From contig NZ_CP011412.1 in assembly GCF_001007875.1 (NCBI RefSeq), positions 1,922,001-1,986,000 of the forward strand: a stretch of DNA of 64,000 nt, written 5' to 3'. Of this stretch, positions 1-64,000 are shown piece after piece. A program made the translations under genes and the position numbers. A model generated the notes under the pieces. It ran no database searches. It saw only the letters and a program-made list of their open reading frames with translations, and was not told the DNA's origin. The DNA is from Sedimenticola thiotaurini (GTDB taxonomy: Bacteria; Pseudomonadota; Gammaproteobacteria; Chromatiales; Chromatiaceae). The first letter of the stretch is position 1; each line of letters opens with the position of its first letter.

Positions 1-2109
1 CAGGTAGCAGAGAGATGAGTAGCCAGTACCAAAATCATCAATACTGATACGAACTCCCATCCGGTGCAGTTTATTCAGTATCTCCTGAATCTCGGGCGCA
101 TCGTCCAGTAACAGCCCCTCGGTTATCTCCACTTCCAGGCAATGCGCGGGAAGGCCACTCTCTTCGAGTACGGAAGCGATGGTTTGAACAATATTACCGT
201 TTCTGAATTGACGCACTGAGGCGTTGACACAAACCCGGACTGGTGTTCTGCCACTCTGCTGCCAGGTCATTGCGGTATGACAGGCGGTCCGCAGCACCCA
301 GTCACCAATCGGCAGGATCAGCCCGATATCCTCCGCCAGCGGAACAAAAGTATCAGGCGATACACGACCGAGCGTCGGATTATTCCAGCGCAGCAAACCC
401 TCTGCGGCCACGATCTGTCCTGAGCGGGCATCCACGATCGGTTGGAAGTGGAGCTCCAGTTCACGGTTCTCCTGGGCATGCCGCAGTTCGGACTCGATCT
501 CCAGCCGCGCCCTGGCCTGGTTATTCATGGTCTGGGTGAAAAAGCAGAAGCTGTTGCTGCCTTGTGCTTTCGCCTGATACATGGCCACATCAGCGTTCCG
601 CAGCAAAATCTCCGGGCTGTCACTGTCCTCCGGATAGATGGTGATGCCGATACTGGCGGTGATATAGAGCTCCCGGCCATTCAGAAAAAACGGCGCCGCC
701 ATGGCTTGTAGCACCTTCCGGGCTATCAGTTCAGCATTCTGTGTCTTCTGGATACCGGGCAGAATAATCAGAAACTCATCGCCACCCAGCCGGGCGACGG
801 TATCCTCCACCCGAATACAGCTCCTGAGACGCTTGGCCGCTTCGACCAGCAACTCATCGCCGAGGGCATGTCCCAGGGTATCGTTGACATTCTTAAACCG
901 GTCCAGATCCAGGAACATCACCACGACGTGGCACTTTTCCCGCTGGGCGGTTACCATCGCTTGTGCTATGCGATCAAAGGCCAACAGGCGATTGGGGAGA
1001 TTGGTCAGGCCATCATAGTTGGCCTGATGCAGCAGTTGCTCTTCATAGGATTTTCTGAGCGTAATATCCTCATTGACCAGGATATAGCGAATAATCTCCC
1101 CGTTTTTATCCAGCACCGGACCGATCTTTACGCTCTCCCAATAGATGGTGCCGGACTTGCTTCTGCTTTTTAACTCCCCCGCCCAGACGCCGCCGCTACG
1201 GATGGTTTCCCAGATCTGTTCACTCACCTCATCCGCAGTCAGGCCAGCCGTAAGCTGAGCCGGTTTTTTGCCATACACGTCATCAAGGGTGTAGCCGGAT
1301 ATTTCGGTAAACGTTGGATTGACATATACGATATTGCCATCCGCATCGGTGAGCAGCACTGAACTCGGGCTCTGTTCCACTGTCGTCGCAAAAACCCGCA
1401 GATCATCCTCCCGGTTCCGCAGCGTTTTAACCATGTGGTTGATCGATGCCGCCAGGCTGTCCAGCTCATCTGGTTGATGCCTGGCCGAGCGCTTTCGATT
1501 CAGGCTGAAAAGCGGAAGATCCTGTTCCTCACCGAACCGGTCAGCAAACTGCTTCAGATCCAGTATGTATCGCCCCAACAGATGATAAAAAAGAAACAGG
1601 CTGAACAGCGCCACCAGGGAGGTCTTTAAACCGTTACCAAACAGGATAAACAGGACCCGATCCATGAGACGGTGATAAACATTGTCCAGTGTCCCGATAA
1701 TAACCAGCTCCCCGATCTCCAGCGTCTCTCCTCGGTGTTGATAGGTGAGTGGGAATCGGGCCGATACTTGATCACGGTCCGGCTGTTGGCCGACCGCCCA
1801 GCGCTGCTTCCCCTCCACGTTGACAGCGGCAAACTCAATACTGGAAAGCTTTGTCAATCCTTTCAGTTGATTTCTCACCTGCAGCTCATCCAGAACCCAG
1901 ACACTCTGTGACACACTATGCAGGCTGCTGTGACGAATCTGCTCAAACTCGGCATCAATGTCGGACAGTTCCTGTTCATAATCGACGCGGATCTGGATGG
2001 CCGTAATCACCAGGGTGATGATGGAACTGAACAGTACAATCGCAACAACCAATCGCCGGGCCAGCGGACTCCGTGCTACTTTTGTGACCTGCCCCGATTC
2101 CACAGTCAT
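1..2109 (-). CDS. Membrane PAS-GGDEF-EAL cyclic-di-GMP regulator (3' end outside window)
   Basis: About 703 codons are visible and the frame runs off the left edge inside the EAL domain, so the C-terminus is missing. Read on the minus strand: a short cytoplasmic N-terminus, a hydrophobic segment near residues 18-38, a periplasmic stretch, a second membrane segment near 165-185, a PAS domain around 240-350, a GGDEF domain with intact GGDEF at 442-446, then an EAL domain. The EAL signature reads EGL (E570-G-L572), so the metal-binding Glu is kept, and the catalytic loop IDDFGTGYSSL is present at the very edge. Both cyclase and phosphodiesterase activities are therefore possible. It starts 6 bp after the stop of a periplasmic binding protein gene, suggesting one operon and a shared ligand signal. 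Confidence 0.9.
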   Translation of the reverse strand, partial: MTVESGQVTKVARSPLARRLVVAIVLFSSIITLVITAIQIRVDYEQELSDIDAEFEQIRHSSLHSVSQSVWVLDELQVRNQLKGLTKLSSIEFAAVNVEGKQRWAVGQQPDRDQVSARFPLTYQHRGETLEIGELVIIGTLDNVYHRLMDRVLFILFGNGLKTSLVALFSLFLFYHLLGRYILDLKQFADRFGEEQDLPLFSLNRKRSARHQPDELDSLAASINHMVKTLRNREDDLRVFATTVEQSPSSVLLTDADGNIVYVNPTFTEISGYTLDDVYGKKPAQLTAGLTADEVSEQIWETIRSGGVWAGELKSRSKSGTIYWESVKIGPVLDKNGEIIRYILVNEDITLRKSYEEQLLHQANYDGLTNLPNRLLAFDRIAQAMVTAQREKCHVVVMFLDLDRFKNVNDTLGHALGDELLVEAAKRLRSCIRVEDTVARLGGDEFLIILPGIQKTQNAELIARKVLQAMAAPFFLNGRELYITASIGITIYPEDSDSPEILLRNADVAMYQAKAQGSNSFCFFTQTMNNQARARLEIESELRHAQENRELELHFQPIVDARSGQIVAAEGLLRWNNPTLGRVSPDTFVPLAEDIGLILPIGDWVLRTACHTAMTWQQSGRTPVRVCVNASVRQFRNGNIVQTIASVLEESGLPAHCLEVEITEGLLLDDAPEIQEILNKLHRMGVRISIDDFGTGYSSLCYL

Positions 2110-2115
2110 ACCGCT

Positions 2116-2850
2116 TTAGGGTTGAAGTATGCCCAAGGTCTGGTCGAAGATTTTCTGGTAAGTACCATCCTGCTTCATCTCGCGCAGAACCCGTGCCACC
2201 TCCGGCACCAGCGCCGCATGTTTTTTGTGCAGATACATAAACTGCTCTTTGGTGGTAAATGGCGGCTCCAGTACATGGTAGTTTTTCAACCCCACTTTTC
2301 TAGCCAGCAGTATTCCCTGCCACTTTTCGTACAACCCGACGTCCACCCGGCCCTCTTTTATCAGGCGAAACAGTTGCGTAGGTTCCCCCACCACGCTGAC
2401 TGCAGCGGCGCTCCGGGTATTGTTTTCGAATATTTTCCAGCCCGTAACATAAGCCACCGTACAACATTGCAGCCGCTGCCAGCCCTCTCCGGCGGGGATA
2501 TCCTTCATGGAGTAGCCGACAAATTCGGTGTCCATTAACTTCTCGGGCACACGCATCAGATTCGGGTAGTATTTTTCCAGGCCAGCGATGCGCAGCAGAT
2601 TACCGTCCTCAATGCCTCTATTAGCATTCACCAGGGCACGCTCTGCGGGTAGATTGATGACTTCGAACTCAATACCAAGACGGGCAAACGCCTCAGTGAC
2701 AAGGGATTCAATGAAACCAGGGGAGTAATCGGTAGCTACCAGTGGAGGACTGATCCCGCTTCCCACTACAATCTTGCCGGCAGCGGAAGCACACAGGGGT
2801 ATAAACAGCACAACTAAAAAAGCGGCCACTCGCCTACTTCTGAGCCACAT
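2116..2850 (-). CDS. Periplasmic solute-binding protein, family 3 (signalling partner)
   Basis: The product is about 244 aa, with a cleavable signal peptide (hydrophobic core, then CASAAGK near residues 20-25) followed by an SBP_bac_3-type fold: SPGFIESLVTEAF early and EGRVDVGLYEKW in the second lobe, where these proteins close on an amino acid or similar ligand. No ABC permease or ATPase gene lies nearby. The next gene, 6 bp downstream, is a membrane PAS-GGDEF-EAL protein, so a sensory rather than transport role is inferred. ATG at 2850 is taken as start; an in-frame GTG lies one codon upstream. The ligand cannot be read from the sequence. Confidence 0.82.
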   Translation of the reverse strand: MWLRSRRVAAFLVVLFIPLCASAAGKIVVGSGISPPLVATDYSPGFIESLVTEAFARLGIEFEVINLPAERALVNANRGIEDGNLLRIAGLEKYYPNLMRVPEKLMDTEFVGYSMKDIPAGEGWQRLQCCTVAYVTGWKIFENNTRSAAAVSVVGEPTQLFRLIKEGRVDVGLYEKWQGILLARKVGLKNYHVLEPPFTTKEQFMYLHKKHAALVPEVARVLREMKQDGTYQKIFDQTLGILQP

Positions 2851-2979
2851 CACTCTTCATACTCCCTGTTTTTTTGTGAAGTCGATCACATATTAACACC
2901 GATATTCTGTCTGTTAAAAGGGTGATAACAAGCAGGACAGGACAGGCCAGCAGCGGTTTTTCCGCAACCTGACATCCGT

Positions 2980-3015
2980 AAAAAAGTATTCCCAGGCGGG
3001 ACAACCGCCTGGGAA
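2980..3015 (-). terminator. Rho-independent terminator for the 3033-3971 gene
   Basis: An 11-bp perfect stem (TTCCCAGGCGG at 2989-2999 with its complement at 3005-3015) and a 5-nt loop is followed, in the minus direction, by a T-rich run (the A-run at 2980-2985 on the plus strand). It lies just after the stop codon of the minus-strand gene. Confidence 0.85.
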
Positions 3016-3032
3016 TCGGTAGAGCGGTTGCC

Positions 3033-3971
3033 TCAGCGATCCGGATTCATCGCGGCGAAACTGGGATCCTTCCACTCGCCACCCGCAGCCAGAACCAGCG
3101 ATTTCTGGATCGCCTCCGGTGTGGCCATAATCTGGGTGAAGCCATTCTCGCCCATCATTCTCAGATCAGGAAAATCAATCGCGATACGGAATCGCGGCGC
3201 CAGTGCCACCACTTTCCGGCCTACCACCAGCAGTTCATAAGGCAGATGGGGCGTCTGCTTAAGCTCCTTGTGATCAATCACGTCCATTACCCGCTTGTCA
3301 TTTGCCATCCCGTCAGACAACGCGACGCCAAATACCGCAATATCCGCACGGGGTATATCAATCCGATAGACCTTGCCGGTACCACCGCGCCCTTCAGCAA
3401 GGGAACCGGTGACCGCGCGGAGCGCCTCCTGGTGACTGTTGTAACGTGCCAGTTCCAGTGGATCATCGAAGTACTCCATACCGAAACTGTAGTGATATTT
3501 ACGCAGTTTATCCGGCGTCATCCCCTTCGATCCGAAAGACTCCACGGCCCCCAGGGCGGCCGCCAATTTTTCGCTAACAGACTGTACGTCACCCGATACC
3601 CGGTAAGCATGGGCATAGTAGAGCGGGTTGGTGTAGGCGACCTGCAGACCGGACCGGGTCTGGGTAACGGAGACACGCTGGGCCGACAGGTATGCGGCAT
3701 TGGGTTCTCGCTCAGCCAGCGCAATCAGGTCATCGTTGGTCACTACGATAATATGGGCCTGTTCATAAGGCGTATATTCTCCGATGACTCTGAACTGCTG
3801 CCTTTGCAGGGCCTGTTTTACCTGCTCAACGGTGGTTGGAAAATCACTCGTCGAACCGGTGGCCAGAATATAGGGCTTGAGCTTCTCAGCTGCGATTCCG
3901 CTGGAAGCCACGCTCAACAAAATCAGAAATGTATACAAAACAAACCTGCAACGGGATCCCGTTGTTCTCAT
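3033..3971 (-). CDS. Exported protein, DUF302-like, function unknown
   Basis: The product is about 312 aa with an N-terminal signal peptide (hydrophobic stretch near residues 12-26, then SGIAAEKLK). The mature part resembles a DUF302-like fold: an early segment FPTTVEQVKQALQRQ followed by FRVIGEYTPYEQAHIIVV, and a central region on handling of YSFGMEYFDDPLELARY. No catalytic motif or metal-binding cysteines are visible. ATG at 3971 is preferred because a GGAGGT lies 6 nt upstream; another ATG two codons earlier overlaps that site. A second DUF302-type protein occurs at 20894-21472. It is probably monocistronic, with its own terminator. Confidence 0.75.
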   Translation of the reverse strand: MRTTGSRCRFVLYTFLILLSVASSGIAAEKLKPYILATGSTSDFPTTVEQVKQALQRQQFRVIGEYTPYEQAHIIVVTNDDLIALAEREPNAAYLSAQRVSVTQTRSGLQVAYTNPLYYAHAYRVSGDVQSVSEKLAAALGAVESFGSKGMTPDKLRKYHYSFGMEYFDDPLELARYNSHQEALRAVTGSLAEGRGGTGKVYRIDIPRADIAVFGVALSDGMANDKRVMDVIDHKELKQTPHLPYELLVVGRKVVALAPRFRIAIDFPDLRMMGENGFTQIMATPEAIQKSLVLAAGGEWKDPSFAAMNPDR

Positions 3972-4612
3972 CTCCATACCTCCACTGTTTTTCGCATCGT
4001 TCCGGCCACCTATGCAGATTTATCCCGTGGCTCATAATGCGGAGTTTTTCTCTTATTATTTGTGGGACAATTTTGTCTTGCCCCAGGACAGTCAACATTT
4101 GTATAGATCTCCCCCCTGAAAAATCCTCACTGAAATAGCTTAACCATAGTCACAATATTGGCATATGGCCATATTAGCCCCTATTAAATGAGAAGCCGGT
4201 CCAGTTGCCCGGGGCAGCAGCACCACCGCTCCCGACTCAGGGCGGTTACCCTTTTCCTATTAACGGCAATTCGTTGTGGTTTTACTCACCCGATCAATCC
4301 ACGGGCTTCTGAACAGGTTGATACGCCTTACGCCCGCAAACGCCGCGGCCATGGCATAACAACCCGACGCTTCGTCTTAATTTCATATCGGTCATAGGGG
4401 TGGAATCCTGAAGATATCACTTCGGTCCTGCATAGTGCGTCACGGAGACTATGCTTGGTTACAGGGCCGGCAAACGGAGGGGACGAAAAAACGTTAGACT
4501 GCTGTGTATCTTCCTTACGACGTCCCATCCGGTACCCGTGCAAGCAGAGCTTGAAAGTTGCCGATCTGCCACCACTATCCGGCTCTGGAAGTCGATGACC
4601 TGACGAGCGACC
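3972..4612. other. Gene-free stretch between divergent genes
   Basis: About 640 bp separate the start of the exported protein gene from rhdA. Short reading frames occur on both strands but none has a convincing ribosome site or recognisable product. It presumably carries the two divergent promoters; I see no clear repeat, RNA gene or operator. Confidence 0.5.
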
Positions 4613-5428
4613 ATGACTACATCCGATATACCCTTGATTATTGAACCCGACGCGCTTGAGCCCCTGTTGGGTGACAGTGACCTGCTATTGGTGGATCTGA
4701 CCAAACCCGCCAGCTACGCCCAATATCACATCCCGGGCGCGGTCTTCCTGGATTACGACCAGATCGTCACTGCGCGTCCACCCGCCATGGGTCTGCTACC
4801 GAAATCCGGCGCACTGGAACAGTGCTTTTCCTCCCTTGGCATCGACAACAAGGTTCACGTTATAGCCTATGATGATGAGGGCGGCGGCAAGGCCAGCCGA
4901 CTGCTCTGGACCCTGGAAGCGATGGGACATGATCGTTTCTCGCTACTGAACGGCGGTCTGCACGCCTGGGCCAACGAGGGCCACCCCATGGAGCAGACGG
5001 TGAACAACCCGACCCCCAGGCAGTTCCACGCCCAACCGACTGATACCCCGGTGGCTGATACTGACTATATCAGGCAGCACCTGGGAGAGGAGGGTTATGC
5101 CCTGCTCGACGCCCGCAGCCGGGAGGAGTACAACGGCGTGAAACGCTTTGCGGAAAAAGCCGGACATATCCCCGGGGCGATCAACATGGATTGGCTGCTG
5201 GCGCTCGACCCGCAGCATAACCTGCGTCTGAAACCCGCCGACCAGCTCAGGCAACTGCTGGATCATCTGGGTATCAGGGATAGTCAGCAGGTGATCACCT
5301 ACTGCCACACCCATCATCGTTCATCCCTCAGCTATATCATGCTGAAATCGTTGGGCTTCCCTAGGGTAAAGGGCTACCCGGGCTCCTGGTCCGACTGGGG
5401 CAATCGACCAGATACACCAATCGCCTGA
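4613..5428 (+). CDS. rhdA: Thiosulfate/3-mercaptopyruvate-type sulfurtransferase (rhodanese), two domains
   Basis: The product is 271 aa, the usual length of two-domain rhodaneses. The N-terminal domain (about 1-130) is inactive; the C-terminal domain carries the active loop C231-H-T-H-H-R-S, which forms the persulfide on Cys231. This loop closely matches the RhdA type (CQTHHRS) of Azotobacter and Pseudomonas rather than the CRKGVT loop of mammalian rhodanese or the CGSGVTA loop of SseA. It moves sulfane sulfur from thiosulfate or a similar donor to thiophilic acceptors in the cytoplasm; no signal peptide is seen. It is followed after 74 bp by psd on the same strand, an order I recall from P. 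aeruginosa. Confidence 0.93.
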   Translation: MTTSDIPLIIEPDALEPLLGDSDLLLVDLTKPASYAQYHIPGAVFLDYDQIVTARPPAMGLLPKSGALEQCFSSLGIDNKVHVIAYDDEGGGKASRLLWTLEAMGHDRFSLLNGGLHAWANEGHPMEQTVNNPTPRQFHAQPTDTPVADTDYIRQHLGEEGYALLDARSREEYNGVKRFAEKAGHIPGAINMDWLLALDPQHNLRLKPADQLRQLLDHLGIRDSQQVITYCHTHHRSSLSYIMLKSLGFPRVKGYPGSWSDWGNRPDTPIA

Positions 5429-5502
5429 TACGCTGCGTTTACCTGATGGGTGGATACCGGTAGTATCCATCCATCACCCGCCATTCAACGGAACCGCTGT
5501 AC

Positions 5503-6444
5503 ATGAACCATCACAATTCCGAGAGCCCGGCCAGGGAAGCCGGACTGGCCGACAAGCTGTTCGCCCTGCTGCTTTACCTGCTGCCCCACCATCTGCTCTC
5601 CCAGGCCATGCACTGGTTGACCCGTATTGAGTGGCCGCCGCTGAAGGATCGTCTGATCCGGGGCGCCATCCGACTCTACAGGATCGATATGCGCGTTGCG
5701 GTTGAACAGAACCCCACGGCTTACAGCAGTTTCAACGCTTTCTTTACCCGGGCGCTGCGCGCCGATGCCCGCCCGCTGGCGAATGATCCGGCCGCTATTG
5801 TCTCACCGGTTGATGGCACCATCAGTCAGATCGGTACCATAGAGAACGGCCGTATTTTTCAGGCCAAGGGACAGAGCTATACAGTGGAGGAACTGCTGGG
5901 CGGTGACGAAGCCGACTGTGCGCAGTTTGCAGACGGCTATTTCGCTACTCTCTACCTCTCCCCGAGGGACTACCACCGAATCCATATGCCGCAGGGAGGG
6001 GAACTGAAAAAGATGCTGCACATCCCCGGCCGGCTGTTCAGTGTCAGCCCTTCAACCACCCGGGTGGTGCCCCGTCTGTTCAGTCGCAACGAACGCCTGG
6101 TCAACCTGTTTGAAACCGGGCAAGGGCCCATGGCGGTGGTCATGGTGGGTGCTATTTTCGTGGCCAGCATGGATACGGTCTGGGCCGGCACGGTGGCGCC
6201 CGCCACGCGACGCATCAGCCAGTGGCACTACGGCCCGCAGCAACCGGATCAACCCATCACCCTGGAGAAGGGTGAAGAGATGGGACGATTCAACATGGGA
6301 TCTACCGTGGTGCTGCTGTTTCCGAAAAACAGCATCCGGTGGGATGAGACACTGTCAGCCGGCAGCCAGGTTCAGATGGGCCAGCGGATCGCCACCCTGA
6401 CCAGCCCGAATGAGGTCACGCCCGCTCCAGAGGAAAAGCTATAA
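5503..6444 (+). CDS. psd: Phosphatidylserine decarboxylase proenzyme
   Basis: The 313-aa pyruvoyl-dependent enzyme converts phosphatidylserine to phosphatidylethanolamine at the inner membrane. Visible family marks are FNAFFTR near 73-79, SPVDGTISQIG near 103-113, the YHRIHMP segment and the self-cleavage site FNMGST, with cleavage expected between G266 and S267; Ser267 becomes the pyruvoyl group. Length fits the bacterial short form. The 3' end overlaps the convergent epmA gene by 29 bp, so the last codons of both genes are complementary. Confidence 0.97.
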   Translation: MNHHNSESPAREAGLADKLFALLLYLLPHHLLSQAMHWLTRIEWPPLKDRLIRGAIRLYRIDMRVAVEQNPTAYSSFNAFFTRALRADARPLANDPAAIVSPVDGTISQIGTIENGRIFQAKGQSYTVEELLGGDEADCAQFADGYFATLYLSPRDYHRIHMPQGGELKKMLHIPGRLFSVSPSTTRVVPRLFSRNERLVNLFETGQGPMAVVMVGAIFVASMDTVWAGTVAPATRRISQWHYGPQQPDQPITLEKGEEMGRFNMGSTVVLLFPKNSIRWDETLSAGSQVQMGQRIATLTSPNEVTPAPEEKL

Positions 6445-7405
6445 CCCGGTCGATGTGATCAGCCCCGATCGAGCGCATAAACAGACGATCGACACCCAGT
6501 GCCACCCCCGCACAGTCCGGTAATCCCCGGGCCAGTGCTTCGAGCAACCACTCATCCATGGGCGGCAGCGGCAGGTTGGCATTGGAGCGCGCCTGCAGAT
6601 CCTGTTCGAAACGGCGGCGCTGTTCAGCGGCGTCGGCCAGTTCATGGAAACCGTTGGCCACCTCCACTCCATCTATGTAGAGCTCAAACCGTTCTGCAAC
6701 CGGGGGATCATCCGGCCGTACCCGTGCCAAGGCAGCCTGGCTGGCCGGATAGTCATAGACGAAACAGAGCCCTGCCCCCATGGCCGGCTCAATGCAGTGT
6801 GTCATCAGCAGATCCAGCCAGGCATCCCGGTGTGGCAGATCCAGCTGCTCAATTCCCGGCACACCTTTCTGCAGTGCCAGCTGGCGCAATTGTCCGGCAG
6901 TGGCCCGATGGGGGTCCACTCCCAGTAGCTGCTCAAACAGCGTCCGGTAACTGATACGGCGCACAGGCCCGGGTTCCGGCAGCACCCGCTGCACCAGTTG
7001 TTCCACTTCCTCCATCAGGCGGTGGTGATCAAAACCGGGACGGTACCACTCCAGCAGGGTAAATTCCGGGTTATGCAGACGGCCCGACTCACCATCCCGG
7101 AACACCTTGCAGAGCTGGTAGATCGATCCCGATCCGGCGGCCAGCAACCGCTTCATGGGAAACTCGGGCGAGGTATGCAGGTAGAGCGGCACACCGTCGG
7201 GGGCTCCCGGACCGGTGTAACAGGTCACCAGGGAGTGGATCGAGGGATCGGTGGTGGCATGGCGGGAACAGATCGGCGTCTCCACCTCCATCACCCCCTG
7301 CTGTTGAAAAAACTCCCGGATCCGCGCCATCATCCGGGCACGCATCCTGAGAGTCTCCATGGAGGCGGCGGGGAAAGCCCCGCCCAAATTCTGACCAGGA
7401 TTCAA
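6416..7405 (-). CDS. epmA: EF-P--(R)-beta-lysine ligase (PoxA/GenX, LysRS-like)
   Basis: The 329-aa class II lysyl-tRNA-synthetase core lacks the N-terminal anticodon-binding domain. It activates (R)-beta-lysine and attaches it to the conserved lysine of elongation factor P. Class II motifs are visible: MEVETP (motif 1 region), FRDGESGRLHNPEFTLLEWYR (motif 2, near residues 102-122) and a C-terminal GLPDCAGVALGVDRLFM (motif 3). It lies 13 bp after efp on the same strand, and epmB is divergent on the other side of efp, so all three genes of the modification path seen here are adjacent. The 3' end overlaps psd. Confidence 0.96.
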   Translation of the reverse strand: MNPGQNLGGAFPAASMETLRMRARMMARIREFFQQQGVMEVETPICSRHATTDPSIHSLVTCYTGPGAPDGVPLYLHTSPEFPMKRLLAAGSGSIYQLCKVFRDGESGRLHNPEFTLLEWYRPGFDHHRLMEEVEQLVQRVLPEPGPVRRISYRTLFEQLLGVDPHRATAGQLRQLALQKGVPGIEQLDLPHRDAWLDLLMTHCIEPAMGAGLCFVYDYPASQAALARVRPDDPPVAERFELYIDGVEVANGFHELADAAEQRRRFEQDLQARSNANLPLPPMDEWLLEALARGLPDCAGVALGVDRLFMRSIGADHIDRVIAFPLERA

Positions 7406-7418
7406 CAGCTCGACCAGC

Positions 7419-7991
7419 TCACTCTTCCTTGGCCCGCGACACGTACTCGCCGGAACGGGTGTCGACCTTGATCAGCTCGCCGGTCTGCACAAACAGGGGC
7501 ACCCGGACCACGGCACCCGTCTCCAGTGTGGCCGGTTTACCGCCACCACCGGAGGTATCGCCTTTAAGGCCGGGGTCGGTCTCGGTGATGGTCAGATTGA
7601 CAAAGTTGGGGGCTTCCACAATGATCGGCGCGCCGTTCCACAGGGTAACCGTACACATATCCTGATCTTTCAGCCACTTCACTGAATCACCCACGGCAGC
7701 CGCATCAGCGCTCACCTGCTCGAAGCTGTCCGGGTCCATAAAGTGCCAGAACTCACCGTCCGAATAGAGGTACTGCAGCTCCATCTCCATGACGTCAGCG
7801 GCTACTACGCTCTCACCCGATTTAAAGGTGCGTTCTATGACACGCCCGGTCTTCAAGTTGCGGATTTTGACCCGATTAAACGCCTGGCCTTTGCCTGGCT
7901 TCACAAATTCGTTCTCAATAATGGAGCAAGGGTCACCATCCAGCATTATTTTTAGACCACCCTTAAACTCATTGGTACTATAAGTTGCCAT
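7419..7991 (-). CDS. efp: Translation elongation factor P
   Basis: The 190-aa factor relieves ribosome stalling at polyproline stretches. The start is ATG at 7991 ([12 protein letters not shown]), which matches the family N-terminus; a longer in-frame extension upstream would run through the epmB start and is rejected. The KOW-like domain I carries the modification loop VKPGKGQAF, with Lys34 as the beta-lysylation target. Domains II and III end with [12 protein letters not shown], as in most proteobacterial EF-P. Modification enzymes EpmA (downstream, same strand) and EpmB (divergent, 35 bp away) flank it. Confidence 0.97.
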
Positions 7992-8026
7992 CTTGTCCTC
8001 ACCAAACAACCGACTTGAAAACGCGC

Positions 8027-9034
8027 ATGATACATCGAATAGAGCCTGCATGTCAGACTCCCCCATGGCAGCAGTCTCTCGCCGGCGCCTTTCGGGAACC
8101 CGAAGCGTTTCTCCGATACCTGCAACTGGACCGGGCCCTGTTACCCGCAGCACGTACCGCAGCCAGACAGTTTGGCCTGAAAGTCCCCAGGGAGTTCGCC
8201 GAGCTGATCACGCCCGGAGACCCGGATGATCCGCTGCTGCGGCAGGTGCTGCCGATCGGGGCTGAACAGTTGCCTTCGGCCGGCTTCGGCCCTGATCCGG
8301 TGGGCGATCTGGACAAAGCGGTCGGCCCCGGCATGCTGCATAAATACCAGGGACGGTTACTGCTGATTGCCAGTGGCAGCTGCGCCGTCAACTGCCGCTA
8401 CTGTTTCCGGCGCCACTACCCCTATCAGGAGGCGGCCGCCTACCGGCACGGCTGGACCCAGGCAGTGGAACATATTCATCAGCATGGGGATATTGAGGAG
8501 ATCATTCTGAGTGGTGGTGATCCGCTGACCCTGACCGACAGTAAACTCGCCGCCCTGATCAGCCGGCTGGAAGGGATCCCCCACCTGAAACGGCTGCGGA
8601 TACACACCCGGCTGCCGGTGGTGATCCCCTCACGGCTGACCAACGAACTGACCGCTCTGTTGGGTAGCGGTCGGCTGCAATCCGTGCTGGTATTACATAT
8701 AAATCACCCACGGGAACTATCACCCGGGCTGGTGGAGGGGCTGCAGCCAATGAAACGGGCCGGTATCAGCCTGCTCAACCAGTCGGTGCTGCTGAAGGGG
8801 GTCAACGACAACGCAGATACCCTGGTCGCCTTGAGTTCAGGACTGTTCGAAGCCGGCATTCTCCCCTACTATCTCCATCTACTGGACCGGGTGGCCGGAG
8901 CAGCTCACTTTGAGGTCAAGGCTGAACGGATTCGGCAACTACAGGATGAGCTGCGGGCCCGTCTGCCAGGGTATCTGATGCCACGAGTGGTCAGGGAAGT
9001 CGCCGGTGCCCCCGCCAAACAACCGGTAATCTGA
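8027..9034 (+). CDS. epmB: EF-P beta-lysine 2,3-aminomutase (radical SAM)
   Basis: The 335-aa radical SAM enzyme converts (S)-alpha-lysine to (R)-beta-lysine, the substrate of EpmA. The [4Fe-4S] cluster motif is C119-AVN-C123-RY-C126, followed by FRRHYPYQ, and a GGDPL segment (SGGDPLTL) used for SAM binding. It is shorter than clostridial lysine 2,3-aminomutases, as expected for EpmB. ATG at 8027 (MIHRIEP) is chosen; an earlier in-frame ATG at 7985 would overlap the efp start. It is divergent from efp, so the 35 bp between them must hold or overlap both leaders. Confidence 0.95.
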
Positions 9035-9042
9035 CCAACGGT

Positions 9043-9057
9043 GGCCCCGGAGGGGCC
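9043..9057 (+). terminator. GC-rich hairpin after epmB
   Basis: GGCCCC at 9043-9048 pairs with GGGGCC at 9052-9057 around a 3-nt loop. No T-run follows, so termination is only possible. Confidence 0.35.
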
Positions 9058-9156
9058 GGAGGGCGATACCATCACCCGGTAGATGCTAAATTTTTATTGC
9101 AGTAGAACCTGAACCTGCCGATAAAACACTGTAAACTACGTACGGCCAGGCGGCCA

Positions 9157-11004
9157 ATGAATCTCACTAACCAAAATAGTAAAGATTTCATGGAGATACA
9201 GAAAACACTCGGTTTTACTACGCCTGAGCGCTCCAATGCGCCCACCGATTCAATGCTCCTGAATCCCAAGGAAGTTTCGTCCTGGGTGAGTGGTTTACCT
9301 ATGGCCAACGTGGGAGAGACCTCGCGGCAGGTATTTAAAACCCTTGTTGAGTTCAACAGGATTAACATCCCCCATCTCGATCGAATAAAGATCGCTGAAC
9401 TGCTGCGCCGCCCGATCGGCTACATCTCCGACAACCTGCGAAAGTACTACTACGACTCCCCTTTCCCCCTGTCGGCCAAGAACCGAAAAATCGCCGTACT
9501 CAACCGGGAGCTGTATACCGAGCTGGCCCTCTCCTACAAGATCTTTATCGAGACCATGCTCACCGGGGAAAGTGGCAAGTTTGATCGAAAAATGCTGATC
9601 ATTGCCATTCACCGGGCGATGCGTTTTCTCTCCACGGTGATCTATCAATCTGCCCTCGTCTATGACCCGGTGCCACCCAAGGTCTGGAAAGAGATCCACC
9701 TGCTGTACGCCTATGCCGAGCAGAACGGTATCGAAGAGTTGGCAGTGAAAGATGGCAAGAAGAGCGATTCGGTCAGCAGCATCGGATCCCTGTATAAACA
9801 GATACTGCTGTTCTCCATCTGCTCACCCTATCGACTGCGGCCCCGTAAAATTGAAAACGTCATGCAGTCTCTGGAACAGTGGAGCCTGCTCACCACCCTG
9901 AATATGAGCACCGGAGGAGCTCCGGGCCAGTTTGACTTTGTCGTCAACCTGGCCAGCGACCTGCCACCGCGCCACAGCTCGCTGGAAACCGGGCAGGAGA
10001 ATAGGCTGCGCCGGGTACTCAACACCCAACCGCTGGTGAAGATGTTACGGGAAACCTTCGATCAGCTACCCCAGGACAGTGGCAACAGCGAAGGAGCACA
10101 AACAGGTCAGAAACTCTCAAAGCAGTTGCTGCGGCAGCTGGTCCAGGTCCTGAGCTCCGAACCGAAGCGGGAGTTCGTACGCACCAGGCTCAATTTCGAA
10201 CTGAAAGTGGCCGTGGGCATCAATGCTATCTACAGTCTCCAGACACAGGGGAGCGATGCCCGTGACACCGGCGCATCGCGCGGTGGGAGCTGGGGTGACC
10301 AATCATCCGACAGCACACCCGACCAATCCCTCTACACCCTGTCCGGCAACAAGTTGACCCTGGAGGGCGAGGATGACGCCATACACGAGACTATTCTCGC
10401 CAGTGGCTTTGGCGAATCCGGCTGCAGAGAGGACGGCACCCCGATCTGGGCCAGCCACTCGACTGATAAACAATACGAAACCTTCGCCTGCAAAACAGAC
10501 AACGAGAGTGCCGGCGGCTACTGCATCAACTGGCAGGGAGCCAATGCGCCCAAGGTAAAAATCGGCGAAGTGATCGGCATACAGTCGGCCACCGTCAAGA
10601 ATCAGTTTGCCATTGGCATCAGCCGCTGGATGAAAAACCTGCCCGGCCAGGGCTTGCAACTGGGCATGCAGATGATTGCTCCAAACGCGACCGCTGTAAC
10701 GGTTCACGACCTGGAGACCAACAACCCTACCAGCCATCCCAAACAGTGCCTGCTGCTGCCGGAACTGAAGGCATCTGAACTTCCGGCCAGCCTGATTCTA
10801 CCGACCCTGCCGTTCAAGCCCGGCGATGCCATTATGATTGAGCACAACGGCATGGAGAGGAAGGCCAAACTGACCCAACTGATGGAAACAACCGGCGCTT
10901 TTGCCCGCTTCCAGTTTACCTATCTGGATGGACAGACAGGCGACAGGGAGAGTCACTCCAACGAAGACCCTGCCGATTTTGACAACATCTGGCCCATGCT
11001 GTAA
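9157..11004 (+). CDS. Large protein with PilZ-like C-terminus, adjacent to fimX
   Basis: The product is 615 aa with no signal peptide or membrane segment. The first roughly 380 residues are mostly helical with no motif I can name. From about residue 395 a beta-rich region follows, containing DNESAGG: N449-E-S451-A-G-G454 fits the D/N-x-S-x-x-G half of the PilZ c-di-GMP-binding signature. The preceding RxxxR half is not evident, so nucleotide binding is uncertain. It precedes the FimX-like gene by 60 bp and is very likely cotranscribed. The equivalent slot next to fimX in P. aeruginosa (between psd and fimX) also holds an uncharacterised gene, from memory. A role as FimX partner in type IV pilus control is inferred. 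Confidence 0.75.
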   Translation: MNLTNQNSKDFMEIQKTLGFTTPERSNAPTDSMLLNPKEVSSWVSGLPMANVGETSRQVFKTLVEFNRINIPHLDRIKIAELLRRPIGYISDNLRKYYYDSPFPLSAKNRKIAVLNRELYTELALSYKIFIETMLTGESGKFDRKMLIIAIHRAMRFLSTVIYQSALVYDPVPPKVWKEIHLLYAYAEQNGIEELAVKDGKKSDSVSSIGSLYKQILLFSICSPYRLRPRKIENVMQSLEQWSLLTTLNMSTGGAPGQFDFVVNLASDLPPRHSSLETGQENRLRRVLNTQPLVKMLRETFDQLPQDSGNSEGAQTGQKLSKQLLRQLVQVLSSEPKREFVRTRLNFELKVAVGINAIYSLQTQGSDARDTGASRGGSWGDQSSDSTPDQSLYTLSGNKLTLEGEDDAIHETILASGFGESGCREDGTPIWASHSTDKQYETFACKTDNESAGGYCINWQGANAPKVKIGEVIGIQSATVKNQFAIGISRWMKNLPGQGLQLGMQMIAPNATAVTVHDLETNNPTSHPKQCLLLPELKASELPASLILPTLPFKPGDAIMIEHNGMERKAKLTQLMETTGAFARFQFTYLDGQTGDRESHSNEDPADFDNIWPML

Positions 11005-11064
11005 TGATGCAGAATTAATGTTATTCCAAACAGGTATTTCAATGACACTGGACAACTGCCAGCC

Positions 11065-13152
11065 ATGAATGGAAATCCCGAAACTGATATTTCAATCAGG
11101 CTTCTGGTAATAGAGTCGTCCCTCAATGAGGCAGAGGCCCATATCAGTACGTTACGCAACGCCGGCCTGATAATTCATCCGACCGTTGCCGTGGATGATG
11201 AGGCGTTACTGGATATCGCCGATGATGAAAAACCCGAACTGATACTGCTTTCCCTGCCGGAACCGTTGGACAAACTGACGGCCATTCTCAAGCTCTGTAA
11301 GGCGGCCTTTGCTGACACACCCTACGTCATTATCTATAAGGATCCGGCAACCGATCCCGCCACCCTGATTCAAACCATGCGCGATGGCGCCCGGGATGTG
11401 GTCTGTGCAAACGACCCGGACCATCTGCAGCTGGTTGTCATGCGGGAGTCCGAGGAGATCTACCTGCGCAAAGAGCTGGCAGAGACCCGGGAAAAGTTAA
11501 AAGAGGCGGAAGCCCTCTGCAGCACCCTCATCGAAAGCTCCCAGGACGCCATTGCCTACATCCATGAAGGGATGCACATGCAGGCCAACCCGGCCTATCT
11601 GGAGATGTTCGGTTTTGTGGATATGGATGAGCTGGAAGGTTTGCCTATCCTTGACCTGATCCCGGCCAAGGATCACAAAACGATCAAATCCTTTCTCAGG
11701 ACCCTGGGCCGGGAGCATACCGAGCTCAACATCGCCTGCCAGAACAGTGCCGGGGAGGTTTTTGATGCCAAGTTGGAGTTCTCGCCGGCCACCTTTGACG
11801 GCGAGCCATGCACCCAGTTGATCATCCGCAATGAAGCACAGAACAAGGAGCTTGAGCAGACCATCGAACTGCTGAGCAACCAGGATGCCCAAACCGGCCT
11901 GGCCAATCGTCAATATTTCATGGCGAAAATGGAGCAGCAGATTGCCACGTCGAGTGAAACTGACACCGGCTGCTCCCTGTTCTACATAGTCATCGATGAC
12001 TTCCGGGAAATCAGGAGCCACATCGGCATCACCGCGAGTGACAACCTGCTCAAGGAGCTGGCCGACCTGCTCAGCGAAAATATCGATAAAGAGGAGCTGC
12101 TGGCCCGTTTCGGCGATCACTCATTTACCATCCTGAGCCCCAAGCATAATAGCATCGATGTGGAGACTATGGCGGAGCGACTGCGCCTGCTGGTGGAAGA
12201 GTATATCTACCAGGAGATCAACGTCACCTGCAGCATCGGTGTCAGTCTGTTCGATCCCGACAGCCCGGGAAGTCAGGATTTCATCAATCGCGCCTACCAT
12301 GCCTACGAGGCGGCCCGTAATGGCGGTGGCAATCGCTACTCCTGTTACGACGCCAGTGAGATGCAGGCCAGCTACGGTGAAGATAACACTGGTGACGAAG
12401 CGCGGATCAACGAACTGATTGAGCACGCCCTGGAACATGACCGCTTCCGGCTGGTCTACCAGCCGATCGTCAGCCTGCAGGGCGATAGCCGGGAACACTA
12501 TGCGGTGTTAACCCGGCTGCTGGACAACAACAATGAAGAGATTCTCCCCGACCACTTTATCCGCTACGCCAAGCAGGGTGAGCAGATGGCCAAAGTGGAC
12601 CGCTGGGTAATCGACAAGGCCATTGAAGAGCTCTCCGAACAGCGTAAAGAGGGTAAAAAGGTCAACTTCTTTATCAGCATCTCAAGCTCCGGACTGGAAG
12701 ATGAGGGCATGCTGCTCTGGATCTGCGACTGCCTGCGCAAATACAGCGCCAAGGGTCCCTGGATCACTTTCCAGATTCAGGACAAGGATCTGCGCAACCA
12801 TATTCAGAACGCCAAGAAACTGATCGAAGGCCTGAAGAAGATCAAATGCCAGTTGGCTATTGACCAGTTCGGCTCTAACCCGAAAGCGGACACACTGCTG
12901 AAACATCTGCCGGTGGATTTCGTCAAGTTCGATTTCGAACTGATGCAGGACCTGGCGTCCAACCAGGAGCAACAGGACCACTTGAACGAGCTGAATGCCC
13001 TGGCCAAGGAACACAATATCAAGACAGTGGCCATGGGTGTGGAAGATGCCAATAGCCTGGCGATTCTCTGGACTGTCGGGGTTAACTACATTCAGGGCTA
13101 TTTTCTTCAGGAACCATCTGAAAACATCTCCTATGAGTTCAGCTCCGCATAG
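11065..13152 (+). CDS. fimX: FimX-like protein: REC-PAS-GGDEF-EAL, catalytically degenerate
   Basis: The 695-aa protein has, in order, a receiver-like domain (1-130) lacking an obvious phosphoacceptor Asp, a linker coiled coil (130-150), PAS (150-265), GGDEF (275-430) and EAL (440-690). GGDEF reads G350-D-H-S-F354 and EAL reads A480-V-L, so both active sites are broken. This matches FimX, a c-di-GMP-binding effector that localises to the pole and controls type IV pilus assembly; length and domain order agree. High-affinity binding through the EAL domain remains possible, since many pocket residues such as RL after AVL and the QPIVSL segment are kept. Position downstream of rhdA-psd supports orthology. 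Confidence 0.88.
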   Translation: MNGNPETDISIRLLVIESSLNEAEAHISTLRNAGLIIHPTVAVDDEALLDIADDEKPELILLSLPEPLDKLTAILKLCKAAFADTPYVIIYKDPATDPATLIQTMRDGARDVVCANDPDHLQLVVMRESEEIYLRKELAETREKLKEAEALCSTLIESSQDAIAYIHEGMHMQANPAYLEMFGFVDMDELEGLPILDLIPAKDHKTIKSFLRTLGREHTELNIACQNSAGEVFDAKLEFSPATFDGEPCTQLIIRNEAQNKELEQTIELLSNQDAQTGLANRQYFMAKMEQQIATSSETDTGCSLFYIVIDDFREIRSHIGITASDNLLKELADLLSENIDKEELLARFGDHSFTILSPKHNSIDVETMAERLRLLVEEYIYQEINVTCSIGVSLFDPDSPGSQDFINRAYHAYEAARNGGGNRYSCYDASEMQASYGEDNTGDEARINELIEHALEHDRFRLVYQPIVSLQGDSREHYAVLTRLLDNNNEEILPDHFIRYAKQGEQMAKVDRWVIDKAIEELSEQRKEGKKVNFFISISSSGLEDEGMLLWICDCLRKYSAKGPWITFQIQDKDLRNHIQNAKKLIEGLKKIKCQLAIDQFGSNPKADTLLKHLPVDFVKFDFELMQDLASNQEQQDHLNELNALAKEHNIKTVAMGVEDANSLAILWTVGVNYIQGYFLQEPSENISYEFSSA

Positions 13153-13313
13153 TGATCGCCCAACCCGCTCCCCGGAAGCCGCAAGCGGTTTTCGGGGCGG
13201 CACTGTTTCCCCGTCCAACCTGATTACTGAAGCCCCGGACCACCTTAGGTCGGGACATCTGCACACCATTTTTGACAGCAGGACAAAGACCCGGAGAAGG
13301 TTTTTCCCATATC

Positions 13314-14441
13314 ATGCACCCACACTTTGGCACGGATCACCGGAGTTACCACGCGCGCATGCAGTGCAGCAACTGTCATCATCAGATTGAAGACCCGGAA
13401 GCGCTCTTCTGTGCCCAGTGCGGGCAGTCCCTCTGCATTGAAGGACATTGCTGCTGCTGTGGAAAACGTTTGCAGCCCAACGCCAACTTCTGCGATCGCT
13501 GTGGCGCACCGGTAGCAGTCGAACCAACGACCCCTTCCATGCCCATCATGGAATCCCTCAAGGTCATCTCCCCGCCAGCCACCCCATTCCGGGGAGGGGT
13601 TCAAGCGGAAGTCCGACACCATGTTGAACAGGCGCAGGCAAAACGCACCGTAGAGCGGAAAATCCAGCGGGAAAAAGCGCACCAGGCCGCCAGGTTGCTC
13701 AAGTACGGGCTTAGGGAGAACGACTGGATAAGCATTGCCGGTGGCAGCTTCCTGATGGGTTCTCCGTCCGGGGAAAAAAATCGCTTCGAAAATGAACGTC
13801 AACATGAGGTAGAGGTGAAACAGTTTGAAATACTCAAGACGCCGGTCACCTTTGCCATGTTCGACATCTACTGTAAAGCGATACAAAGCTCTTTCCCGGG
13901 TGATGAAACCTGGGGCCGGGGCAATCGGCCAGTCATCAATGTCAGCTATTGGTCTGCCCTGGAGTACTGCCAATGGCTCGGTGAAAAAATTGATGCCCCA
14001 ATCCGCCTGCCCACCGAGGCGGAGTGGGAATATGCCTGTCGCGCGGGCACTGATACACCGTTCTGGACCGGTCAATCTATCTCGCCGGATCAAGCAAATT
14101 TTGACGGTAACTACACCTATGGCGGCAGTGAGAAGGGGCTCTCCCGCGGCCAGACCACACCGGTAGATCAATTCCCTGCCAATCCCTGGGGACTGCATGA
14201 CATGCATGGCAATGTGTGGGAATGGTGTGCGTCGATCTACGACGAGACCTACAGCGGCCTGGAACTTCAGGATGCCGGTTTCGACTATGAGGACCACCGG
14301 GAACGGGTGGTACGGGGCGGTTCCTGGCACAATGTACCGAGTGGATTACGCAGCGCATCCCGCAACAAACTGAGACCGGACTATCACTATCTTCGGGTCG
14401 GTTTTCGGATCGTCCGGGAGGTAACCACAAACGGCGTATAA
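13314..14441 (+). CDS. Double zinc-ribbon plus formylglycine-generating-enzyme-like (SUMF1) domain protein
   Basis: The product is about 375 aa. The N-terminus holds cysteine pairs CSNC/CAQC and CCCCGK/CDRC (about residues 18-63), typical of double zinc ribbons. A charged helical linker follows, then a FGE-sulfatase domain beginning at ISIAGGSFLMGSPSGE and ending with RVVRGGSWHN...LRVGFRIVRE, the family hallmark. These domains occur in sulfatase-activating enzymes but also in many non-enzymatic proteins; without the two catalytic cysteines being evident, activity is doubtful. No signal peptide, so cytoplasmic. Three in-frame ATGs (13272, 13314, 13359) are possible starts; none has a perfect ribosome site. 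No sulfatase gene lies nearby. Confidence 0.8.
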   Translation: MHPHFGTDHRSYHARMQCSNCHHQIEDPEALFCAQCGQSLCIEGHCCCCGKRLQPNANFCDRCGAPVAVEPTTPSMPIMESLKVISPPATPFRGGVQAEVRHHVEQAQAKRTVERKIQREKAHQAARLLKYGLRENDWISIAGGSFLMGSPSGEKNRFENERQHEVEVKQFEILKTPVTFAMFDIYCKAIQSSFPGDETWGRGNRPVINVSYWSALEYCQWLGEKIDAPIRLPTEAEWEYACRAGTDTPFWTGQSISPDQANFDGNYTYGGSEKGLSRGQTTPVDQFPANPWGLHDMHGNVWEWCASIYDETYSGLELQDAGFDYEDHRERVVRGGSWHNVPSGLRSASRNKLRPDYHYLRVGFRIVREVTTNGV

Positions 14442-14450
14442 AGGCGTCTG

Positions 14451-14488
14451 AAAAAAAAGCCCGTGATGTCCGATCGGATATCACGGGC
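14451..14488 (-). terminator. Terminator of the liv-type ABC operon
   Basis: A near-perfect 30-bp dyad (GCCCGTGAT arms at 14459-14467 and 14480-14488, inner arms also pairing) is followed in the minus direction by eight T residues (A-run 14451-14458). It lies between the convergent SUMF1-like gene and livF and can serve livF. Confidence 0.9.
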
Positions 14489-14511
14489 CCTGTAGTACCG
14501 ATGGTAGTGGT

Positions 14512-15273
14512 TCAGATAGCCAGGTACTGCTGGCGCAACTCCTCGTTATCCAGCACTTCCTGGGCCAGCCCATCAAACACCACCTGTCCCATATCGAGGA
14601 TAATAGCCCGATCTGCAAGCCGCAGTGCCGCCACCGCATTCTGCTCCACGATAATGGTTGTGATACCGAGCTTCTTGATGCCGTCCACGATCCGTTCGAT
14701 CTCATGCACAATCACCGGTGCTAATCCCTCATAGGGCTCATCCAGCAGCAACAGTTTGATATCCCTGGCCAGTGCCCGGGCTACCGCCAGCATCTGCTGC
14801 TCACCACCGGACAGGGTGGTCGCCTCCTGGTCACGACGTTCCGCCAGTCGGGGGAAGTGCTCGTAAATACGCTCAATACTCCAACCGATGGGCGGCGCAA
14901 TCTGGGACAGGATGAGGTTCTCCTCCACCGTCATACCGGCGATGATACGCCGATCCTCCGGCACCAGTGCCACGCCGTTCTGAGCCGCCTCATGGGACTT
15001 CATACTGTGCAGCGGTTTATGATCCAGCCAGATCTCGCCATGGGTCACCTGGGGGCTGTCCACCCGGGCGATGGATCGCAAGGTGGAGGTTTTACCGGCA
15101 CCATTTCGCCCCAACAGAGCCAGTACCTCACCCTCACGGATATCGAAACTGACCCCCTGTACGATATAGCTCTCCCCGTAATAGGAGTGGATATCCCAAC
15201 AGGAGAAAAACGCTGGATCGGAACCGGCCCGGTTGACCGGCGTGACGCGCTGGGTTGCACTCTTCTTGCTCAT
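14512..15273 (-). CDS. livF: ABC transporter ATP-binding protein, LivF type
   Basis: The 253-aa ATPase has Walker A GRNGAGKTS, signature LSGGEQQ, Walker B LLLLDEP and the LivF-typical EGLAP segment. An extra 25-residue N-terminus precedes the usual start of the domain. Its start codon overlaps the livG stop (ATGA), so translation is coupled. It is the last gene of the five-gene transporter operon and pairs with LivG to power uptake through LivH/LivM. Confidence 0.93.
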   Translation of the reverse strand: MSKKSATQRVTPVNRAGSDPAFFSCWDIHSYYGESYIVQGVSFDIREGEVLALLGRNGAGKTSTLRSIARVDSPQVTHGEIWLDHKPLHSMKSHEAAQNGVALVPEDRRIIAGMTVEENLILSQIAPPIGWSIERIYEHFPRLAERRDQEATTLSGGEQQMLAVARALARDIKLLLLDEPYEGLAPVIVHEIERIVDGIKKLGITTIIVEQNAVAALRLADRAIILDMGQVVFDGLAQEVLDNEELRQQYLAI

Positions 15274-16028
15274 AGTTCAGCCCCTCCCAGGTAAGCTTCC
15301 TGAACCTTAGGATTGCCGCGGATCTCATCCGGTGTACCGGTGGCAATAATCCGACCCTGAGCCAATACACTGATGGTATCAGCCAGACTGAACACCACGT
15401 GCATATCGTGTTCAATAATGATCTTGGTCATGCCCCGCTCTTTAATTCGCTTCAGCAGATCGATGGTCCGGTTGGTGTCATGTCGCGCCATACCGGCAGT
15501 GGGTTCATCCAGCAGCAGCAGTCGCGGATGCTGCACCAGACCCATTGCCAGTTCCAGACGTCGCTTGTCACCCCGGGACATACTGCCGGAGTGTTTGTGG
15601 ATGTGCTCGCCCAGTCCCATATCTTCCAGGATATGCACGGCATCGGCCTCAATCTCCCGCTCTGAGGCGAGACTGCTGAAGGCATTGAACTTGAACGTGC
15701 CATCCCGTTTCGCCAGTGCCGGAATCATCACATTCTGCAAGACGGTGAGATCGGGAAAGATCTCCGGCGTCTGGAACACCCGCACCATCCCGGCGTGATT
15801 GATCTCGTGCGGCTGCAGCCCGATCATATTCTTGCCATCGAACTCCACCGTTCCGCTGTCCGGAATCAGGCGTCCGATACAGCAGTTGAGCAGCGTGGAT
15901 TTACCAGCCCCGTTGGGGCCGATAATGGCGTGAGTCTTACCCTCTTCAATATCCAGGTTGATGTCACCCAACGCGTGCAGACCGCCGAAGGTTTTATCCA
16001 CATTCTTGATGCTTAAAACAATACTCAT
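15270..16028 (-). CDS. livG: ABC transporter ATP-binding protein, LivG type
   Basis: The product is 252 aa from ATG at 16028, preceded by a strong AAGGAG 7 nt upstream; an in-frame ATG at 16061 lies inside livM and is rejected. Walker A is GPNGAGKST and Walker B LLLLDEPTAG. The signature region reads SMSRGDKRRLEL, so the usual LSGGQ/LSYGQ is replaced by MSRGD. The two ATPases of this family act as a heterodimer, and one degenerate signature may make one of the two ATP sites weaker. It starts 4 bp after livM. Confidence 0.92.
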   Translation of the reverse strand: MSIVLSIKNVDKTFGGLHALGDINLDIEEGKTHAIIGPNGAGKSTLLNCCIGRLIPDSGTVEFDGKNMIGLQPHEINHAGMVRVFQTPEIFPDLTVLQNVMIPALAKRDGTFKFNAFSSLASEREIEADAVHILEDMGLGEHIHKHSGSMSRGDKRRLELAMGLVQHPRLLLLDEPTAGMARHDTNRTIDLLKRIKERGMTKIIIEHDMHVVFSLADTISVLAQGRIIATGTPDEIRGNPKVQEAYLGGAEL

Positions 16029-16032
16029 CACA

Positions 16033-17169
16033 TCACTCCTTCTCTGCCGGCACGGCAACATCGCGGTTTCCGATCATGCTGAAAAGCCGCCGTATATAGG
16101 TATTGGCGTGGCGAATACCTTCCATTACGCCACCCGGCAGGAAGATCACCACGATCATGAACAACAAGCCGAGGGTCAGGTGCCAACCTTCGCCCACGAA
16201 CTCGCTGGTGATGGCGACCACGATGTTCTCCAGCCAATCAGGCAGGAAGGCAAAAATCTCATGCAGTCGCATATCGTTCATGGCAGAGAAGATGTTTTCG
16301 AAATACTTGATAATGCCGGCGCCAAACAGCGGGCCAAGCAGGGTTCCGGCACCACCCAGGATGGTCATCAATACCACCTCGCCAGACGCGGTCCACTGCA
16401 TGCGTTCGGCACCCGCCAGCGGATCGGTCACCGCCATCAGTGAACCGGCCAGCCCGGCGTACATGCCGGAGATGACAAATGCCGTTAGCAGGTAGGGCCG
16501 GGTATTGAAACCGGTGTACTTCATACGAGTCTGGTTGGACTTGATGGCCAACAGCTTGAGGCCGAACGGCGAACGGAAGATGCGCAGCGAGATAAAGAAG
16601 CCGATAATCAGCATCACCGCACAAAAGTAGAATCCGCTGTAGCCGCTCATCTCCAGACCGAACAGCTGAGTGGAGGGCAATCCCTCACCGACCGGACCAT
16701 CCAGAACCCGTGGATCATTCATGGTCAACTGCAGACCGGTCTCACCGTTGGTCAATGGTGTCAGTACGGAGTAGGCCAGGTTGTAGGACATCTGGGCAAA
16801 AGCCAGGGTCAGGATCGAGAAGTAGATACCCGAGCGCCGCAGACTGAGAAACCCGATCACGACAGCAAACAGACCGGCCACCAGAACGGAAAAGATCACT
16901 GCCGGTATCACGTTCATGGTCAACAGCTTGAATGACCAGACCGCCGTATAGGAACCGACCCCCAGGAACACGGCATGACCAAAGGAGAGATACCCGGTCA
17001 GGCCGAACAGCAGGTTGAAGCCGATGGCAAAAATCCCAAAGATCGCAAACTTCTGCAGCAGGTCAGGATAACCTGCACCAACCGGGGTCAACCAGACCGG
17101 TGCTGTCAGGACGACCAAAGTGAATATGGCCATGACAACCCAGTCATTTCGTAACAATGGCATATTCAT
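16033..17169 (-). CDS. livM: ABC transporter permease, LivM type
   Basis: The 378-aa inner-membrane permease has about ten hydrophobic segments and the family pattern [21 protein letters not shown] near residues 50-70 and the EAA-like loop [16 protein letters not shown]-terminal extension (about 40 residues more than E. coli LivM core) includes a final membrane segment. It begins one base after the livH stop codon, and is part of the livHMGF run. Confidence 0.93.
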
Positions 17170-17170
17170 A

Positions 17171-18187
17171 TCAATCCTCCATCACGCCTTTGCGTCCCAT
17201 CAGACCACGGGGCCTGACCAGGATAATGACTACAGCGACCAGATAGATGATGATCTGATCAATACCAGGAATGATGTTTTTCACTTCATTCATGGAGGCG
17301 AAGGATTGCAGAATTCCCAGCAGGAAGCCCGCTGCCACGGCGCCGCCCAGCGACCCCATACCTCCTACAACCACCACCACGAAGGAGAGCACCAGGAAGT
17401 CCATCCCCATGTGGTAATCAGGCGGTAGAATCGGCGCGTACATGACACCGGCCAGACCGGCCACCACGGCAGCAATGCCGAATACAATAGTAAAGCGGTG
17501 CTCCACATTGATACCCAACAGGCCCACCGTCTCCCGGTCATGCATACCGGCCCGCACCACCATACCGAACGTGGTGAACTGCAGGAACGCGAACACAGCA
17601 AAAATGACAATGCCCGAGAATAGCAGGTAGATCAATCGCCACCAGGGGTAAACCACGGACTCGCCCAACCCGAACAGAACACCGATAGGTGCACTACCGG
17701 CAACGATCTCCGGAGCGGGTGAAGGGATCGGGTTAGCCCCAAAGAAGGATTTAACGATCTCCTGCAACACAATCGCCAGGCCGAAGGTGACCAGGATCTG
17801 CTCCGCATGTGAACGTTTATAAAAATGCTTGATCAAGCCTCGTTCCATGATCAGGCCGATCAGCAACATCACCGGTATGGCCAGCAGGATCGATATGGGT
17901 ACCGACCAATCGATAATGGTTTTACCGAAGTCGCCAAACCAGATTTCCAGATAGGCTTGCTCTTTGTAGGCGTCAAAGAAGGTAATGCTTTCGTCCTTTA
18001 CCTTCACGGAGAGCGTCAATATTTTTTCTACCGTAACCGCGCAGAACGCACCCAGCATAAACAAGGCGCCGTGGGCGAAATTCACCACGCCCAGGGTTCC
18101 GAACACGAGTGTCAGGCCGAGGGCAATCAGTGCGTAGGCACCGCCCTTATCAAGGCCGTTTAAGATCTGAAGAAGGATCGCATCCAT
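17171..18187 (-). CDS. livH: ABC transporter permease, LivH type
   Basis: The 338-aa permease has about eight hydrophobic segments and starts with the typical [20 protein letters not shown] segment and [21 protein letters not shown] hydrophilic insert at about 60-90 ([17 protein letters not shown]) is not in the E. coli protein. It is separated from the binding-protein gene by an 80-bp gap holding a hairpin that may reduce read-through and so set the binding protein in excess over permease. Confidence 0.93.
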
Positions 18188-18215
18188 TACTGTCTACACA
18201 CCACTGAAATTAGAT

Positions 18216-18249
18216 AAAAACAGGCGCCGGCTGCCCGAAGGCAGCCGGC
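18216..18249 (-). terminator. Intraoperon attenuator-like terminator between binding protein and livH
   Basis: A 10-bp perfect stem (GCCGGCTGCC at 18226-18235 and complement at 18240-18249) with a 4-nt loop is followed, minus direction, by GCCTG and five T residues (18216-18220). The weak spacing to the T-run fits partial termination. Confidence 0.75.
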
Positions 18250-18266
18250 AGACAGGCTAGAGTGGA

Positions 18267-19622
18267 TCAGACCTCGTAGGGACCGAGTTCGCCACCAAAG
18301 ATCTTGGCGTCGTACTCAACCTGTGCACGCGGCACAACCTGCTGAACCGTCAACAGGTCAAACTGAGAGGTCGGGTTCTGATTCCCACGCACCACCAGTA
18401 CATCCTTGAAGCACTGGTGATCCTCTGCACGGTATTCGGTCGGACCGTTACCCATGCCATCGAACTGGAACCCTTCCAGCTGCTTGATCACCTCAGGCGG
18501 ATAGAAGGTGCCGGCAGACTCTACCGCGTTGGCGTACAGCAGGGCCTGAACGTAGGTGGTGTGAGCCGCCATTGAGGGCGGGAAGCCATACTCCTGGCCG
18601 AAAGACTTAACAAAGGCCTTGGAGCCTTCATCCTGCAGCGACCAGTTCCAGTTGGTGGTTCCCAGGATACCTTTGATGTTCTCACCGGCACCCTGTGCCA
18701 TCAGACGGGAGAACAGCGGCACCACGATCTCGAAGTTCTTGCCGTTGACCTGCTTGTCGCGCAGTCCGAACTGAACCGCCTGGGTCAGGGAGTTGATCAT
18801 ATCCTTACCGTAGTGGTTCAGGATCAACACGTCTGCTCCGGAGTTCAGCACCGGGGTGATGTACTGGGAGAAGTCACCGGCACCCACCGGGGTCTTGACG
18901 GTCGCAACCGTCTGCCAGCCCAGGGCTTCGGTGGTGTTTTTGATCGACTCTTCCTGGGTCCAACCCCAGGTGTAGTCAGCGGTCAGATGGTAGGCTTTAC
19001 GCTCGGTGCCCATCTCATCCTTCAGCACCGGGCCCAGCGCAGCACCGGACATGTAGGCGTTAAAGAAATGACGGAAGCCGTAACGACGTTTGTCCTTACC
19101 GGTGGTGTCATTGGAGTGGGTCAGACCCGCCATGAAGATGACGCCCATCTCCTGACACAGACCCTGGACAGCCACCGCCACACCGGAGGAGGAACCACCG
19201 GTTACCATGATCACGCCATCCTTCTCAATCATACGTTTGGCGGAAGCACGAGCGGCATCGGACTTGGTCTGGGTGTCACCGGTCACATACTCGACCTTCT
19301 TGCCGAGGATACCGTTACCTTTCAGTGAAAGCGGTTTCATGGTGTTCAGCATACCGCCGTCACCTTCACCATTGATGTGTTTTACCGCCAGCTTGTAGGC
19401 ACGCAGCTCATCCGCACCCTCATCGGCATAGGCGCCGGTCTGGGGAACGTTGAAACCGAACTTGACGGAACCGGCGTTACCCGGGTTGTTGCGGAAATCC
19501 TTGGCTGCCCAGGCATCCTTGACGAAGAACATGGGCATATTGGCCGCGGTCATAGCCGCTGCACCTACCTTGATAAAACCACGACGGGAAAGTTCGCTGG
19601 TCTTGGACTTGTCATCACTCAT
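18267..19622 (-). CDS. Tat-exported ABC substrate-binding protein, LivK/UrtA-like
   Basis: The product is 451 aa from ATG at 19622 (MSDDKSK), with GAGAGG upstream. The N-terminus carries a twin-arginine signal, SRRGFIKVGAAAMTAAN, so it is exported folded. The mature part is a Peripla_BP_6 fold: VKFGFNVPQTGAYADEG at the start, then VTGGSSSGVAVAVQ around the ligand site. The ligand is unclear: related proteins bind branched-chain amino acids, urea, amides or aromatic acids. No urease or amidase gene is near. It is the first gene of the operon and has its own terminator-like hairpin. Confidence 0.88.
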   Translation of the reverse strand: MSDDKSKTSELSRRGFIKVGAAAMTAANMPMFFVKDAWAAKDFRNNPGNAGSVKFGFNVPQTGAYADEGADELRAYKLAVKHINGEGDGGMLNTMKPLSLKGNGILGKKVEYVTGDTQTKSDAARASAKRMIEKDGVIMVTGGSSSGVAVAVQGLCQEMGVIFMAGLTHSNDTTGKDKRRYGFRHFFNAYMSGAALGPVLKDEMGTERKAYHLTADYTWGWTQEESIKNTTEALGWQTVATVKTPVGAGDFSQYITPVLNSGADVLILNHYGKDMINSLTQAVQFGLRDKQVNGKNFEIVVPLFSRLMAQGAGENIKGILGTTNWNWSLQDEGSKAFVKSFGQEYGFPPSMAAHTTYVQALLYANAVESAGTFYPPEVIKQLEGFQFDGMGNGPTEYRAEDHQCFKDVLVVRGNQNPTSQFDLLTVQQVVPRAQVEYDAKIFGGELGPYEV

Positions 19623-20244
19623 TACTATTTTTCCTCTCTCCATTTCGAGCTGCATGCCCGATTATTATGCACGTGCAACAGGTGCTGAATGGCTCCCAGT
19701 GCGTCTTTTGTAAAACTGACTGAGTGCCGGGATAGCGGCAACCGAATACGACCGGTCTCGATTCATCGTTTCCAGCTGGCGAAACATTGCAATGAACAGC
19801 CAATCAATTAACTAACAGCAGGGATCACTCTTTTCTTCTTTTATTCGGTTTTCTAACAAAAACTGTCTGCCCCTGCTTTAGCAGCATTCGGTGTGCCGAA
19901 GCTATCCCCGACCACAAACCAGGAGCAAATACCGTGCCGACAACCACAACGCCTAGAATCAAGCGTCTAGGAGCAGATCACGCAAGCGGTGTTACCGAAA
20001 CACACAGGCAGCGGTAACAGACGGTGTGTAGATCGGTAACGCGAAACGCTAAAACGGGGTCACCCGGGGAAACCAATCCAACAGGTTCAAAAGAGGCGAT
20101 GGGACGTATAGCGATAAGGGCGGAGCAGTTCAGCTACAGCTTCAGCAACACCGGAGCGGATGATCACTTGCCGGTCGGAAACGCCCCCGTGACAGGGGCG
20201 GTGGCCGATGAAACCGACCAGCCAGGGCACTGCGACGGCATACC
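19623..20244. other. Gene-free stretch upstream of the ABC operon
   Basis: About 620 bp between the binding-protein start and the next minus-strand gene. It should hold the liv operon promoter (reading left) near 19650-19850. A GC-rich hairpin (CGCCCC 20182-20187 with GGGGCG 20195-20200) could end the 20245-20733 transcript, but no T-run follows. Nothing else recognisable. Confidence 0.45.
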
Positions 20245-20733
20245 CTACCAGGGCATAAAGCCATTCATAAAAGTCATGGGGCGGGAGATACTTTGATTCA
20301 TGCGGGACATATCCTGGCGCATGATATAGGTGGAGACGGTCATGGACTGGATCGACTTGTCCATGGAGCCAATGGTTTCCAGCATGGGCTCCAGGGCACT
20401 GACCTTGTCGTTTATTTCGGACATATAACCGGACATGGTTCTGATATTGGCCGTCATGTTGTTCATGTTATCCGACACAGAGCGCATGTTATCCGCCAGC
20501 ACCGTCATATTGGAATCAACACTCACAGCCAGATAATGCACATCCCTGGCCAGGCTGTAGACCAGAAAAAAACCATAGGCAGCCAGGATAATGAACGCGA
20601 ACAGGGATGGATAGACAATCAGCTCCCAGCGCCGGGCACTGGTCTCAAACGCTTCTGAAAGACGATCCATGGAGTCACCCTGCCCCTCATCTGGAGTCTG
20701 CTTCTGATCCACACGCTCTTTTTCCTGGACCAT
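20245..20733 (-). CDS. Small membrane protein with periplasmic or cytoplasmic coiled coil, unknown
   Basis: The 162-aa product has a charged N-terminus, one membrane segment near residues 40-62 (YPSLFAFIILAAYGFFLVY) and then a long helical stretch with heptad-like M/I/V spacing and recurring N-M, S-M pairs (DNMRSVSDNMNNMTANIRTM), rich in methionine. This looks like a methionine-rich coiled coil. An AGGATAGGG precedes the start. It ends the co-directional run from 30367 downwards, 160 bp after the DUF302 gene, and the AT-rich upstream (20770-20850) may hold its own promoter. No family recognised. Confidence 0.7.
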   Translation of the reverse strand: MVQEKERVDQKQTPDEGQGDSMDRLSEAFETSARRWELIVYPSLFAFIILAAYGFFLVYSLARDVHYLAVSVDSNMTVLADNMRSVSDNMNNMTANIRTMSGYMSEINDKVSALEPMLETIGSMDKSIQSMTVSTYIMRQDMSRMNQSISRPMTFMNGFMPW

Positions 20734-20893
20734 CTACCCTATCCTCGAAACCATGCCTGTTCACATAGCTAATTAATTTATTGCTAATATTTTAATTATC
20801 TAATATATCTTAACACAGAAGCAATCCGACCAATGTCGTTTTTTTATTTATAGGGGGCATAGCAGGGATTTATATCCATCTCCCCCACCCCGG

Positions 20894-21472
20894 TCAGAAA
20901 TCGCCCGCGGCACCACGCTGCATGATCTCCAGAATCACCCGCTTCACATGCAACGCCTCCTCCTTCAGGGCTGGTGGCAGCGGTTCACCACCATGGATCA
21001 TCAGGTCCATGTTCAGGGTATAGAGCCAGAGCTTACCCTGCTTGTCCTCGACCAGGGTTATCCGGCACGGCAGGTAGGCGGAGAATGCATCACTGTAATC
21101 GAGCATTTGTGCCGCAGTCAGGGAGTTACAGAACATGTAGATCTTGACAAACCGGTACGGTTTCCCGCTTTTCGCCGCCACATCCTTGGAGAGAGGCAGC
21201 TCACCCACGTTCGAAATGTTGAGCTCATTGGCGACCAGCTTCATCGATTGCTCCACATCTTCTGCAGTCAGCCCCTCCTCCACCGGCATCTTCCAGACTA
21301 CTGCGTCCGCGGCGTTGCGGGTGTCGAGCACCTTTTCAAGCAGCTCCCCATAGACCCCTGGAGCATCCGGGTCAAAACCATCCACTATCGGGTAAACCTT
21401 GTAGACCAGCACACCAGCGGCGAGTACGGTCAGAAAACCGATCAGGGTAAAGAGATTTTTGATCACACGCAT
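20894..21472 (-). CDS. DUF302 domain protein with N-terminal membrane anchor
   Basis: The 192-aa product has an uncleaved hydrophobic segment (residues 7-28) and then a DUF302-type domain: MKLVANELNISNVGELPLS, YRFVKIYMFCNSLTAAQML and AYLPCRITLVEDKQGKLWLYTLNMDLMIHGG, cut here in pieces. The final segment YTLNMDLMIHGG matches the common DUF302 ending (tP..m). Two cysteines (CNS and PCR) are spaced such that they could pair. DUF302 function is unknown, though structures suggest a small dimeric fold near metal or sulfur genes. AGGAGGG lies 6 nt upstream of the ATG. Confidence 0.82.
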   Translation of the reverse strand: MRVIKNLFTLIGFLTVLAAGVLVYKVYPIVDGFDPDAPGVYGELLEKVLDTRNAADAVVWKMPVEEGLTAEDVEQSMKLVANELNISNVGELPLSKDVAAKSGKPYRFVKIYMFCNSLTAAQMLDYSDAFSAYLPCRITLVEDKQGKLWLYTLNMDLMIHGGEPLPPALKEEALHVKRVILEIMQRGAAGDF

Positions 21473-21559
21473 ATTGCACCCTCCTGGTATTCCGGTCCCA
21501 TGGGGTTAACCGGAGTTGTCAAATCCCTGTTGCCGAACCGCCGTGCCGGCTCGCAGTCG

Positions 21560-22192
21560 TCACTTCAATACGTCGGGATATAGTTTGGCGCAGAGTGCAT
21601 TTAACTCCTTGCTACCCTTGCCTTTCGGATTCAGTTCAAACACCGCCAGTCCTTCACTGAAAGAGCGGCGAAAAATAGTACGTTGTGACAGTCGCGGTTT
21701 GATGAACCTGATCCCGGGCAGGGAGACCAGTGCCGCAGCCGCTTCATCCGTCTCCCGTACCGCGTGATGGGTATCCCCCCGATTGATAAAACCGATGATC
21801 TCAGGGACATCACCTTCGGTGGTGGCATTGACAAACTGAATGAATCGCTGGGTCGACCAGATATCCGCCTGGGAGGGAGGCACCGGCACCAGTATGCGAT
21901 CAGCCAGTCGGATAGCACGTTTCATCATCTCCAGATCCGCCGTGCCGATATCGATCAACACCTCATCGCACTGCCGAAGTTCATCACTATCCAACTGTTT
22001 TTTGTCCTGCACGGTGATTTGCGGCCGATAACCCTCTTCATCACGCACTTCCGCCACATCCCGCAGCGTCGCCTGGGGATCCAGATCTATCAGCTGCACA
22101 TCTGTATCCGCCATTGCCAGCCAGATGGCCAGATTGAAGGTCACGGTACTCTTCCCTGACCCGCCTTTCAGACTACCCACAACAGTGATCAT
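21560..22192 (-). CDS. ParA/MinD-type P-loop ATPase
   Basis: The 210-aa ATPase has a deviant Walker A KGGSGKST at residues 9-16, with the signature lysine (K9) of the ParA/MinD class, followed by a switch region LIDLDPQATLRD and a second DIGTADLEMMKRA. Length fits small ParA proteins (like those beside cytoplasmic chemoreceptors or cargo clusters), not the larger chromosomal ParA with an HTH. No ParB, parS-like site or replication gene is near, so a role in positioning a protein assembly is more likely than plasmid partition. It sits inside the RND-linked operon. Confidence 0.88.
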   Translation of the reverse strand: MITVVGSLKGGSGKSTVTFNLAIWLAMADTDVQLIDLDPQATLRDVAEVRDEEGYRPQITVQDKKQLDSDELRQCDEVLIDIGTADLEMMKRAIRLADRILVPVPPSQADIWSTQRFIQFVNATTEGDVPEIIGFINRGDTHHAVRETDEAAAALVSLPGIRFIKPRLSQRTIFRRSFSEGLAVFELNPKGKGSKELNALCAKLYPDVLK

Positions 22193-22246
22193 ACCCGTAC
22201 CTTTGCGCTAAATTCAGATACCTGGAAACCGGAAAAGCCGCCGCTC

Positions 22247-23161
22247 CTAGTAGACCGACCCGGGAAAGCGCTGGGCCGTATTGCGCCAGGCCAGTAACTC
22301 GCCCCGGCTCATGGGCCGGTCCCGCATTTGTTGCGCCTGATAAGAGCCCATGGGACGCCTCACCTGCCCAGCCTGGCGGGGGTCAGGCCGGGACCGATAG
22401 TTCGGCGCTGCAAACGGTGCCGCACCATAACGTTGCGGCATCGGGTATCCCCGGTAAGCGGCCGGTCGCGGCATGGGTCGGAATTGGTAGTTCGACCGTC
22501 CGGTCGGCACCCTTGAGTAGGGTTGGTAACGACCGGCAAACCGCCCCGGCAGCGCCCGGGGCCCCGGTATTGGTCCAGCCGGATAGGCCTGTCGTTGGGG
22601 ATAGCCGTGATAGGCTCGCGGCATGGATGCACGTCCCGGCACTGTCCAGTTCGGCTGACGGTATCGCACCGGGACCATGGGCGGATAGGGAAGCCGGGGT
22701 CGGTATTGTCGAACCTGGGGATAACCCTGCACGCCAACCGGAGGTCGGGCGGGGTAACCGTAAACCATACGGGGTGCGGCCGGCACAGCATAATTGCGCA
22801 TTGGGGGTCGGTAACCGGCCCAGCGTGGCGCCGGTCCACGATAACCATAGGGTGGTGCATAACGGGGGGCTGGCGGCAGCATGGGACGATAGCTGACCGG
22901 CAATGGCCAGTTACCCGCGCGCCGTACCGGTGCATGGGCTGGCGGAACACGCCCCGGAGGAGCGAATCGGGCCGCTGGCCGGAGCGGCTGGGCTCGGAAA
23001 TGGGGTCTGAAACTGGCTACTCCCTGTGAAGGCGATGCCGGCACATAGTTGGGCATCATCTGTTGCGGCACGCCAACCGGTGAGGCGAACACAGCGCCTG
23101 CTGCCGAAACAAGCAGCAGAACGGACGGTGCCGTTAAAATCCATCTGAGTCTGATCTTCAT
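22247..23161 (-). CDS. Secreted Pro/Arg/Tyr-rich low-complexity protein
   Basis: About 304 aa with a signal peptide (LTAPSVLLLVSAAGAVFASPVG) followed by a highly basic, proline- and tyrosine-rich chain with many RP, YRP, GYP and PPAPRY motifs and almost no acidic residues. No cysteine, no domain. Such a chain is expected to be disordered and to bind polyanions (LPS, DNA, polyphosphate) or cell wall. ATG at 23161 has GGGGTG 6 nt upstream; a GTG three codons earlier is the alternative. It lies between the ParA-like and the outer-membrane-sorting-like gene, and is co-directional with the RND pump genes. The gene's skewed codon content produces long open frames on the other strand, which are not genes. 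Confidence 0.7.
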   Translation of the reverse strand: MKIRLRWILTAPSVLLLVSAAGAVFASPVGVPQQMMPNYVPASPSQGVASFRPHFRAQPLRPAARFAPPGRVPPAHAPVRRAGNWPLPVSYRPMLPPAPRYAPPYGYRGPAPRWAGYRPPMRNYAVPAAPRMVYGYPARPPVGVQGYPQVRQYRPRLPYPPMVPVRYRQPNWTVPGRASMPRAYHGYPQRQAYPAGPIPGPRALPGRFAGRYQPYSRVPTGRSNYQFRPMPRPAAYRGYPMPQRYGAAPFAAPNYRSRPDPRQAGQVRRPMGSYQAQQMRDRPMSRGELLAWRNTAQRFPGSVY

Positions 23162-23219
23162 TAGTTTCACCCCATGATCATCTGATCATTCAGTATATTT
23201 ACCCGCAACAGACCACCGA

Positions 23220-23981
23220 CTATCTCTTCTGGCTCTGCTGCTGGGGTACGATTTTCCTGAACTCCGCAGGCACCTGGAACAGACCGGGGTTCTGCGGCGC
23301 AATGGTAATATTACGCAATTCCCGCACATAACCGAGCGGGCTCTCCTCCCTGATGGCCAGGTTAAGCTGCGGATCAAACCAGCGCAGAGAGCGCTGTACC
23401 GGCTGATCGCCCTGGCTGACAGTCATCTCCCACTTCTCTACTGTGCGCCCGTCGAACTGCTCTACCTGCAGCATGCGCTGCTCCATAACCGGGCCATCCT
23501 TGACCTCCTGTCGCAACAGGATCGAATGCTGTTTGCCGATCCACTGGGTACTCTGAACGGCCCCCTTTTGCGACGGCATGCTCACCTGCCATTTGGTGGC
23601 CGGCCGGCCATGCAGGGTTTCATCACCCAGTTTTTTGCACCGGGCACCCGGTACACCTGCGCAGGGACTACCCGCTTCCGCCACGGGTTGCCCGGAACCC
23701 ATACGGTATTCAATATAGCTGCCCTGCCGGGGATAGAGCACCCAGGTCACTCCACTGTCGGTATCGACAATACTGACCACCGGCTGGCCATTCTGCTCCG
23801 ACTCGCTGCGCACCCTGTTCTTGCCGACGAAGATGTGGCCGACCCGCTGATTCTTCTGCGGATCAGTCTGAACGGTATCGGCAGAAAACTCCACTGCCGC
23901 CGGCGAGGCCGCCCGGACCTGGGGTATCCCGGTCAACAACAGGCAGAGGCCCAAGACCAGGATTTGACCGCGGATTGACAT
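23220..23981 (-). CDS. Periplasmic protein resembling outer-membrane lipoprotein-sorting (DUF4412/LolA-like) proteins
   Basis: About 253 aa from ATG at 23981, which has an excellent GAGGAGGTG 3-8 nt upstream; a longer frame to 24062 is rejected. Signal peptide GQILVLGLCLLLTGIPQVRA then a beta-rich domain: VEFSADTVQTDPQ, HIFVGKNRVRSES, VSIVDTDSGVTWVLYPRQGSY, a two-cysteine hairpin (SPCAGVPGARCKKLG), and C-terminal FQVPAEFRKI. This pattern fits the LolA/LolB-like DUF4412 class that handles lipids or precursors in the periplasm. It is in the RND operon, so a lipid-handling partner for the pump is plausible but inferred. Confidence 0.7.
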   Translation of the reverse strand: MSIRGQILVLGLCLLLTGIPQVRAASPAAVEFSADTVQTDPQKNQRVGHIFVGKNRVRSESEQNGQPVVSIVDTDSGVTWVLYPRQGSYIEYRMGSGQPVAEAGSPCAGVPGARCKKLGDETLHGRPATKWQVSMPSQKGAVQSTQWIGKQHSILLRQEVKDGPVMEQRMLQVEQFDGRTVEKWEMTVSQGDQPVQRSLRWFDPQLNLAIREESPLGYVRELRNITIAPQNPGLFQVPAEFRKIVPQQQSQKR

Positions 23982-24058
23982 CTTCACCTCCTCATCACCA
24001 CACCCGGCTGACTCCCGGAGCGGCGCTCTCCTTCCAACTCCTGCCAACTGATCAACAG

Positions 24059-24496
24059 TCATGAGGGTTGTCGTTTTATTATGTGGGTTTCGCCGGGAAA
24101 CCTGCCGTAGCCCCGATTGCCACCCCCCTGGGGACGAAAACGATAGCCGGGATCCGTCTGACCGGAGTGCGGACGATAGTGCTGCGCCGCCGCCGGACCT
24201 TTGCGATACCGTGTATCGGGTCTGAATCGCGGCTTCTGCCAGCGTTGCTGTTGCGACGAGTCAGCGGAATAACCGGCTGCCGGGTAGCCGGGGCCCATCA
24301 CCGCGGAACCGGAACGGGATTGCGGCGGGTAATAACCAGCCGCACCGGAATATCGGCCCTTGCTCATACTGTTTGACGAGGCATCGGATGCTCGATCCAG
24401 CGGACGAAACTTGCCATAAAATGCCCCCGATTCTTCAGCCATTGCCAGGTGAGAGATCATCAGTACAAAGATCACACCTGACAGTCGTTTGATCAT
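24059..24496 (-). CDS. Small secreted Gly/Tyr/Arg-rich protein
   Basis: The product is about 145 aa from ATG at 24496, with GGAGGG 6 nt upstream. Signal peptide LSGVIFVLMISHLAMA, then low-complexity basic sequence (YYPPQSRSG, YRKGPAAAQHYRP, YRFRPQGGGNRGYGRFPG) with few acidic residues. It resembles the larger Pro/Arg/Tyr-rich protein two genes downstream and may act with it. It starts 13 bp after the RND pump stop, so it is very likely cotranscribed with the pump. No known family. Confidence 0.65.
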   Translation of the reverse strand: MIKRLSGVIFVLMISHLAMAEESGAFYGKFRPLDRASDASSNSMSKGRYSGAAGYYPPQSRSGSAVMGPGYPAAGYSADSSQQQRWQKPRFRPDTRYRKGPAAAQHYRPHSGQTDPGYRFRPQGGGNRGYGRFPGETHIIKRQPS

Positions 24497-24509
24497 GATG
24501 CCCTCCGGA

Positions 24510-27500
24510 TCACTCGATGCCATTGTCGTTATCAAGTTTCAGCCGAATACCACGCCGCCCCCCTTTGCGCCCGGCAGCAGGCTTTCCCCCACCTTTCGCC
24601 GTTGTCGCTTTGGTCTGCGCCGGAGCGGCAGTTTCAGTTTTCGCGCCGGCTGGATCGGCGCGCTTGACAGCTTTTTTCCTGACGCCGCCCTTTGTCCGGG
24701 TGGCCGCCTTTTTCACCGGCGCCTTCTTCTTCCGGGCCGATTTCTTCCTGGCTGCCGGTTTGGCCGCCGCCGGCTTCTCCCCGACCGGCAGATCCGGGGT
24801 CCGGGTTTCCGGTTCGCTATCCGTGACAACTGGCGGGACGCTCGTGATCTGTTCAACCGACTTGTCCGACGCCTGCGGTTGCATCCGGGCGGCAGGTGCC
24901 GGACTGGAAACAGTGCCGCCATCCGGCGACTGCTCATCCGCTACGGATGAAGCTGCCCCTGTCCCGCCGCCGGCTTGCCCGGGTGCGGCAGCCGCCGTTG
25001 CCGACGGCGCAACAACAGGAGTTGGGGGGGGCGCTTTCTGCCTGGGGATCAACTGCCCGAGCAGGAGGAAAATCCCCCGCACCGCATAAAAGAGTCCCAA
25101 TAGCAGTGCCGCAATCTTGCCCCATAACATCATCAGGAACGACTGGCGGGGTGCAGATCCCTTGACAGCCGCAGGCGGTGTCTCGGACGCTTCCGGCAAC
25201 AGCGTAGTGCCATCGTCATAGCCGGCGGCCGCCACCTCACATAGCGCCGCGCTGGCCTTCATACATCCCAGCGGGATCACGATCAGGGTCAGGATAGTGG
25301 AGACCATTACCCCCGAAGCCAGTGAAATAGCCATGCCCTGGAAGATCGGATCAGTGAAGATCACACTGGAGCCACATACCAGGGCCAGTGCGGTAATCAT
25401 GATGGGCCGGGTACGGGTGGTACAGGCACGCACCACCGCCTGCTCCACCGGCACACCCCGCTGGATCTCATGAATGGAGAAGTCCACCAACAGGATCGAG
25501 TTACGCACAATAATACCGGCCAGGGCGATCCAGCCGATCATGGAGGTGGCGGTAAACTCCGCCCCCATAATGGCGTGCATGGGAATGATGCCCAGCAGGG
25601 TCAGGGGGATAGGCGCCATGATCAGTGCCGGGATACGGAAGTTGCCGAACTCCCACACCACCAGGATATAGATCAGCACCAGCGCCACCATGAAGGCCGC
25701 ACCCATGTCTCGGAAGGTCTCAAAAGTGACGGTCCATTCACCGGTCCACTGGATACTGGAGCGCGTATCATCTGCCGGCGGCTTGAACCAGAAGGCGTCC
25801 ACTTTCGATCCGTCCGGAGCAGTGTAATCCTCCAGCAGATCCTGCACCTGGAACATGCCGTACACCGGGGCAGCCAGTTCACCACCCACATCAGCCACCA
25901 CATACTCCACCGGCCGCAAATCCTTGTGATAGATGATGGGCTCTTCCTGCATCATCTCGAAAGAACCCAGCTCACGCAGTGGCAGTACCACCCCACTGGT
26001 GGACTGGATCGGCAGATCCCCCAGCCGATTTATCTGGGAACGCTCTGCCAGGGGTACCTGGATGACAATATTGATCGGTTCATGCCCGGCCTTCTGCTTC
26101 ACATCACCCAGGCGCATGCCGCCAAGTGCCATGGAGAGATTCCGGTTGATGGTGTCCACCGAGACTCCGCGTCGGACCGCCTTCTCCGTATCCACCTTGA
26201 ACAGCCAGTAGTCATAGCTGCCCCGGAGATAGTTATCCACATCCACCAGGCTCTCGGTCTGCTCGAATATATCGGTCAGATCCGCCGCCAGCTGGCGCCG
26301 TACTTCAGGTCCGGGCCCATGCACTTCAGCCACCACGGACTGCAACACTGGCGGGCCGGGCGGCATCTCCACCACGGCAAACTTGGCACCGGATTCCCGG
26401 GTGATCTCCTTGACCATTTCACGGGCAGCGACTGCCAGCTCATGACTGCTGCGATCCCGTTTGCTCTTGTGCAGCAGTTGTACCTGAATCTCCGCCTGCC
26501 AGGGATCCTGACGCAGATAGTAGTGCCGGACCATGCCGTTGAAATCGAATGGTCGGGCAGTACCGGCGTACACCTGCAGGGCCGTGACTTCAGGCATCTG
26601 GCGCAGGCTGTCGGCAATCTGGTGAGCCAGGTTGGCAGTGACCGGCAACGCCGTACCCTCCGGCATATCCAGAACTACCGAAAACTCCGGTTTGTTGTCC
26701 AGCGGCAACATCTTCACCGCCACCCACTTGGTATAGAACATGGAGCAGGCAAAGAAGAAAGCGCCCCACAATATGATGCGGAAAATGATGCGCTTTTTAC
26801 GGGAGCGGATCAGCGGCGTGAGGACCCTTTCGTAAAAGCGCGCCAGCCGCTCCGTGCCCACTCTTTCCCGCTCTTCGGCCACTTCCAGATAGTTCATGCT
26901 GGGGCGCAGCCAGCGGGAAATGGCCAGCCAGGGGGTAAACACGAATGCGGCAAACAGGGAGATCAGCATGGCCGCCGAGCCGAGCGCGGGAATCGGCTCC
27001 ATGTAGGGTCCCATCATGCCGGTGACAAAACCCATCGGCAGCAGCGCGGCGATGACCGTGAAGGTAGCCAGGATGGTGGGATTGCCCACTTCCCGCACCG
27101 CGTCGACCGCGGTGTGGGCATCGGTGGAACCGGTTTCCAGCCAGCGCCGGTAGATGTTTTCCACCACCACAATCGCGTCATCCACCAGGATACCGATGGA
27201 GAATATCAGGGCAAACAGGCTGACCCGGTCAATAGTGTAGCCGGTGACCCAGGCGTAGAAGATGGTCATCAACAGCACCACCGGGATCACCAGCACCACC
27301 ACCATGGCCGGGCGCAGGGCGCGGAAGGCGAACAGCACCAACAGGAATACAAACCCGGTAGCGACGAACAGTTTGAAGATCAGTTCGTTGACCTTGTCCT
27401 CAGCCGTTTCACCATAGTTGCGGGTAATACTGACGCCCACATTGGAGGGGATACGCAGTCCTTTCAGATGCTCCACCCGCTCAATTATGGCGCTGGCCAC

Positions 27501-28517
27501 GGTAACCCCGTTGACGCCCGGTTTTTTCGCCACCGCAATGGTCACGGCGGGGATGCCGCTGGCCGGCTGTTCATGATCGCCGGCCGGCCCCGTGTAGTAA
27601 GCCACCAGCTGCTTGGCATCCTCCGGCCCCTGTACTACCCGGGCCACATCATGTACATAGACCGGCACGTCATTGTGGGTGCCGATCACTAACTGGCTGA
27701 TGTCGTCAGTGGTCTTGAGAAAGGCGCCGGTCATTACCGTGAATCGGGTGTTGCCCGATTCCACCCCACCCGCCTGCTGTTCACTGTTGGAGGTCTGGAT
27801 ACGGTTGGCCACCTGATCCAGGCTGATGCCATAGCCGGACAGCCGTTCCGGTGATACCTCGATAGTGACCTGCTCGGCACGTCCGCCCACCACGAAGCCG
27901 TTCCCGGTATCCGGGATCTCCTTGATACTCTGCAGAACATCGTGGGCCAGCATGCGCAACTGACCATCATCCACGTCCGGGGCGCCGTTACCGTCCAGAT
28001 CCTTCGACCAGAGGGTGATATTGACCACCGGCACGTCGTCGATCCCCTTCGCCTTCACCAGGGGTGGCGACACTCCCGGCGGAATCTTGTCCATGTTGGA
28101 GTCGAGTTTGTCGTTTACCTTGACCAGAGACGGGCCCATCTGCTCGCCCACGTCAAATTCGATGGTGACCATGCCCATGCCCCGTTGCGAGGCAGAGTAG
28201 ACATGCTTAACCCCATCGATCTCACTCATAATCCGCTCCAGCGGTTCGATGGCGAGATTGGATACCTGGTCGGCAGAAGCACCAGTGTACTGGACGAAGA
28301 TATCCACCATCGGCACGGAGATCTGGGGATCCTCCTGCCGGGGCGTCATCATCAAGCCCAGCAGCCCCATCAACATCATGGAGATAAAAAACAGCGGTGA
28401 GAGCGGTGAGTTGATGAAGAATCTCGCGGTACGCCCGGCAAGCCCCAATTGCTCGTCGGTCAGTGGCGCATCCTTCAATCCGGTTTTATTGGCATCTTCC
28501 TGATTCATCGTTTTCAC
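24510..28517 (-). CDS. RND (AcrB/HAE1-type) efflux pump with histone-H1-like C-terminal tail
   Basis: The product is 1335 aa; typical RND pumps are about 1030-1050. Residues 1-1080 show the full RND plan: a first membrane helix, a porter domain, a 10-helix core (FSIGILVDDAIVVVENIYRRW is the TM4-type stretch, in pieces), a second porter half and last helices with the family ending SMIGWIALAGIIVRNSILL. After about residue 1080 comes an extra hydrophobic segment (1115-1150) and then a 180-residue tail rich in Ala, Pro, Lys, Arg (KPAARKKSARKKKAPVKKA), like bacterial histone-H1-like proteins, ending RLKLDNDNGIE. The tail should be cytoplasmic if the extra helix is odd-numbered. Start: GTG at 28517, or ATG at 28508. 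Confidence 0.92.
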   Translation of the reverse strand: MKTMNQEDANKTGLKDAPLTDEQLGLAGRTARFFINSPLSPLFFISMMLMGLLGLMMTPRQEDPQISVPMVDIFVQYTGASADQVSNLAIEPLERIMSEIDGVKHVYSASQRGMGMVTIEFDVGEQMGPSLVKVNDKLDSNMDKIPPGVSPPLVKAKGIDDVPVVNITLWSKDLDGNGAPDVDDGQLRMLAHDVLQSIKEIPDTGNGFVVGGRAEQVTIEVSPERLSGYGISLDQVANRIQTSNSEQQAGGVESGNTRFTVMTGAFLKTTDDISQLVIGTHNDVPVYVHDVARVVQGPEDAKQLVAYYTGPAGDHEQPASGIPAVTIAVAKKPGVNGVTVASAIIERVEHLKGLRIPSNVGVSITRNYGETAEDKVNELIFKLFVATGFVFLLVLFAFRALRPAMVVVLVIPVVLLMTIFYAWVTGYTIDRVSLFALIFSIGILVDDAIVVVENIYRRWLETGSTDAHTAVDAVREVGNPTILATFTVIAALLPMGFVTGMMGPYMEPIPALGSAAMLISLFAAFVFTPWLAISRWLRPSMNYLEVAEERERVGTERLARFYERVLTPLIRSRKKRIIFRIILWGAFFFACSMFYTKWVAVKMLPLDNKPEFSVVLDMPEGTALPVTANLAHQIADSLRQMPEVTALQVYAGTARPFDFNGMVRHYYLRQDPWQAEIQVQLLHKSKRDRSSHELAVAAREMVKEITRESGAKFAVVEMPPGPPVLQSVVAEVHGPGPEVRRQLAADLTDIFEQTESLVDVDNYLRGSYDYWLFKVDTEKAVRRGVSVDTINRNLSMALGGMRLGDVKQKAGHEPINIVIQVPLAERSQINRLGDLPIQSTSGVVLPLRELGSFEMMQEEPIIYHKDLRPVEYVVADVGGELAAPVYGMFQVQDLLEDYTAPDGSKVDAFWFKPPADDTRSSIQWTGEWTVTFETFRDMGAAFMVALVLIYILVVWEFGNFRIPALIMAPIPLTLLGIIPMHAIMGAEFTATSMIGWIALAGIIVRNSILLVDFSIHEIQRGVPVEQAVVRACTTRTRPIMITALALVCGSSVIFTDPIFQGMAISLASGVMVSTILTLIVIPLGCMKASAALCEVAAAGYDDGTTLLPEASETPPAAVKGSAPRQSFLMMLWGKIAALLLGLFYAVRGIFLLLGQLIPRQKAPPPTPVVAPSATAAAAPGQAGGGTGAASSVADEQSPDGGTVSSPAPAARMQPQASDKSVEQITSVPPVVTDSEPETRTPDLPVGEKPAAAKPAARKKSARKKKAPVKKAATRTKGGVRKKAVKRADPAGAKTETAAPAQTKATTAKGGGKPAAGRKGGRRGIRLKLDNDNGIE

Positions 28518-28584
28518 ACTTGGTTGCAGCGGTCTGACGGGAGTGATGGGTAATCACGGATATGGCTGGACAAAGCAGCGCGTT

Positions 28585-29736
28585 TCAACGCTCCTCTGCC
28601 CGCCTGATCCAACCGGAAGCGATTCCGTTGCTGGGATTGCGCAAAATGCGTTCCCCCGAACTCAACCCGGACAGTACGCTGACGTAACCGTTATCCAGAC
28701 TTTCGCCAACTCGAATCAGTCGTAACTCCGGTCGTCCACCCTTACCCTCGACATAGACGCCCGGCAGACTGCCGTTGTAGCGTATGGCCGTGGAGGGGAT
28801 CACCGGTTGATTGCGCACCGGTGCGGTGAGATCCGGCACCCGGACCTTGACATACATACCGGGTGCGGAGACGCCCTGGGGCAGGTCAAACTTCACCTTG
28901 ACGGTATGGCGCTGCGAATCGGCCGTCGGAAATATCTGCGCTACCCGTACCGGCACCACCTGTCCGGTCACGTCCAGTTCCGCCTGCAACATCATCTGCT
29001 CGTAGAGGGCGGGGCGCAGCCTGGCCGGTACATCCACCATGATCTGCAGATACTCCACGTCGGCATAGACCAGCAAGGGCTGACCCGGTTGCATGGTATC
29101 CCCCACCTCGACAAACTTTTTCAGAATCACGCCATCGAAGGGTGCCAGACTGATGGCATCCCGCAGTTTGGCATCGATCGCCTGGATCTGGGACTGGGCT
29201 GACAGGATGGCGTTCTGGGCCTGGGTGATCTGCACGCCGGACGCATAGAGATCAGCCCGCCGCTCCACATTCTGGTTACGCGTACCGGCCATGCCCTCCA
29301 TGGGGCGGGTGAACATCTGGTCAAACAGGTTGGGTAACCCCATACCACCCATGGTCTGTTTCGACTGCGGCGACCAGAGCTCCCGATTGTACTGCACACC
29401 CGCTGCGCGCAACTGTGCATCCGCATTGGCCAGTTGGGCCAGGGCCGCATTGCGTTTGGCCAGGAGTTCCGAATCATCCAGGGCAACCAGCAGCGTGCCC
29501 TTCTCGAAAGTATCGCCTTCGATACCGGCAAGGTGTTTTACCCGTCCGGGAAGTTGTGCCGAAAGGGTTACCTCTTTATAGGGTATAACGGTCCCGCCCA
29601 ACGAGACTGTTGAAGCGCCCTGAGCCTGCTGAACGACGAAGTACTCGCCACCCTCCTGTGCCACACCCTGTAGAGGCAGACCTGCCGCGACAGCCAAGGC
29701 CGCAGCCAGCACAACCGCATGGATCTGTATTTCCAT
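28585..29736 (-). CDS. RND efflux periplasmic adaptor (membrane fusion) protein
   Basis: The 383-aa product has a signal peptide (residues 1-26), a lipoyl-like/barrel-sandwich part (LPGRVKHLAGIEGDTFEKGTLL), a helical hairpin (residues 90-190, including AAGVQYNRELW, and a Met/Gly-rich insert QTMGGMGLPNLFDQMF), a second lipoyl half (SLAPFDGVILKKFVEVGDTMQPGQPL), a beta-barrel and membrane-proximal domain. It lies 68 bp before the RND pump gene. The outer-membrane channel gene is not here. A 10-bp inverted repeat at 29830-29856 upstream may be an operator. Confidence 0.92.
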   Translation of the reverse strand: MEIQIHAVVLAAALAVAAGLPLQGVAQEGGEYFVVQQAQGASTVSLGGTVIPYKEVTLSAQLPGRVKHLAGIEGDTFEKGTLLVALDDSELLAKRNAALAQLANADAQLRAAGVQYNRELWSPQSKQTMGGMGLPNLFDQMFTRPMEGMAGTRNQNVERRADLYASGVQITQAQNAILSAQSQIQAIDAKLRDAISLAPFDGVILKKFVEVGDTMQPGQPLLVYADVEYLQIMVDVPARLRPALYEQMMLQAELDVTGQVVPVRVAQIFPTADSQRHTVKVKFDLPQGVSAPGMYVKVRVPDLTAPVRNQPVIPSTAIRYNGSLPGVYVEGKGGRPELRLIRVGESLDNGYVSVLSGLSSGERILRNPSNGIASGWIRRAEER

Positions 29737-29829
29737 TGTTATAGTTATCCCGCTGATCTAGAACTGCTATTGATATACCACCCCATTGACTTTACCACGC
29801 CGGCAAAGCCCGGGGTACTTCCTAATATA

Positions 29830-29856
29830 CAGACGTTTTTCACCGCAAAACGTCTG
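29830..29856. promoter_or_regulatory. Inverted repeat upstream of the RND operon (candidate operator)
   Basis: Perfect 10-bp dyad CAGACGTTTT (29830-29839) / AAAACGTCTG (29847-29856), 7-bp spacer, about 95-120 bp upstream of the adaptor start. Such symmetry fits a dimeric repressor site, or a hairpin in the leader; no regulator gene is adjacent. Confidence 0.45.
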
Positions 29857-29938
29857 AAACAGATCGAGTCCAACCGCAGCAAACCGCCCCCTGGATCGCT
29901 ATAATCAGGGGCCGTAAAACATGCTCCTTGCTGGTCAT

Positions 29939-29961
29939 CCGGCAGACCCGAAGTCTGCCGG
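29939..29961 (-). terminator. Hairpin after the SCP2 gene
   Basis: CCGGCAGAC at 29939-29947 pairs with GTCTGCCGG at 29953-29961, 5-nt loop. It lies just after the SCP2-like stop codon, minus direction; no T-run follows, so termination efficiency is uncertain. Confidence 0.5.
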
Positions 29962-29971
29962 ACTGGCAACC

Positions 29972-30367
29972 TCAGGCCTTACCCATGACAGAAAAACTTT
30001 TTATAAAGGGAGCCGCCATTCGGGGGTCTTTCAGCATGGAGGCGTAATCGCCTACCTTGAATTTCATTTTTCCCGAGGTAAACGCCATACCAAGCCCCAT
30101 CATGCCGGGCGGCTTGGCAATCCACTTCTTCCACTGCGCCTCGCTGCAGCGGATATCCCAGTTCAGCGCCTGTCCGCTGAAAGAGCCGGCCGCAGTAGCC
30201 TGGCCGTTTTCCACACTGATCACTCCGCGGGGTTGTTCCTCCCCCTCAAATCCGTAGCCGATCACACTGCTGAATCCGATCTGCGCCAGCGCATCCACTA
30301 ATTCGGACTCCGCATTCCACTGTTCCATGAAACTCTGCATCCACGCTTCTGAAAATAGCTCAGACAT
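29972..30367 (-). CDS. SCP-2 sterol-transfer family protein
   Basis: The 131-aa product is a compact SCP2-like domain: FEGEEQPRGVISVENGQATAAG in the sheet part, WDIRCSEAQWKKWIAKPP and FTSGKMKFKVGDYASMLK near the end, the latter being the family signature G-K-[ML]-K-[FV]-[KE]-G-[DN]. These proteins bind lipids or act as partners in hydrophobic metabolite handling. No signal peptide, so cytoplasmic. Strong AGTGAGGA before the ATG. It lies 236 bp upstream of the RND adaptor gene, same strand; separate transcription is likely because of the hairpin between them. Confidence 0.78.
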   Translation of the reverse strand: MSELFSEAWMQSFMEQWNAESELVDALAQIGFSSVIGYGFEGEEQPRGVISVENGQATAAGSFSGQALNWDIRCSEAQWKKWIAKPPGMMGLGMAFTSGKMKFKVGDYASMLKDPRMAAPFIKSFSVMGKA

Positions 30368-30709
30368 ATCCTCACTCCCTTAGTAACTCTTAGTAACTTG
30401 ATCCAGTATCCGATGAAAACCGACTGGCCGGTTATCGGCGACAAAACATATTAATTTTCTCTTATATACTAATATAATGCAATACCCATAGCATAAACAA
30501 GGGCAATCATTTCGACCATAAGTATTTGGGCAAATTAGTAATTTTTATCTTTCTGTCGCCGTCCAGCTCCACTGCCCACTCCTCCAGACTACCACCAAGC
30601 GGTTCGTCGCGTTAGTATGTCCGGGAGACAAATTTAGGGTAACAGTGATCAGAAACAAATAAAAACAGCCATCGGGCAAAAATTCCCTATTCCATATCAG
30701 GAGTTGTAA
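30368..30709. other. AT-rich intergenic region between divergent genes
   Basis: About 340 bp between the SCP2-like gene (left) and the dynamin-like gene (right). It is AT-rich around 30440-30560, with TATAAT at 30473-30478 in the plus sense but no good -35 at the usual distance. Divergent promoters are expected here; none can be fixed. Confidence 0.4.
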
Positions 30710-32239
30710 ATGAACACGGCAGGAAGACTCATCGAAGGACGCCTGAAGCATCTTGAAGCCCATCTCGAACAAGAGAATCCCGTACTGCTGAAAACGGTGC
30801 AGAGCTTCAAGAAACTGGATCGCATCGCCTACCGGACAGGCCTGCTTGATACGGATGAGTCCTACGCCACCCAGATCCCCTGGTGGCCATTGATCGCCGT
30901 GCTCGGCACTTTCTCATCCGGCAAATCCACCTTCATCAATCACTATCTCAACTATAAGTTGCAGCGTACCGGCAATCAGGCAGTCGATGACAAATTCACG
31001 GTCACCTGCTACAGCCGGGAGAAGAGTGCCCATGCCCTGCCCGGCGTCGCTCTGGACTCGGATCCGCGTTTTCCGTTCTACCAGATGAGCGAGGATATCG
31101 AACGGGTCGCCAAGGGCGAGGGCGACCGGATAGACTCCTATCTGCAACTGAAGACCTGCCCCAGCGAACGATTGCGCGGCAAGATCCTGATCGACTCTCC
31201 GGGATTCGATGCTGATGCCCAGCGCACCTCAACCCTGCGTATTACCGATCACATTATTGATCTGTCTGACCTGGTGTTGGTCTTCTTCGATGCCCGCCAC
31301 CCGGAGCCGGGGGCGATGAAAGACACCCTCGACCACCTGGTGAGCAACACCATCAGTCGCAATGACGCGGGCAAGTTTCTCTATATCCTCAACCAGATCG
31401 ACTCCGCCGCCCGGGAGGACAATCCGGAAGAGGTGGTAGCCGCCTGGCAACGGGCGTTGGGAGAACGGGGCCTGACTGCCGGCCGTTTCTACACCATTTA
31501 TAATCCCGATGTAGCCCTGCCCATTGATGACGAAAATCTGCGGGAGCGTTTTGAACGCAAGCGGGACGCCGATCTGGAAGAGATCCATAACCGCATGCAC
31601 GAAGTGGAGGTGGAGCGGGCCTATCGTATTGTCGGGGTACTGGAGCGCACCGCCCGGGACATCGAGGAACGGGCCATCCCCGCCATCAGGGAGGCTGTAG
31701 GACGCTGGAAACGGCGCGTCCTCTGGGGTGACGCCCTGGCTTTTGGACTACTGTTGGCCGGACTGTTCAGCATCACTCTGAAACAGGGCTACTGGCAGGG
31801 ATTCCATTTTGCGCCACCCTGGCTGGAGTCAGTAATCAACAGTCCGGCGTTGCAGTTCGGACTGGCCGGCACAGCGGTAGCGGTGGTGCTGGGCCTGCAC
31901 TTCCTGATACGCTCCCTGGCGGCCCGCAGCCTGCTGCGGCAACTGAAAAACCAGGGAGAGAAACTGGCCATCCGGGGCAATCTGGCAAACGCTTTCCTGC
32001 GCAACACCAAGCCCTGGCGCAGTATCTTCAGCAGCTCACCGGCAGGCTGGGGACGGGGAGCCAGAAAACGACTCGCCCAGGTCAAGGAAGATGCGGACAA
32101 CTATGTACAGACCCTCAACGATCGTTTTACCAATCCGTCGGGGGACGCCGCGGTACAGTTGGAAAACCAGCCAGAACTGGCCAGTACAACTGTTACGGAT
32201 AGTGAGACTGTGCCAAACCCCGATCCCGCCAGCAGCTGA
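30710..32239 (+). CDS. Dynamin-like GTPase, membrane-associated
   Basis: The 509-aa GTPase has G1 GTFSSGKST (66-74), a threonine in the G2 region (DKFTVT), G3 D162-S-P-G165 and G4 NQID near residue 227, giving a canonical dynamin-family G domain. A helical region follows, then two hydrophobic segments at about 345-365 and 378-400, and a charged C-terminus. Bacterial dynamin-like proteins remodel or guard membranes; some act in phage tolerance. It is alone, not in the tandem pair often seen. A GGAG lies 6 nt upstream of the ATG. Its direct neighbours give no functional hint. Confidence 0.85.
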   Translation: MNTAGRLIEGRLKHLEAHLEQENPVLLKTVQSFKKLDRIAYRTGLLDTDESYATQIPWWPLIAVLGTFSSGKSTFINHYLNYKLQRTGNQAVDDKFTVTCYSREKSAHALPGVALDSDPRFPFYQMSEDIERVAKGEGDRIDSYLQLKTCPSERLRGKILIDSPGFDADAQRTSTLRITDHIIDLSDLVLVFFDARHPEPGAMKDTLDHLVSNTISRNDAGKFLYILNQIDSAAREDNPEEVVAAWQRALGERGLTAGRFYTIYNPDVALPIDDENLRERFERKRDADLEEIHNRMHEVEVERAYRIVGVLERTARDIEERAIPAIREAVGRWKRRVLWGDALAFGLLLAGLFSITLKQGYWQGFHFAPPWLESVINSPALQFGLAGTAVAVVLGLHFLIRSLAARSLLRQLKNQGEKLAIRGNLANAFLRNTKPWRSIFSSSPAGWGRGARKRLAQVKEDADNYVQTLNDRFTNPSGDAAVQLENQPELASTTVTDSETVPNPDPASS

Positions 32240-32252
32240 TCAGAATTCCCCT

Positions 32253-32273
32253 GGTACCCGGATCCCGGGTACC
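32253..32273 (+). terminator. Hairpin after the dynamin-like gene
   Basis: GGTACCCGG at 32253-32261 pairs with CCGGGTACC at 32265-32273 around 3 nt. It lies 14 bp after the stop; no T-run follows. It lies between convergent genes. Confidence 0.5.
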
Positions 32274-32374
32274 GGGAACTAAAAAACGCGGCGGCTACCG
32301 AGACGGGTCAGGCTAGTCGCCAGGTCCGTGGCCCCTACCCCAAGATCAGTCCGAATGTCCGTTGAGTCAGCAAC

Positions 32375-33241
32375 TCAAGCGAACTGCCTGGCAACCAGTT
32401 CCAGATCGTCCACCTGTTGCAGAAATGCCAACTCCACCTCGGGAATCCGTTGCCGCTCAAAACCGTCAATCCGCTGCAGCCAGGGACACCCATCCAACGG
32501 CTGAGCACTCCCTGCACGGATGCTGTCCACCCGTTCAACGCTGCAGTTCAACAGGATCACCTCCGTCTGGTAAGTCCCGCGATAATCATTCCTGCCCAAC
32601 TGGCCCATCATAGTGACAATGAGGGCCGGCAGGTGCCAACGTCCAGCCAGCAGGAGCCCCGCCTCCTGATGATCAAACCCCAGCTTTTCCCGCTCGATCT
32701 CCAGAAGCCGGGCATTCGATTCCTGCCCCGCGCTTACCAACACCTCCTGGTACGCTTCACCGAGAGCATGCCCCAACAGCAACCCGCCAAGATTGTGCAG
32801 CAGGGCCCCCAGATGCAGCCCGGAAAGATCCGGCCGCTGCCCCGCAGGAACCAGGTCCGCCAGATCAACAATTAACTGACTGCAGGCCAGCGCTTTAAAC
32901 CAGTATCCCCCCAGATCAAATGCCGGACACTTTTCCAGATTGAAAACACCGGCCACACTGATGCCCAGCGCCAGACTTTTTACCAGATCAAGCCCCAGTA
33001 CGCGGATAATCGCCTCCTCCACACTGTAGACAGGCGAGGGTTGGGCAAAATAGGCCGAGTTGGCCAACCCCACTATGCGGGCGGCCAAGCCCGGATCCCG
33101 CTTGATAATGGCAGACAGGGCCTTCAGATCGACATCTTCATCGGAGAGCGCTTCCAGTAACTGTGCCGCCGTCGGCGAGAGGGGCGGTAAGTACCTGACC
33201 TGGAGCTTGTCATGCAAGGCAGTGCTTCTATCCCTATCCAT
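32375..33241 (-). CDS. HDOD domain signalling protein
   Basis: The 288-aa product is a single HDOD domain: LPPLSPTAAQLLEALSDEDVDLKALSAIIKRDPGLAARIVGLANSA at residues 17-62 in pieces, followed by YSVEEAIIRVLGLDLVKSLALG. The HD metal ligands are missing, as is normal for HDOD, so it is a signalling or scaffold protein rather than a phosphohydrolase. Such proteins often go with c-di-GMP, chemotaxis or stress control. GGAG lies 7 nt upstream of the ATG. It is divergent from the NrtR-like gene and convergent with the dynamin-like gene. Confidence 0.88.
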   Translation of the reverse strand: MDRDRSTALHDKLQVRYLPPLSPTAAQLLEALSDEDVDLKALSAIIKRDPGLAARIVGLANSAYFAQPSPVYSVEEAIIRVLGLDLVKSLALGISVAGVFNLEKCPAFDLGGYWFKALACSQLIVDLADLVPAGQRPDLSGLHLGALLHNLGGLLLGHALGEAYQEVLVSAGQESNARLLEIEREKLGFDHQEAGLLLAGRWHLPALIVTMMGQLGRNDYRGTYQTEVILLNCSVERVDSIRAGSAQPLDGCPWLQRIDGFERQRIPEVELAFLQQVDDLELVARQFA

Positions 33242-33339
33242 AGTTTCTCCGGTTTTTATTCACCCTTCATAACCTAGCAGAGTTTTATCCCTTGTCTCCA
33301 ATAAGCTCCGGATTGTCTATCTCCCATCCCATAGACGAC

Positions 33340-33373
33340 TTGACATGCTGCAGCGCAATGATCAATATAGTGT
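33340..33373 (+). promoter_or_regulatory. Candidate promoter for nrtR-nadA
   Basis: TTGACA at 33340-33345 is a full -35 match. The -10 is ambiguous: TATAGT at 33366-33371 (20-nt spacer, long) or CAATAT at 33363-33368 (17-nt spacer). It overlaps the dyad at 33369-33385. Confidence 0.45.
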
Positions 33374-33385
33374 ACAAATCACACT
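33369..33385. promoter_or_regulatory. Dyad upstream of nrtR-nadA (candidate NrtR operator)
   Basis: AGTGT (33369-33373) and ACACT (33381-33385) form a perfect 5-bp inverted repeat around 7 bp, overlapping the presumed -10 and 17 bp before the GTG start. NrtR regulators commonly bind dyads in the promoter of NAD genes and of themselves, so autoregulation is plausible. Confidence 0.45.
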
Positions 33386-33401
33386 TAGTAGCGGATAGTC
33401 A

Positions 33402-34070
33402 GTGACTTTTGAATATCAATACCCCCACCCGGCGGTGACTACGGACGTAGCCGTGTTTACCCTGCTGGATCAACAACTGCAACTGCTGTTGATACGCCGG
33501 GGGGAGGAACCCTATAAGGGACACTGGGCGCTGCCAGGCGGTTTTCTGGAGATCGATGAGGATCTGGACAGTTGCGCCAAGCGGGAGCTGAAAGAGGAGA
33601 CCGGCGTTGACGATCTTTATCTGGAACAGCTGTACACCTTTGGCCGTCCTGACCGGGACCCCCGGGAGCGGGTCATCAGTGTCACCTATTACGCCCTGGT
33701 GCCTGCGGATAAGCTCAACCTGTCCGCCGGCAGCGACGCAGCGGAGGCATCCTGGTTTCCACTGCAGGCGCTTCCAGATCTGGCCTTCGATCATGCAGAG
33801 ATTATTCTGCTGGCCCGGGAGCGACTCGCAGCCAAGACACACTACTCGACGATTGCCTTTCAGCTCATGCCGGAGACCTTCACCCTGAGCGAACTGCAAA
33901 CCGTGTATGAAATTCTGCGTAATGAAAAACTGGATAAACGGAATTTTCGAAAATGGGTCCTGTCCCTCCAACTGCTGGAAGAGACCGGCGGGAAACGCAG
34001 AAACGGCAACCACCGACCCGCTAAGATTTACCGACTGACCGACCCCGACCGGGTCCACATCATACGCTGA
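33402..34070 (+). CDS. nrtR: NrtR-type Nudix transcriptional regulator
   Basis: The 222-aa product has a Nudix domain (10-145) with a complete Nudix box (G47, E53, R61-E62, E65-E66, G68) and a C-terminal winged helix (about 150-222: [25 protein letters not shown]). This domain pair defines NrtR, which represses NAD synthesis genes and responds to ADP-ribose. The intact box leaves hydrolase activity possible. It starts at GTG 33402; nadA follows 26 bp later in the same direction, which fits a regulator controlling its own operon. Confidence 0.87.
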
Positions 34071-34096
34071 GCCGGATAAACCATAGAGAAACTATC

Positions 34097-35143
34097 ATGA
34101 CGCAGACAATCACCCCCGTAGAGATCAAGCCACACCCCGTCGTTGTCCCTGCCCATCCTCACTGGCCCGCGCTCAGCGCCGAACAGAAGCAGGCCTTGAA
34201 AGAGCGGATCAAAGCACTACTGAAACAGCGCAATGCGGTACTTGTGGCCCATTACTACACCGACGGCGATCTCCAGGAACTGGCGGAAGAGACCGGCGGC
34301 TGCGTGGCCGACTCGCTGGAGATGGCCCGCTTTGGCAGCCGCCAGGAGGCCCAGACCCTGGTGGTCTGCGGTGTCCGGTTCATGGGCGAAACCGCCAAGA
34401 TACTCAATCCCGAAAAACGCATCCTGATGCCGGATCTGAATGCCACCTGCTCCCTGGACGAAGGCTGCCCGGCCGATGAATTCAGCGAATTCTGTGATCA
34501 GCACCCTGACCACACGGTGGTGGTATACGCCAATACCAGCGCCCGGGTAAAGGCTCGCTCTGACTGGGTGGTCACCTCCGGCATTGCGTTGCCGATTATC
34601 GAGCACCTCGCGGCCCGGGGAGAAAAGATCCTCTGGGCACCGGACAAACACCTGGGGCATTACGTACAGAGGATGACCGGCGCCGACATGCTGCTCTGGA
34701 ATGGCTCCTGCGTAGTCCACGAAGAGTTCAAGTCCGTGGCACTGGAACGGATTCGCCGCCTGCACCCGGATGCAGCCGTGCTGGTGCACCCGGAGTCCCC
34801 GGAAGATGTGATCGAGCAGGCCGATGTTGTGGGTTCAACCACGGCATTGATCAATGCGGTTGTGGAGATGGAGAACAGCGAGTTTATCGTCGCCACCGAT
34901 GGCGGCATCTTCCACAAGATGAAACAGCTGGCGCCCAACAAGAAACTGATTGCGGCGCCCACAGCCGGTGAAGGGGCCACTTGCGAGAGCTGTGCTCACT
35001 GCCCCTGGATGGGAATGAATGCACTGCAGAATCTGGCCGAAGTTCTGGAAAATCAGAACAATGAAATTTTGATCGACCCGGACATCCGGGAACAGGCGGT
35101 CAAGCCGATTCAGCGCATGCTCGATTTTGCCCAGAACAGGTAA
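34097..35143 (+). CDS. nadA: Quinolinate synthase A
   Basis: The 348-aa [4Fe-4S] enzyme condenses iminoaspartate with dihydroxyacetone phosphate to quinolinate in de novo NAD synthesis. Marks are [21 protein letters not shown] in pieces near 49-70, [27 protein letters not shown] and, near the C-terminus, [18 protein letters not shown], containing the last cluster ligand. It is cotranscribed with nrtR. nadB and nadC are not in the window. Confidence 0.97.
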
Positions 35144-35306
35144 AAAGGAGTCCTGAGAACTTTTTGCTGCGGCGTATCATTTTTCGCTCAAGTTCCGCGA
35201 AAGCCAGTCGACACAGTCCTAGGATCTTAGATCCCGGGGCTGCAATCGTGTAGCTTTAACCACCCCACAACGGGGAGTTCTGGAACAGTAGTCAGAAGGA
35301 GCGTCC

Positions 35307-36941
35307 ATGAACATCTTACGCCGCCTGAATATCACCCACCGGCTTTGGGCATTGATAACACTGGCCATAATCGGTACTGCCGCCATCACCGTTTTCTCTC
35401 TACTGCAGTTCAGATCTGGACTTCTGTATGAGAAAGAGCTGCAAACCCGCAATCTGACCGAGACAGCCTACAGCATCATTGCTGACTTCCACGCCCGTGC
35501 CGACAAAGGCGAGTTGGAGCAACAAACCGCACAGAAAGACGCCCTGGACAGTATCAGGGCGCTGCGTTACGAAGACGGTAACTACTTCTGGGTCATCGAT
35601 ATGGATGCAGTCACCCTCATGCATCCAATTAAACCTTCACTTGAAGGCAAGGATCTGTCCGGATTGAAGGATGCGAACGGCACAGCCATCTTCGCCTCCT
35701 TTGTCAAAAAGGCAAAAGAGAGCGGCGAGGGCATGGTGCCCTATCTCTGGCCAAAACCCGGCAGCGAGAACCCGGTCCGCAAAGTATCCTACATCAAAGG
35801 TTTCAAACCCTGGGGCTGGGTCGTCGGTACCGGCATCTATATCGACGATGTGGAGAGCGTTTTCTGGAACAATGCCACTACGCTATCCGTCAGTACCGGG
35901 ATAGTGTTGCTCATCCTGATTAGCGTATCGCTGATTATCGCACGCAGCATCAGCAACCCGCTGCTACTGACCACCGAGGCCATGCACAACATTGCTGCCG
36001 GCGACGGCGACCTGACCCAGCGGCTCGACAGCGATGGCAGAGATGAGGTCGCGAGACTGGCCGGTGCATTCAATGAATTTGCCATCAAGGTACAAAACAC
36101 CATTACCCAGGTCAGTATCGCCAGCAATCAGATTGCCATCTCGGCGGATGAGCTCACAGCCATCACAGCCCAGAGCCATGAAGGCATGGACCAACAACGT
36201 AACGAAACCCACCAGGTAGCCACCGCCGTGACTGAAATGGCTGCCACTGTCCATGAAATTGCCCAGAGCGCGGAGAATACGGCGACTGCCGCCCGTGATG
36301 CCAATTCCGAGGCAACGGCCGGCCGGGGCGTGGTAGAAGAGACCTCCCAAGCCATACATCAACTGGCCGGCGAAGTTGAAAAAGCCTCCAGTGTTATTAA
36401 CCGACTGGAAACCGAAAGCGGCGCTATCGGCAGTGTCCTGGATGTGATCCGGAGTATTGCAGAACAGACCAACCTGCTGGCCCTGAACGCCGCGATAGAA
36501 GCGGCACGGGCAGGTGAACAGGGTCGCGGCTTTGCCGTAGTGGCTGACGAGGTGCGCACACTGGCAAGTCGAACTCAGCACTCCACCCAGGAGATTCAGG
36601 AGATGATTGAGCGCCTGCAATCCGGAACCAGCGAAGCGGTCCAGGTGATGGAACAGAGCCAGTCCACAACCCAGCTCACTGTCGATAAAGCACGGGCAGC
36701 GGCAGAATCACTCAATAAGATTGTACAGTCAGTCACTACAATTTCTGACATGAACACGCAGATCGCCAGTGCTGCGGAAGAGCAGTCAGCAGTCGCCAAA
36801 GAGATCGACCAGAGTATTGTACAGATCTCCCAATTGGCCGAGCAGGCGACCAGCAGCACAGATCAGGTCGTCACCTCCAGCCATGCGTTGGCAAAACTAA
36901 GCGAAGATCTGCAGGCCCAGGTCAGACAATTTAAAATCTGA
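35307..36941 (+). CDS. Methyl-accepting chemotaxis protein with Cache sensor
   Basis: The 544-aa chemoreceptor has TM1 at 12-32, a periplasmic single-Cache domain (35-185; [18 protein letters not shown] and [15 protein letters not shown] are typical of sCache_2), TM2 at 190-215, HAMP (215-270), and a signalling domain with the conserved hairpin tip [32 protein letters not shown] in pieces at about residues 390-422. There is no C-terminal CheR/CheB pentapeptide. AAGGAG 7 nt upstream of the ATG. Ligands of sCache_2 receptors are often short organic acids; none can be named here. Confidence 0.95.
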
Positions 36942-36970
36942 CTCCCCTGCTATTCAAACAGACGACACCG

Positions 36971-37006
36971 AATGACAGAGGGCGCCCGCAGGCGCCCTCT
37001 GTCATT
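36971..37006. terminator. Strong bidirectional hairpin between chemoreceptor and dnr
   Basis: A perfect 16-bp stem (36971-36986 with 36991-37006) and a 4-nt loop lies between convergent genes. There is no T-run on either side, but its strength suggests termination of both transcripts. Confidence 0.7.
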
Positions 37007-37035
37007 GGTCTGATGGAAGCATTCCATCCATGATC

Positions 37036-37737
37036 CTACGGACTGATCTGGTGCCCGCAGACCCCGGAGGACTCCGCGTGTTTACGCAACCCCTCCACAT
37101 CCAGGATTTCGATATGTCCGCCCCTTACCTTGACCAGACCCTGGTTGCTGAGATTGCTCAGAATTCGAGAGAAGGTCTCCGGCTTGACTGACAACCGGGA
37201 AGCCAGCACACCCTTTGGCGTGGCAAGTTCAAATGCCACCCTGACCTGCCCATTGAACATCGCCTTGCCGCACAGATAGCCGGCCACCCGACCGGTTGCG
37301 CTTTGCAGCGTCAGGTCATCGATCTCCTTGATCATCCGCCGCAGACGCATGCTCATATCACCCATGACCCGGAAACAGGTATCGGTTGACTCCCTGAGCA
37401 GATCAAGAAAGCCACGGCCGTCCACGGCGATGAGTCGCGTCTTACCGATAGCGGCCGCCCGTACCGGATAGGCGGGCTTGTCGGAGAACATCAAGGCCTC
37501 GGCAAAGGTGTAACCTGCCGTGACCACCTCAATCACCTTCTCGTTGCCATTCATGGACAACCGGGAGAGTTTTATCTGTCCTTCACGTACCAGAAAAAAT
37601 CGCTTGGCCGGATCGCCTACCTCGAACAATGCCTGATTATCCTGGAGTTCTATCTCACTGCTCATCTTGCGAACGCGCTCCAACTGACTCTCATCCAGCT
37701 GGGAAAAAAGGTAGGCATCTTTCAGTTCGGTCAGCAT
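37036..37737 (-). CDS. dnr: Crp/Fnr-family regulator, Dnr-like
   Basis: The 233-aa product has a cyclic-nucleotide-like sensor domain (15-125; FEVGDPAKRFFLVREGQIKLS in pieces), a dimer helix and a winged HTH, whose recognition helix reads VKPETFSRILSNL (E and S/R placement as in the Fnr/Dnr class binding TTGAT-N4-ATCAA). No Fnr-type N-terminal cysteine cluster is seen, which fits a heme-based Dnr/Nnr NO sensor rather than Fnr. It heads the denitrification island, and at least six matching sites lie before the island's genes. Its own promoter has no full site. Confidence 0.87.
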   Translation of the reverse strand: MLTELKDAYLFSQLDESQLERVRKMSSEIELQDNQALFEVGDPAKRFFLVREGQIKLSRLSMNGNEKVIEVVTAGYTFAEALMFSDKPAYPVRAAAIGKTRLIAVDGRGFLDLLRESTDTCFRVMGDMSMRLRRMIKEIDDLTLQSATGRVAGYLCGKAMFNGQVRVAFELATPKGVLASRLSVKPETFSRILSNLSNQGLVKVRGGHIEILDVEGLRKHAESSGVCGHQISP

Positions 37738-37901
37738 GATCGCACCCTGATTATAATATTTACTTAACTTTCATGGAGTTAGTATTTTTGACCGGGTATT
37801 CTAGCGCAGTTGACACCTTCTGGAAATCAAATTGGCGGAGACGCACAAACTGCGCCCATCACTGCAGCGCAGCAAACAGATCGAACAACATCCTTTAAGG
37901 A

Positions 37902-39275
37902 CTAGCGCTGCTGAACCCGGTCGACCGGATCAACAGGCGCGGGAACACGCCGCGCATAGGCGAGTAACGCCTGGTTGGTTGCACGGTAGCGCCACACAGC
38001 GACAGCCAGGTTTTTTAACAGGAGCGCATTGGACAGGAAGAAGAGCAACCCGGCCGGGCGGGCAAACCAGGTGGGAAACAGCACAGCCAGCAAGGTCATT
38101 AACAGGGCGGAAAGAAACAGGTAAAACTGCAACCGGGCAGACCGGTCCGGGATAAACTCCTTCATGTTCGGCACCTTCACTGACAGGCACATCAGGCTCA
38201 TCTGTCGGTTCTGAAGATGGAACCAGGAGAGAAAAGGGACGATTTTGTAGAGCATACCATTGATCACCGACAGCCCTACCCCGAACAACAACCCAATGCC
38301 CAGCAACAGATTAAACTGGGGGCCGGCGCCAATCGTCCGGGTGAAACTTCCCATCACCCAGAACAGCGCACAGAGTGGCACAAACAGCATCCCGGTGCGC
38401 CAGAAAAGCAGTGTGACATCGGAGATCCGGCGCTTCCGCTGCTGTTGCAGCCGGATCGTCATCAGGGCATAAGCGACAAAACCAAGCAGCGGAAAAAACA
38501 GCCATAGTTTAGGCACTATTGCGTCAACTATTCCGAATAGACTGCCTGACACCAGCAGTGACCAGATCACCAGTCCGCCAAACAGCGCCGGAGCCAGCAG
38601 ACGACGGAATCTGACCGGGTACTCCGGTGTCACCTGAAACATCGGCACCACCTGGTAAGAGACGCCGATCAATAGCAGGCCCACCCAGCCCAGAATACCC
38701 CACCCCAGGTGCACATCCACCAGGGACGCGATCTGCCCGAACCCCATCCGTCCCAGCAGTCCACTGGCAAGCAGCAGCCCCAGACTCAGGGTGATCAGAA
38801 ATGAGACCATCGCGAGACGTATGGCGATAACCGTGTCACTGACACTTTTCACCCGCCACAGGGCCACCATCACGGCCACAAAAAACAGCATGATACCGCC
38901 GCCCATCAGCAACATCGCGATAGAATCCGCCAGCAGGCTTCCAGACAGGAACGAAACCACCAGCGTACCGGTTCCCAGGGTGATCATCAGGTGACTGGCC
39001 GTACCCACCGCCACGACACCGGGGACAGGTGAGCCGGCAATCACCGGCAGCATCTGCAATAGAGCGCCACACATCACCATGGCCAACATCCCCAGGGTCA
39101 GCAGATGGGTAAACCCGAGGGTCAGGGATGACCAGCGGGTCAGGAACAGATCCGCACCGCTGAATAACAACATACCTGCTGCGGCCAGACCAAACAGCGG
39201 TGCTGTCAAAAAAAAACGGAACGGAATGGAGATGGGCGGGGCCTGATCCAGGGAGAGACTGGCGGTGTTTAGCAT
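37902..39275 (-). CDS. Polytopic membrane protein of the denitrification island
   Basis: The 457-aa product has about 12 hydrophobic segments. The pattern FTHLLTLGMLAMVMCGALLQMLPVIAG near residues 53-80 (in pieces) and HLGWGILGWVGLLLIG near 185-200 place histidines in helices, as in heme-copper-oxidase-like or NnrS-like proteins, but the full set of CuB/heme ligands is not evident. Genes of this sort often travel with dnr, nor and hemerythrin genes; a role in heme/NO handling is inferred. It lies 66 bp after the DUF2249 gene, same strand. Confidence 0.7.
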   Translation of the reverse strand: MLNTASLSLDQAPPISIPFRFFLTAPLFGLAAAGMLLFSGADLFLTRWSSLTLGFTHLLTLGMLAMVMCGALLQMLPVIAGSPVPGVVAVGTASHLMITLGTGTLVVSFLSGSLLADSIAMLLMGGGIMLFFVAVMVALWRVKSVSDTVIAIRLAMVSFLITLSLGLLLASGLLGRMGFGQIASLVDVHLGWGILGWVGLLLIGVSYQVVPMFQVTPEYPVRFRRLLAPALFGGLVIWSLLVSGSLFGIVDAIVPKLWLFFPLLGFVAYALMTIRLQQQRKRRISDVTLLFWRTGMLFVPLCALFWVMGSFTRTIGAGPQFNLLLGIGLLFGVGLSVINGMLYKIVPFLSWFHLQNRQMSLMCLSVKVPNMKEFIPDRSARLQFYLFLSALLMTLLAVLFPTWFARPAGLLFFLSNALLLKNLAVAVWRYRATNQALLAYARRVPAPVDPVDRVQQR

Positions 39276-39341
39276 GTGTTAATCTACCCGGTTATAACAA
39301 TTAGTAGACGGGCTTCGCAGTGCCGACGCCGTTATAGGATG

Positions 39342-39599
39342 TCATGGTGTGGCGGCAGCAACATCACGGGCAGCAGTGACATCCCCGCTCTTCCAGATAT
39401 AGATCTCATATCCACCGGATGAATCATCCAGGCATTGCCAGCTAAACCCACATTTCTCCAGCATCGGATAGAGCAGGTGCGGCTCCCGGCGATGAAAAAC
39501 ACGCAGATAGTCGCCCGAAGCCAACTTACCAATGGCTTCCAGCACCTGTTCCAGAGGTTCACAGGGCTCCAGCATGCTCACATCAAGTTGAATTTCCAT
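39342..39599 (-). CDS. DUF2249 domain protein
   Basis: About 85 aa from ATG at 39599 (MEIQLDVSMLEPCEPLEQVLEAI in pieces), whose start matches the TusA-like DUF2249 fold: LDV..L.pceP then G.yL.v.h.reP..L.p.L. A longer frame to 39653 lacks a ribosome site. DUF2249 proteins commonly accompany hemerythrins and Dnr-type regulators in denitrifiers; their function is unknown, though the fold resembles sulfur carriers. The C-terminal tail (VTAARDVAAATP) is low complexity. Confidence 0.78.
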   Translation of the reverse strand: MEIQLDVSMLEPCEPLEQVLEAIGKLASGDYLRVFHRREPHLLYPMLEKCGFSWQCLDDSSGGYEIYIWKSGDVTAARDVAAATP

Positions 39600-39686
39600 C
39601 GCGATAATCAGAACAAAATATGGCGAGACTGCATTGATGACACTGCCCATCAATACGTGAATTGCTGTTCATCCGTTTTCCAGATG

Positions 39687-40121
39687 TTAGAGCATTTTCA
39701 TCTCGTGCAATGTGGCCTGGGCATCGGCGGCAAATACCTGGTCCGTCATGGGATAGAGCATCTGTTCCTCTTTCATGTTGTGCTGCTGCATCAACATCAT
39801 CAGGGTTTCCGACAGCCCCAGATAGCGTTCACTATCCATCAGCCGTACTGCGGTTTCCATATCCACCAACAGCTGGCGCATCTGCACATGTTCCATGCGC
39901 ATCATCTGGGTGGGTCCTGCACTCTGTCCGGTACGTTGCTCGAAACCGGGAAACAGAATCCCCTCCTCCATGCTGAAATGATTTTCGGTGGCATCGCGAA
40001 AGGCCTCGAACTTTACCTGCCCCTCAGACCAGTTTCCATGCGCAATCAGTTCTTCAGCCTCGACAAACAGTGAATCGCAGCGCCGATGGTCGTTCGCCAT
40101 GGTATCAGTAATCGTCGTCAT
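39687..40121 (-). CDS. Hemerythrin HHE domain protein
   Basis: About 144 aa from ATG at 40121 (MTTITDTMANDH). The four-helix bundle shows iron-ligand histidines in order: DHRRCD near the start, E..HFSMEE (helix 2), MRMEHVQM (helix 3) and QQHNMKEEQMLYP (helix 4). The ligand set fits a non-heme di-iron hemerythrin. In denitrifiers such proteins often take part in NO or iron-sulfur repair responses (YtfE/Dnr-linked). A perfect Dnr/Fnr box (40196-40209) lies 75 bp upstream in the proper direction. Confidence 0.85.
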   Translation of the reverse strand: MTTITDTMANDHRRCDSLFVEAEELIAHGNWSEGQVKFEAFRDATENHFSMEEGILFPGFEQRTGQSAGPTQMMRMEHVQMRQLLVDMETAVRLMDSERYLGLSETLMMLMQQHNMKEEQMLYPMTDQVFAADAQATLHEMKML

Positions 40122-40195
40122 TAATTTGTACCCTGATGCAAGTGAGGTTAGCGGATTTGAGGGCAAAGTATCGATAATTCCCGGCGGTCTGCACC

Positions 40196-40209
40196 TTGAT
40201 TTCAATCAA
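40196..40209. promoter_or_regulatory. Dnr/Fnr box for the hemerythrin operon
   Basis: TTGAT-TTCA-ATCAA is a perfect Fnr/Dnr palindrome (extended to CTTGAT...ATCAAG). It lies about 75 bp upstream of the hemerythrin start and 140 bp from norC, beside a second box at 40252. Confidence 0.8.
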
Positions 40210-40251
40210 GCCATCACCGATTCAGGCGCTTGCCATTCCGCCGGAGCCACT

Positions 40252-40265
40252 TTGACTCAAGTCAA
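40252..40265. promoter_or_regulatory. Dnr/Fnr box for norCB copy 1
   Basis: TTGAC-TCAA-GTCAA. A -10-like CCTAAT lies at 40288-40293, placing the box centre at about -41.5 (class II activation). It lies about 85 bp before the norC start. Confidence 0.82.
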
Positions 40266-40349
40266 GGAACTCACCCTGACGGGCAGGCCTAATGCGACCT
40301 GGACACCTTTTGCGTTACTGGACTAACGAAAAATAATGAGGTGATGACA

Positions 40350-40796
40350 ATGGCTCAGGCCTTCACAAAGACCATGGCGCGGAACATCTTTTATGGTGGT
40401 TCTGCGTTTTTTTTCCTCCTCTTCCTGGCCCTGACCTTTGATTCGGTCAGCCAACTGCCCAACCGCGATAACCGGGCCGCACTCGAAGGCCCGGTCGGCC
40501 AACAGGTCGCCAAGGGCAAGATGCTCTGGGAAGAGAACAACTGTATCGGCTGTCACACACTGCTCGGCGAGGGCGCCTATTTCGCGCCCGAACTGGGCAA
40601 TGTCTACAAGCGCTTCGGCAACTCCAAAGACGGCATTATCGGCTTTATCAAGAGCCGCCCCGTCAACGGGATTCCCGGGCGACGCAGCATGCCTCAGTTC
40701 AACTTCGACGATGATGAGCTCGATGCCATCGCCGAGTTCCTGAAGTATGTCTCCGAGATCAATGCCGCCGACTGGCCGCCAAACATTCAGGGTTAA
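40350..40796 (+). CDS. norC: Nitric oxide reductase subunit C, copy 1
   Basis: The 148-aa membrane-anchored cytochrome c has one N-terminal helix (residues 10-30) and a periplasmic heme domain with C65-IG-C-H69 and a distal Met (RRSMPQFNF). It passes electrons to NorB for 2 NO to N2O. ATG at 40350 is used, with GAGGTG upstream, because the second copy has the same start with a different leader. The bases from 40349 on are shared with copy 2 at 59509, so this is the left edge of the duplication. 15 bp to norB. Confidence 0.96.
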   Translation: MAQAFTKTMARNIFYGGSAFFFLLFLALTFDSVSQLPNRDNRAALEGPVGQQVAKGKMLWEENNCIGCHTLLGEGAYFAPELGNVYKRFGNSKDGIIGFIKSRPVNGIPGRRSMPQFNFDDDELDAIAEFLKYVSEINAADWPPNIQG

Positions 40797-42203
<1,407 letters not shown>

Positions 42204-42229
42204 TACCCGGATGGGTAAGTCTTAACCCA

Positions 42230-42255
42230 GGCCGGCTCTTGAGCCGGCCTTTTTT
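42230..42255 (+). terminator. Terminator of norCB copy 1
   Basis: GGCCGGCTC (42230-42238) pairs with GAGCCGGCC (42241-42249) around 2 nt, followed by six T residues. A textbook rho-independent terminator 27 bp after norB. Confidence 0.93.
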
Positions 42256-42279
42256 ATCCAGGGATGGATTTATGCCGCG

Positions 42280-44880
42280 CAGCACAAGGATGTGCGGGAG
42301 CGGCTTTAGCCAGGAATGGACGTATTCCGCGAAGAGTCTTTGTTAAGAAGGAGTTCCGGCCCACTGGGCCGGGTTACTTTTACGGGTAAAAGTAACCAAA
42401 ACCCTCGCTCCACCACGCCACCCCTGCGGGGTTCCCTGCGTTTCTCGCCAGCGACGGGGCGCGCATAACTCGCTGCGCTCAGACAGATGCGCGCCTTTTT
42501 CCGTCGCCGGCTGCGATACTCGGTGGCGTGGAGGTCGGATCTTCCTGCGGAACCCAAACTTCGAATGAAGTTTTTATATGAAGAACCAGCGGATTGGCAG
42601 GCTGTATATCAGTGTACCCTCCCCGTTCAGCCTGTCGAGCATCGCAGGGCTGAGCGGAGATACGCGTGAAATTGTTTGAGCCGCACAGCGGCGAGTTTTT
42701 TCACGCGCCGCTCGGACCGAGAAGCGCAGAGCACCCGAAGGGCAGGCTGAACGGGAAAAGGCTTTTGGGCAGTTTTGGCCACAAAAGTACCTCGCCACAG
42801 GCCGTCAGGCCGGGCGAAATGCCTTTCTCTGCTCAAGTATTTCTTCACTATTAGCAGCGAAGAGTCTTTAGTTAAGAAGGAGTTCCGACCCTCCGGGCCG
42901 GGTTACTTTTACGGGTAAAAGTAACCAAACCCCCCCGCTCCACCCCGCCACCCCTACGGGGTTCCCTGCGTTTCTCGCCAGCGACGGGGCGCGCATAACT
43001 CGCTGCGCTCAGACAAATGCGCGCCGTTTTCCGTCGCCGGCTGCGATACACGGTGGCGTGGAAGTCGGGCTATCCTACGAAGCCTAAACCTTAGAATGAA
43101 GTTTTTATATGAAGAACAAGCGGATTGGCAGGCTGTATATCAGTGCGCCTCCCCGTTCAGCCTGTCGAGCATCGCAGGGCTGAGCGGAATCAAGCGTGAA
43201 ATTGTCTGAGCCGCAACGCGGCGAGTTTTTTCACGCGCCGCTCAGACCGAGAAGCGCAGAGTACCCGAAGGGCAGGCTGACCGGGGAGAGGCTTTTGGAT
43301 ACTTTTAGCCTCAAAAGTACCTCGCTAAAGGCCGCCAGGCCGGGCGAAATGCCTTTCGCTGCTCAAGTATTTCTTAACTATTAGCAGCGAAGAGTCTTTA
43401 GTTAAGAAGGAGTTCCGACCCTCCGGGCCGGGTTACTTTTACGGGTAAAAGTAACCAAAACCCTCACTCCACCCCGCCCCCCCTGCGGGGTTCCCTGCGT
43501 TTCTCGCCAGCGACGGGGCGCGCATAACTCGCTGCGCTCAGACAGATGCGCGCCGGTTTCCGTCGCCGGCTGCGATACTCGGTGGCGCGTAGGTCGGATC
43601 ATCCTGCCGGGCCTGTACTTTCGGTTGCCTGTTTATGCTGAACAAGCCGATTGGCAGGCTGTATGACAGTGCACCTCCCCGTTCAGCCTGTCGAGCATCG
43701 CAGGGCTGAGCGGAGATACGCGTGAAATTGTCTGAGCCGCACAGCGGCGAGTTTTTTCACGCGCCGCTCAGACCGAGAAGCGCAGAGTACCCGCAGGGCA
43801 GGCTGACCGGGAAAGGGTTTTGGGTACTTTTGGCCACAAAAGTACCTCGCCAAAAGGCCGTAGGCCGGGCGAATTCCTATAGCAGATCAATTCTTTTTTA
43901 AACCGGGGATCCGGCCCATTGGGCCGGGTTACTTTTACGGGTAAAAGTAACCAAACCCCCCCGCTCCACCCCGCCACCCCTACGGGGTTCCCTGCGTTTC
44001 TCGCCAGCGACGGGGCGCGCATAACTCGCTGCGCTCAGACAAATGCGCGCCGTTTTCCGTCGCCGGCTGCGATACACGGTGGCGTGGAAGTCGGGCTATC
44101 CTACGAAGCCTAAACTTAGAATGAAGTTTTTATATGAAGGACAAGCGGATTGGCAGGCTGTATATCAGTGCACCTCCCCGTTCAGCCTGTCGAGCATCGC
44201 AGGGCTGAGCGGAATCAAGCGTGAAATTGTCTGAGCCGCACAGCGGCGAGTTTTTTCACGCGCCGCTCGGACCGAGAAGCGCAGAGTACCCGAAGGGCAG
44301 GCTGACCGGGGAAAGGCTTTTGGATACTTTTGGCCACAAAAGTATCTCGCCACAAGCCGTCAGGCCGGGCGAAATTCCTCTAGCAGGTCAACCTTTTTTT
44401 GACCTGGGGAAACCGGCCCTCCGGGCCGGGTTACTTTTACGGGTAAAAGTAACCAAAACCCCCCGCTCCACCCCGCCACCCCTACGGGGTTCCCTGCGTT
44501 TCTCGCCAGCGACGGGGCGCGCATAACTCGCTGCGCTCAGACAGATGCGCGCCTGTTTCCGTCCCTGGCGGCGATACTCGGTGGCGTGGAAGTCGGATCT
44601 TCCTGCGGAACCCAAACTTCGAATGAAGTTTTTATATGAAGGACAAGCGGAATGGCAGGCTGTATATCAGTGCGCCTCCCCGTTCAGCCTGTCGAGCATC
44701 GCAGGACTGAGCGGAATCAAGCGTGAAATTGTCTGAGCCGCACAGCGGCGAGTTTTTTCACGCGCCGCTCGGACCGAGAAGCGCAGAGTACCCGAAGGGC
44801 AGGCTAACCGGGGAAAGGCTTTTGGGCAGTTTTGGCCTCAAAAGTACCTCGCCAAAGGCCGCCAGGCCGGGGAAATTAAT
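42280..44880. repeat. Hairpin-repeat block R1, five tandem units
   Basis: Five units of about 495-530 bp. Each has a perfect 26-bp palindrome (GGTTACTTTTAC, GG, then its complement) at 42372, 42901, 43431, 43927 and 44429. Each unit has, in order: hairpin CGGCCC-nnn-GGGCCG, the palindrome, CCCC-tNc-GGGG, GCGACGG/GCGCGCAT arms closing about 30-40 nt later, CCGTTCAGCC/GGCTGAGCGG, GCGTGAAA...TTTCACGC enclosing GCCGC-nnn-GCGGC, and GGTACTTTTG-gcca-CAAAAGTACC. Short ORFs (about 60 aa) in all units share one frame but have no ribosome site; I treat them as spurious. Lies between norB copy 1 and nirS. Confidence 0.9.
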
Positions 44881-44913
44881 TGTAGGAAAACCCAATACGA
44901 ATAAAATTTTTTA

Positions 44914-44927
44914 TTGATCCAAATCAA
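44914..44927. promoter_or_regulatory. Distal Dnr/Fnr box before nirS
   Basis: TTGAT-CCAA-ATCAA, a perfect palindrome just outside the last hairpin unit. No gene starts within 300 bp on either strand. Confidence 0.7.
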
Positions 44928-45165
44928 TATATCACCATATAAAAAAAAGGTTTTAAGTGACAAAAAACAACTCACTCCAAGCTTCCTCCAGTTGGCTCCA
45001 CAACACATCAGGCTATCCAGAAAAACCACCCTATCTAACTGATATTATGATGTTTATTCAAGTTTCACCGAAAAACAGAAAGCACCTCTGGTTGCACCGC
45101 ACAATCGTCATCAGATGACGCCCCGACCCCCGTAAAAACAGGCCAGCCGGGCTAAATACCCCGTT

Positions 45166-45179
45166 TTGACCAAGGTCAA
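45166..45179. promoter_or_regulatory. Dnr/Fnr box for nirS
   Basis: TTGAC-CAAG-GTCAA, 105 bp before the nirS start. The expected -10 region at about 45202 (GATCTT) is only a weak match. Confidence 0.8.
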
Positions 45180-45283
45180 AGCAGCGATCTGCCGTATGGA
45201 TGATCTTAGCGACTCGGGAATATGCCACGGCGGAACCATTACCGCCTTACTCGTATCAATCGCCATCGATGGGGAGTTTCTAC

Positions 45284-46912
45284 ATGAAAAAATACAACTT
45301 CAGCCTTTCTGCACTGGGTATGGCTGTTGGCCTGGCTGCATCAGGTGTGGCCGTGAATGTCACCGCAGCAGAACCGACACTCTCGGAAGCGGATTTTGAA
45401 CAAGCCAAGACAATCTACTTCCAACGCTGTGCCGGTTGTCATGGCACCCTGCGTAAAGGTGCTACCGGAAAAAACCTGGAGCCGGAGAACACCAAGAAAC
45501 TGGGACAGGAGCGGCTGGAAAAGATTATCCAGTACGGCACCGAAGGCGGCATGAACAACTTTGATGACATCCTTTCCCAGGAAGAGATCAAATTGATGGC
45601 CACCTACATCCAGCTGGAACCGCCAATTCCGCCCGAGATGAGCCTCGCCCTGATGAAAGAGCGTCACAAGGTTTTTGTAGAGCCGAAGGATTATCCGACC
45701 AAACCATTGCACGGTCGTAACTGGGAGAACTTCTTCCTGGTGATTGAACGTGACGTGGGCAAAATCGCCGTTATCGATGGAGACAAGAAAGAGGTGGTGG
45801 CCCATATCCCCACCGGCTATGCGGTACACGTATTGAAAGCGGTCGAGCACCACGAAGGTATGCACGTGGATAACCCGGGACGCTTCTGGTACGTCATGGG
45901 TCGCGACGGCATGATGACCAAGGTTGACCTGTGGCAGACACCGGAGAAGATGAAAGTCGCCCAGACCCAGGTAGCCTATGACGCCCGTGACGTAGCGGTA
46001 TCCGGTGACGGCAAATATGTCATCGGTGGCGGCTACTGGCCACCCCACTTCGTTATCCTCGACGGTATGACCATGGAACCGCTTAAAGTGGTCTCCGCCC
46101 GCGGTGTCAATATCGATGGCGAGTATGTCAACGAATCCCGCGTCGCGGCGGTTTACGATACCCCCAAGGCCCCCAGCTGGCTGGTCTCCATGAAAGAGCT
46201 GGGACAGATGTGGCAGGTGGATTACTCCGATATCGACAACCTGACCATCACCAAAATGGATACCGCGAAGTACCTGCATGACGGATTCTTTGATCCCACC
46301 GGTCGTTACTTCCAGATTGCTGCAAACGCCTCAGACAAAATGGTTGTGGTGGACACTGAGACCCAGAAGCTGGAAGCCATGATCGACGTGGACAAGAAAC
46401 CCCATCCGGGACCGGGCGCCAACTGGATCGATCCCAAATGTGGCCCGGTGGGCGGCACCACCCATCTGGGTGTGGGCAAGGTCACCGCCTGGGGCAATGA
46501 TCCGGTCGGCCATAAGGATCAGGCCTGGAAAATCTGCTACGAAGTCGAAACCGATGGCGCCGGAGTTTTCATCCGCACCCATCCGAAGAGCGACTACATC
46601 TGGGCTGACCAGACCAAGCACCCGGAACCTGAAGTGCAGCAGTCCCTGCAGGTTATCTCCAAGGAGACCCGCGAGATCGTCAAGACCATACGCCTGACCG
46701 AGGTCGAGGGTTACGCCGCTGTTCACATCGAGTTCAACGACGATGGTTCCGAGGTCTGGACCTCGGTCTGGAACCGCAAGGACAGCAAGGAGCCCAATGG
46801 CGAGATCATCATCTTCGATGCCAAGACGCTCGAGGAGAAGGCACGCATCAAGGGTCTGTTTGCCCCGACCGGCAAGTTCAATGTTTACAACCGCGTCAAC
46901 CACGTCACCTGA
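45284..46912 (+). CDS. nirS: Cytochrome cd1 nitrite reductase
   Basis: The 542-aa periplasmic enzyme reduces nitrite to NO. Start ATG 45284 (MKKYNFSL), with GGGGAG upstream; a longer frame to 45200 lacks support. Signal peptide to AVNVTAAEP. Cytochrome c domain with C49-AG-C-H53, then the eight-bladed d1-heme propeller (from about 130) with DARDVAVSGDGKYVIGGGYWPPHF and the two distal-side His in HAVHVL-like/ FIRTHPKS segments. Closely resembles NirS of gammaproteobacterial denitrifiers. Followed by its own terminator, so it is probably largely monocistronic. Confidence 0.97.
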   Translation: MKKYNFSLSALGMAVGLAASGVAVNVTAAEPTLSEADFEQAKTIYFQRCAGCHGTLRKGATGKNLEPENTKKLGQERLEKIIQYGTEGGMNNFDDILSQEEIKLMATYIQLEPPIPPEMSLALMKERHKVFVEPKDYPTKPLHGRNWENFFLVIERDVGKIAVIDGDKKEVVAHIPTGYAVHVLKAVEHHEGMHVDNPGRFWYVMGRDGMMTKVDLWQTPEKMKVAQTQVAYDARDVAVSGDGKYVIGGGYWPPHFVILDGMTMEPLKVVSARGVNIDGEYVNESRVAAVYDTPKAPSWLVSMKELGQMWQVDYSDIDNLTITKMDTAKYLHDGFFDPTGRYFQIAANASDKMVVVDTETQKLEAMIDVDKKPHPGPGANWIDPKCGPVGGTTHLGVGKVTAWGNDPVGHKDQAWKICYEVETDGAGVFIRTHPKSDYIWADQTKHPEPEVQQSLQVISKETREIVKTIRLTEVEGYAAVHIEFNDDGSEVWTSVWNRKDSKEPNGEIIIFDAKTLEEKARIKGLFAPTGKFNVYNRVNHVT

Positions 46913-46940
46913 TTGTGGCTGTAGCATGAACTAGTCTGAA

Positions 46941-46974
46941 AGCGGGTATGGAGCAGCCTCCATGCCCGCTTTTT
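46941..46974 (+). terminator. Terminator after nirS
   Basis: AGCGGGTATGGAG pairs with CTCCATGCCCGCT (one G-T pair) around CAGC, followed by TTTT (to 46974). It lies 28 bp after nirS. Confidence 0.9.
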
Positions 46975-47019
46975 CATAACCAACCTCACTCTTCTCTTCT
47001 GTTGCTGGAGAAATCAAAG

Positions 47020-49836
47020 ATGGCGGTTCAGAATTCAAAAAAAACCGGCTTTATGTCACGCCGCATTATCCTTGGCAGCACGATAGCGGGCGCACTCATT
47101 TTCTTTATTGGCGGCATCATATTCTGGGGCGGCTTCAATACCGCCATGGAGGCCACCAATAACCTGGAGTTCTGTATCAGCTGTCACGAAATGGAGGAAA
47201 ACGTCTACCAGGAGTACAAACCGACCATTCACTACTCCAACCGGACTGGCGTGCGGGCCACCTGCCCGGACTGCCACGTACCTGATCCCTGGGTGCACAA
47301 GATGGTGCGCAAGATCCAGGCAAGCAACGAGGTCTACCACAAGATCATGGGGACCGTGGATACCCCGGAGAAGTTTGACCAGCACCGCCTGACCATGGCG
47401 AAACGGGTCTGGCATACCATGAAAGAGACCGACTCCCGTGAGTGCCGCAACTGCCACAACCTGGAGTCCATGAACCCCGAATTCCAGCGGCCCCGTGCCC
47501 GCAAACAACACATGAACGCCTTTAAGACCGGCCAGACCTGTATCGACTGCCACAAGGGCATCGCCCACAAGTCGGTACGTAACCTGTTGACCGACGAAGA
47601 GCTGGAACAACTGGAAGCGCCCAACCCTGACTTCATACGTCCAATCCCGGAGATGTTTGCCGCCGGACTTAAGCGGGTTGAAGAGAAGGAGGCCGCCGCC
47701 GCAGAAGCGGAGAAGGCCAGAAAAGAGCAGGAGCGTGCCGCTAAACTGGCGGCGAAAAAGGCTGAACAGGCCAGGATCGAAGCGGCGGTGGCCGTAGCCC
47801 TGGCGAATCAGGGCGCAACCGGATCCCGCACTCCGGTCGCTGCCACCGGTATGGGTATGGATTGGAGCGATGTACCGGAGCGCAAAATCACCCTGTTCTA
47901 CCCCGGCGAAACCTCCATGGAGTGGGTCATGACCGGCAAGGATCACGGCGGCGCCCGGCCGTTCCTGAAAGGTGGCGACCGCTGTGTCACCTGCCACGAT
48001 AAAGAGACCGCCGACATGGGCCAGAAGATGGTCTCCGGTGAAAAGGCCGAGTCCACCCCCATCCCGGGCAAACGGGCCAGTATCCCGGTCACAGTGCAGG
48101 CCGCCCACGATGGAACCAACCTGTTCCTGCGCTTCGAGTGGGAAGACACCGACCACACCCCCGTCCCGTTTGTGGATGGCGGCAAGATGGACCCGGACAA
48201 CCCGATGAAACTGGCGGTCATGCTGGGCACTGACGCGGTGGAGTTCGCCGACCGGGCCGGTTGTTGGCAGACCTGTCACCAGGATGCCCGCAGCATGCCG
48301 GATACGCCGGACGCCGCCGCCCTGGCCGCCAGTGATGCCGCCACAAAACTGGATCTGCAAGCGGGGGTCACCAAGTACCTCAAGGAGAGTCGCAGCAAAA
48401 TTGAGATCAAGGGTCGCCGGGGTAAAAAACGCGGCGGTTGGGACAAGCTGAAGAGCGACGAGGATGTGGCCGCGGCCTTACAAGCCGACCAGTTCATGGA
48501 TCTGCTGCGCTACCAGTCGGGCACCGGCAAGAGCGAGGATGGCTATATCCTGGAACAGCGTTACATGCAGGGAGGCCAGGGATTCCAGGTCGATGCCCGT
48601 AAAGAGGGCAACCACTGGATAGTGGAGATGAAACGGGCCTTGAAATCGGACCAGGCCGGCGACATCAGCCTTGAACCGGGCAAACTCTACAACTTCGGCT
48701 TTGCCATCCACGACGACTACAGCAGCGCCCGCTTCCACCATGTCAGTCTTGGTTACAAGTTGGGACTGGACAATGAAACCGCGGAAGTCAACGCGGTAAA
48801 ACGGGAGGCCAAACCGATGGCTGGGGCGCCGGCTACAACCGCCGACGCTGCCGCTGCCGCTGCGGGGTCACCTATTACGGTGGACTGGAGCAAGGCCGGC
48901 AGCCGCGACATCACCCTGTTCTATCCCGGCGAGACCTCCATGGAGTGGGTCATGACCGGCAAGGATCACGGCGGCGCCCGGCCGTTTCTGAAAGGGGGTG
49001 ACCGCTGCGTCACCTGCCATGACAAGGAGACCGCCGACATGGGGCAAAAGATGGTTTCGGGCGAGAAGGCCGAGAGCAGCCCCATTCCCGGCAAGCGGGG
49101 CAGTATCCCGGTGACACTTGAATCCACCTATGACGATGAAAATCTCTACCTGCGCTTTAGCTGGCCGGAAGGTGAACATGTGCCGGTACCCTTCGTGGAG
49201 GGCGGCAAGATGGATCCGGAAAATCCCATCAAACTGGCCCTGATGTTTGCCACCGATGACGTGGAATTCGCCGATCGGGCCGGTTGCTGGCAGACCTGTC
49301 ACCAGGACGCCAGTAGCATGCCGGACACACCGGAAGCCGCCGCCCTTGCCGCCAATGATGCCGCAAAAAAACTGGATCTCCAGACGGGTGTCACCAAGTA
49401 CCTTAAAGAGAGCCGCAGCAAGATCGAGATCAAGGGCCGCCGGGGCAAAAAACGGGGCGGCTGGGACAAACTGAAATCGCCCGAAGAGATCAACACCGCC
49501 CTGGATGGGCACCAGTTCATGGATATTCTCCGTTTCAAATCGGGCACCGGCGAGACCGAGGACGGTTACATCCTGGAGCAGCGCCACATGACAGGCGGCC
49601 AGGGCTTCCAGGCCCATGCAACACGGGAAGCGGGCAACTGGGTGGTGACCCTGAAGCGTAAACTGAAGTCAGACCAGGCCGGTGATATCAGCCTGGCCAC
49701 CGATCAGGTATACAACTTCGGTTTCGCCATCCACGACGATTTCAGCAACGCCCGTTTTCACCATGTCAGCCTTGGCTACAAGCTCGGATTCGATAACGAT
49801 TCCGACGGTGTGGAGATCAACGCCATCCGACAATGA
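47020..49836 (+). CDS. nirT: NirT/NapC tetraheme cytochrome fused to two EB_dh-type heme domains
   Basis: 938 aa, against about 200 for NirT/NapC. Residues 1-200: membrane anchor (16-42) and four CxxCH hemes (C52, C82, C142, C174). Residues 215-270: Ala/Lys/Glu-rich helix. Then two tandem domains (about 285-590 and 625-930), alike in protein and DNA, each with a CxxCH (C322, C663) and a CWQTCH motif (C415-H420, C756-H761), and PFVDGGKMDP and YNFGFAIHDD segments as in ethylbenzene-dehydrogenase-gamma/cytochrome-552-like (EB_dh) heme domains. The first part likely takes quinol electrons for NirS. Start chosen at MAVQ, with GGAG upstream. Eight possible hemes. Confidence 0.88.
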   Translation: MAVQNSKKTGFMSRRIILGSTIAGALIFFIGGIIFWGGFNTAMEATNNLEFCISCHEMEENVYQEYKPTIHYSNRTGVRATCPDCHVPDPWVHKMVRKIQASNEVYHKIMGTVDTPEKFDQHRLTMAKRVWHTMKETDSRECRNCHNLESMNPEFQRPRARKQHMNAFKTGQTCIDCHKGIAHKSVRNLLTDEELEQLEAPNPDFIRPIPEMFAAGLKRVEEKEAAAAEAEKARKEQERAAKLAAKKAEQARIEAAVAVALANQGATGSRTPVAATGMGMDWSDVPERKITLFYPGETSMEWVMTGKDHGGARPFLKGGDRCVTCHDKETADMGQKMVSGEKAESTPIPGKRASIPVTVQAAHDGTNLFLRFEWEDTDHTPVPFVDGGKMDPDNPMKLAVMLGTDAVEFADRAGCWQTCHQDARSMPDTPDAAALAASDAATKLDLQAGVTKYLKESRSKIEIKGRRGKKRGGWDKLKSDEDVAAALQADQFMDLLRYQSGTGKSEDGYILEQRYMQGGQGFQVDARKEGNHWIVEMKRALKSDQAGDISLEPGKLYNFGFAIHDDYSSARFHHVSLGYKLGLDNETAEVNAVKREAKPMAGAPATTADAAAAAAGSPITVDWSKAGSRDITLFYPGETSMEWVMTGKDHGGARPFLKGGDRCVTCHDKETADMGQKMVSGEKAESSPIPGKRGSIPVTLESTYDDENLYLRFSWPEGEHVPVPFVEGGKMDPENPIKLALMFATDDVEFADRAGCWQTCHQDASSMPDTPEAAALAANDAAKKLDLQTGVTKYLKESRSKIEIKGRRGKKRGGWDKLKSPEEINTALDGHQFMDILRFKSGTGETEDGYILEQRHMTGGQGFQAHATREAGNWVVTLKRKLKSDQAGDISLATDQVYNFGFAIHDDFSNARFHHVSLGYKLGFDNDSDGVEINAIRQ

Positions 49837-49872
49837 TCGACTACAGAGCATAATTACACTCCTCCTCCCTTA

Positions 49873-49906
49873 ACGCGTCACCCACCACGGTGACGCGTAT
49901 TTTTTT
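49873..49906 (+). terminator. Terminator after the NirT fusion
   Basis: ACGCGTCACC pairs with GGTGACGCGT around 6 nt (49873-49898), followed by A and seven T residues. Confidence 0.93.
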
Positions 49907-49909
49907 ATA

Positions 49910-51110
49910 CAGGAAACCAGGCCCTGCGCCGCGGTTGCAGATTTTCGACGCGCAGGCAGATTTGGAGGCTGACCGAGGAAAGGCTTTTAGCAGGCCAATC
50001 CTTATTTAACCCTGGGGAACCGGCCCGCTGGGCCGGGTTACTTTTACGGGTAAAAGTAACCAAAACCCCCGCTCCACCACGCCACCCCTGCGGGGTGCCC
50101 TGCGTTTCTCGCCAGCGACGGGGCGCGCATAACTCGCTGCGCTCAAACAAATGCGCGCCGTTTTCCGTCGCTGGCTGCGATACTCGGTGGCGTGGAAGTC
50201 GGACTATCCTGCCGGCCCCGCACTCCGGGTTGCTTGTTTATGGCGAACAAGTCGATTGGCAGATGGTATGGCAGTGTTCCTCCCCGTTCAGCCTGTCGAG
50301 CATCGCAGGACTGAGCGGAAATACGCGTGAAATTGTCTGAGCCGCGCAGCGGCGAGTTTTTTCACGCGCCGCTCAGGCCGAGAAGCGCAGAGAACCCGAA
50401 GGGCAGGCTGACCGGGGAAAGGGTTTTGGGTACTTTTGGCTACAAAAGTACCTTGCCGAAGGCCACCAGGCCGGGCGAAATTCCTCTAACAGGTCAACCT
50501 TTTTTTGACCTGGGGAAACCGGCCCGCTGGGCCGGGTTACTTTTACGGGTAAAAGTAACCAAAACCCTCACTCCACCACGCCACCCCTGCGGGGTTCCCT
50601 AGGTTTCTCGCCAGCGACGGGGCGCGCATAACTCGCTGCGCTCGAACAAATGCGCGCCAGTTTCCGTCCCTGGCTGCGATACTCGGTGGCGTGGAAGTCG
50701 GACTATCCTGCCGGCCCCGCACTCCGGGTTGCCTGTTTATGACGAACAAGTCGATTGGCAGATGGTATGGCAGTGCTCCTCCCCGTTCAGCCTGTCGAGC
50801 ATCGCAGGACTGAGCGGAAATACGCGTGAAATTGTCTGAGCCGCGCAGCGGCGAGTTTTTTCACGCGCCGCTCAGGCCGAGAAGCGCAGAGCACCCGAAG
50901 GGCAGGCTGACCGGGGAAAGGGTTTTGGGTACTTTTGGCTACAAAAGTACCTCGCCGAAGGCCGCCAGGCCTGGCGAAATTCCCTTTTAAACAGGGGTTC
51001 CGACCCTCCGGGCCGGGTTACTTTTACGGGTAAAAGTAACCAAAACCCTCACTCCACCACGCACCCCTGGGTTTCTGGCCAGCGACGAAGCTAACCGGCG
51101 ACAAATGAGG
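49910..51110. repeat. Hairpin-repeat block R2, two full units plus a degenerate one
   Basis: 26-bp palindromes at 50036, 50535 and 51016. Units 1 and 2 are full (499 and 481 bp spacing); unit 3 decays after the CCACCACGCACCCCTGGG stretch at about 51060. Loops in the GCCGC-nnn-GCGGC hairpin read GCA here, against ACA in R1. Fills the gap between the NirT fusion and nirC. Confidence 0.88.
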
Positions 51111-51269
51111 CGCAGCGATAGATCCACGCCGGATTCGGTCCCGGCATTTGGGTCACTTCCCGCAGCGATCGGGTGATACCACACCCCCGGCCAACACCGG
51201 CGGTGTGCGCCCCGGATAAGGAACAAAACGCTTGTAATCATAAGTCATTGAATTTACAACTGTTGATAT

Positions 51270-51283
51270 TTGATGAAGGTCAA
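51270..51283. promoter_or_regulatory. Dnr/Fnr box for the nirCFDLGHJN operon
   Basis: TTGAT-GAAG-GTCAA, about 140 bp before nirC. A -10-like TACATT lies at 51307-51312, close to the class II distance. Confidence 0.8.
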
Positions 51284-51424
51284 TGCCCCGTTTATGGCAG
51301 TGTTGCTACATTGCCTTACAAGTAAACCGCCGACAGCTGCGAGCCGGGATAATAACCGGTAAAAAAACTATCCCGTGAGGGGAGCCAACTTGAACATCCA
51401 ACCAGAACTTGTTGAGTAACCTGA

Positions 51425-51745
51425 ATGCCCGGAATCATCATTCTCATCACTCTACTGCTCCTTACCGGGACTGTCCCGGCGACGGCGGATGAGATCAGTC
51501 CCGAACGCAAAGCGGAGCTCCGCTACCTGCTGAAACAGGACTGCGGCGCCTGTCACGGTATGCGGCTCAAGGGTGGCCTGGGGCCCTCCCTGGGCGCCGA
51601 CAGACTGGCTCCCTACGACATCCAGTTCATCACCCAAACCATCCTCCAGGGAAGGCCCGGAACCCCCATGCCACCCTGGAAACCCTTTATGTCAGAACAA
51701 GAGGCCCTCTGGCTGGCCCGGCAACTCAAACAAGGTGCCCACTGA
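51425..51745 (+). CDS. nirC: Small periplasmic cytochrome c, NirC-like
   Basis: The 106-aa product has a signal peptide (to ATAD) and one heme motif C40-GA-C-H44, with a Met axial candidate in TPMPPWKPFM. NirC in Pseudomonas is a small monoheme cytochrome used in d1 synthesis or as donor to NirS. The stop overlaps the nirF start by one base (TGATG). Confidence 0.87.
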   Translation: MPGIIILITLLLLTGTVPATADEISPERKAELRYLLKQDCGACHGMRLKGGLGPSLGADRLAPYDIQFITQTILQGRPGTPMPPWKPFMSEQEALWLARQLKQGAH

Positions 51746-52923
51746 TGAAAATATCGCACTACCTGTTTTCCGCACTGCTGCTCTTTTCCGGCCAGGTCTC
51801 GGCCCAGTGTCTGACCCGGGGCACGGGCGATATGGGCATCGTGATAGAACGGGCCGACGGCAGCGTACAGGTGGTGGACCGGCGTGCCCATAAAGCCCTG
51901 TTCAGGATCGAGGGGTTGGGGGATCTCTCCCACGCCTCGGCAGTCTACTCACCGGATGAGCGGTACGCCTACGTGTTTGGCCGTGACGGCGGTCTGACCC
52001 GGCTGGACATCCTGTGCGGCACCATCACCCACCGGATTGTGCAGGGTGGCAACAGCATTGGCGGCGCCATCTCCCAGGACGGTAATCTGATCGCGGTCTC
52101 CAATTACGAACCGGGTGGGGTGAAGATCTTCTCGGCCAGCGATCTCAGCCTGGTGGCCGATATTCCTGCAACACCGGTCAACAGCGAGAAGCGCGCCAAA
52201 ACCGTCGGCCTGGTGGATGCGCCGGGACAGCGCTTTGTATTCAGTCTCTATGATACCGGTGAGACCTGGATCGTGGACATGAGCGATCCCACCAAGCCGC
52301 AGATCCACAAGTATGAGCATATCGGCCAGCAGCCCTATGATGGGCTGATCACCAAGGATGGCCGCTACTACATTGCCGGCCTGTTCGGCCAGGATGGCCT
52401 GGCCCTGCTGGACATGTGGCACCCGGAACAGGGCACCCGATTGATATTGGAAGACTACGGCAAGGGCGAACAGAAACTGCCGGTCTACAAGATGCCCCAT
52501 CTGGAAGGCTGGGCCATGGCCGGCAACCGCGCCTTTCTGCCGGGGGTCGGACACCACCAGGTGCTGGTGGTGGAACGGGGCGACTGGAAACCGGTCGGCA
52601 AGATCCCGGTTTATGGCCAACCTGTGTTTGTCATGGCACGCCCGGATGGGCGCCAGATCTGGGTCAATTTCGCCTTCCCCAACAATGACACCATCCAGGT
52701 GATCGACACTGAAACACTGCAGGTGATCAAGACCCTCAAACCGGGCAAGGGCGCGCTGCACATGGAGTTCGCCCCCCGTGGCGAAGAGGTGTGGATCTCC
52801 ATCCGGGACAGGAATGAGATCCAGGTCTACGACACCCGCAGCCTGGAAATGACCCACAGCTTACCGGCCGCCAGTCCCAGCGGGATCTTTTTCACCGCTC
52901 GCGCACACACCACAGGACTCTGA
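51745..52923 (+). CDS. nirF: Heme d1 biosynthesis protein NirF
   Basis: The 392-aa product has a signal peptide (LFSGQVSA) and a beta-propeller similar to the d1 domain of NirS, without a cytochrome c part. Segments SPDERYAYVFGRDGGLTRLD, GGAISQDGNLIAVSNYEPGG and HMEFAPRGEEVWISIRD show the repeated blade pattern. NirF acts in the periplasm in a late step of d1 heme formation. Overlaps nirC by one base and precedes nirD by one base. Confidence 0.94.
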   Translation: MKISHYLFSALLLFSGQVSAQCLTRGTGDMGIVIERADGSVQVVDRRAHKALFRIEGLGDLSHASAVYSPDERYAYVFGRDGGLTRLDILCGTITHRIVQGGNSIGGAISQDGNLIAVSNYEPGGVKIFSASDLSLVADIPATPVNSEKRAKTVGLVDAPGQRFVFSLYDTGETWIVDMSDPTKPQIHKYEHIGQQPYDGLITKDGRYYIAGLFGQDGLALLDMWHPEQGTRLILEDYGKGEQKLPVYKMPHLEGWAMAGNRAFLPGVGHHQVLVVERGDWKPVGKIPVYGQPVFVMARPDGRQIWVNFAFPNNDTIQVIDTETLQVIKTLKPGKGALHMEFAPRGEEVWISIRDRNEIQVYDTRSLEMTHSLPAASPSGIFFTARAHTTGL

Positions 52924-52924
52924 T

Positions 52925-53425
52925 ATGGCAACACCAGCATCGATCATGCGCCACAACCAGACCAAGGATGCAATACCGTTGAACGACCTTGAGAAGCGCC
53001 TGTTGAACGAATACCAGAAGGGGCTGCCCCTCTCCCCGACCCCGTTTCGGGATATCGCGGAACGACTCGGCACCAGTGAGGCCCTGGTACTGAAGATTCT
53101 CGATCGCCTGCAAAAACTGGGGGTGGTAAGCCGGGTCGGTCCGGTATTCAAACCGCGACAAGTCGGCACCAGCACCCTGGCGGCAATGGCGGTACCGGAA
53201 GCACTGCTGGAGAGCGTGGCTGAGCGGATCAGCGCCTACCCCGAGGTCAATCACAATTACGAACGGGAAGATCACTACAACCTCTGGTTCGTGGTCACCG
53301 CCCCCAATCAGCAACGGCTGGAACAGGTGCTGCAGGAGATGGAGCGGGAAACCGGCTATGCCATCCTCAACCTGCCGTTGGAAAAGCAGTTTCACATCGA
53401 CCTGGGATTCCCGCTATGGTGCTGA
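52925..53425 (+). CDS. nirD: Siroheme decarboxylase subunit NirD
   Basis: The 166-aa Lrp/AsnC-like protein is one of four paralogs (NirD, L, G, H) that decarboxylate siroheme to 12,18-didecarboxysiroheme in d1 synthesis. HTH-like N-terminus (LEKRLLNEYQKGLPLSPTPF) followed by an AsnC ligand domain with HNYEREDHYNLWFVVTAP. The fold is used as an enzyme, not a DNA binder. Ends 10 bp inside nirL. Confidence 0.92.
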   Translation: MATPASIMRHNQTKDAIPLNDLEKRLLNEYQKGLPLSPTPFRDIAERLGTSEALVLKILDRLQKLGVVSRVGPVFKPRQVGTSTLAAMAVPEALLESVAERISAYPEVNHNYEREDHYNLWFVVTAPNQQRLEQVLQEMERETGYAILNLPLEKQFHIDLGFPLWC

Positions 53426-53892
53426 ACGAACAGGACTACCAACTGATTGCCGAAATCCAGGGTGGTCTGCCACTCACCAGTCACCCCTACGCGGCGATCG
53501 GCGAACGGATCGGGCTGGATGAACAGGCCGTAATTGACCGCATCGACACCATGCTGACAAGCGGTGTCATCAAACGCCTCGGCATCGTGGTTCGTCATCG
53601 CGAACTGGGTTATACCGCCAATGCCATGGTGGTGTGGGATGTACCGGATGAGCGGCTGGATGAACTGGGGGAACGATTGGGCGCGTTGGAGTGCATAACG
53701 CTCTGTTATCAGCGCCCCCGGCGTCTGCCGGACTGGCCCTACAACCTGTTTTGTATGATCCACGGACAGGAACGGTCAAAAGTGCTCGCCTATATTGACC
53801 GGCTGGTGGAGAGCCAGGGCTTGAGCGACATTCCCCACAAGGTGCTGTTCAGCGGTCGCCGCTTCAAACAGCGCGGAGCCCGCTACCAATGA
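53416..53892 (+). CDS. nirL: Siroheme decarboxylase subunit NirL-like
   Basis: The 158-aa second paralog starts MVLNEQDYQLIAEIQGGLPL and has LPDWPYNLFCMIHGQERSKVLAYIDRL and a C-terminal KVLFSGRRFKQRGARY, typical of NirL/NirH-class subunits. Overlaps nirD (10 bp) and nirG (4 bp, ATGA), so translation is coupled through the run. Confidence 0.9.
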   Translation: MVLNEQDYQLIAEIQGGLPLTSHPYAAIGERIGLDEQAVIDRIDTMLTSGVIKRLGIVVRHRELGYTANAMVVWDVPDERLDELGERLGALECITLCYQRPRRLPDWPYNLFCMIHGQERSKVLAYIDRLVESQGLSDIPHKVLFSGRRFKQRGARYQ

Positions 53893-54344
53893 CCCCCGCG
53901 CTGGATGACATCGATCGGGCCATCCTGAATCGTTACCAGGGCGGCTTTCCGATCTGTGAACGCCCCTACCAGGCCGCGGCAGAACAGCTCGGTATCACCG
54001 AGCAGGAACTGATCCAGCGGCTGGAGCGCATGCTGGCCCAGAAACAGCTGTCCCGGTTCGGTCCCATGTACCACGCTGAACGCCTGGGCGGCGGACTGAG
54101 CCTCTGCGCCATGCGCATCCCCGAGGATCGCTACGAACAGGTTACGGAACAGGTCAACAGTTTTCCGGAAGTGGCCCATAACTACGCCCGGGATCACGCC
54201 TTTAACATGTGGTTCGTACTGGCCACCGAAACCCCGGAACGTATCGACGCCGTACTGAAAGAGATCGAGCAGCGCACCGGTTTCCGGGTCTACAATATGC
54301 CCAAGTTGCAGGAGTTCTTTATCGGGCTGAAGTTCGAGGTGTAA
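53889..54344 (+). CDS. nirG: Siroheme decarboxylase subunit NirG-like
   Basis: The 151-aa third paralog starts MTPALDDIDRAILNRYQGG and has HNYARDHAFNMWFVLATETPERIDAVL, matching the NirD/NirG type (HNYxRxxxxNxWFV). Overlaps nirL and is 54 bp from nirH. Confidence 0.9.
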   Translation: MTPALDDIDRAILNRYQGGFPICERPYQAAAEQLGITEQELIQRLERMLAQKQLSRFGPMYHAERLGGGLSLCAMRIPEDRYEQVTEQVNSFPEVAHNYARDHAFNMWFVLATETPERIDAVLKEIEQRTGFRVYNMPKLQEFFIGLKFEV

Positions 54345-54398
54345 CGGAACAGTGCAGACCGGTCCGATCAACAGGCAACCAATGGAGTGTTTCCAGCC

Positions 54399-54902
54399 AT
54401 GACAGAAGCCCTATCCACCACCCTGGACGAGCTGGATCGCCGCATCATCCTGGCCACCCAGTCGGGCCTGCCCCTGGTGCCGGAACCCTTCGCCGCCATC
54501 GCCGCCCAGGTGGAGAGCAGCAGCGGGGAGGTGATGACGCGCCTGCAACGGATGCTGGCGAGCGGCGTGATCCGCCGTATCGGTGCGGTGCCCAATCACT
54601 ACACACTCGGTTTCCGGGGCAACGGCATGACCGTCTGGGACATCCCGGACGACAAAATCAGCCACTACGGCGCGCTGATCGGTCAACTCGATTTTGTCAG
54701 CCACGCCTATGAGCGGCCCCGCCACCCGCCCGAATGGAATTACAACCTGTTCGCCATGGTACATGGCAGGGACCGGGCAGAGGTTGAACAGAAAGTGACC
54801 AGGATCGCCGAGTTGCTGGGCGACGACAATCGGGGACATGAGATTCTCTACAGCTCCCGCATCCTCAAGAAAACCGGCCTGCGTCTGGTTTCCGACAAAT
54901 AG
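54399..54902 (+). CDS. nirH: Siroheme decarboxylase subunit NirH-like
   Basis: The 167-aa fourth paralog starts at ATG 54399 (MTEALSTTLDELDRRII), GGAG upstream; a GTG at 54387 is less likely. Contains HPPEWNYNLFAMVHGRDRAEVEQKV and ends ILYSSRILKKTGLRL, as NirL/NirH types. So two NirD/G-type and two NirL/H-type subunits are present, the full set for heterodimers. Confidence 0.9.
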   Translation: MTEALSTTLDELDRRIILATQSGLPLVPEPFAAIAAQVESSSGEVMTRLQRMLASGVIRRIGAVPNHYTLGFRGNGMTVWDIPDDKISHYGALIGQLDFVSHAYERPRHPPEWNYNLFAMVHGRDRAEVEQKVTRIAELLGDDNRGHEILYSSRILKKTGLRLVSDK

Positions 54903-54917
54903 CCTTCGGGGTACGCC

Positions 54918-56081
54918 ATGTTTCGCATCACACAGTTCATGCAAGAGGTCCTCGATCCCAAGCCCCTGGGACCCAAGCGTAATCCGCCCGGCCCGGTGGT
55001 GATCTGGAACCTGATCCGCCGCTGCAATCTGACCTGCAAACACTGCTACGCCATCTCGGCCGACAAGGATTTCCCCAACGAACTGAACACCAACCAGGTA
55101 TTCGGGGTGATGGATGACCTGAAGCAGTTCGGCGTGCCGGTGCTGATCCTGTCCGGCGGTGAGCCCCTGATGCGGCCGGATATTTTCGACATCGCCCACC
55201 GGGCCAAGGCGATGGGATTCTATACCGCCCTCTCCACCAACGGCACCCTGATTGATGAAAACAATATCGAGCGGATCGCCGCAGTTGGATTTGATTACCT
55301 GGGCATCAGTATCGATGGCATGGAACAGACCCATGACAAGTTCCGCCGCAAGGTGGGTTCCTACCGGGCCTCCCTGCATGGCCTGCGGCTCTGTCGCGAC
55401 CGGAATATCAAGGTGGGCCTGCGCTTCACCATGACCCAGGACAACGCCGCCGAGTTACCCCAGCTGCTGGAGCTGATGGATGCGGAACAGGTCGACAAGT
55501 TCTACTTCTCCCACCTCAACTACGCCGGACGCGGCAACAAGAACCGGGAGACCGACGCGTTTCTGCGGACCACCCGCTGGGCCATGGAACTATTGTTCGA
55601 GCGTGCCCTGGCTGATATCAAGAGGGGCAAAAAGACCGAATTCGTCACCGGCAACAATGATGCCGACGGCGTCTTCCTGCTGCACTGGGTGGCACGTCAC
55701 TATCCGCAGCAGGTGGAGCACATCCGTGCCAAACTGGCCCAGTGGGGCGGCAACAGCTCCGGGGTCAACATCGCCAATATCGATAACCAGGGCAATGTCC
55801 ACCCGGACACCATGTGGTGGCACTACAATCTGGGCAACGTCAAAGCGCGCCCCTTCTCGGAGATCTGGCAGGACACATCCGACCCCATCATGGCCGGTCT
55901 GAAGGCCTCCCCCCGTAAGGTTGGCGGTCGCTGTGGTGAGTGCGCCTACTTCGATATCTGTGGCGGCAACACCCGGGTGCGCGCCCTGCAGCTGACCAAT
56001 GACGCCTGGGCGGAAGACCCGGCCTGTTATCTGACCGATGAGGAGATCGGCATCACCCGACCGGCGGCCGCGGAACGATGA
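54918..56081 (+). CDS. nirJ: Heme d1 biosynthesis radical SAM protein NirJ
   Basis: The 387-aa radical SAM enzyme has C36-NLT-C40-KH-C43 and a SAM-binding LSGGEPL, plus a C-terminal SPASM-type auxiliary cluster (CGECAYFDICGGN and DPACYL). It replaces the two propionates by oxo groups in d1 formation. 387 aa fits NirJ. The next gene, nirN, starts within its stop codon (ATGA overlap). Confidence 0.96.
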   Translation: MFRITQFMQEVLDPKPLGPKRNPPGPVVIWNLIRRCNLTCKHCYAISADKDFPNELNTNQVFGVMDDLKQFGVPVLILSGGEPLMRPDIFDIAHRAKAMGFYTALSTNGTLIDENNIERIAAVGFDYLGISIDGMEQTHDKFRRKVGSYRASLHGLRLCRDRNIKVGLRFTMTQDNAAELPQLLELMDAEQVDKFYFSHLNYAGRGNKNRETDAFLRTTRWAMELLFERALADIKRGKKTEFVTGNNDADGVFLLHWVARHYPQQVEHIRAKLAQWGGNSSGVNIANIDNQGNVHPDTMWWHYNLGNVKARPFSEIWQDTSDPIMAGLKASPRKVGGRCGECAYFDICGGNTRVRALQLTNDAWAEDPACYLTDEEIGITRPAAAER

Positions 56082-57637
56082 AAGGGCTGTTATCCATCTG
56101 TCTGACGTTCGGTCTGTTGGGCATCTGCAGCCTGACCATGGCGAGCACCCCAATCTCCACTGACACCCTGTATAAACAGCACTGCGCCGAGTGTCATGGC
56201 GCCGACCGGCTCGGCATCATGGGCCCGGCCCTGCTGCCGGAGAACCTGAAACGGCTGCGTAAGAAGAGTGCCATCCAGGTGATCCGGGATGGTCGCGTCG
56301 CCACCCAGATGCCGGCCTTCGGAGATAAACTGGATAAGGAACAGATCCAGTCCCTGGTGGAGCTGGTCTATACCCCGCTGGATCGGGTTCCCACCTGGGG
56401 CATGGCCCAGATCAGGGCCAGCCAGATTATCTACCATCAGCCCGGCTCACTGCCCGACCGGCCGCTGTTCGAGGCCGCTATCGACAACCTGTTCATGGTG
56501 GTGGAACTGGGGGATCACCACGCCACCCTGCTGAACGGTGACACCTTCGAGCCGATCTTCCGCCTGCCTACCCGCTTCGCCCTGCACGGTGGACCCAAAT
56601 GGGCCGACGGGGGACGCTATATCTATTTCGCCTCCCGGGACGGCTGGATCAGCAAGTTCGATGTGTTCAACCTCACCTACGTGGCCGAGGTGCGCGCCGG
56701 CATCAACAGCCGCAACCTGGCGGTCTCCCACGACGGCCGTTATGTGATCGTGGCCAACTACCTGCCCCACACCCTGACTGTGCTGGATGCCCGGGATCTC
56801 TCCCCCATCAAGGTGATTGAAGCCAAGGACAAGCAGGGCAACAGCTCCCGGGTCAGCGCCGTCTACACCGCCGACCCCCGCAACAGCTTTGTAGCGGCCC
56901 TGAAAGATATCCCCGAGGTGTGGGAGATCAGTTACCTGGACGAACCACCGGCCGGCTTCTCCGGCTGGGTACACGACTACAACCAGGAGTCCGGCGACGC
57001 CCGCAAGGAGGAGCCGTTTGCCCTGCGGCGCATTCAGGTAAAGGATTACCTGGACGACTTTTTCATGACCCAGAGTTATGACCAGATCATCGGCACCACC
57101 CGCAACGGTTCCGGCCAGGTGGTGGATCTGGATCTGAAGCGGGCCGTGGCCAACGTGGCACTGCCCGGCATGCCCCACCTCAGCTCCGGTATTACCTGGC
57201 AGTACCGGGATCGTACCGTACTGGCCACCCCCAACATCAAACAGGGCCAGGTCTCCATCATCGACACCAAAACCTGGGAAGTGATCAAGCAGATCCGGAC
57301 CGATGGCCCCGGATTCTTCATCCGCAGTCACGAACAGAGCCCCTACGCCTGGGTGGATGTGTTTTTCGGTCCCCACCGGGACCGTATGCACGTGATCAAC
57401 AAGCAGACCCTGGAGATCGTCAAGACCCTGGTTCCGGCACCCGGTAAAACCTCCGCCCACGTGGAGTTCACCAAGGATGGCAGGTATGCCCTGGTGAGCA
57501 TCTGGGACGATGATGGCGGGCTGGTCATCTACGACGCCAACACGCTGGAAGAGGTGAAACGCTTGCCCATGAAAAAGCCATCGGGTAAATACAACGTACA
57601 CAACAAGCTGACCCGCTCGGCGGGCACCAGCCACTAG
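56078..57637 (+). CDS. nirN: Dihydro-heme d1 dehydrogenase NirN
   Basis: The 519-aa periplasmic protein is NirS-like: signal peptide to MAS, cytochrome c domain with C36-AE-C-H40, then a d1 propeller. It differs from NirS in the d1-site segments (WADGGRYIYFASRDGWISKFD, and SHEQSPYAWVDVFFGPH where NirS has THPKSDYIWAD). NirN oxidises dihydro-d1 to d1 in the last step and hands it to NirS. Last gene of the coupled nir operon. nirE and nirM are not in the window. Confidence 0.95.
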   Translation: MKGLLSICLTFGLLGICSLTMASTPISTDTLYKQHCAECHGADRLGIMGPALLPENLKRLRKKSAIQVIRDGRVATQMPAFGDKLDKEQIQSLVELVYTPLDRVPTWGMAQIRASQIIYHQPGSLPDRPLFEAAIDNLFMVVELGDHHATLLNGDTFEPIFRLPTRFALHGGPKWADGGRYIYFASRDGWISKFDVFNLTYVAEVRAGINSRNLAVSHDGRYVIVANYLPHTLTVLDARDLSPIKVIEAKDKQGNSSRVSAVYTADPRNSFVAALKDIPEVWEISYLDEPPAGFSGWVHDYNQESGDARKEEPFALRRIQVKDYLDDFFMTQSYDQIIGTTRNGSGQVVDLDLKRAVANVALPGMPHLSSGITWQYRDRTVLATPNIKQGQVSIIDTKTWEVIKQIRTDGPGFFIRSHEQSPYAWVDVFFGPHRDRMHVINKQTLEIVKTLVPAPGKTSAHVEFTKDGRYALVSIWDDDGGLVIYDANTLEEVKRLPMKKPSGKYNVHNKLTRSAGTSH

Positions 57638-57654
57638 ATCGGGAAACCAACCGG

Positions 57655-57849
57655 ATGGGCGATACAGAGGTCAACTGTCTCTATTGCGGCAAGAAAATCG
57701 ATAATGACGTGGCTGAGTGCCCGCACTGTGGCGCTGTCTCCCATTTTCAGACCCGGGGCTACCGGGCCGGCGCCCGGCCAAGGTTTATCCTGTTCTGGAT
57801 CGGCCTGGTGCTGTTCTGCCTGTTCCTCGTCTTCTGGTTACCCCGGTAA
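57655..57849 (+). CDS. Zinc-ribbon membrane peptide
   Basis: The 64-aa product has a CxxC...CxxC zinc ribbon (CLYCGKK and CPHCGAV) and one C-terminal membrane segment (FILFWIGLVLFCLFLVFW). Similar small anchored zinc ribbons are common and of unknown role. It follows nirN by 17 bp and is followed after 38 bp by the nuclease gene, so it may end the nir transcript. Confidence 0.75.
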   Translation: MGDTEVNCLYCGKKIDNDVAECPHCGAVSHFQTRGYRAGARPRFILFWIGLVLFCLFLVFWLPR

Positions 57850-57887
57850 CCGGTCATGCGGCACCTTTAACCAGACCCAGGAATCCC

Positions 57888-58430
57888 ATGATGAAAAGTT
57901 ACCTTCTGCCACTGATTACCCTGTTCGCCTGGAGCTCCATCAGCTTGGGAGAGCAGAGCAGCCACTATCCGCTGGTGGCGATCGAGGATGGCGATACCAT
58001 CACAGTACAGGTCGGGGAGCACGTGAAGCGTCTGCAACTGGCCGGCATTGATGCACCGGAGGATCAGGCCAATCCAAAACTGAGCCGGGATCTGGAGCGC
58101 ACCGGCCTGTCATCCGATATGCTGCTGGAGTTGGGCAATGCCGCCACAGCACATCTCAAACAGCTGATTTCACCGGGCGATCAGATCCAGGTGGTGGGGG
58201 ATCTGACCCGCAGCGACCGCTACGGTCGCATACCGGTGTTTGTCTACAAGGATCACCACTCGCTGAACCTGATGATGGTGAGTGACGGTTACGCGGTGGT
58301 GCTGTCACGGGCCACCATTGCCGAGGATATCAAGACCGAACTGACAGCCCGCCAGCAGCAGGCGCAGGCTGAAAAGCGGGGACTCTGGGGATCCCACCAA
58401 GCGGCAGCGCTGCGCTGGAGCGGTCAGTAA
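57888..58430 (+). CDS. Secreted thermonuclease-like (SNase) nuclease
   Basis: About 180 aa from ATG at 57888 (AGGA upstream); an earlier start inside the preceding gene's frame is rejected. Signal peptide MMKSYLLPLITLFAWSSISLG, then an SNc fold: IEDGDTITVQVG, LAGIDAPEDQAN, LTRSDRYGRIPVFVYKDHHSLNLMMVSDGYAVV (in pieces). The catalytic Asp/Arg pattern of staphylococcal nuclease (R of R-L-x-G-ID-A-PE region, then R in DRYGR) is recognisable: RLQLAGIDAPE and RSDRYGR. Probably a periplasmic or extracellular nuclease. Convergent with the triheme cytochrome gene, with 5 bp between. Confidence 0.87.
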   Translation: MMKSYLLPLITLFAWSSISLGEQSSHYPLVAIEDGDTITVQVGEHVKRLQLAGIDAPEDQANPKLSRDLERTGLSSDMLLELGNAATAHLKQLISPGDQIQVVGDLTRSDRYGRIPVFVYKDHHSLNLMMVSDGYAVVLSRATIAEDIKTELTARQQQAQAEKRGLWGSHQAAALRWSGQ

Positions 58431-58435
58431 TCCAG

Positions 58436-59272
58436 CTAGGGCAGCAGGGTTTCACGCATGTCGTAAGGGGCGCGGTGTACCGCATGGCAACGGGCGCAGG
58501 CGTATACCGCCGCCCCACCCAGCGAACGTCCGGCCAGTTTTTTATCACCCTGCTTGATGCCCCGCTCCAGATCCTGTAACGCTGCGCTGGTGAGCGTCCC
58601 CAGGAAACGTTCCCGGGGTGCCGGATCCTTGTGACAACTGGCACAACTCTCCCCCAGGTCATCCAGCCTGGAGCGCAACTCTCGCAGGGAACTCAGCGCC
58701 ACGCCATGCCTGTCGTCATCCGTGGCGATCTTGATCCGGTTGACCAGCAGCGACAGCTGTTCCATCACATCGGCAAACTGTTCAGTCGATCCATCAGCGG
58801 AACTCTTTATGCTGATGTTTCCGAACTCCGGTGTCCGGTAGAGCATGGCAGTCACTGCCCGGTATTCACGATGGCAGGCGTTACACCCCTGGCCGATCTT
58901 GCGCAGTGCCCGCTCAATGCCATCCCGGTCACCCGCACCTGCCGCCAGTTGCAGACGTTCCAGCCACTGATACTCCAGTTCATCCTTCCACTCCGGCACC
59001 ATCTCGGCAATCTTCAGATAATGGCCGGCGAAACGTTCAATCCATTTCCGGGTCAGCGCCTGCTCATCAGCCGCCGCATATTCAGTAATGGCCTGCATCT
59101 CCCGTCTCAGGCTGAACATGGTGTGGAGCCAGACCTGGCGCTCATTCTGCGGCTTGTACCACTGGGCGATACTGGCCGGCGGCAGGGTCAGCCACTTCTC
59201 CGCCGCCACACTGTCACCGATACCGGTTAACAGACAGATCGCCATCCACCATACCGCACTTTTTTTAACCAT
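58436..59272 (-). CDS. Periplasmic triheme cytochrome c, unknown role
   Basis: The 278-aa product has a signal peptide (to VAAEK) and three CxxCH motifs: C130-NA-C-H134, C210-AS-C-H214 and C259-AR-C-H263, in a mostly helical chain. The first two are at the ends of four-helix-type segments as in cytochrome c', with the heme motif near the domain C-terminus; the third is in a short tail. I recognise no named family. It faces norCB copy 2, across a 237-bp region with a Dnr box, so co-regulation is possible. Confidence 0.8.
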   Translation of the reverse strand: MVKKSAVWWMAICLLTGIGDSVAAEKWLTLPPASIAQWYKPQNERQVWLHTMFSLRREMQAITEYAAADEQALTRKWIERFAGHYLKIAEMVPEWKDELEYQWLERLQLAAGAGDRDGIERALRKIGQGCNACHREYRAVTAMLYRTPEFGNISIKSSADGSTEQFADVMEQLSLLVNRIKIATDDDRHGVALSSLRELRSRLDDLGESCASCHKDPAPRERFLGTLTSAALQDLERGIKQGDKKLAGRSLGGAAVYACARCHAVHRAPYDMRETLLP

Positions 59273-59430
59273 CTCATGCCCGCCTGATTACTGTTTACCA
59301 TGAAGGCTTCACTATACCTCAAACATCGCCGATCAATTTCCCGATCTGCCCCATTCACAGCAAATCGGGCCGCTCCTTTCCTGCTGCTCAGTGGCATTAG
59401 TTTACAAAAACAGTCAGTCATTTTTCGAAC

Positions 59431-59444
59431 TTGATTAAGGTCAA
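59431..59444. promoter_or_regulatory. Dnr/Fnr box for norCB copy 2
   Basis: TTGAT-TAAG-GTCAA, 66 bp before norC. TGTAAT at 59468-59473 is a 5/6 -10 match at about the class II distance. It lies between norC copy 2 and the divergent triheme cytochrome gene. Confidence 0.82.
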
Positions 59445-59509
59445 TGCCCAACCTGTCTGCTTTGCTTTGTAATCGGCCTGCATATTCGATCCGCATAGGA
59501 GTTAGCATA

Positions 59510-59956
59510 ATGGCTCAGGCCTTCACAAAGACCATGGCGCGGAACATCTTTTATGGTGGTTCTGCGTTTTTTTTCCTCCTCTTCCTGGCCCTGACCTTTG
59601 ATTCGGTCAGCCAACTGCCCAACCGCGATAACCGGGCCGCACTCGAAGGCCCGGTCGGCCAACAGGTCGCCAAGGGCAAGATGCTCTGGGAAGAGAACAA
59701 CTGTATCGGCTGTCACACACTGCTCGGCGAGGGCGCCTATTTCGCGCCCGAACTGGGCAATGTCTACAAGCGCTTCGGCAACTCCAAAGACGGCATTATC
59801 GGCTTTATCAAGAGCCGCCCCGTCAACGGGATTCCCGGGCGACGCAGCATGCCTCAGTTCAACTTCGACGATGATGAGCTCGATGCCATCGCCGAGTTCC
59901 TGAAGTATGTCTCCGAGATCAATGCCGCCGACTGGCCGCCAAACATTCAGGGTTAA
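59510..59956 (+). CDS. norC: Nitric oxide reductase subunit C, copy 2
   Basis: 148 aa, same sequence as copy 1, heme motif at C65-H69. AGGAG lies 8 nt upstream, a different ribosome site from copy 1. A longer frame upstream (59444) is not supported. Part of the 3.1-kb duplication. Confidence 0.96.
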   Translation: MAQAFTKTMARNIFYGGSAFFFLLFLALTFDSVSQLPNRDNRAALEGPVGQQVAKGKMLWEENNCIGCHTLLGEGAYFAPELGNVYKRFGNSKDGIIGFIKSRPVNGIPGRRSMPQFNFDDDELDAIAEFLKYVSEINAADWPPNIQG

Positions 59957-61363
<1,407 letters not shown>

Positions 61364-61389
61364 TACCCGGATGGGTAAGTCTTAACCCA

Positions 61390-61415
61390 GGCCGGCTCTT
61401 GAGCCGGCCTTTTTT
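61390..61415 (+). terminator. Terminator of norCB copy 2
   Basis: Same 9-bp stem, 2-nt loop and six T residues as at 42230-42255, duplicated with norCB. Confidence 0.93.
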
Positions 61416-61439
61416 ATCCAGGGATGGATTTATGCCGCG

Positions 61440-63180
61440 CAGCACAAGGATGTGCGGGAGCGGCTTTAGCCAGGAATGGACGTATTCCGCGAAGAGTCTT
61501 TGTTAAGAAGGAGTTCCGGCCCACTGGGCCGGGTTACTTTTACGGGTAAAAGTAACCAAAACCCTCGCTCCACCACGCCACCCCTGCGGGGTTCCCTGCG
61601 TTTCTCGCCAGCGACGGGGCGCGCATAACTCGCTGCGCTCAGACAGATGCGCGCCTTTTTCCGTCGCCGGCTGCGATACTCGGTGGCGTGGAGGTCGGAT
61701 CTTCCTGCGGAACCCAAACTTCGAATGAAGTTTTTATATGAAGAACCAGCGGATTGGCAGGCTGTATATCAGTGTACCCTCCCCGTTCAGCCTGTCGAGC
61801 ATCGCAGGGCTGAGCGGAGATACGCGTGAAATTGTTTGAGCCGCACAGCGGCGAGTTTTTTCACGCGCCGCTCGGACCGAGAAGCGCAGAGCACCCGAAG
61901 GGCAGGCTGAACGGGAAAAGGCTTTTGGGCAGTTTTGGCCACAAAAGTACCTCGCCACAGGCCGTCAGGCCGGGCGAAATGCCTTTCTCTGCTCAAGTAT
62001 TTCTTCACTATTAGCAGCGAAGAGTCTTTAGTTAAGAAGGAGTTCCGACCCTCCGGGCCGGGTTACTTTTACGGGTAAAAGTAACCAAACCCCCCCGCTC
62101 CACCCCGCCACCCCTACGGGGTTCCCTGCGTTTCTCGCCAGCGACGGGGCGCGCATAACTCGCTGCGCTCAGACAAATGCGCGCCGTTTTCCGTCGCCGG
62201 CTGCGATACACGGTGGCGTGGAAGTCGGGCTATCCTACGAAGCCTAAACCTTAGAATGAAGTTTTTATATGAAGAACAAGCGGATTGGCAGGCTGTATAT
62301 CAGTGCGCCTCCCCGTTCAGCCTGTCGAGCATCGCAGGGCTGAGCGGAATCAAGCGTGAAATTGTCTGAGCCGCAACGCGGCGAGTTTTTTCACGCGCCG
62401 CTCAGACCGAGAAGCGCAGAGTACCCGAAGGGCAGGCTGACCGGGGAGAGGCTTTTGGATACTTTTAGCCTCAAAAGTACCTCGCTAAAGGCCGCCAGGC
62501 CGGGCGAAATGCCTTTCGCTGCTCAAGTATTTCTTAACTATTAGCAGCGAAGAGTCTTTAGTTAAGAAGGAGTTCCGACCCTCCGGGCCGGGTTACTTTT
62601 ACGGGTAAAAGTAACCAAACCCCCCCGCTCCACCCCGCCACCCCTACGGGGTTCCCTGCGTTTCTCGCCAGCGACGGGGCGCGCATAACTCGCTGCGCTC
62701 AGACAAATGCGCGCCGTTTTCCGTCGCCGGCTGCGATACACGGTGGCGTGGAAGTCGGGCTATCCTACGAAGCCTAAACTTAGAATGAAGTTTTTATATG
62801 AAGGACAAGCGGATTGGCAGGCTGTATATCAGTGCACCTCCCCGTTCAGCCTGTCGAGCATCGCAGGGCTGAGCGGAATCAAGCGTGAAATTGTCTGAGC
62901 CGCGACGCGGCGAGTTTTTTCACGCGCCGCTCAGACCGAGAAGCGCAGAGTACCCGCAGGGCAGGCTGACCGGGGAAAGGGTTTTGGGTACTTTTGGCCA
63001 CAAAAGTACCTCGCCAAAAGGCCGTAGGCCGGGCGAATTCCTATAGCAGATCAATTCTTTTTTAAACCGGGGATCCGGCCCATTGGGCCGGGTTACTTTT
63101 ACGGGTAAAAGTAACCAAAACCCCGCTCCACCCCGCCACCCCTACGGGGTTCCCTGCGTTTCTCGCCCAAGGCTGTCCAG
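61440..63180. repeat. Hairpin-repeat block R3, three full units plus a cut one
   Basis: Palindromes at 61532, 62061, 62591 and 63091. Units 1 and 2 are duplicates of R1 units 1 and 2. Unit 3 is a mosaic: its start matches R1 unit 3 to 62619, then R1 unit 4 (from about 43953) through GTGAAATTGTCTGAGCCGC, then the tail of R1 unit 3 (from about 43742). Unit 4 is cut at about 63165 (TTTCTCGCCCAAGG). Confidence 0.88.
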
Positions 63181-63231
63181 CCAGGCGAAACCCTTTACCT
63201 GACAAAAATAGTTGGATATTTCCCCGCCTAT

Positions 63232-63245
63232 TTAACCTTGATCAA
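63232..63245. promoter_or_regulatory. Degenerate Dnr/Fnr box before norE
   Basis: TTAAC-CTTG-ATCAA: the right half is perfect, the left half imperfect. A -10-like TAGATT lies at 63269-63274. About 120 bp before norE. Confidence 0.5.
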
Positions 63246-63363
63246 GTCGCCACCCGAGGCGGTTCTGGTAGATTAGCTGTAACTTCCCATTAACCGACTG
63301 ATTTACAAAGATCAATTGGATTTCCATTCGGACCAATAACGGATCTTTCACGGAGTTCAATCG

Positions 63364-63978
63364 ATGACAGAGGCGGTAGACACACTCAATTCCGATCAGC
63401 TGCCAGAGGCTACTGATCAGCCAAACCGTTATCCACCGGGAGACCTGGCGATCTGGATCTTCATTCTGGCGGAGCTGTCGGTATTCGCGGTCTTTTTTGG
63501 CGCCTACGCCTTCACCCGCATGAATCATGTTGCCCTGTTCAATGAGTTCCAGCTCCATCTGGATCGCCAGGCGGCCCTGATCAATACCCTGGCCCTGATC
63601 ACCAGCTCCTATTTCGTGGTGCGCGCGGTATCCGCCATCAAACAGAACAACAGCATCGCCTGCAGCCGTTGGCTGGTTGCCGCCATGTTCATGGGGGCGG
63701 TTTTCCTGGTGGTGAAATCAGCCGAATACAGCCACCACATCGAACTGGGGATCAATCTCAGCACCAACACCTTCTACATGTTCTACCTCTCCCTCACCTT
63801 CTTCCACTTTATGCACGTCATCATGGGCATGGTGATCCTGGCAGCCGTCGCACTGAAGGCGAAAAGAGGTGGCTATTCCGTACAGGAGCACACCGGCGTC
63901 GAGACCGGCGCCTCCTACTGGCATATGGTGGACCTGGTGTGGTTGATCCTGTTCCCACTCGTTTACGTCATGCGCTGA
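63364..63978 (+). CDS. norE: Cytochrome c oxidase subunit III-like protein NorE
   Basis: The 204-aa product has five hydrophobic segments and the COX3 pattern (PPGDLAIWIFILAELSVFAVFFGAY, TGASYWHMVDLVWLILFPLVYVM in pieces). NorE supports NO reductase activity or stability in some denitrifiers. Its start follows an upstream leader with a weak Dnr box. The gene right after it starts at 63987. Confidence 0.9.
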   Translation: MTEAVDTLNSDQLPEATDQPNRYPPGDLAIWIFILAELSVFAVFFGAYAFTRMNHVALFNEFQLHLDRQAALINTLALITSSYFVVRAVSAIKQNNSIACSRWLVAAMFMGAVFLVVKSAEYSHHIELGINLSTNTFYMFYLSLTFFHFMHVIMGMVILAAVALKAKRGGYSVQEHTGVETGASYWHMVDLVWLILFPLVYVMR

Positions 63979-63986
63979 GGTAACCC

Positions 63987-64000
63987 ATGAGCAACAAACC
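63987..64000 (+). CDS. Start of the next gene, probably norF
   Basis: ATG at 63987 with GAGG upstream, reading M-S-N-K before the window ends. Position after norE suggests NorF, but 4 codons prove nothing. Confidence 0.35.

Follow-up and report, generated by a model that had tools for sequence, protein, structure and literature searches.

The locus lies in a window of 64,000 nucleotides from Sedimenticola thiotaurini, a sulfur-oxidising organism (contig NZ_CP011412.1, positions 1,922,001 to 1,986,000). All eight open reading frames reported there by a first-pass annotation were confirmed at their coordinates, on the minus strand, with mostly short gaps and in the order described. The unit is larger than these eight genes, as it also includes an SCP2-fold gene and a divergent gene for a dynamin-like GTPase. 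Its features, in window positions, are as follows.

20245-20733, minus strand: single-TM, Met-rich coiled-coil protein ending in FMPW, DUF948-like (weak DUF948 match, below the cut-off)
20894-21472, minus strand: membrane-anchored DUF302 protein with invariant C115 and C136 (PF03625, 46 bits, cut-off 23; alignment A4)
21560-22192, minus strand: ParA-type ATPase of the ParF size class with invariant Walker residues (CbiA/MipZ; alignment A1; closest solved relative ParF, 4dzz)
22247-23170, minus strand: Pro/Arg/Tyr-rich secreted protein (pI 11.7) in the low-complexity slot before ParA; the slot is conserved, the sequence fast evolving
23220-24062, minus strand: LolA-fold secreted protein with two invariant cysteines; likely true start 23981 (alignment A2)
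24059-24535, minus strand: Gly/Tyr/Arg-rich secreted protein (pI 10.3) in the slot between the pump and LolA-fold genes; likely true start about 24496
24510-28517, minus strand: RND pump of 1335 aa (ACR_tran PF00873, 490 bits), about 250 aa longer than AcrB-type pumps
24513-25268, minus strand: pump extension at the C-terminus, in which a hydrophobic segment precedes a lysine-rich, low-complexity disordered tail; present in ParA-linked pumps and not in the ParA-less family
24537-24557, minus strand: RRGIRLK motif near the pump C-terminus, a candidate ParA-binding peptide common to the pumps of ParA-bearing loci
28585-29736, minus strand: periplasmic adaptor (membrane fusion protein) of the pump (TIGR01730, 146.9 bits, cut-off 94.9), conserved in order
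29972-30367, minus strand: small SCP2-fold protein (131 aa) encoded beside the adaptor gene; in Sedimenticolaceae and some other families its gene opens the minus-strand unit
30710-32239, plus strand: dynamin-like GTPase (Dynamin_N PF00350, 48.2 bits, cut-off 27), adjacent in both arrangements of the unit

The apparent overlaps of the LolA-fold and Gly/Tyr/Arg-rich genes are probably start-codon artefacts, because homologues suggest the later starts listed above (23981 rather than 24062 for the former). A promoter and terminator scan of the unit revealed no pattern above shuffles.

Both the permease and the adaptor of a tripartite RND system are encoded in the unit, and the unit as it stands in the window yielded no match to an outer-membrane factor. 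The closest solved pump scored only 233 bits, with a similarity that stops at query residue 1083. Three members had been described as strongly basic and of low complexity, which holds for the two secreted proteins and for the pump tail (the whole pump has a pI of 6.1). Neither secreted protein matched PF17228, the sulfur globule protein (SGP) family, at E 0.1, and their assignment as SGPs was dropped for want of Pfam support. For the protein first annotated as LolA/DUF4412-like, the LolA-superfamily fold was retained on the basis of a predicted structure (pLDDT 83) matching LolA3 (9tp6; Foldseek probability 1.00, E 1.6e-8, TMq only 0.40), while no Pfam family could be assigned. Likewise, the SCP2-fold protein has no Pfam match, and its assignment comes from a model (pLDDT 93) that resembles sterol carrier protein 2 (2cx7, TM 0.77). 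The Met-rich protein contains 17 Met in 162 aa and one TM, and its C-terminus is conserved in other families. The ATPase carries the deviant Walker A motif with its signature lysine (K9-GG-x-GKST) and the Walker A' and B aspartates (D38 and D81), all invariant in alignment A1; it scored 133.4 bits against the ParA_partition equivalog NF041546, below the curated cut-off of 180.

Close relatives of the DUF302 protein occur in Magnetococcales without the rest of the cluster, where they adjoin genes for flavocytochrome c sulfide dehydrogenase, FccAB (L096, L099 and L100, at about 10000-14500) and, in L100, SoxYZ as well. This adjacency hints that the DUF302 subfamily handles sulfane sulfur.

A search with the DUF302 protein as query returned 68 loci, onto which the other cluster proteins were then mapped. 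The recurring order is (SCP2)-adaptor-pump-low-complexity genes-LolA fold-ParA-(TPR protein)-DUF302-Met coiled coil. The TPR protein, composed of a TM, an acidic linker and a C-terminal TPR, is missing from the Sedimenticola locus. The dynamin-like gene is divergent and upstream in Sedimenticola and Thiodiazotropha, and last on the same strand in other gammaproteobacteria and in Magnetovibrio. Altogether, gammaproteobacteria of about 30 families have the gene set, as does Magnetovibrio. In a class-wide sample of 38 ParA loci, the adaptor and pump were encoded within 10 kb on the same strand in 27, the Met protein in 23, the dynamin-like gene in 21, and the TPR protein and an SGP-model match in 20 each, counts that are lower bounds because many contigs end. 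Gene order is thus conserved far beyond the genus, and a chance neighbourhood was rejected. The same conservation, with the neighbours kept together in other genomes, supports the earlier proposal of a single envelope machine.

Other features were observed around the cluster. A PAS-GGDEF-EAL protein is encoded directly after it, 3' of the Met coiled-coil gene, in many Sedimenticolaceae-type loci (L042, L044, L047 and L093); in the window such a protein (11065-13152) lies 7 kb further from the cluster, and the locus might have a connection with c-di-GMP. A 615-aa protein (9157-11004), with no Pfam match, is conserved near the cluster in 12 loci. Elsewhere in the window (40349-63091), a respiratory cluster (cytochrome d1 / NapC-EB_dh) has ten copies of a repeat of about 500-530 bp, together with an exact 300-nt duplication, on its flanks. 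The two copies of the latter start at 40349 and 59509, 19,160 bp from each other, and coincide with cytochrome c genes that precede COX1-family genes. This arrangement suggests a recent segmental duplication.

In related loci, PF17228 matches lie between the pump and ParA, in the same low-complexity slot as in the window (51.1 bits in L054, 68.7 in L083 from Magnetovibrio and 34.7 in L086; cut-off 26.7), and the slot proteins of L055 and L063 gave weaker matches below the cut-off. Co-occurrence was then derived from 369 gammaproteobacterial genomes, a cluster ParA being counted above 240 bits. PF17228 was found in 56 genomes and the cluster ParA in 60, with both in 48, PF17228 only in eight, ParA only in 12 and neither in 301 (Fisher p ~3e-40, a value that, like the one given below, overstates the association since the genomes are related). 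By family, 24 had both ParA and SGP, six ParA only and three SGP only. Three of the genomes scored as ParA only (G209, G329 and G164) encode a divergent SGP beside ParA, detected with an SGP model built here. As eight genomes have PF17228 and no cluster ParA, a genome need not encode this ParA in order to have globule proteins. The sample contains only six phototrophs by the photosynthesis marker PF00124, none of which has PF17228 or the cluster ParA. The S. thiotaurini genome itself has five PF17228 matches, all outside the window, and two dsrA matches; the literature searched holds no record of sulfur globules in this species, whose genome paper names polyphosphate and PHA (PMC4472907).

As shown by this comparison of sequences, the conserved unit (adaptor, RND pump, low-complexity secreted proteins, LolA-fold protein, ParA, TPR protein, DUF302 protein, Met coiled-coil protein and dynamin-like GTPase) tracks sulfur globule proteins across genomes. 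The locus is therefore very likely linked to sulfur globules. Given the PF17228 genes inside homologous loci and the genome-wide co-occurrence, the cargo would most likely be the periplasmic sulfur globule.

Sulfur oxidation in general was discarded as the driver of this association, as ParA follows PF17228 within the Dsr-positive genomes: among 118 genomes with dsrA, 42 had both, eight SGP only, seven ParA only and 61 neither (p ~1e-16). These counts also bear on an alternative, unlikely in our view, in which the locus carries reduced sulfur (polysulfide or sulfane) across the envelope, to or from the enzymes that oxidise it, with the globule or the cell surface at the other end, ParA only placing the transporter, for example at the pole, and globules being downstream rather than cargo. 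Such a role would suit the transport parts, pump and adaptor, and a DUF302 protein that has two invariant cysteines and, in other bacteria, close relatives encoded next to FccAB and SoxYZ, but it accounts poorly for a ParA that still follows the globule proteins in Dsr-positive genomes and for SGP genes placed inside the cluster.

The pump tail offers a candidate connection to ParA. The sequence [RK]RGI[RKQ]LK or a close variant ends the tail in 59/59 pumps from ParA-bearing loci, a count in which one genome was entered twice (L093 and L140) and in which two pumps (L054 and L152) have the motif in a second frame, probably through an assembly frameshift. The variants include PRGIRIK in L155 and WRGIRLN in L175. 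The motif is still carried in four genomes where ParA is encoded away from the pump. Family f81 has no cluster ParA in 20/20 genomes (best stray match 77 bits), and the tail is absent from 13/13 of its pumps, which end shortly after TM12; two f81 loci, one in a complete chromosome, lack ParA and preserve the order of the adaptor, pump, SGP, LolA-fold, TPR, Met and dynamin genes. In G015, also devoid of ParA, the tail is kept with a motif decayed to RKSVRIK, and the tail is also absent from paralogous pumps that are not encoded near a ParA (G031, G025:C60 and G375:C131). Apparent motif exceptions in five genomes are limited by contig ends, and three others (G117, G264 and G362) have a diverged ParA elsewhere in the genome. 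The joint loss of the ParA gene and the pump tail also supports the earlier view that ParA is part of the envelope machine. We also observed pumps of a second subfamily, which share 58-64% identity with that of the cluster and have no motif-bearing tail, in four loci (L247, L253, L207 and L210); several genomes with this subfamily also have the tailed pump.

Regarding topology, the first part of most tails, some 49 residues past TM12, is a hydrophobic segment with a score similar to that of a TM helix. If this segment crosses the membrane, the motif could be periplasmic. The pumps of three genomes (G150, with L093/L140; G389, with L155; and G329, with L164) lack the segment and keep both the motif and ParA, which argues for a motif that would be cytoplasmic in general.

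Partners of ParA-family proteins typically act through a terminus that is disordered and positively charged (PMC10241942). The ParB motif has a central Arg or Lys (PMC12462528), and ParG, the partner of ParF, uses a flexible tail (PMC7308502). Because the motif tracks ParA, including unlinked ParA, and both are lost together, we favour the pump tail as the ParA partner with reasonable though incomplete confidence, in a correlation built on about two independent losses. With so few losses, the joint disappearance could have arisen by chance or in one event while ParA acts through another member; alternatively, with the extra hydrophobic segment as a possible 13th TM, the tail could be periplasmic and bind anionic sulfur or envelope polymers. 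We consider these options quite unlikely, given that the motif is kept where pump and ParA are unlinked, that it is also found in pumps devoid of the hydrophobic segment, and that other members persist without ParA in G113 and G237.

The first-pass annotation had instead suggested the export or handling of an anionic polymer or a lipid. A machine of this type, with no tie to sulfur, would fit the basic low-complexity proteins, the SCP2 and LolA folds and the production of polyphosphate by S. thiotaurini (PMC4472907); it is nevertheless very improbable, given that in about 24 families the unit co-occurs with sulfur globule proteins and lies next to them. The anionic polymer gives way to the periplasmic globule, to which the SGP genes in homologous loci point, and neither polymer nor general lipid export was retained as the main role. 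A lipid step stays possible, since the locus encodes SCP2-fold and LolA-fold proteins.

We thus propose that the locus probably serves the biogenesis and positioning of sulfur globules, with the pump tail gripped by ParA, a reading drawn from gene content and conservation. First, the secreted low-complexity proteins would coat or organise the periplasmic globule. Secondly, the pump, the adaptor and the LolA-fold and SCP2-fold proteins would supply it with a hydrophobic component, either a lipid or a sulfane chain. Thirdly, the dynamin-like GTPase and the Met coiled-coil protein might shape or mark the membrane around it. Finally, nucleoid-bound ParA would bind the cytoplasmic RRGI[RKQ]LK tail of the pump, which would trigger ATP hydrolysis as the tails of ParB and ParG do. 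If the tail is indeed the ParA partner, a nucleoid-based ParA would position a periplasmic inclusion via an inner-membrane pump; by coupling the cytoplasmic ParA gradient to this inclusion, the pump could space or segregate the globules.

We infer these steps with a confidence that falls from the globule as cargo to the binding of ParA by the tail, then to membrane remodelling by the dynamin and finally to a hydrophobic cargo; any specific transported substrate is doubtful. The complete proposal seems to us evenly balanced: a trans-envelope machine with a dynamin of its own, in which an RND pump builds the surface of the periplasmic sulfur globule and also offers its cytoplasmic tail as a handle, so that a ParA gradient on the nucleoid could both position and partition this organelle. 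How sulfur globules are formed, sized, placed and shared out is largely unexplained beyond a few coat proteins, and the locus supplies about ten concrete candidate genes together with a specific peptide-ATPase pair. If true, the proposal would extend ParA positioning to cargo beyond the inner membrane. It is relevant to chemosynthetic symbionts (Thiodiazotropha, Sedimenticola) and to sulfur-oxidising magnetotactic bacteria (Magnetovibrio), whose genomes carry the locus.

The first-pass annotation knew of no such system, and we found no description of the gene set in the literature searched, which covered sulfur globules in connection with ParA, RND, dynamin, DUF302 and McdA and left most subscription papers outside. 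The closest known counterparts are the globule proteins SgpA, SgpB and SgpC (PF17228) and SgpD of Allochromatium vinosum, which are also secreted, Gly/Tyr/Pro-rich and associated with periplasmic globules. PF17228 members occur in homologous clusters, whereas the low-complexity proteins of the window fall outside this family. SgpD is the most abundant globule protein, and sgpD adjoins an RND-type exporter gene for hydrophobic or amphiphilic compounds (PMC10386293). The literature that we found is confined to envelope proteins and mentions neither a ParA nor a tailed pump nor a dynamin as a partner.

HAE-type RND efflux pumps (AcrAB, MexK, MdtB) have the permease core and adaptor in common with the cluster. 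The cluster departs from them in the pump tail of about 250 residues with its conserved motif, in the distance to the nearest solved pump (only 233 bits) and in the lack of an outer-membrane channel gene in the unit. The LolA-superfamily periplasmic carriers resemble the LolA-fold protein in predicted fold (LolA3, 9tp6); unlike them, this protein has no Pfam match, shares 15% identity and is encoded in a unit without Lol partner genes.

ParA/MinD systems that position cargo, such as McdAB for carboxysomes, ParC/PpfA for chemotaxis clusters and ParF-ParG for plasmids, likewise rely on a deviant Walker ATPase, here of ParF size. Their partner has a disordered basic terminus, for which the candidate in the present locus is the pump tail, whose motif correlates with the presence of ParA. 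Two differences set the present locus apart. The putative partner is an integral RND pump that would use its C-terminus, whereas known ParA partners use their N-termini, and the presumed cargo lies across the inner membrane, unlike that of these systems. The components belong to known families and, as far as checked, their combination and the proposed trans-envelope use of ParA are new.
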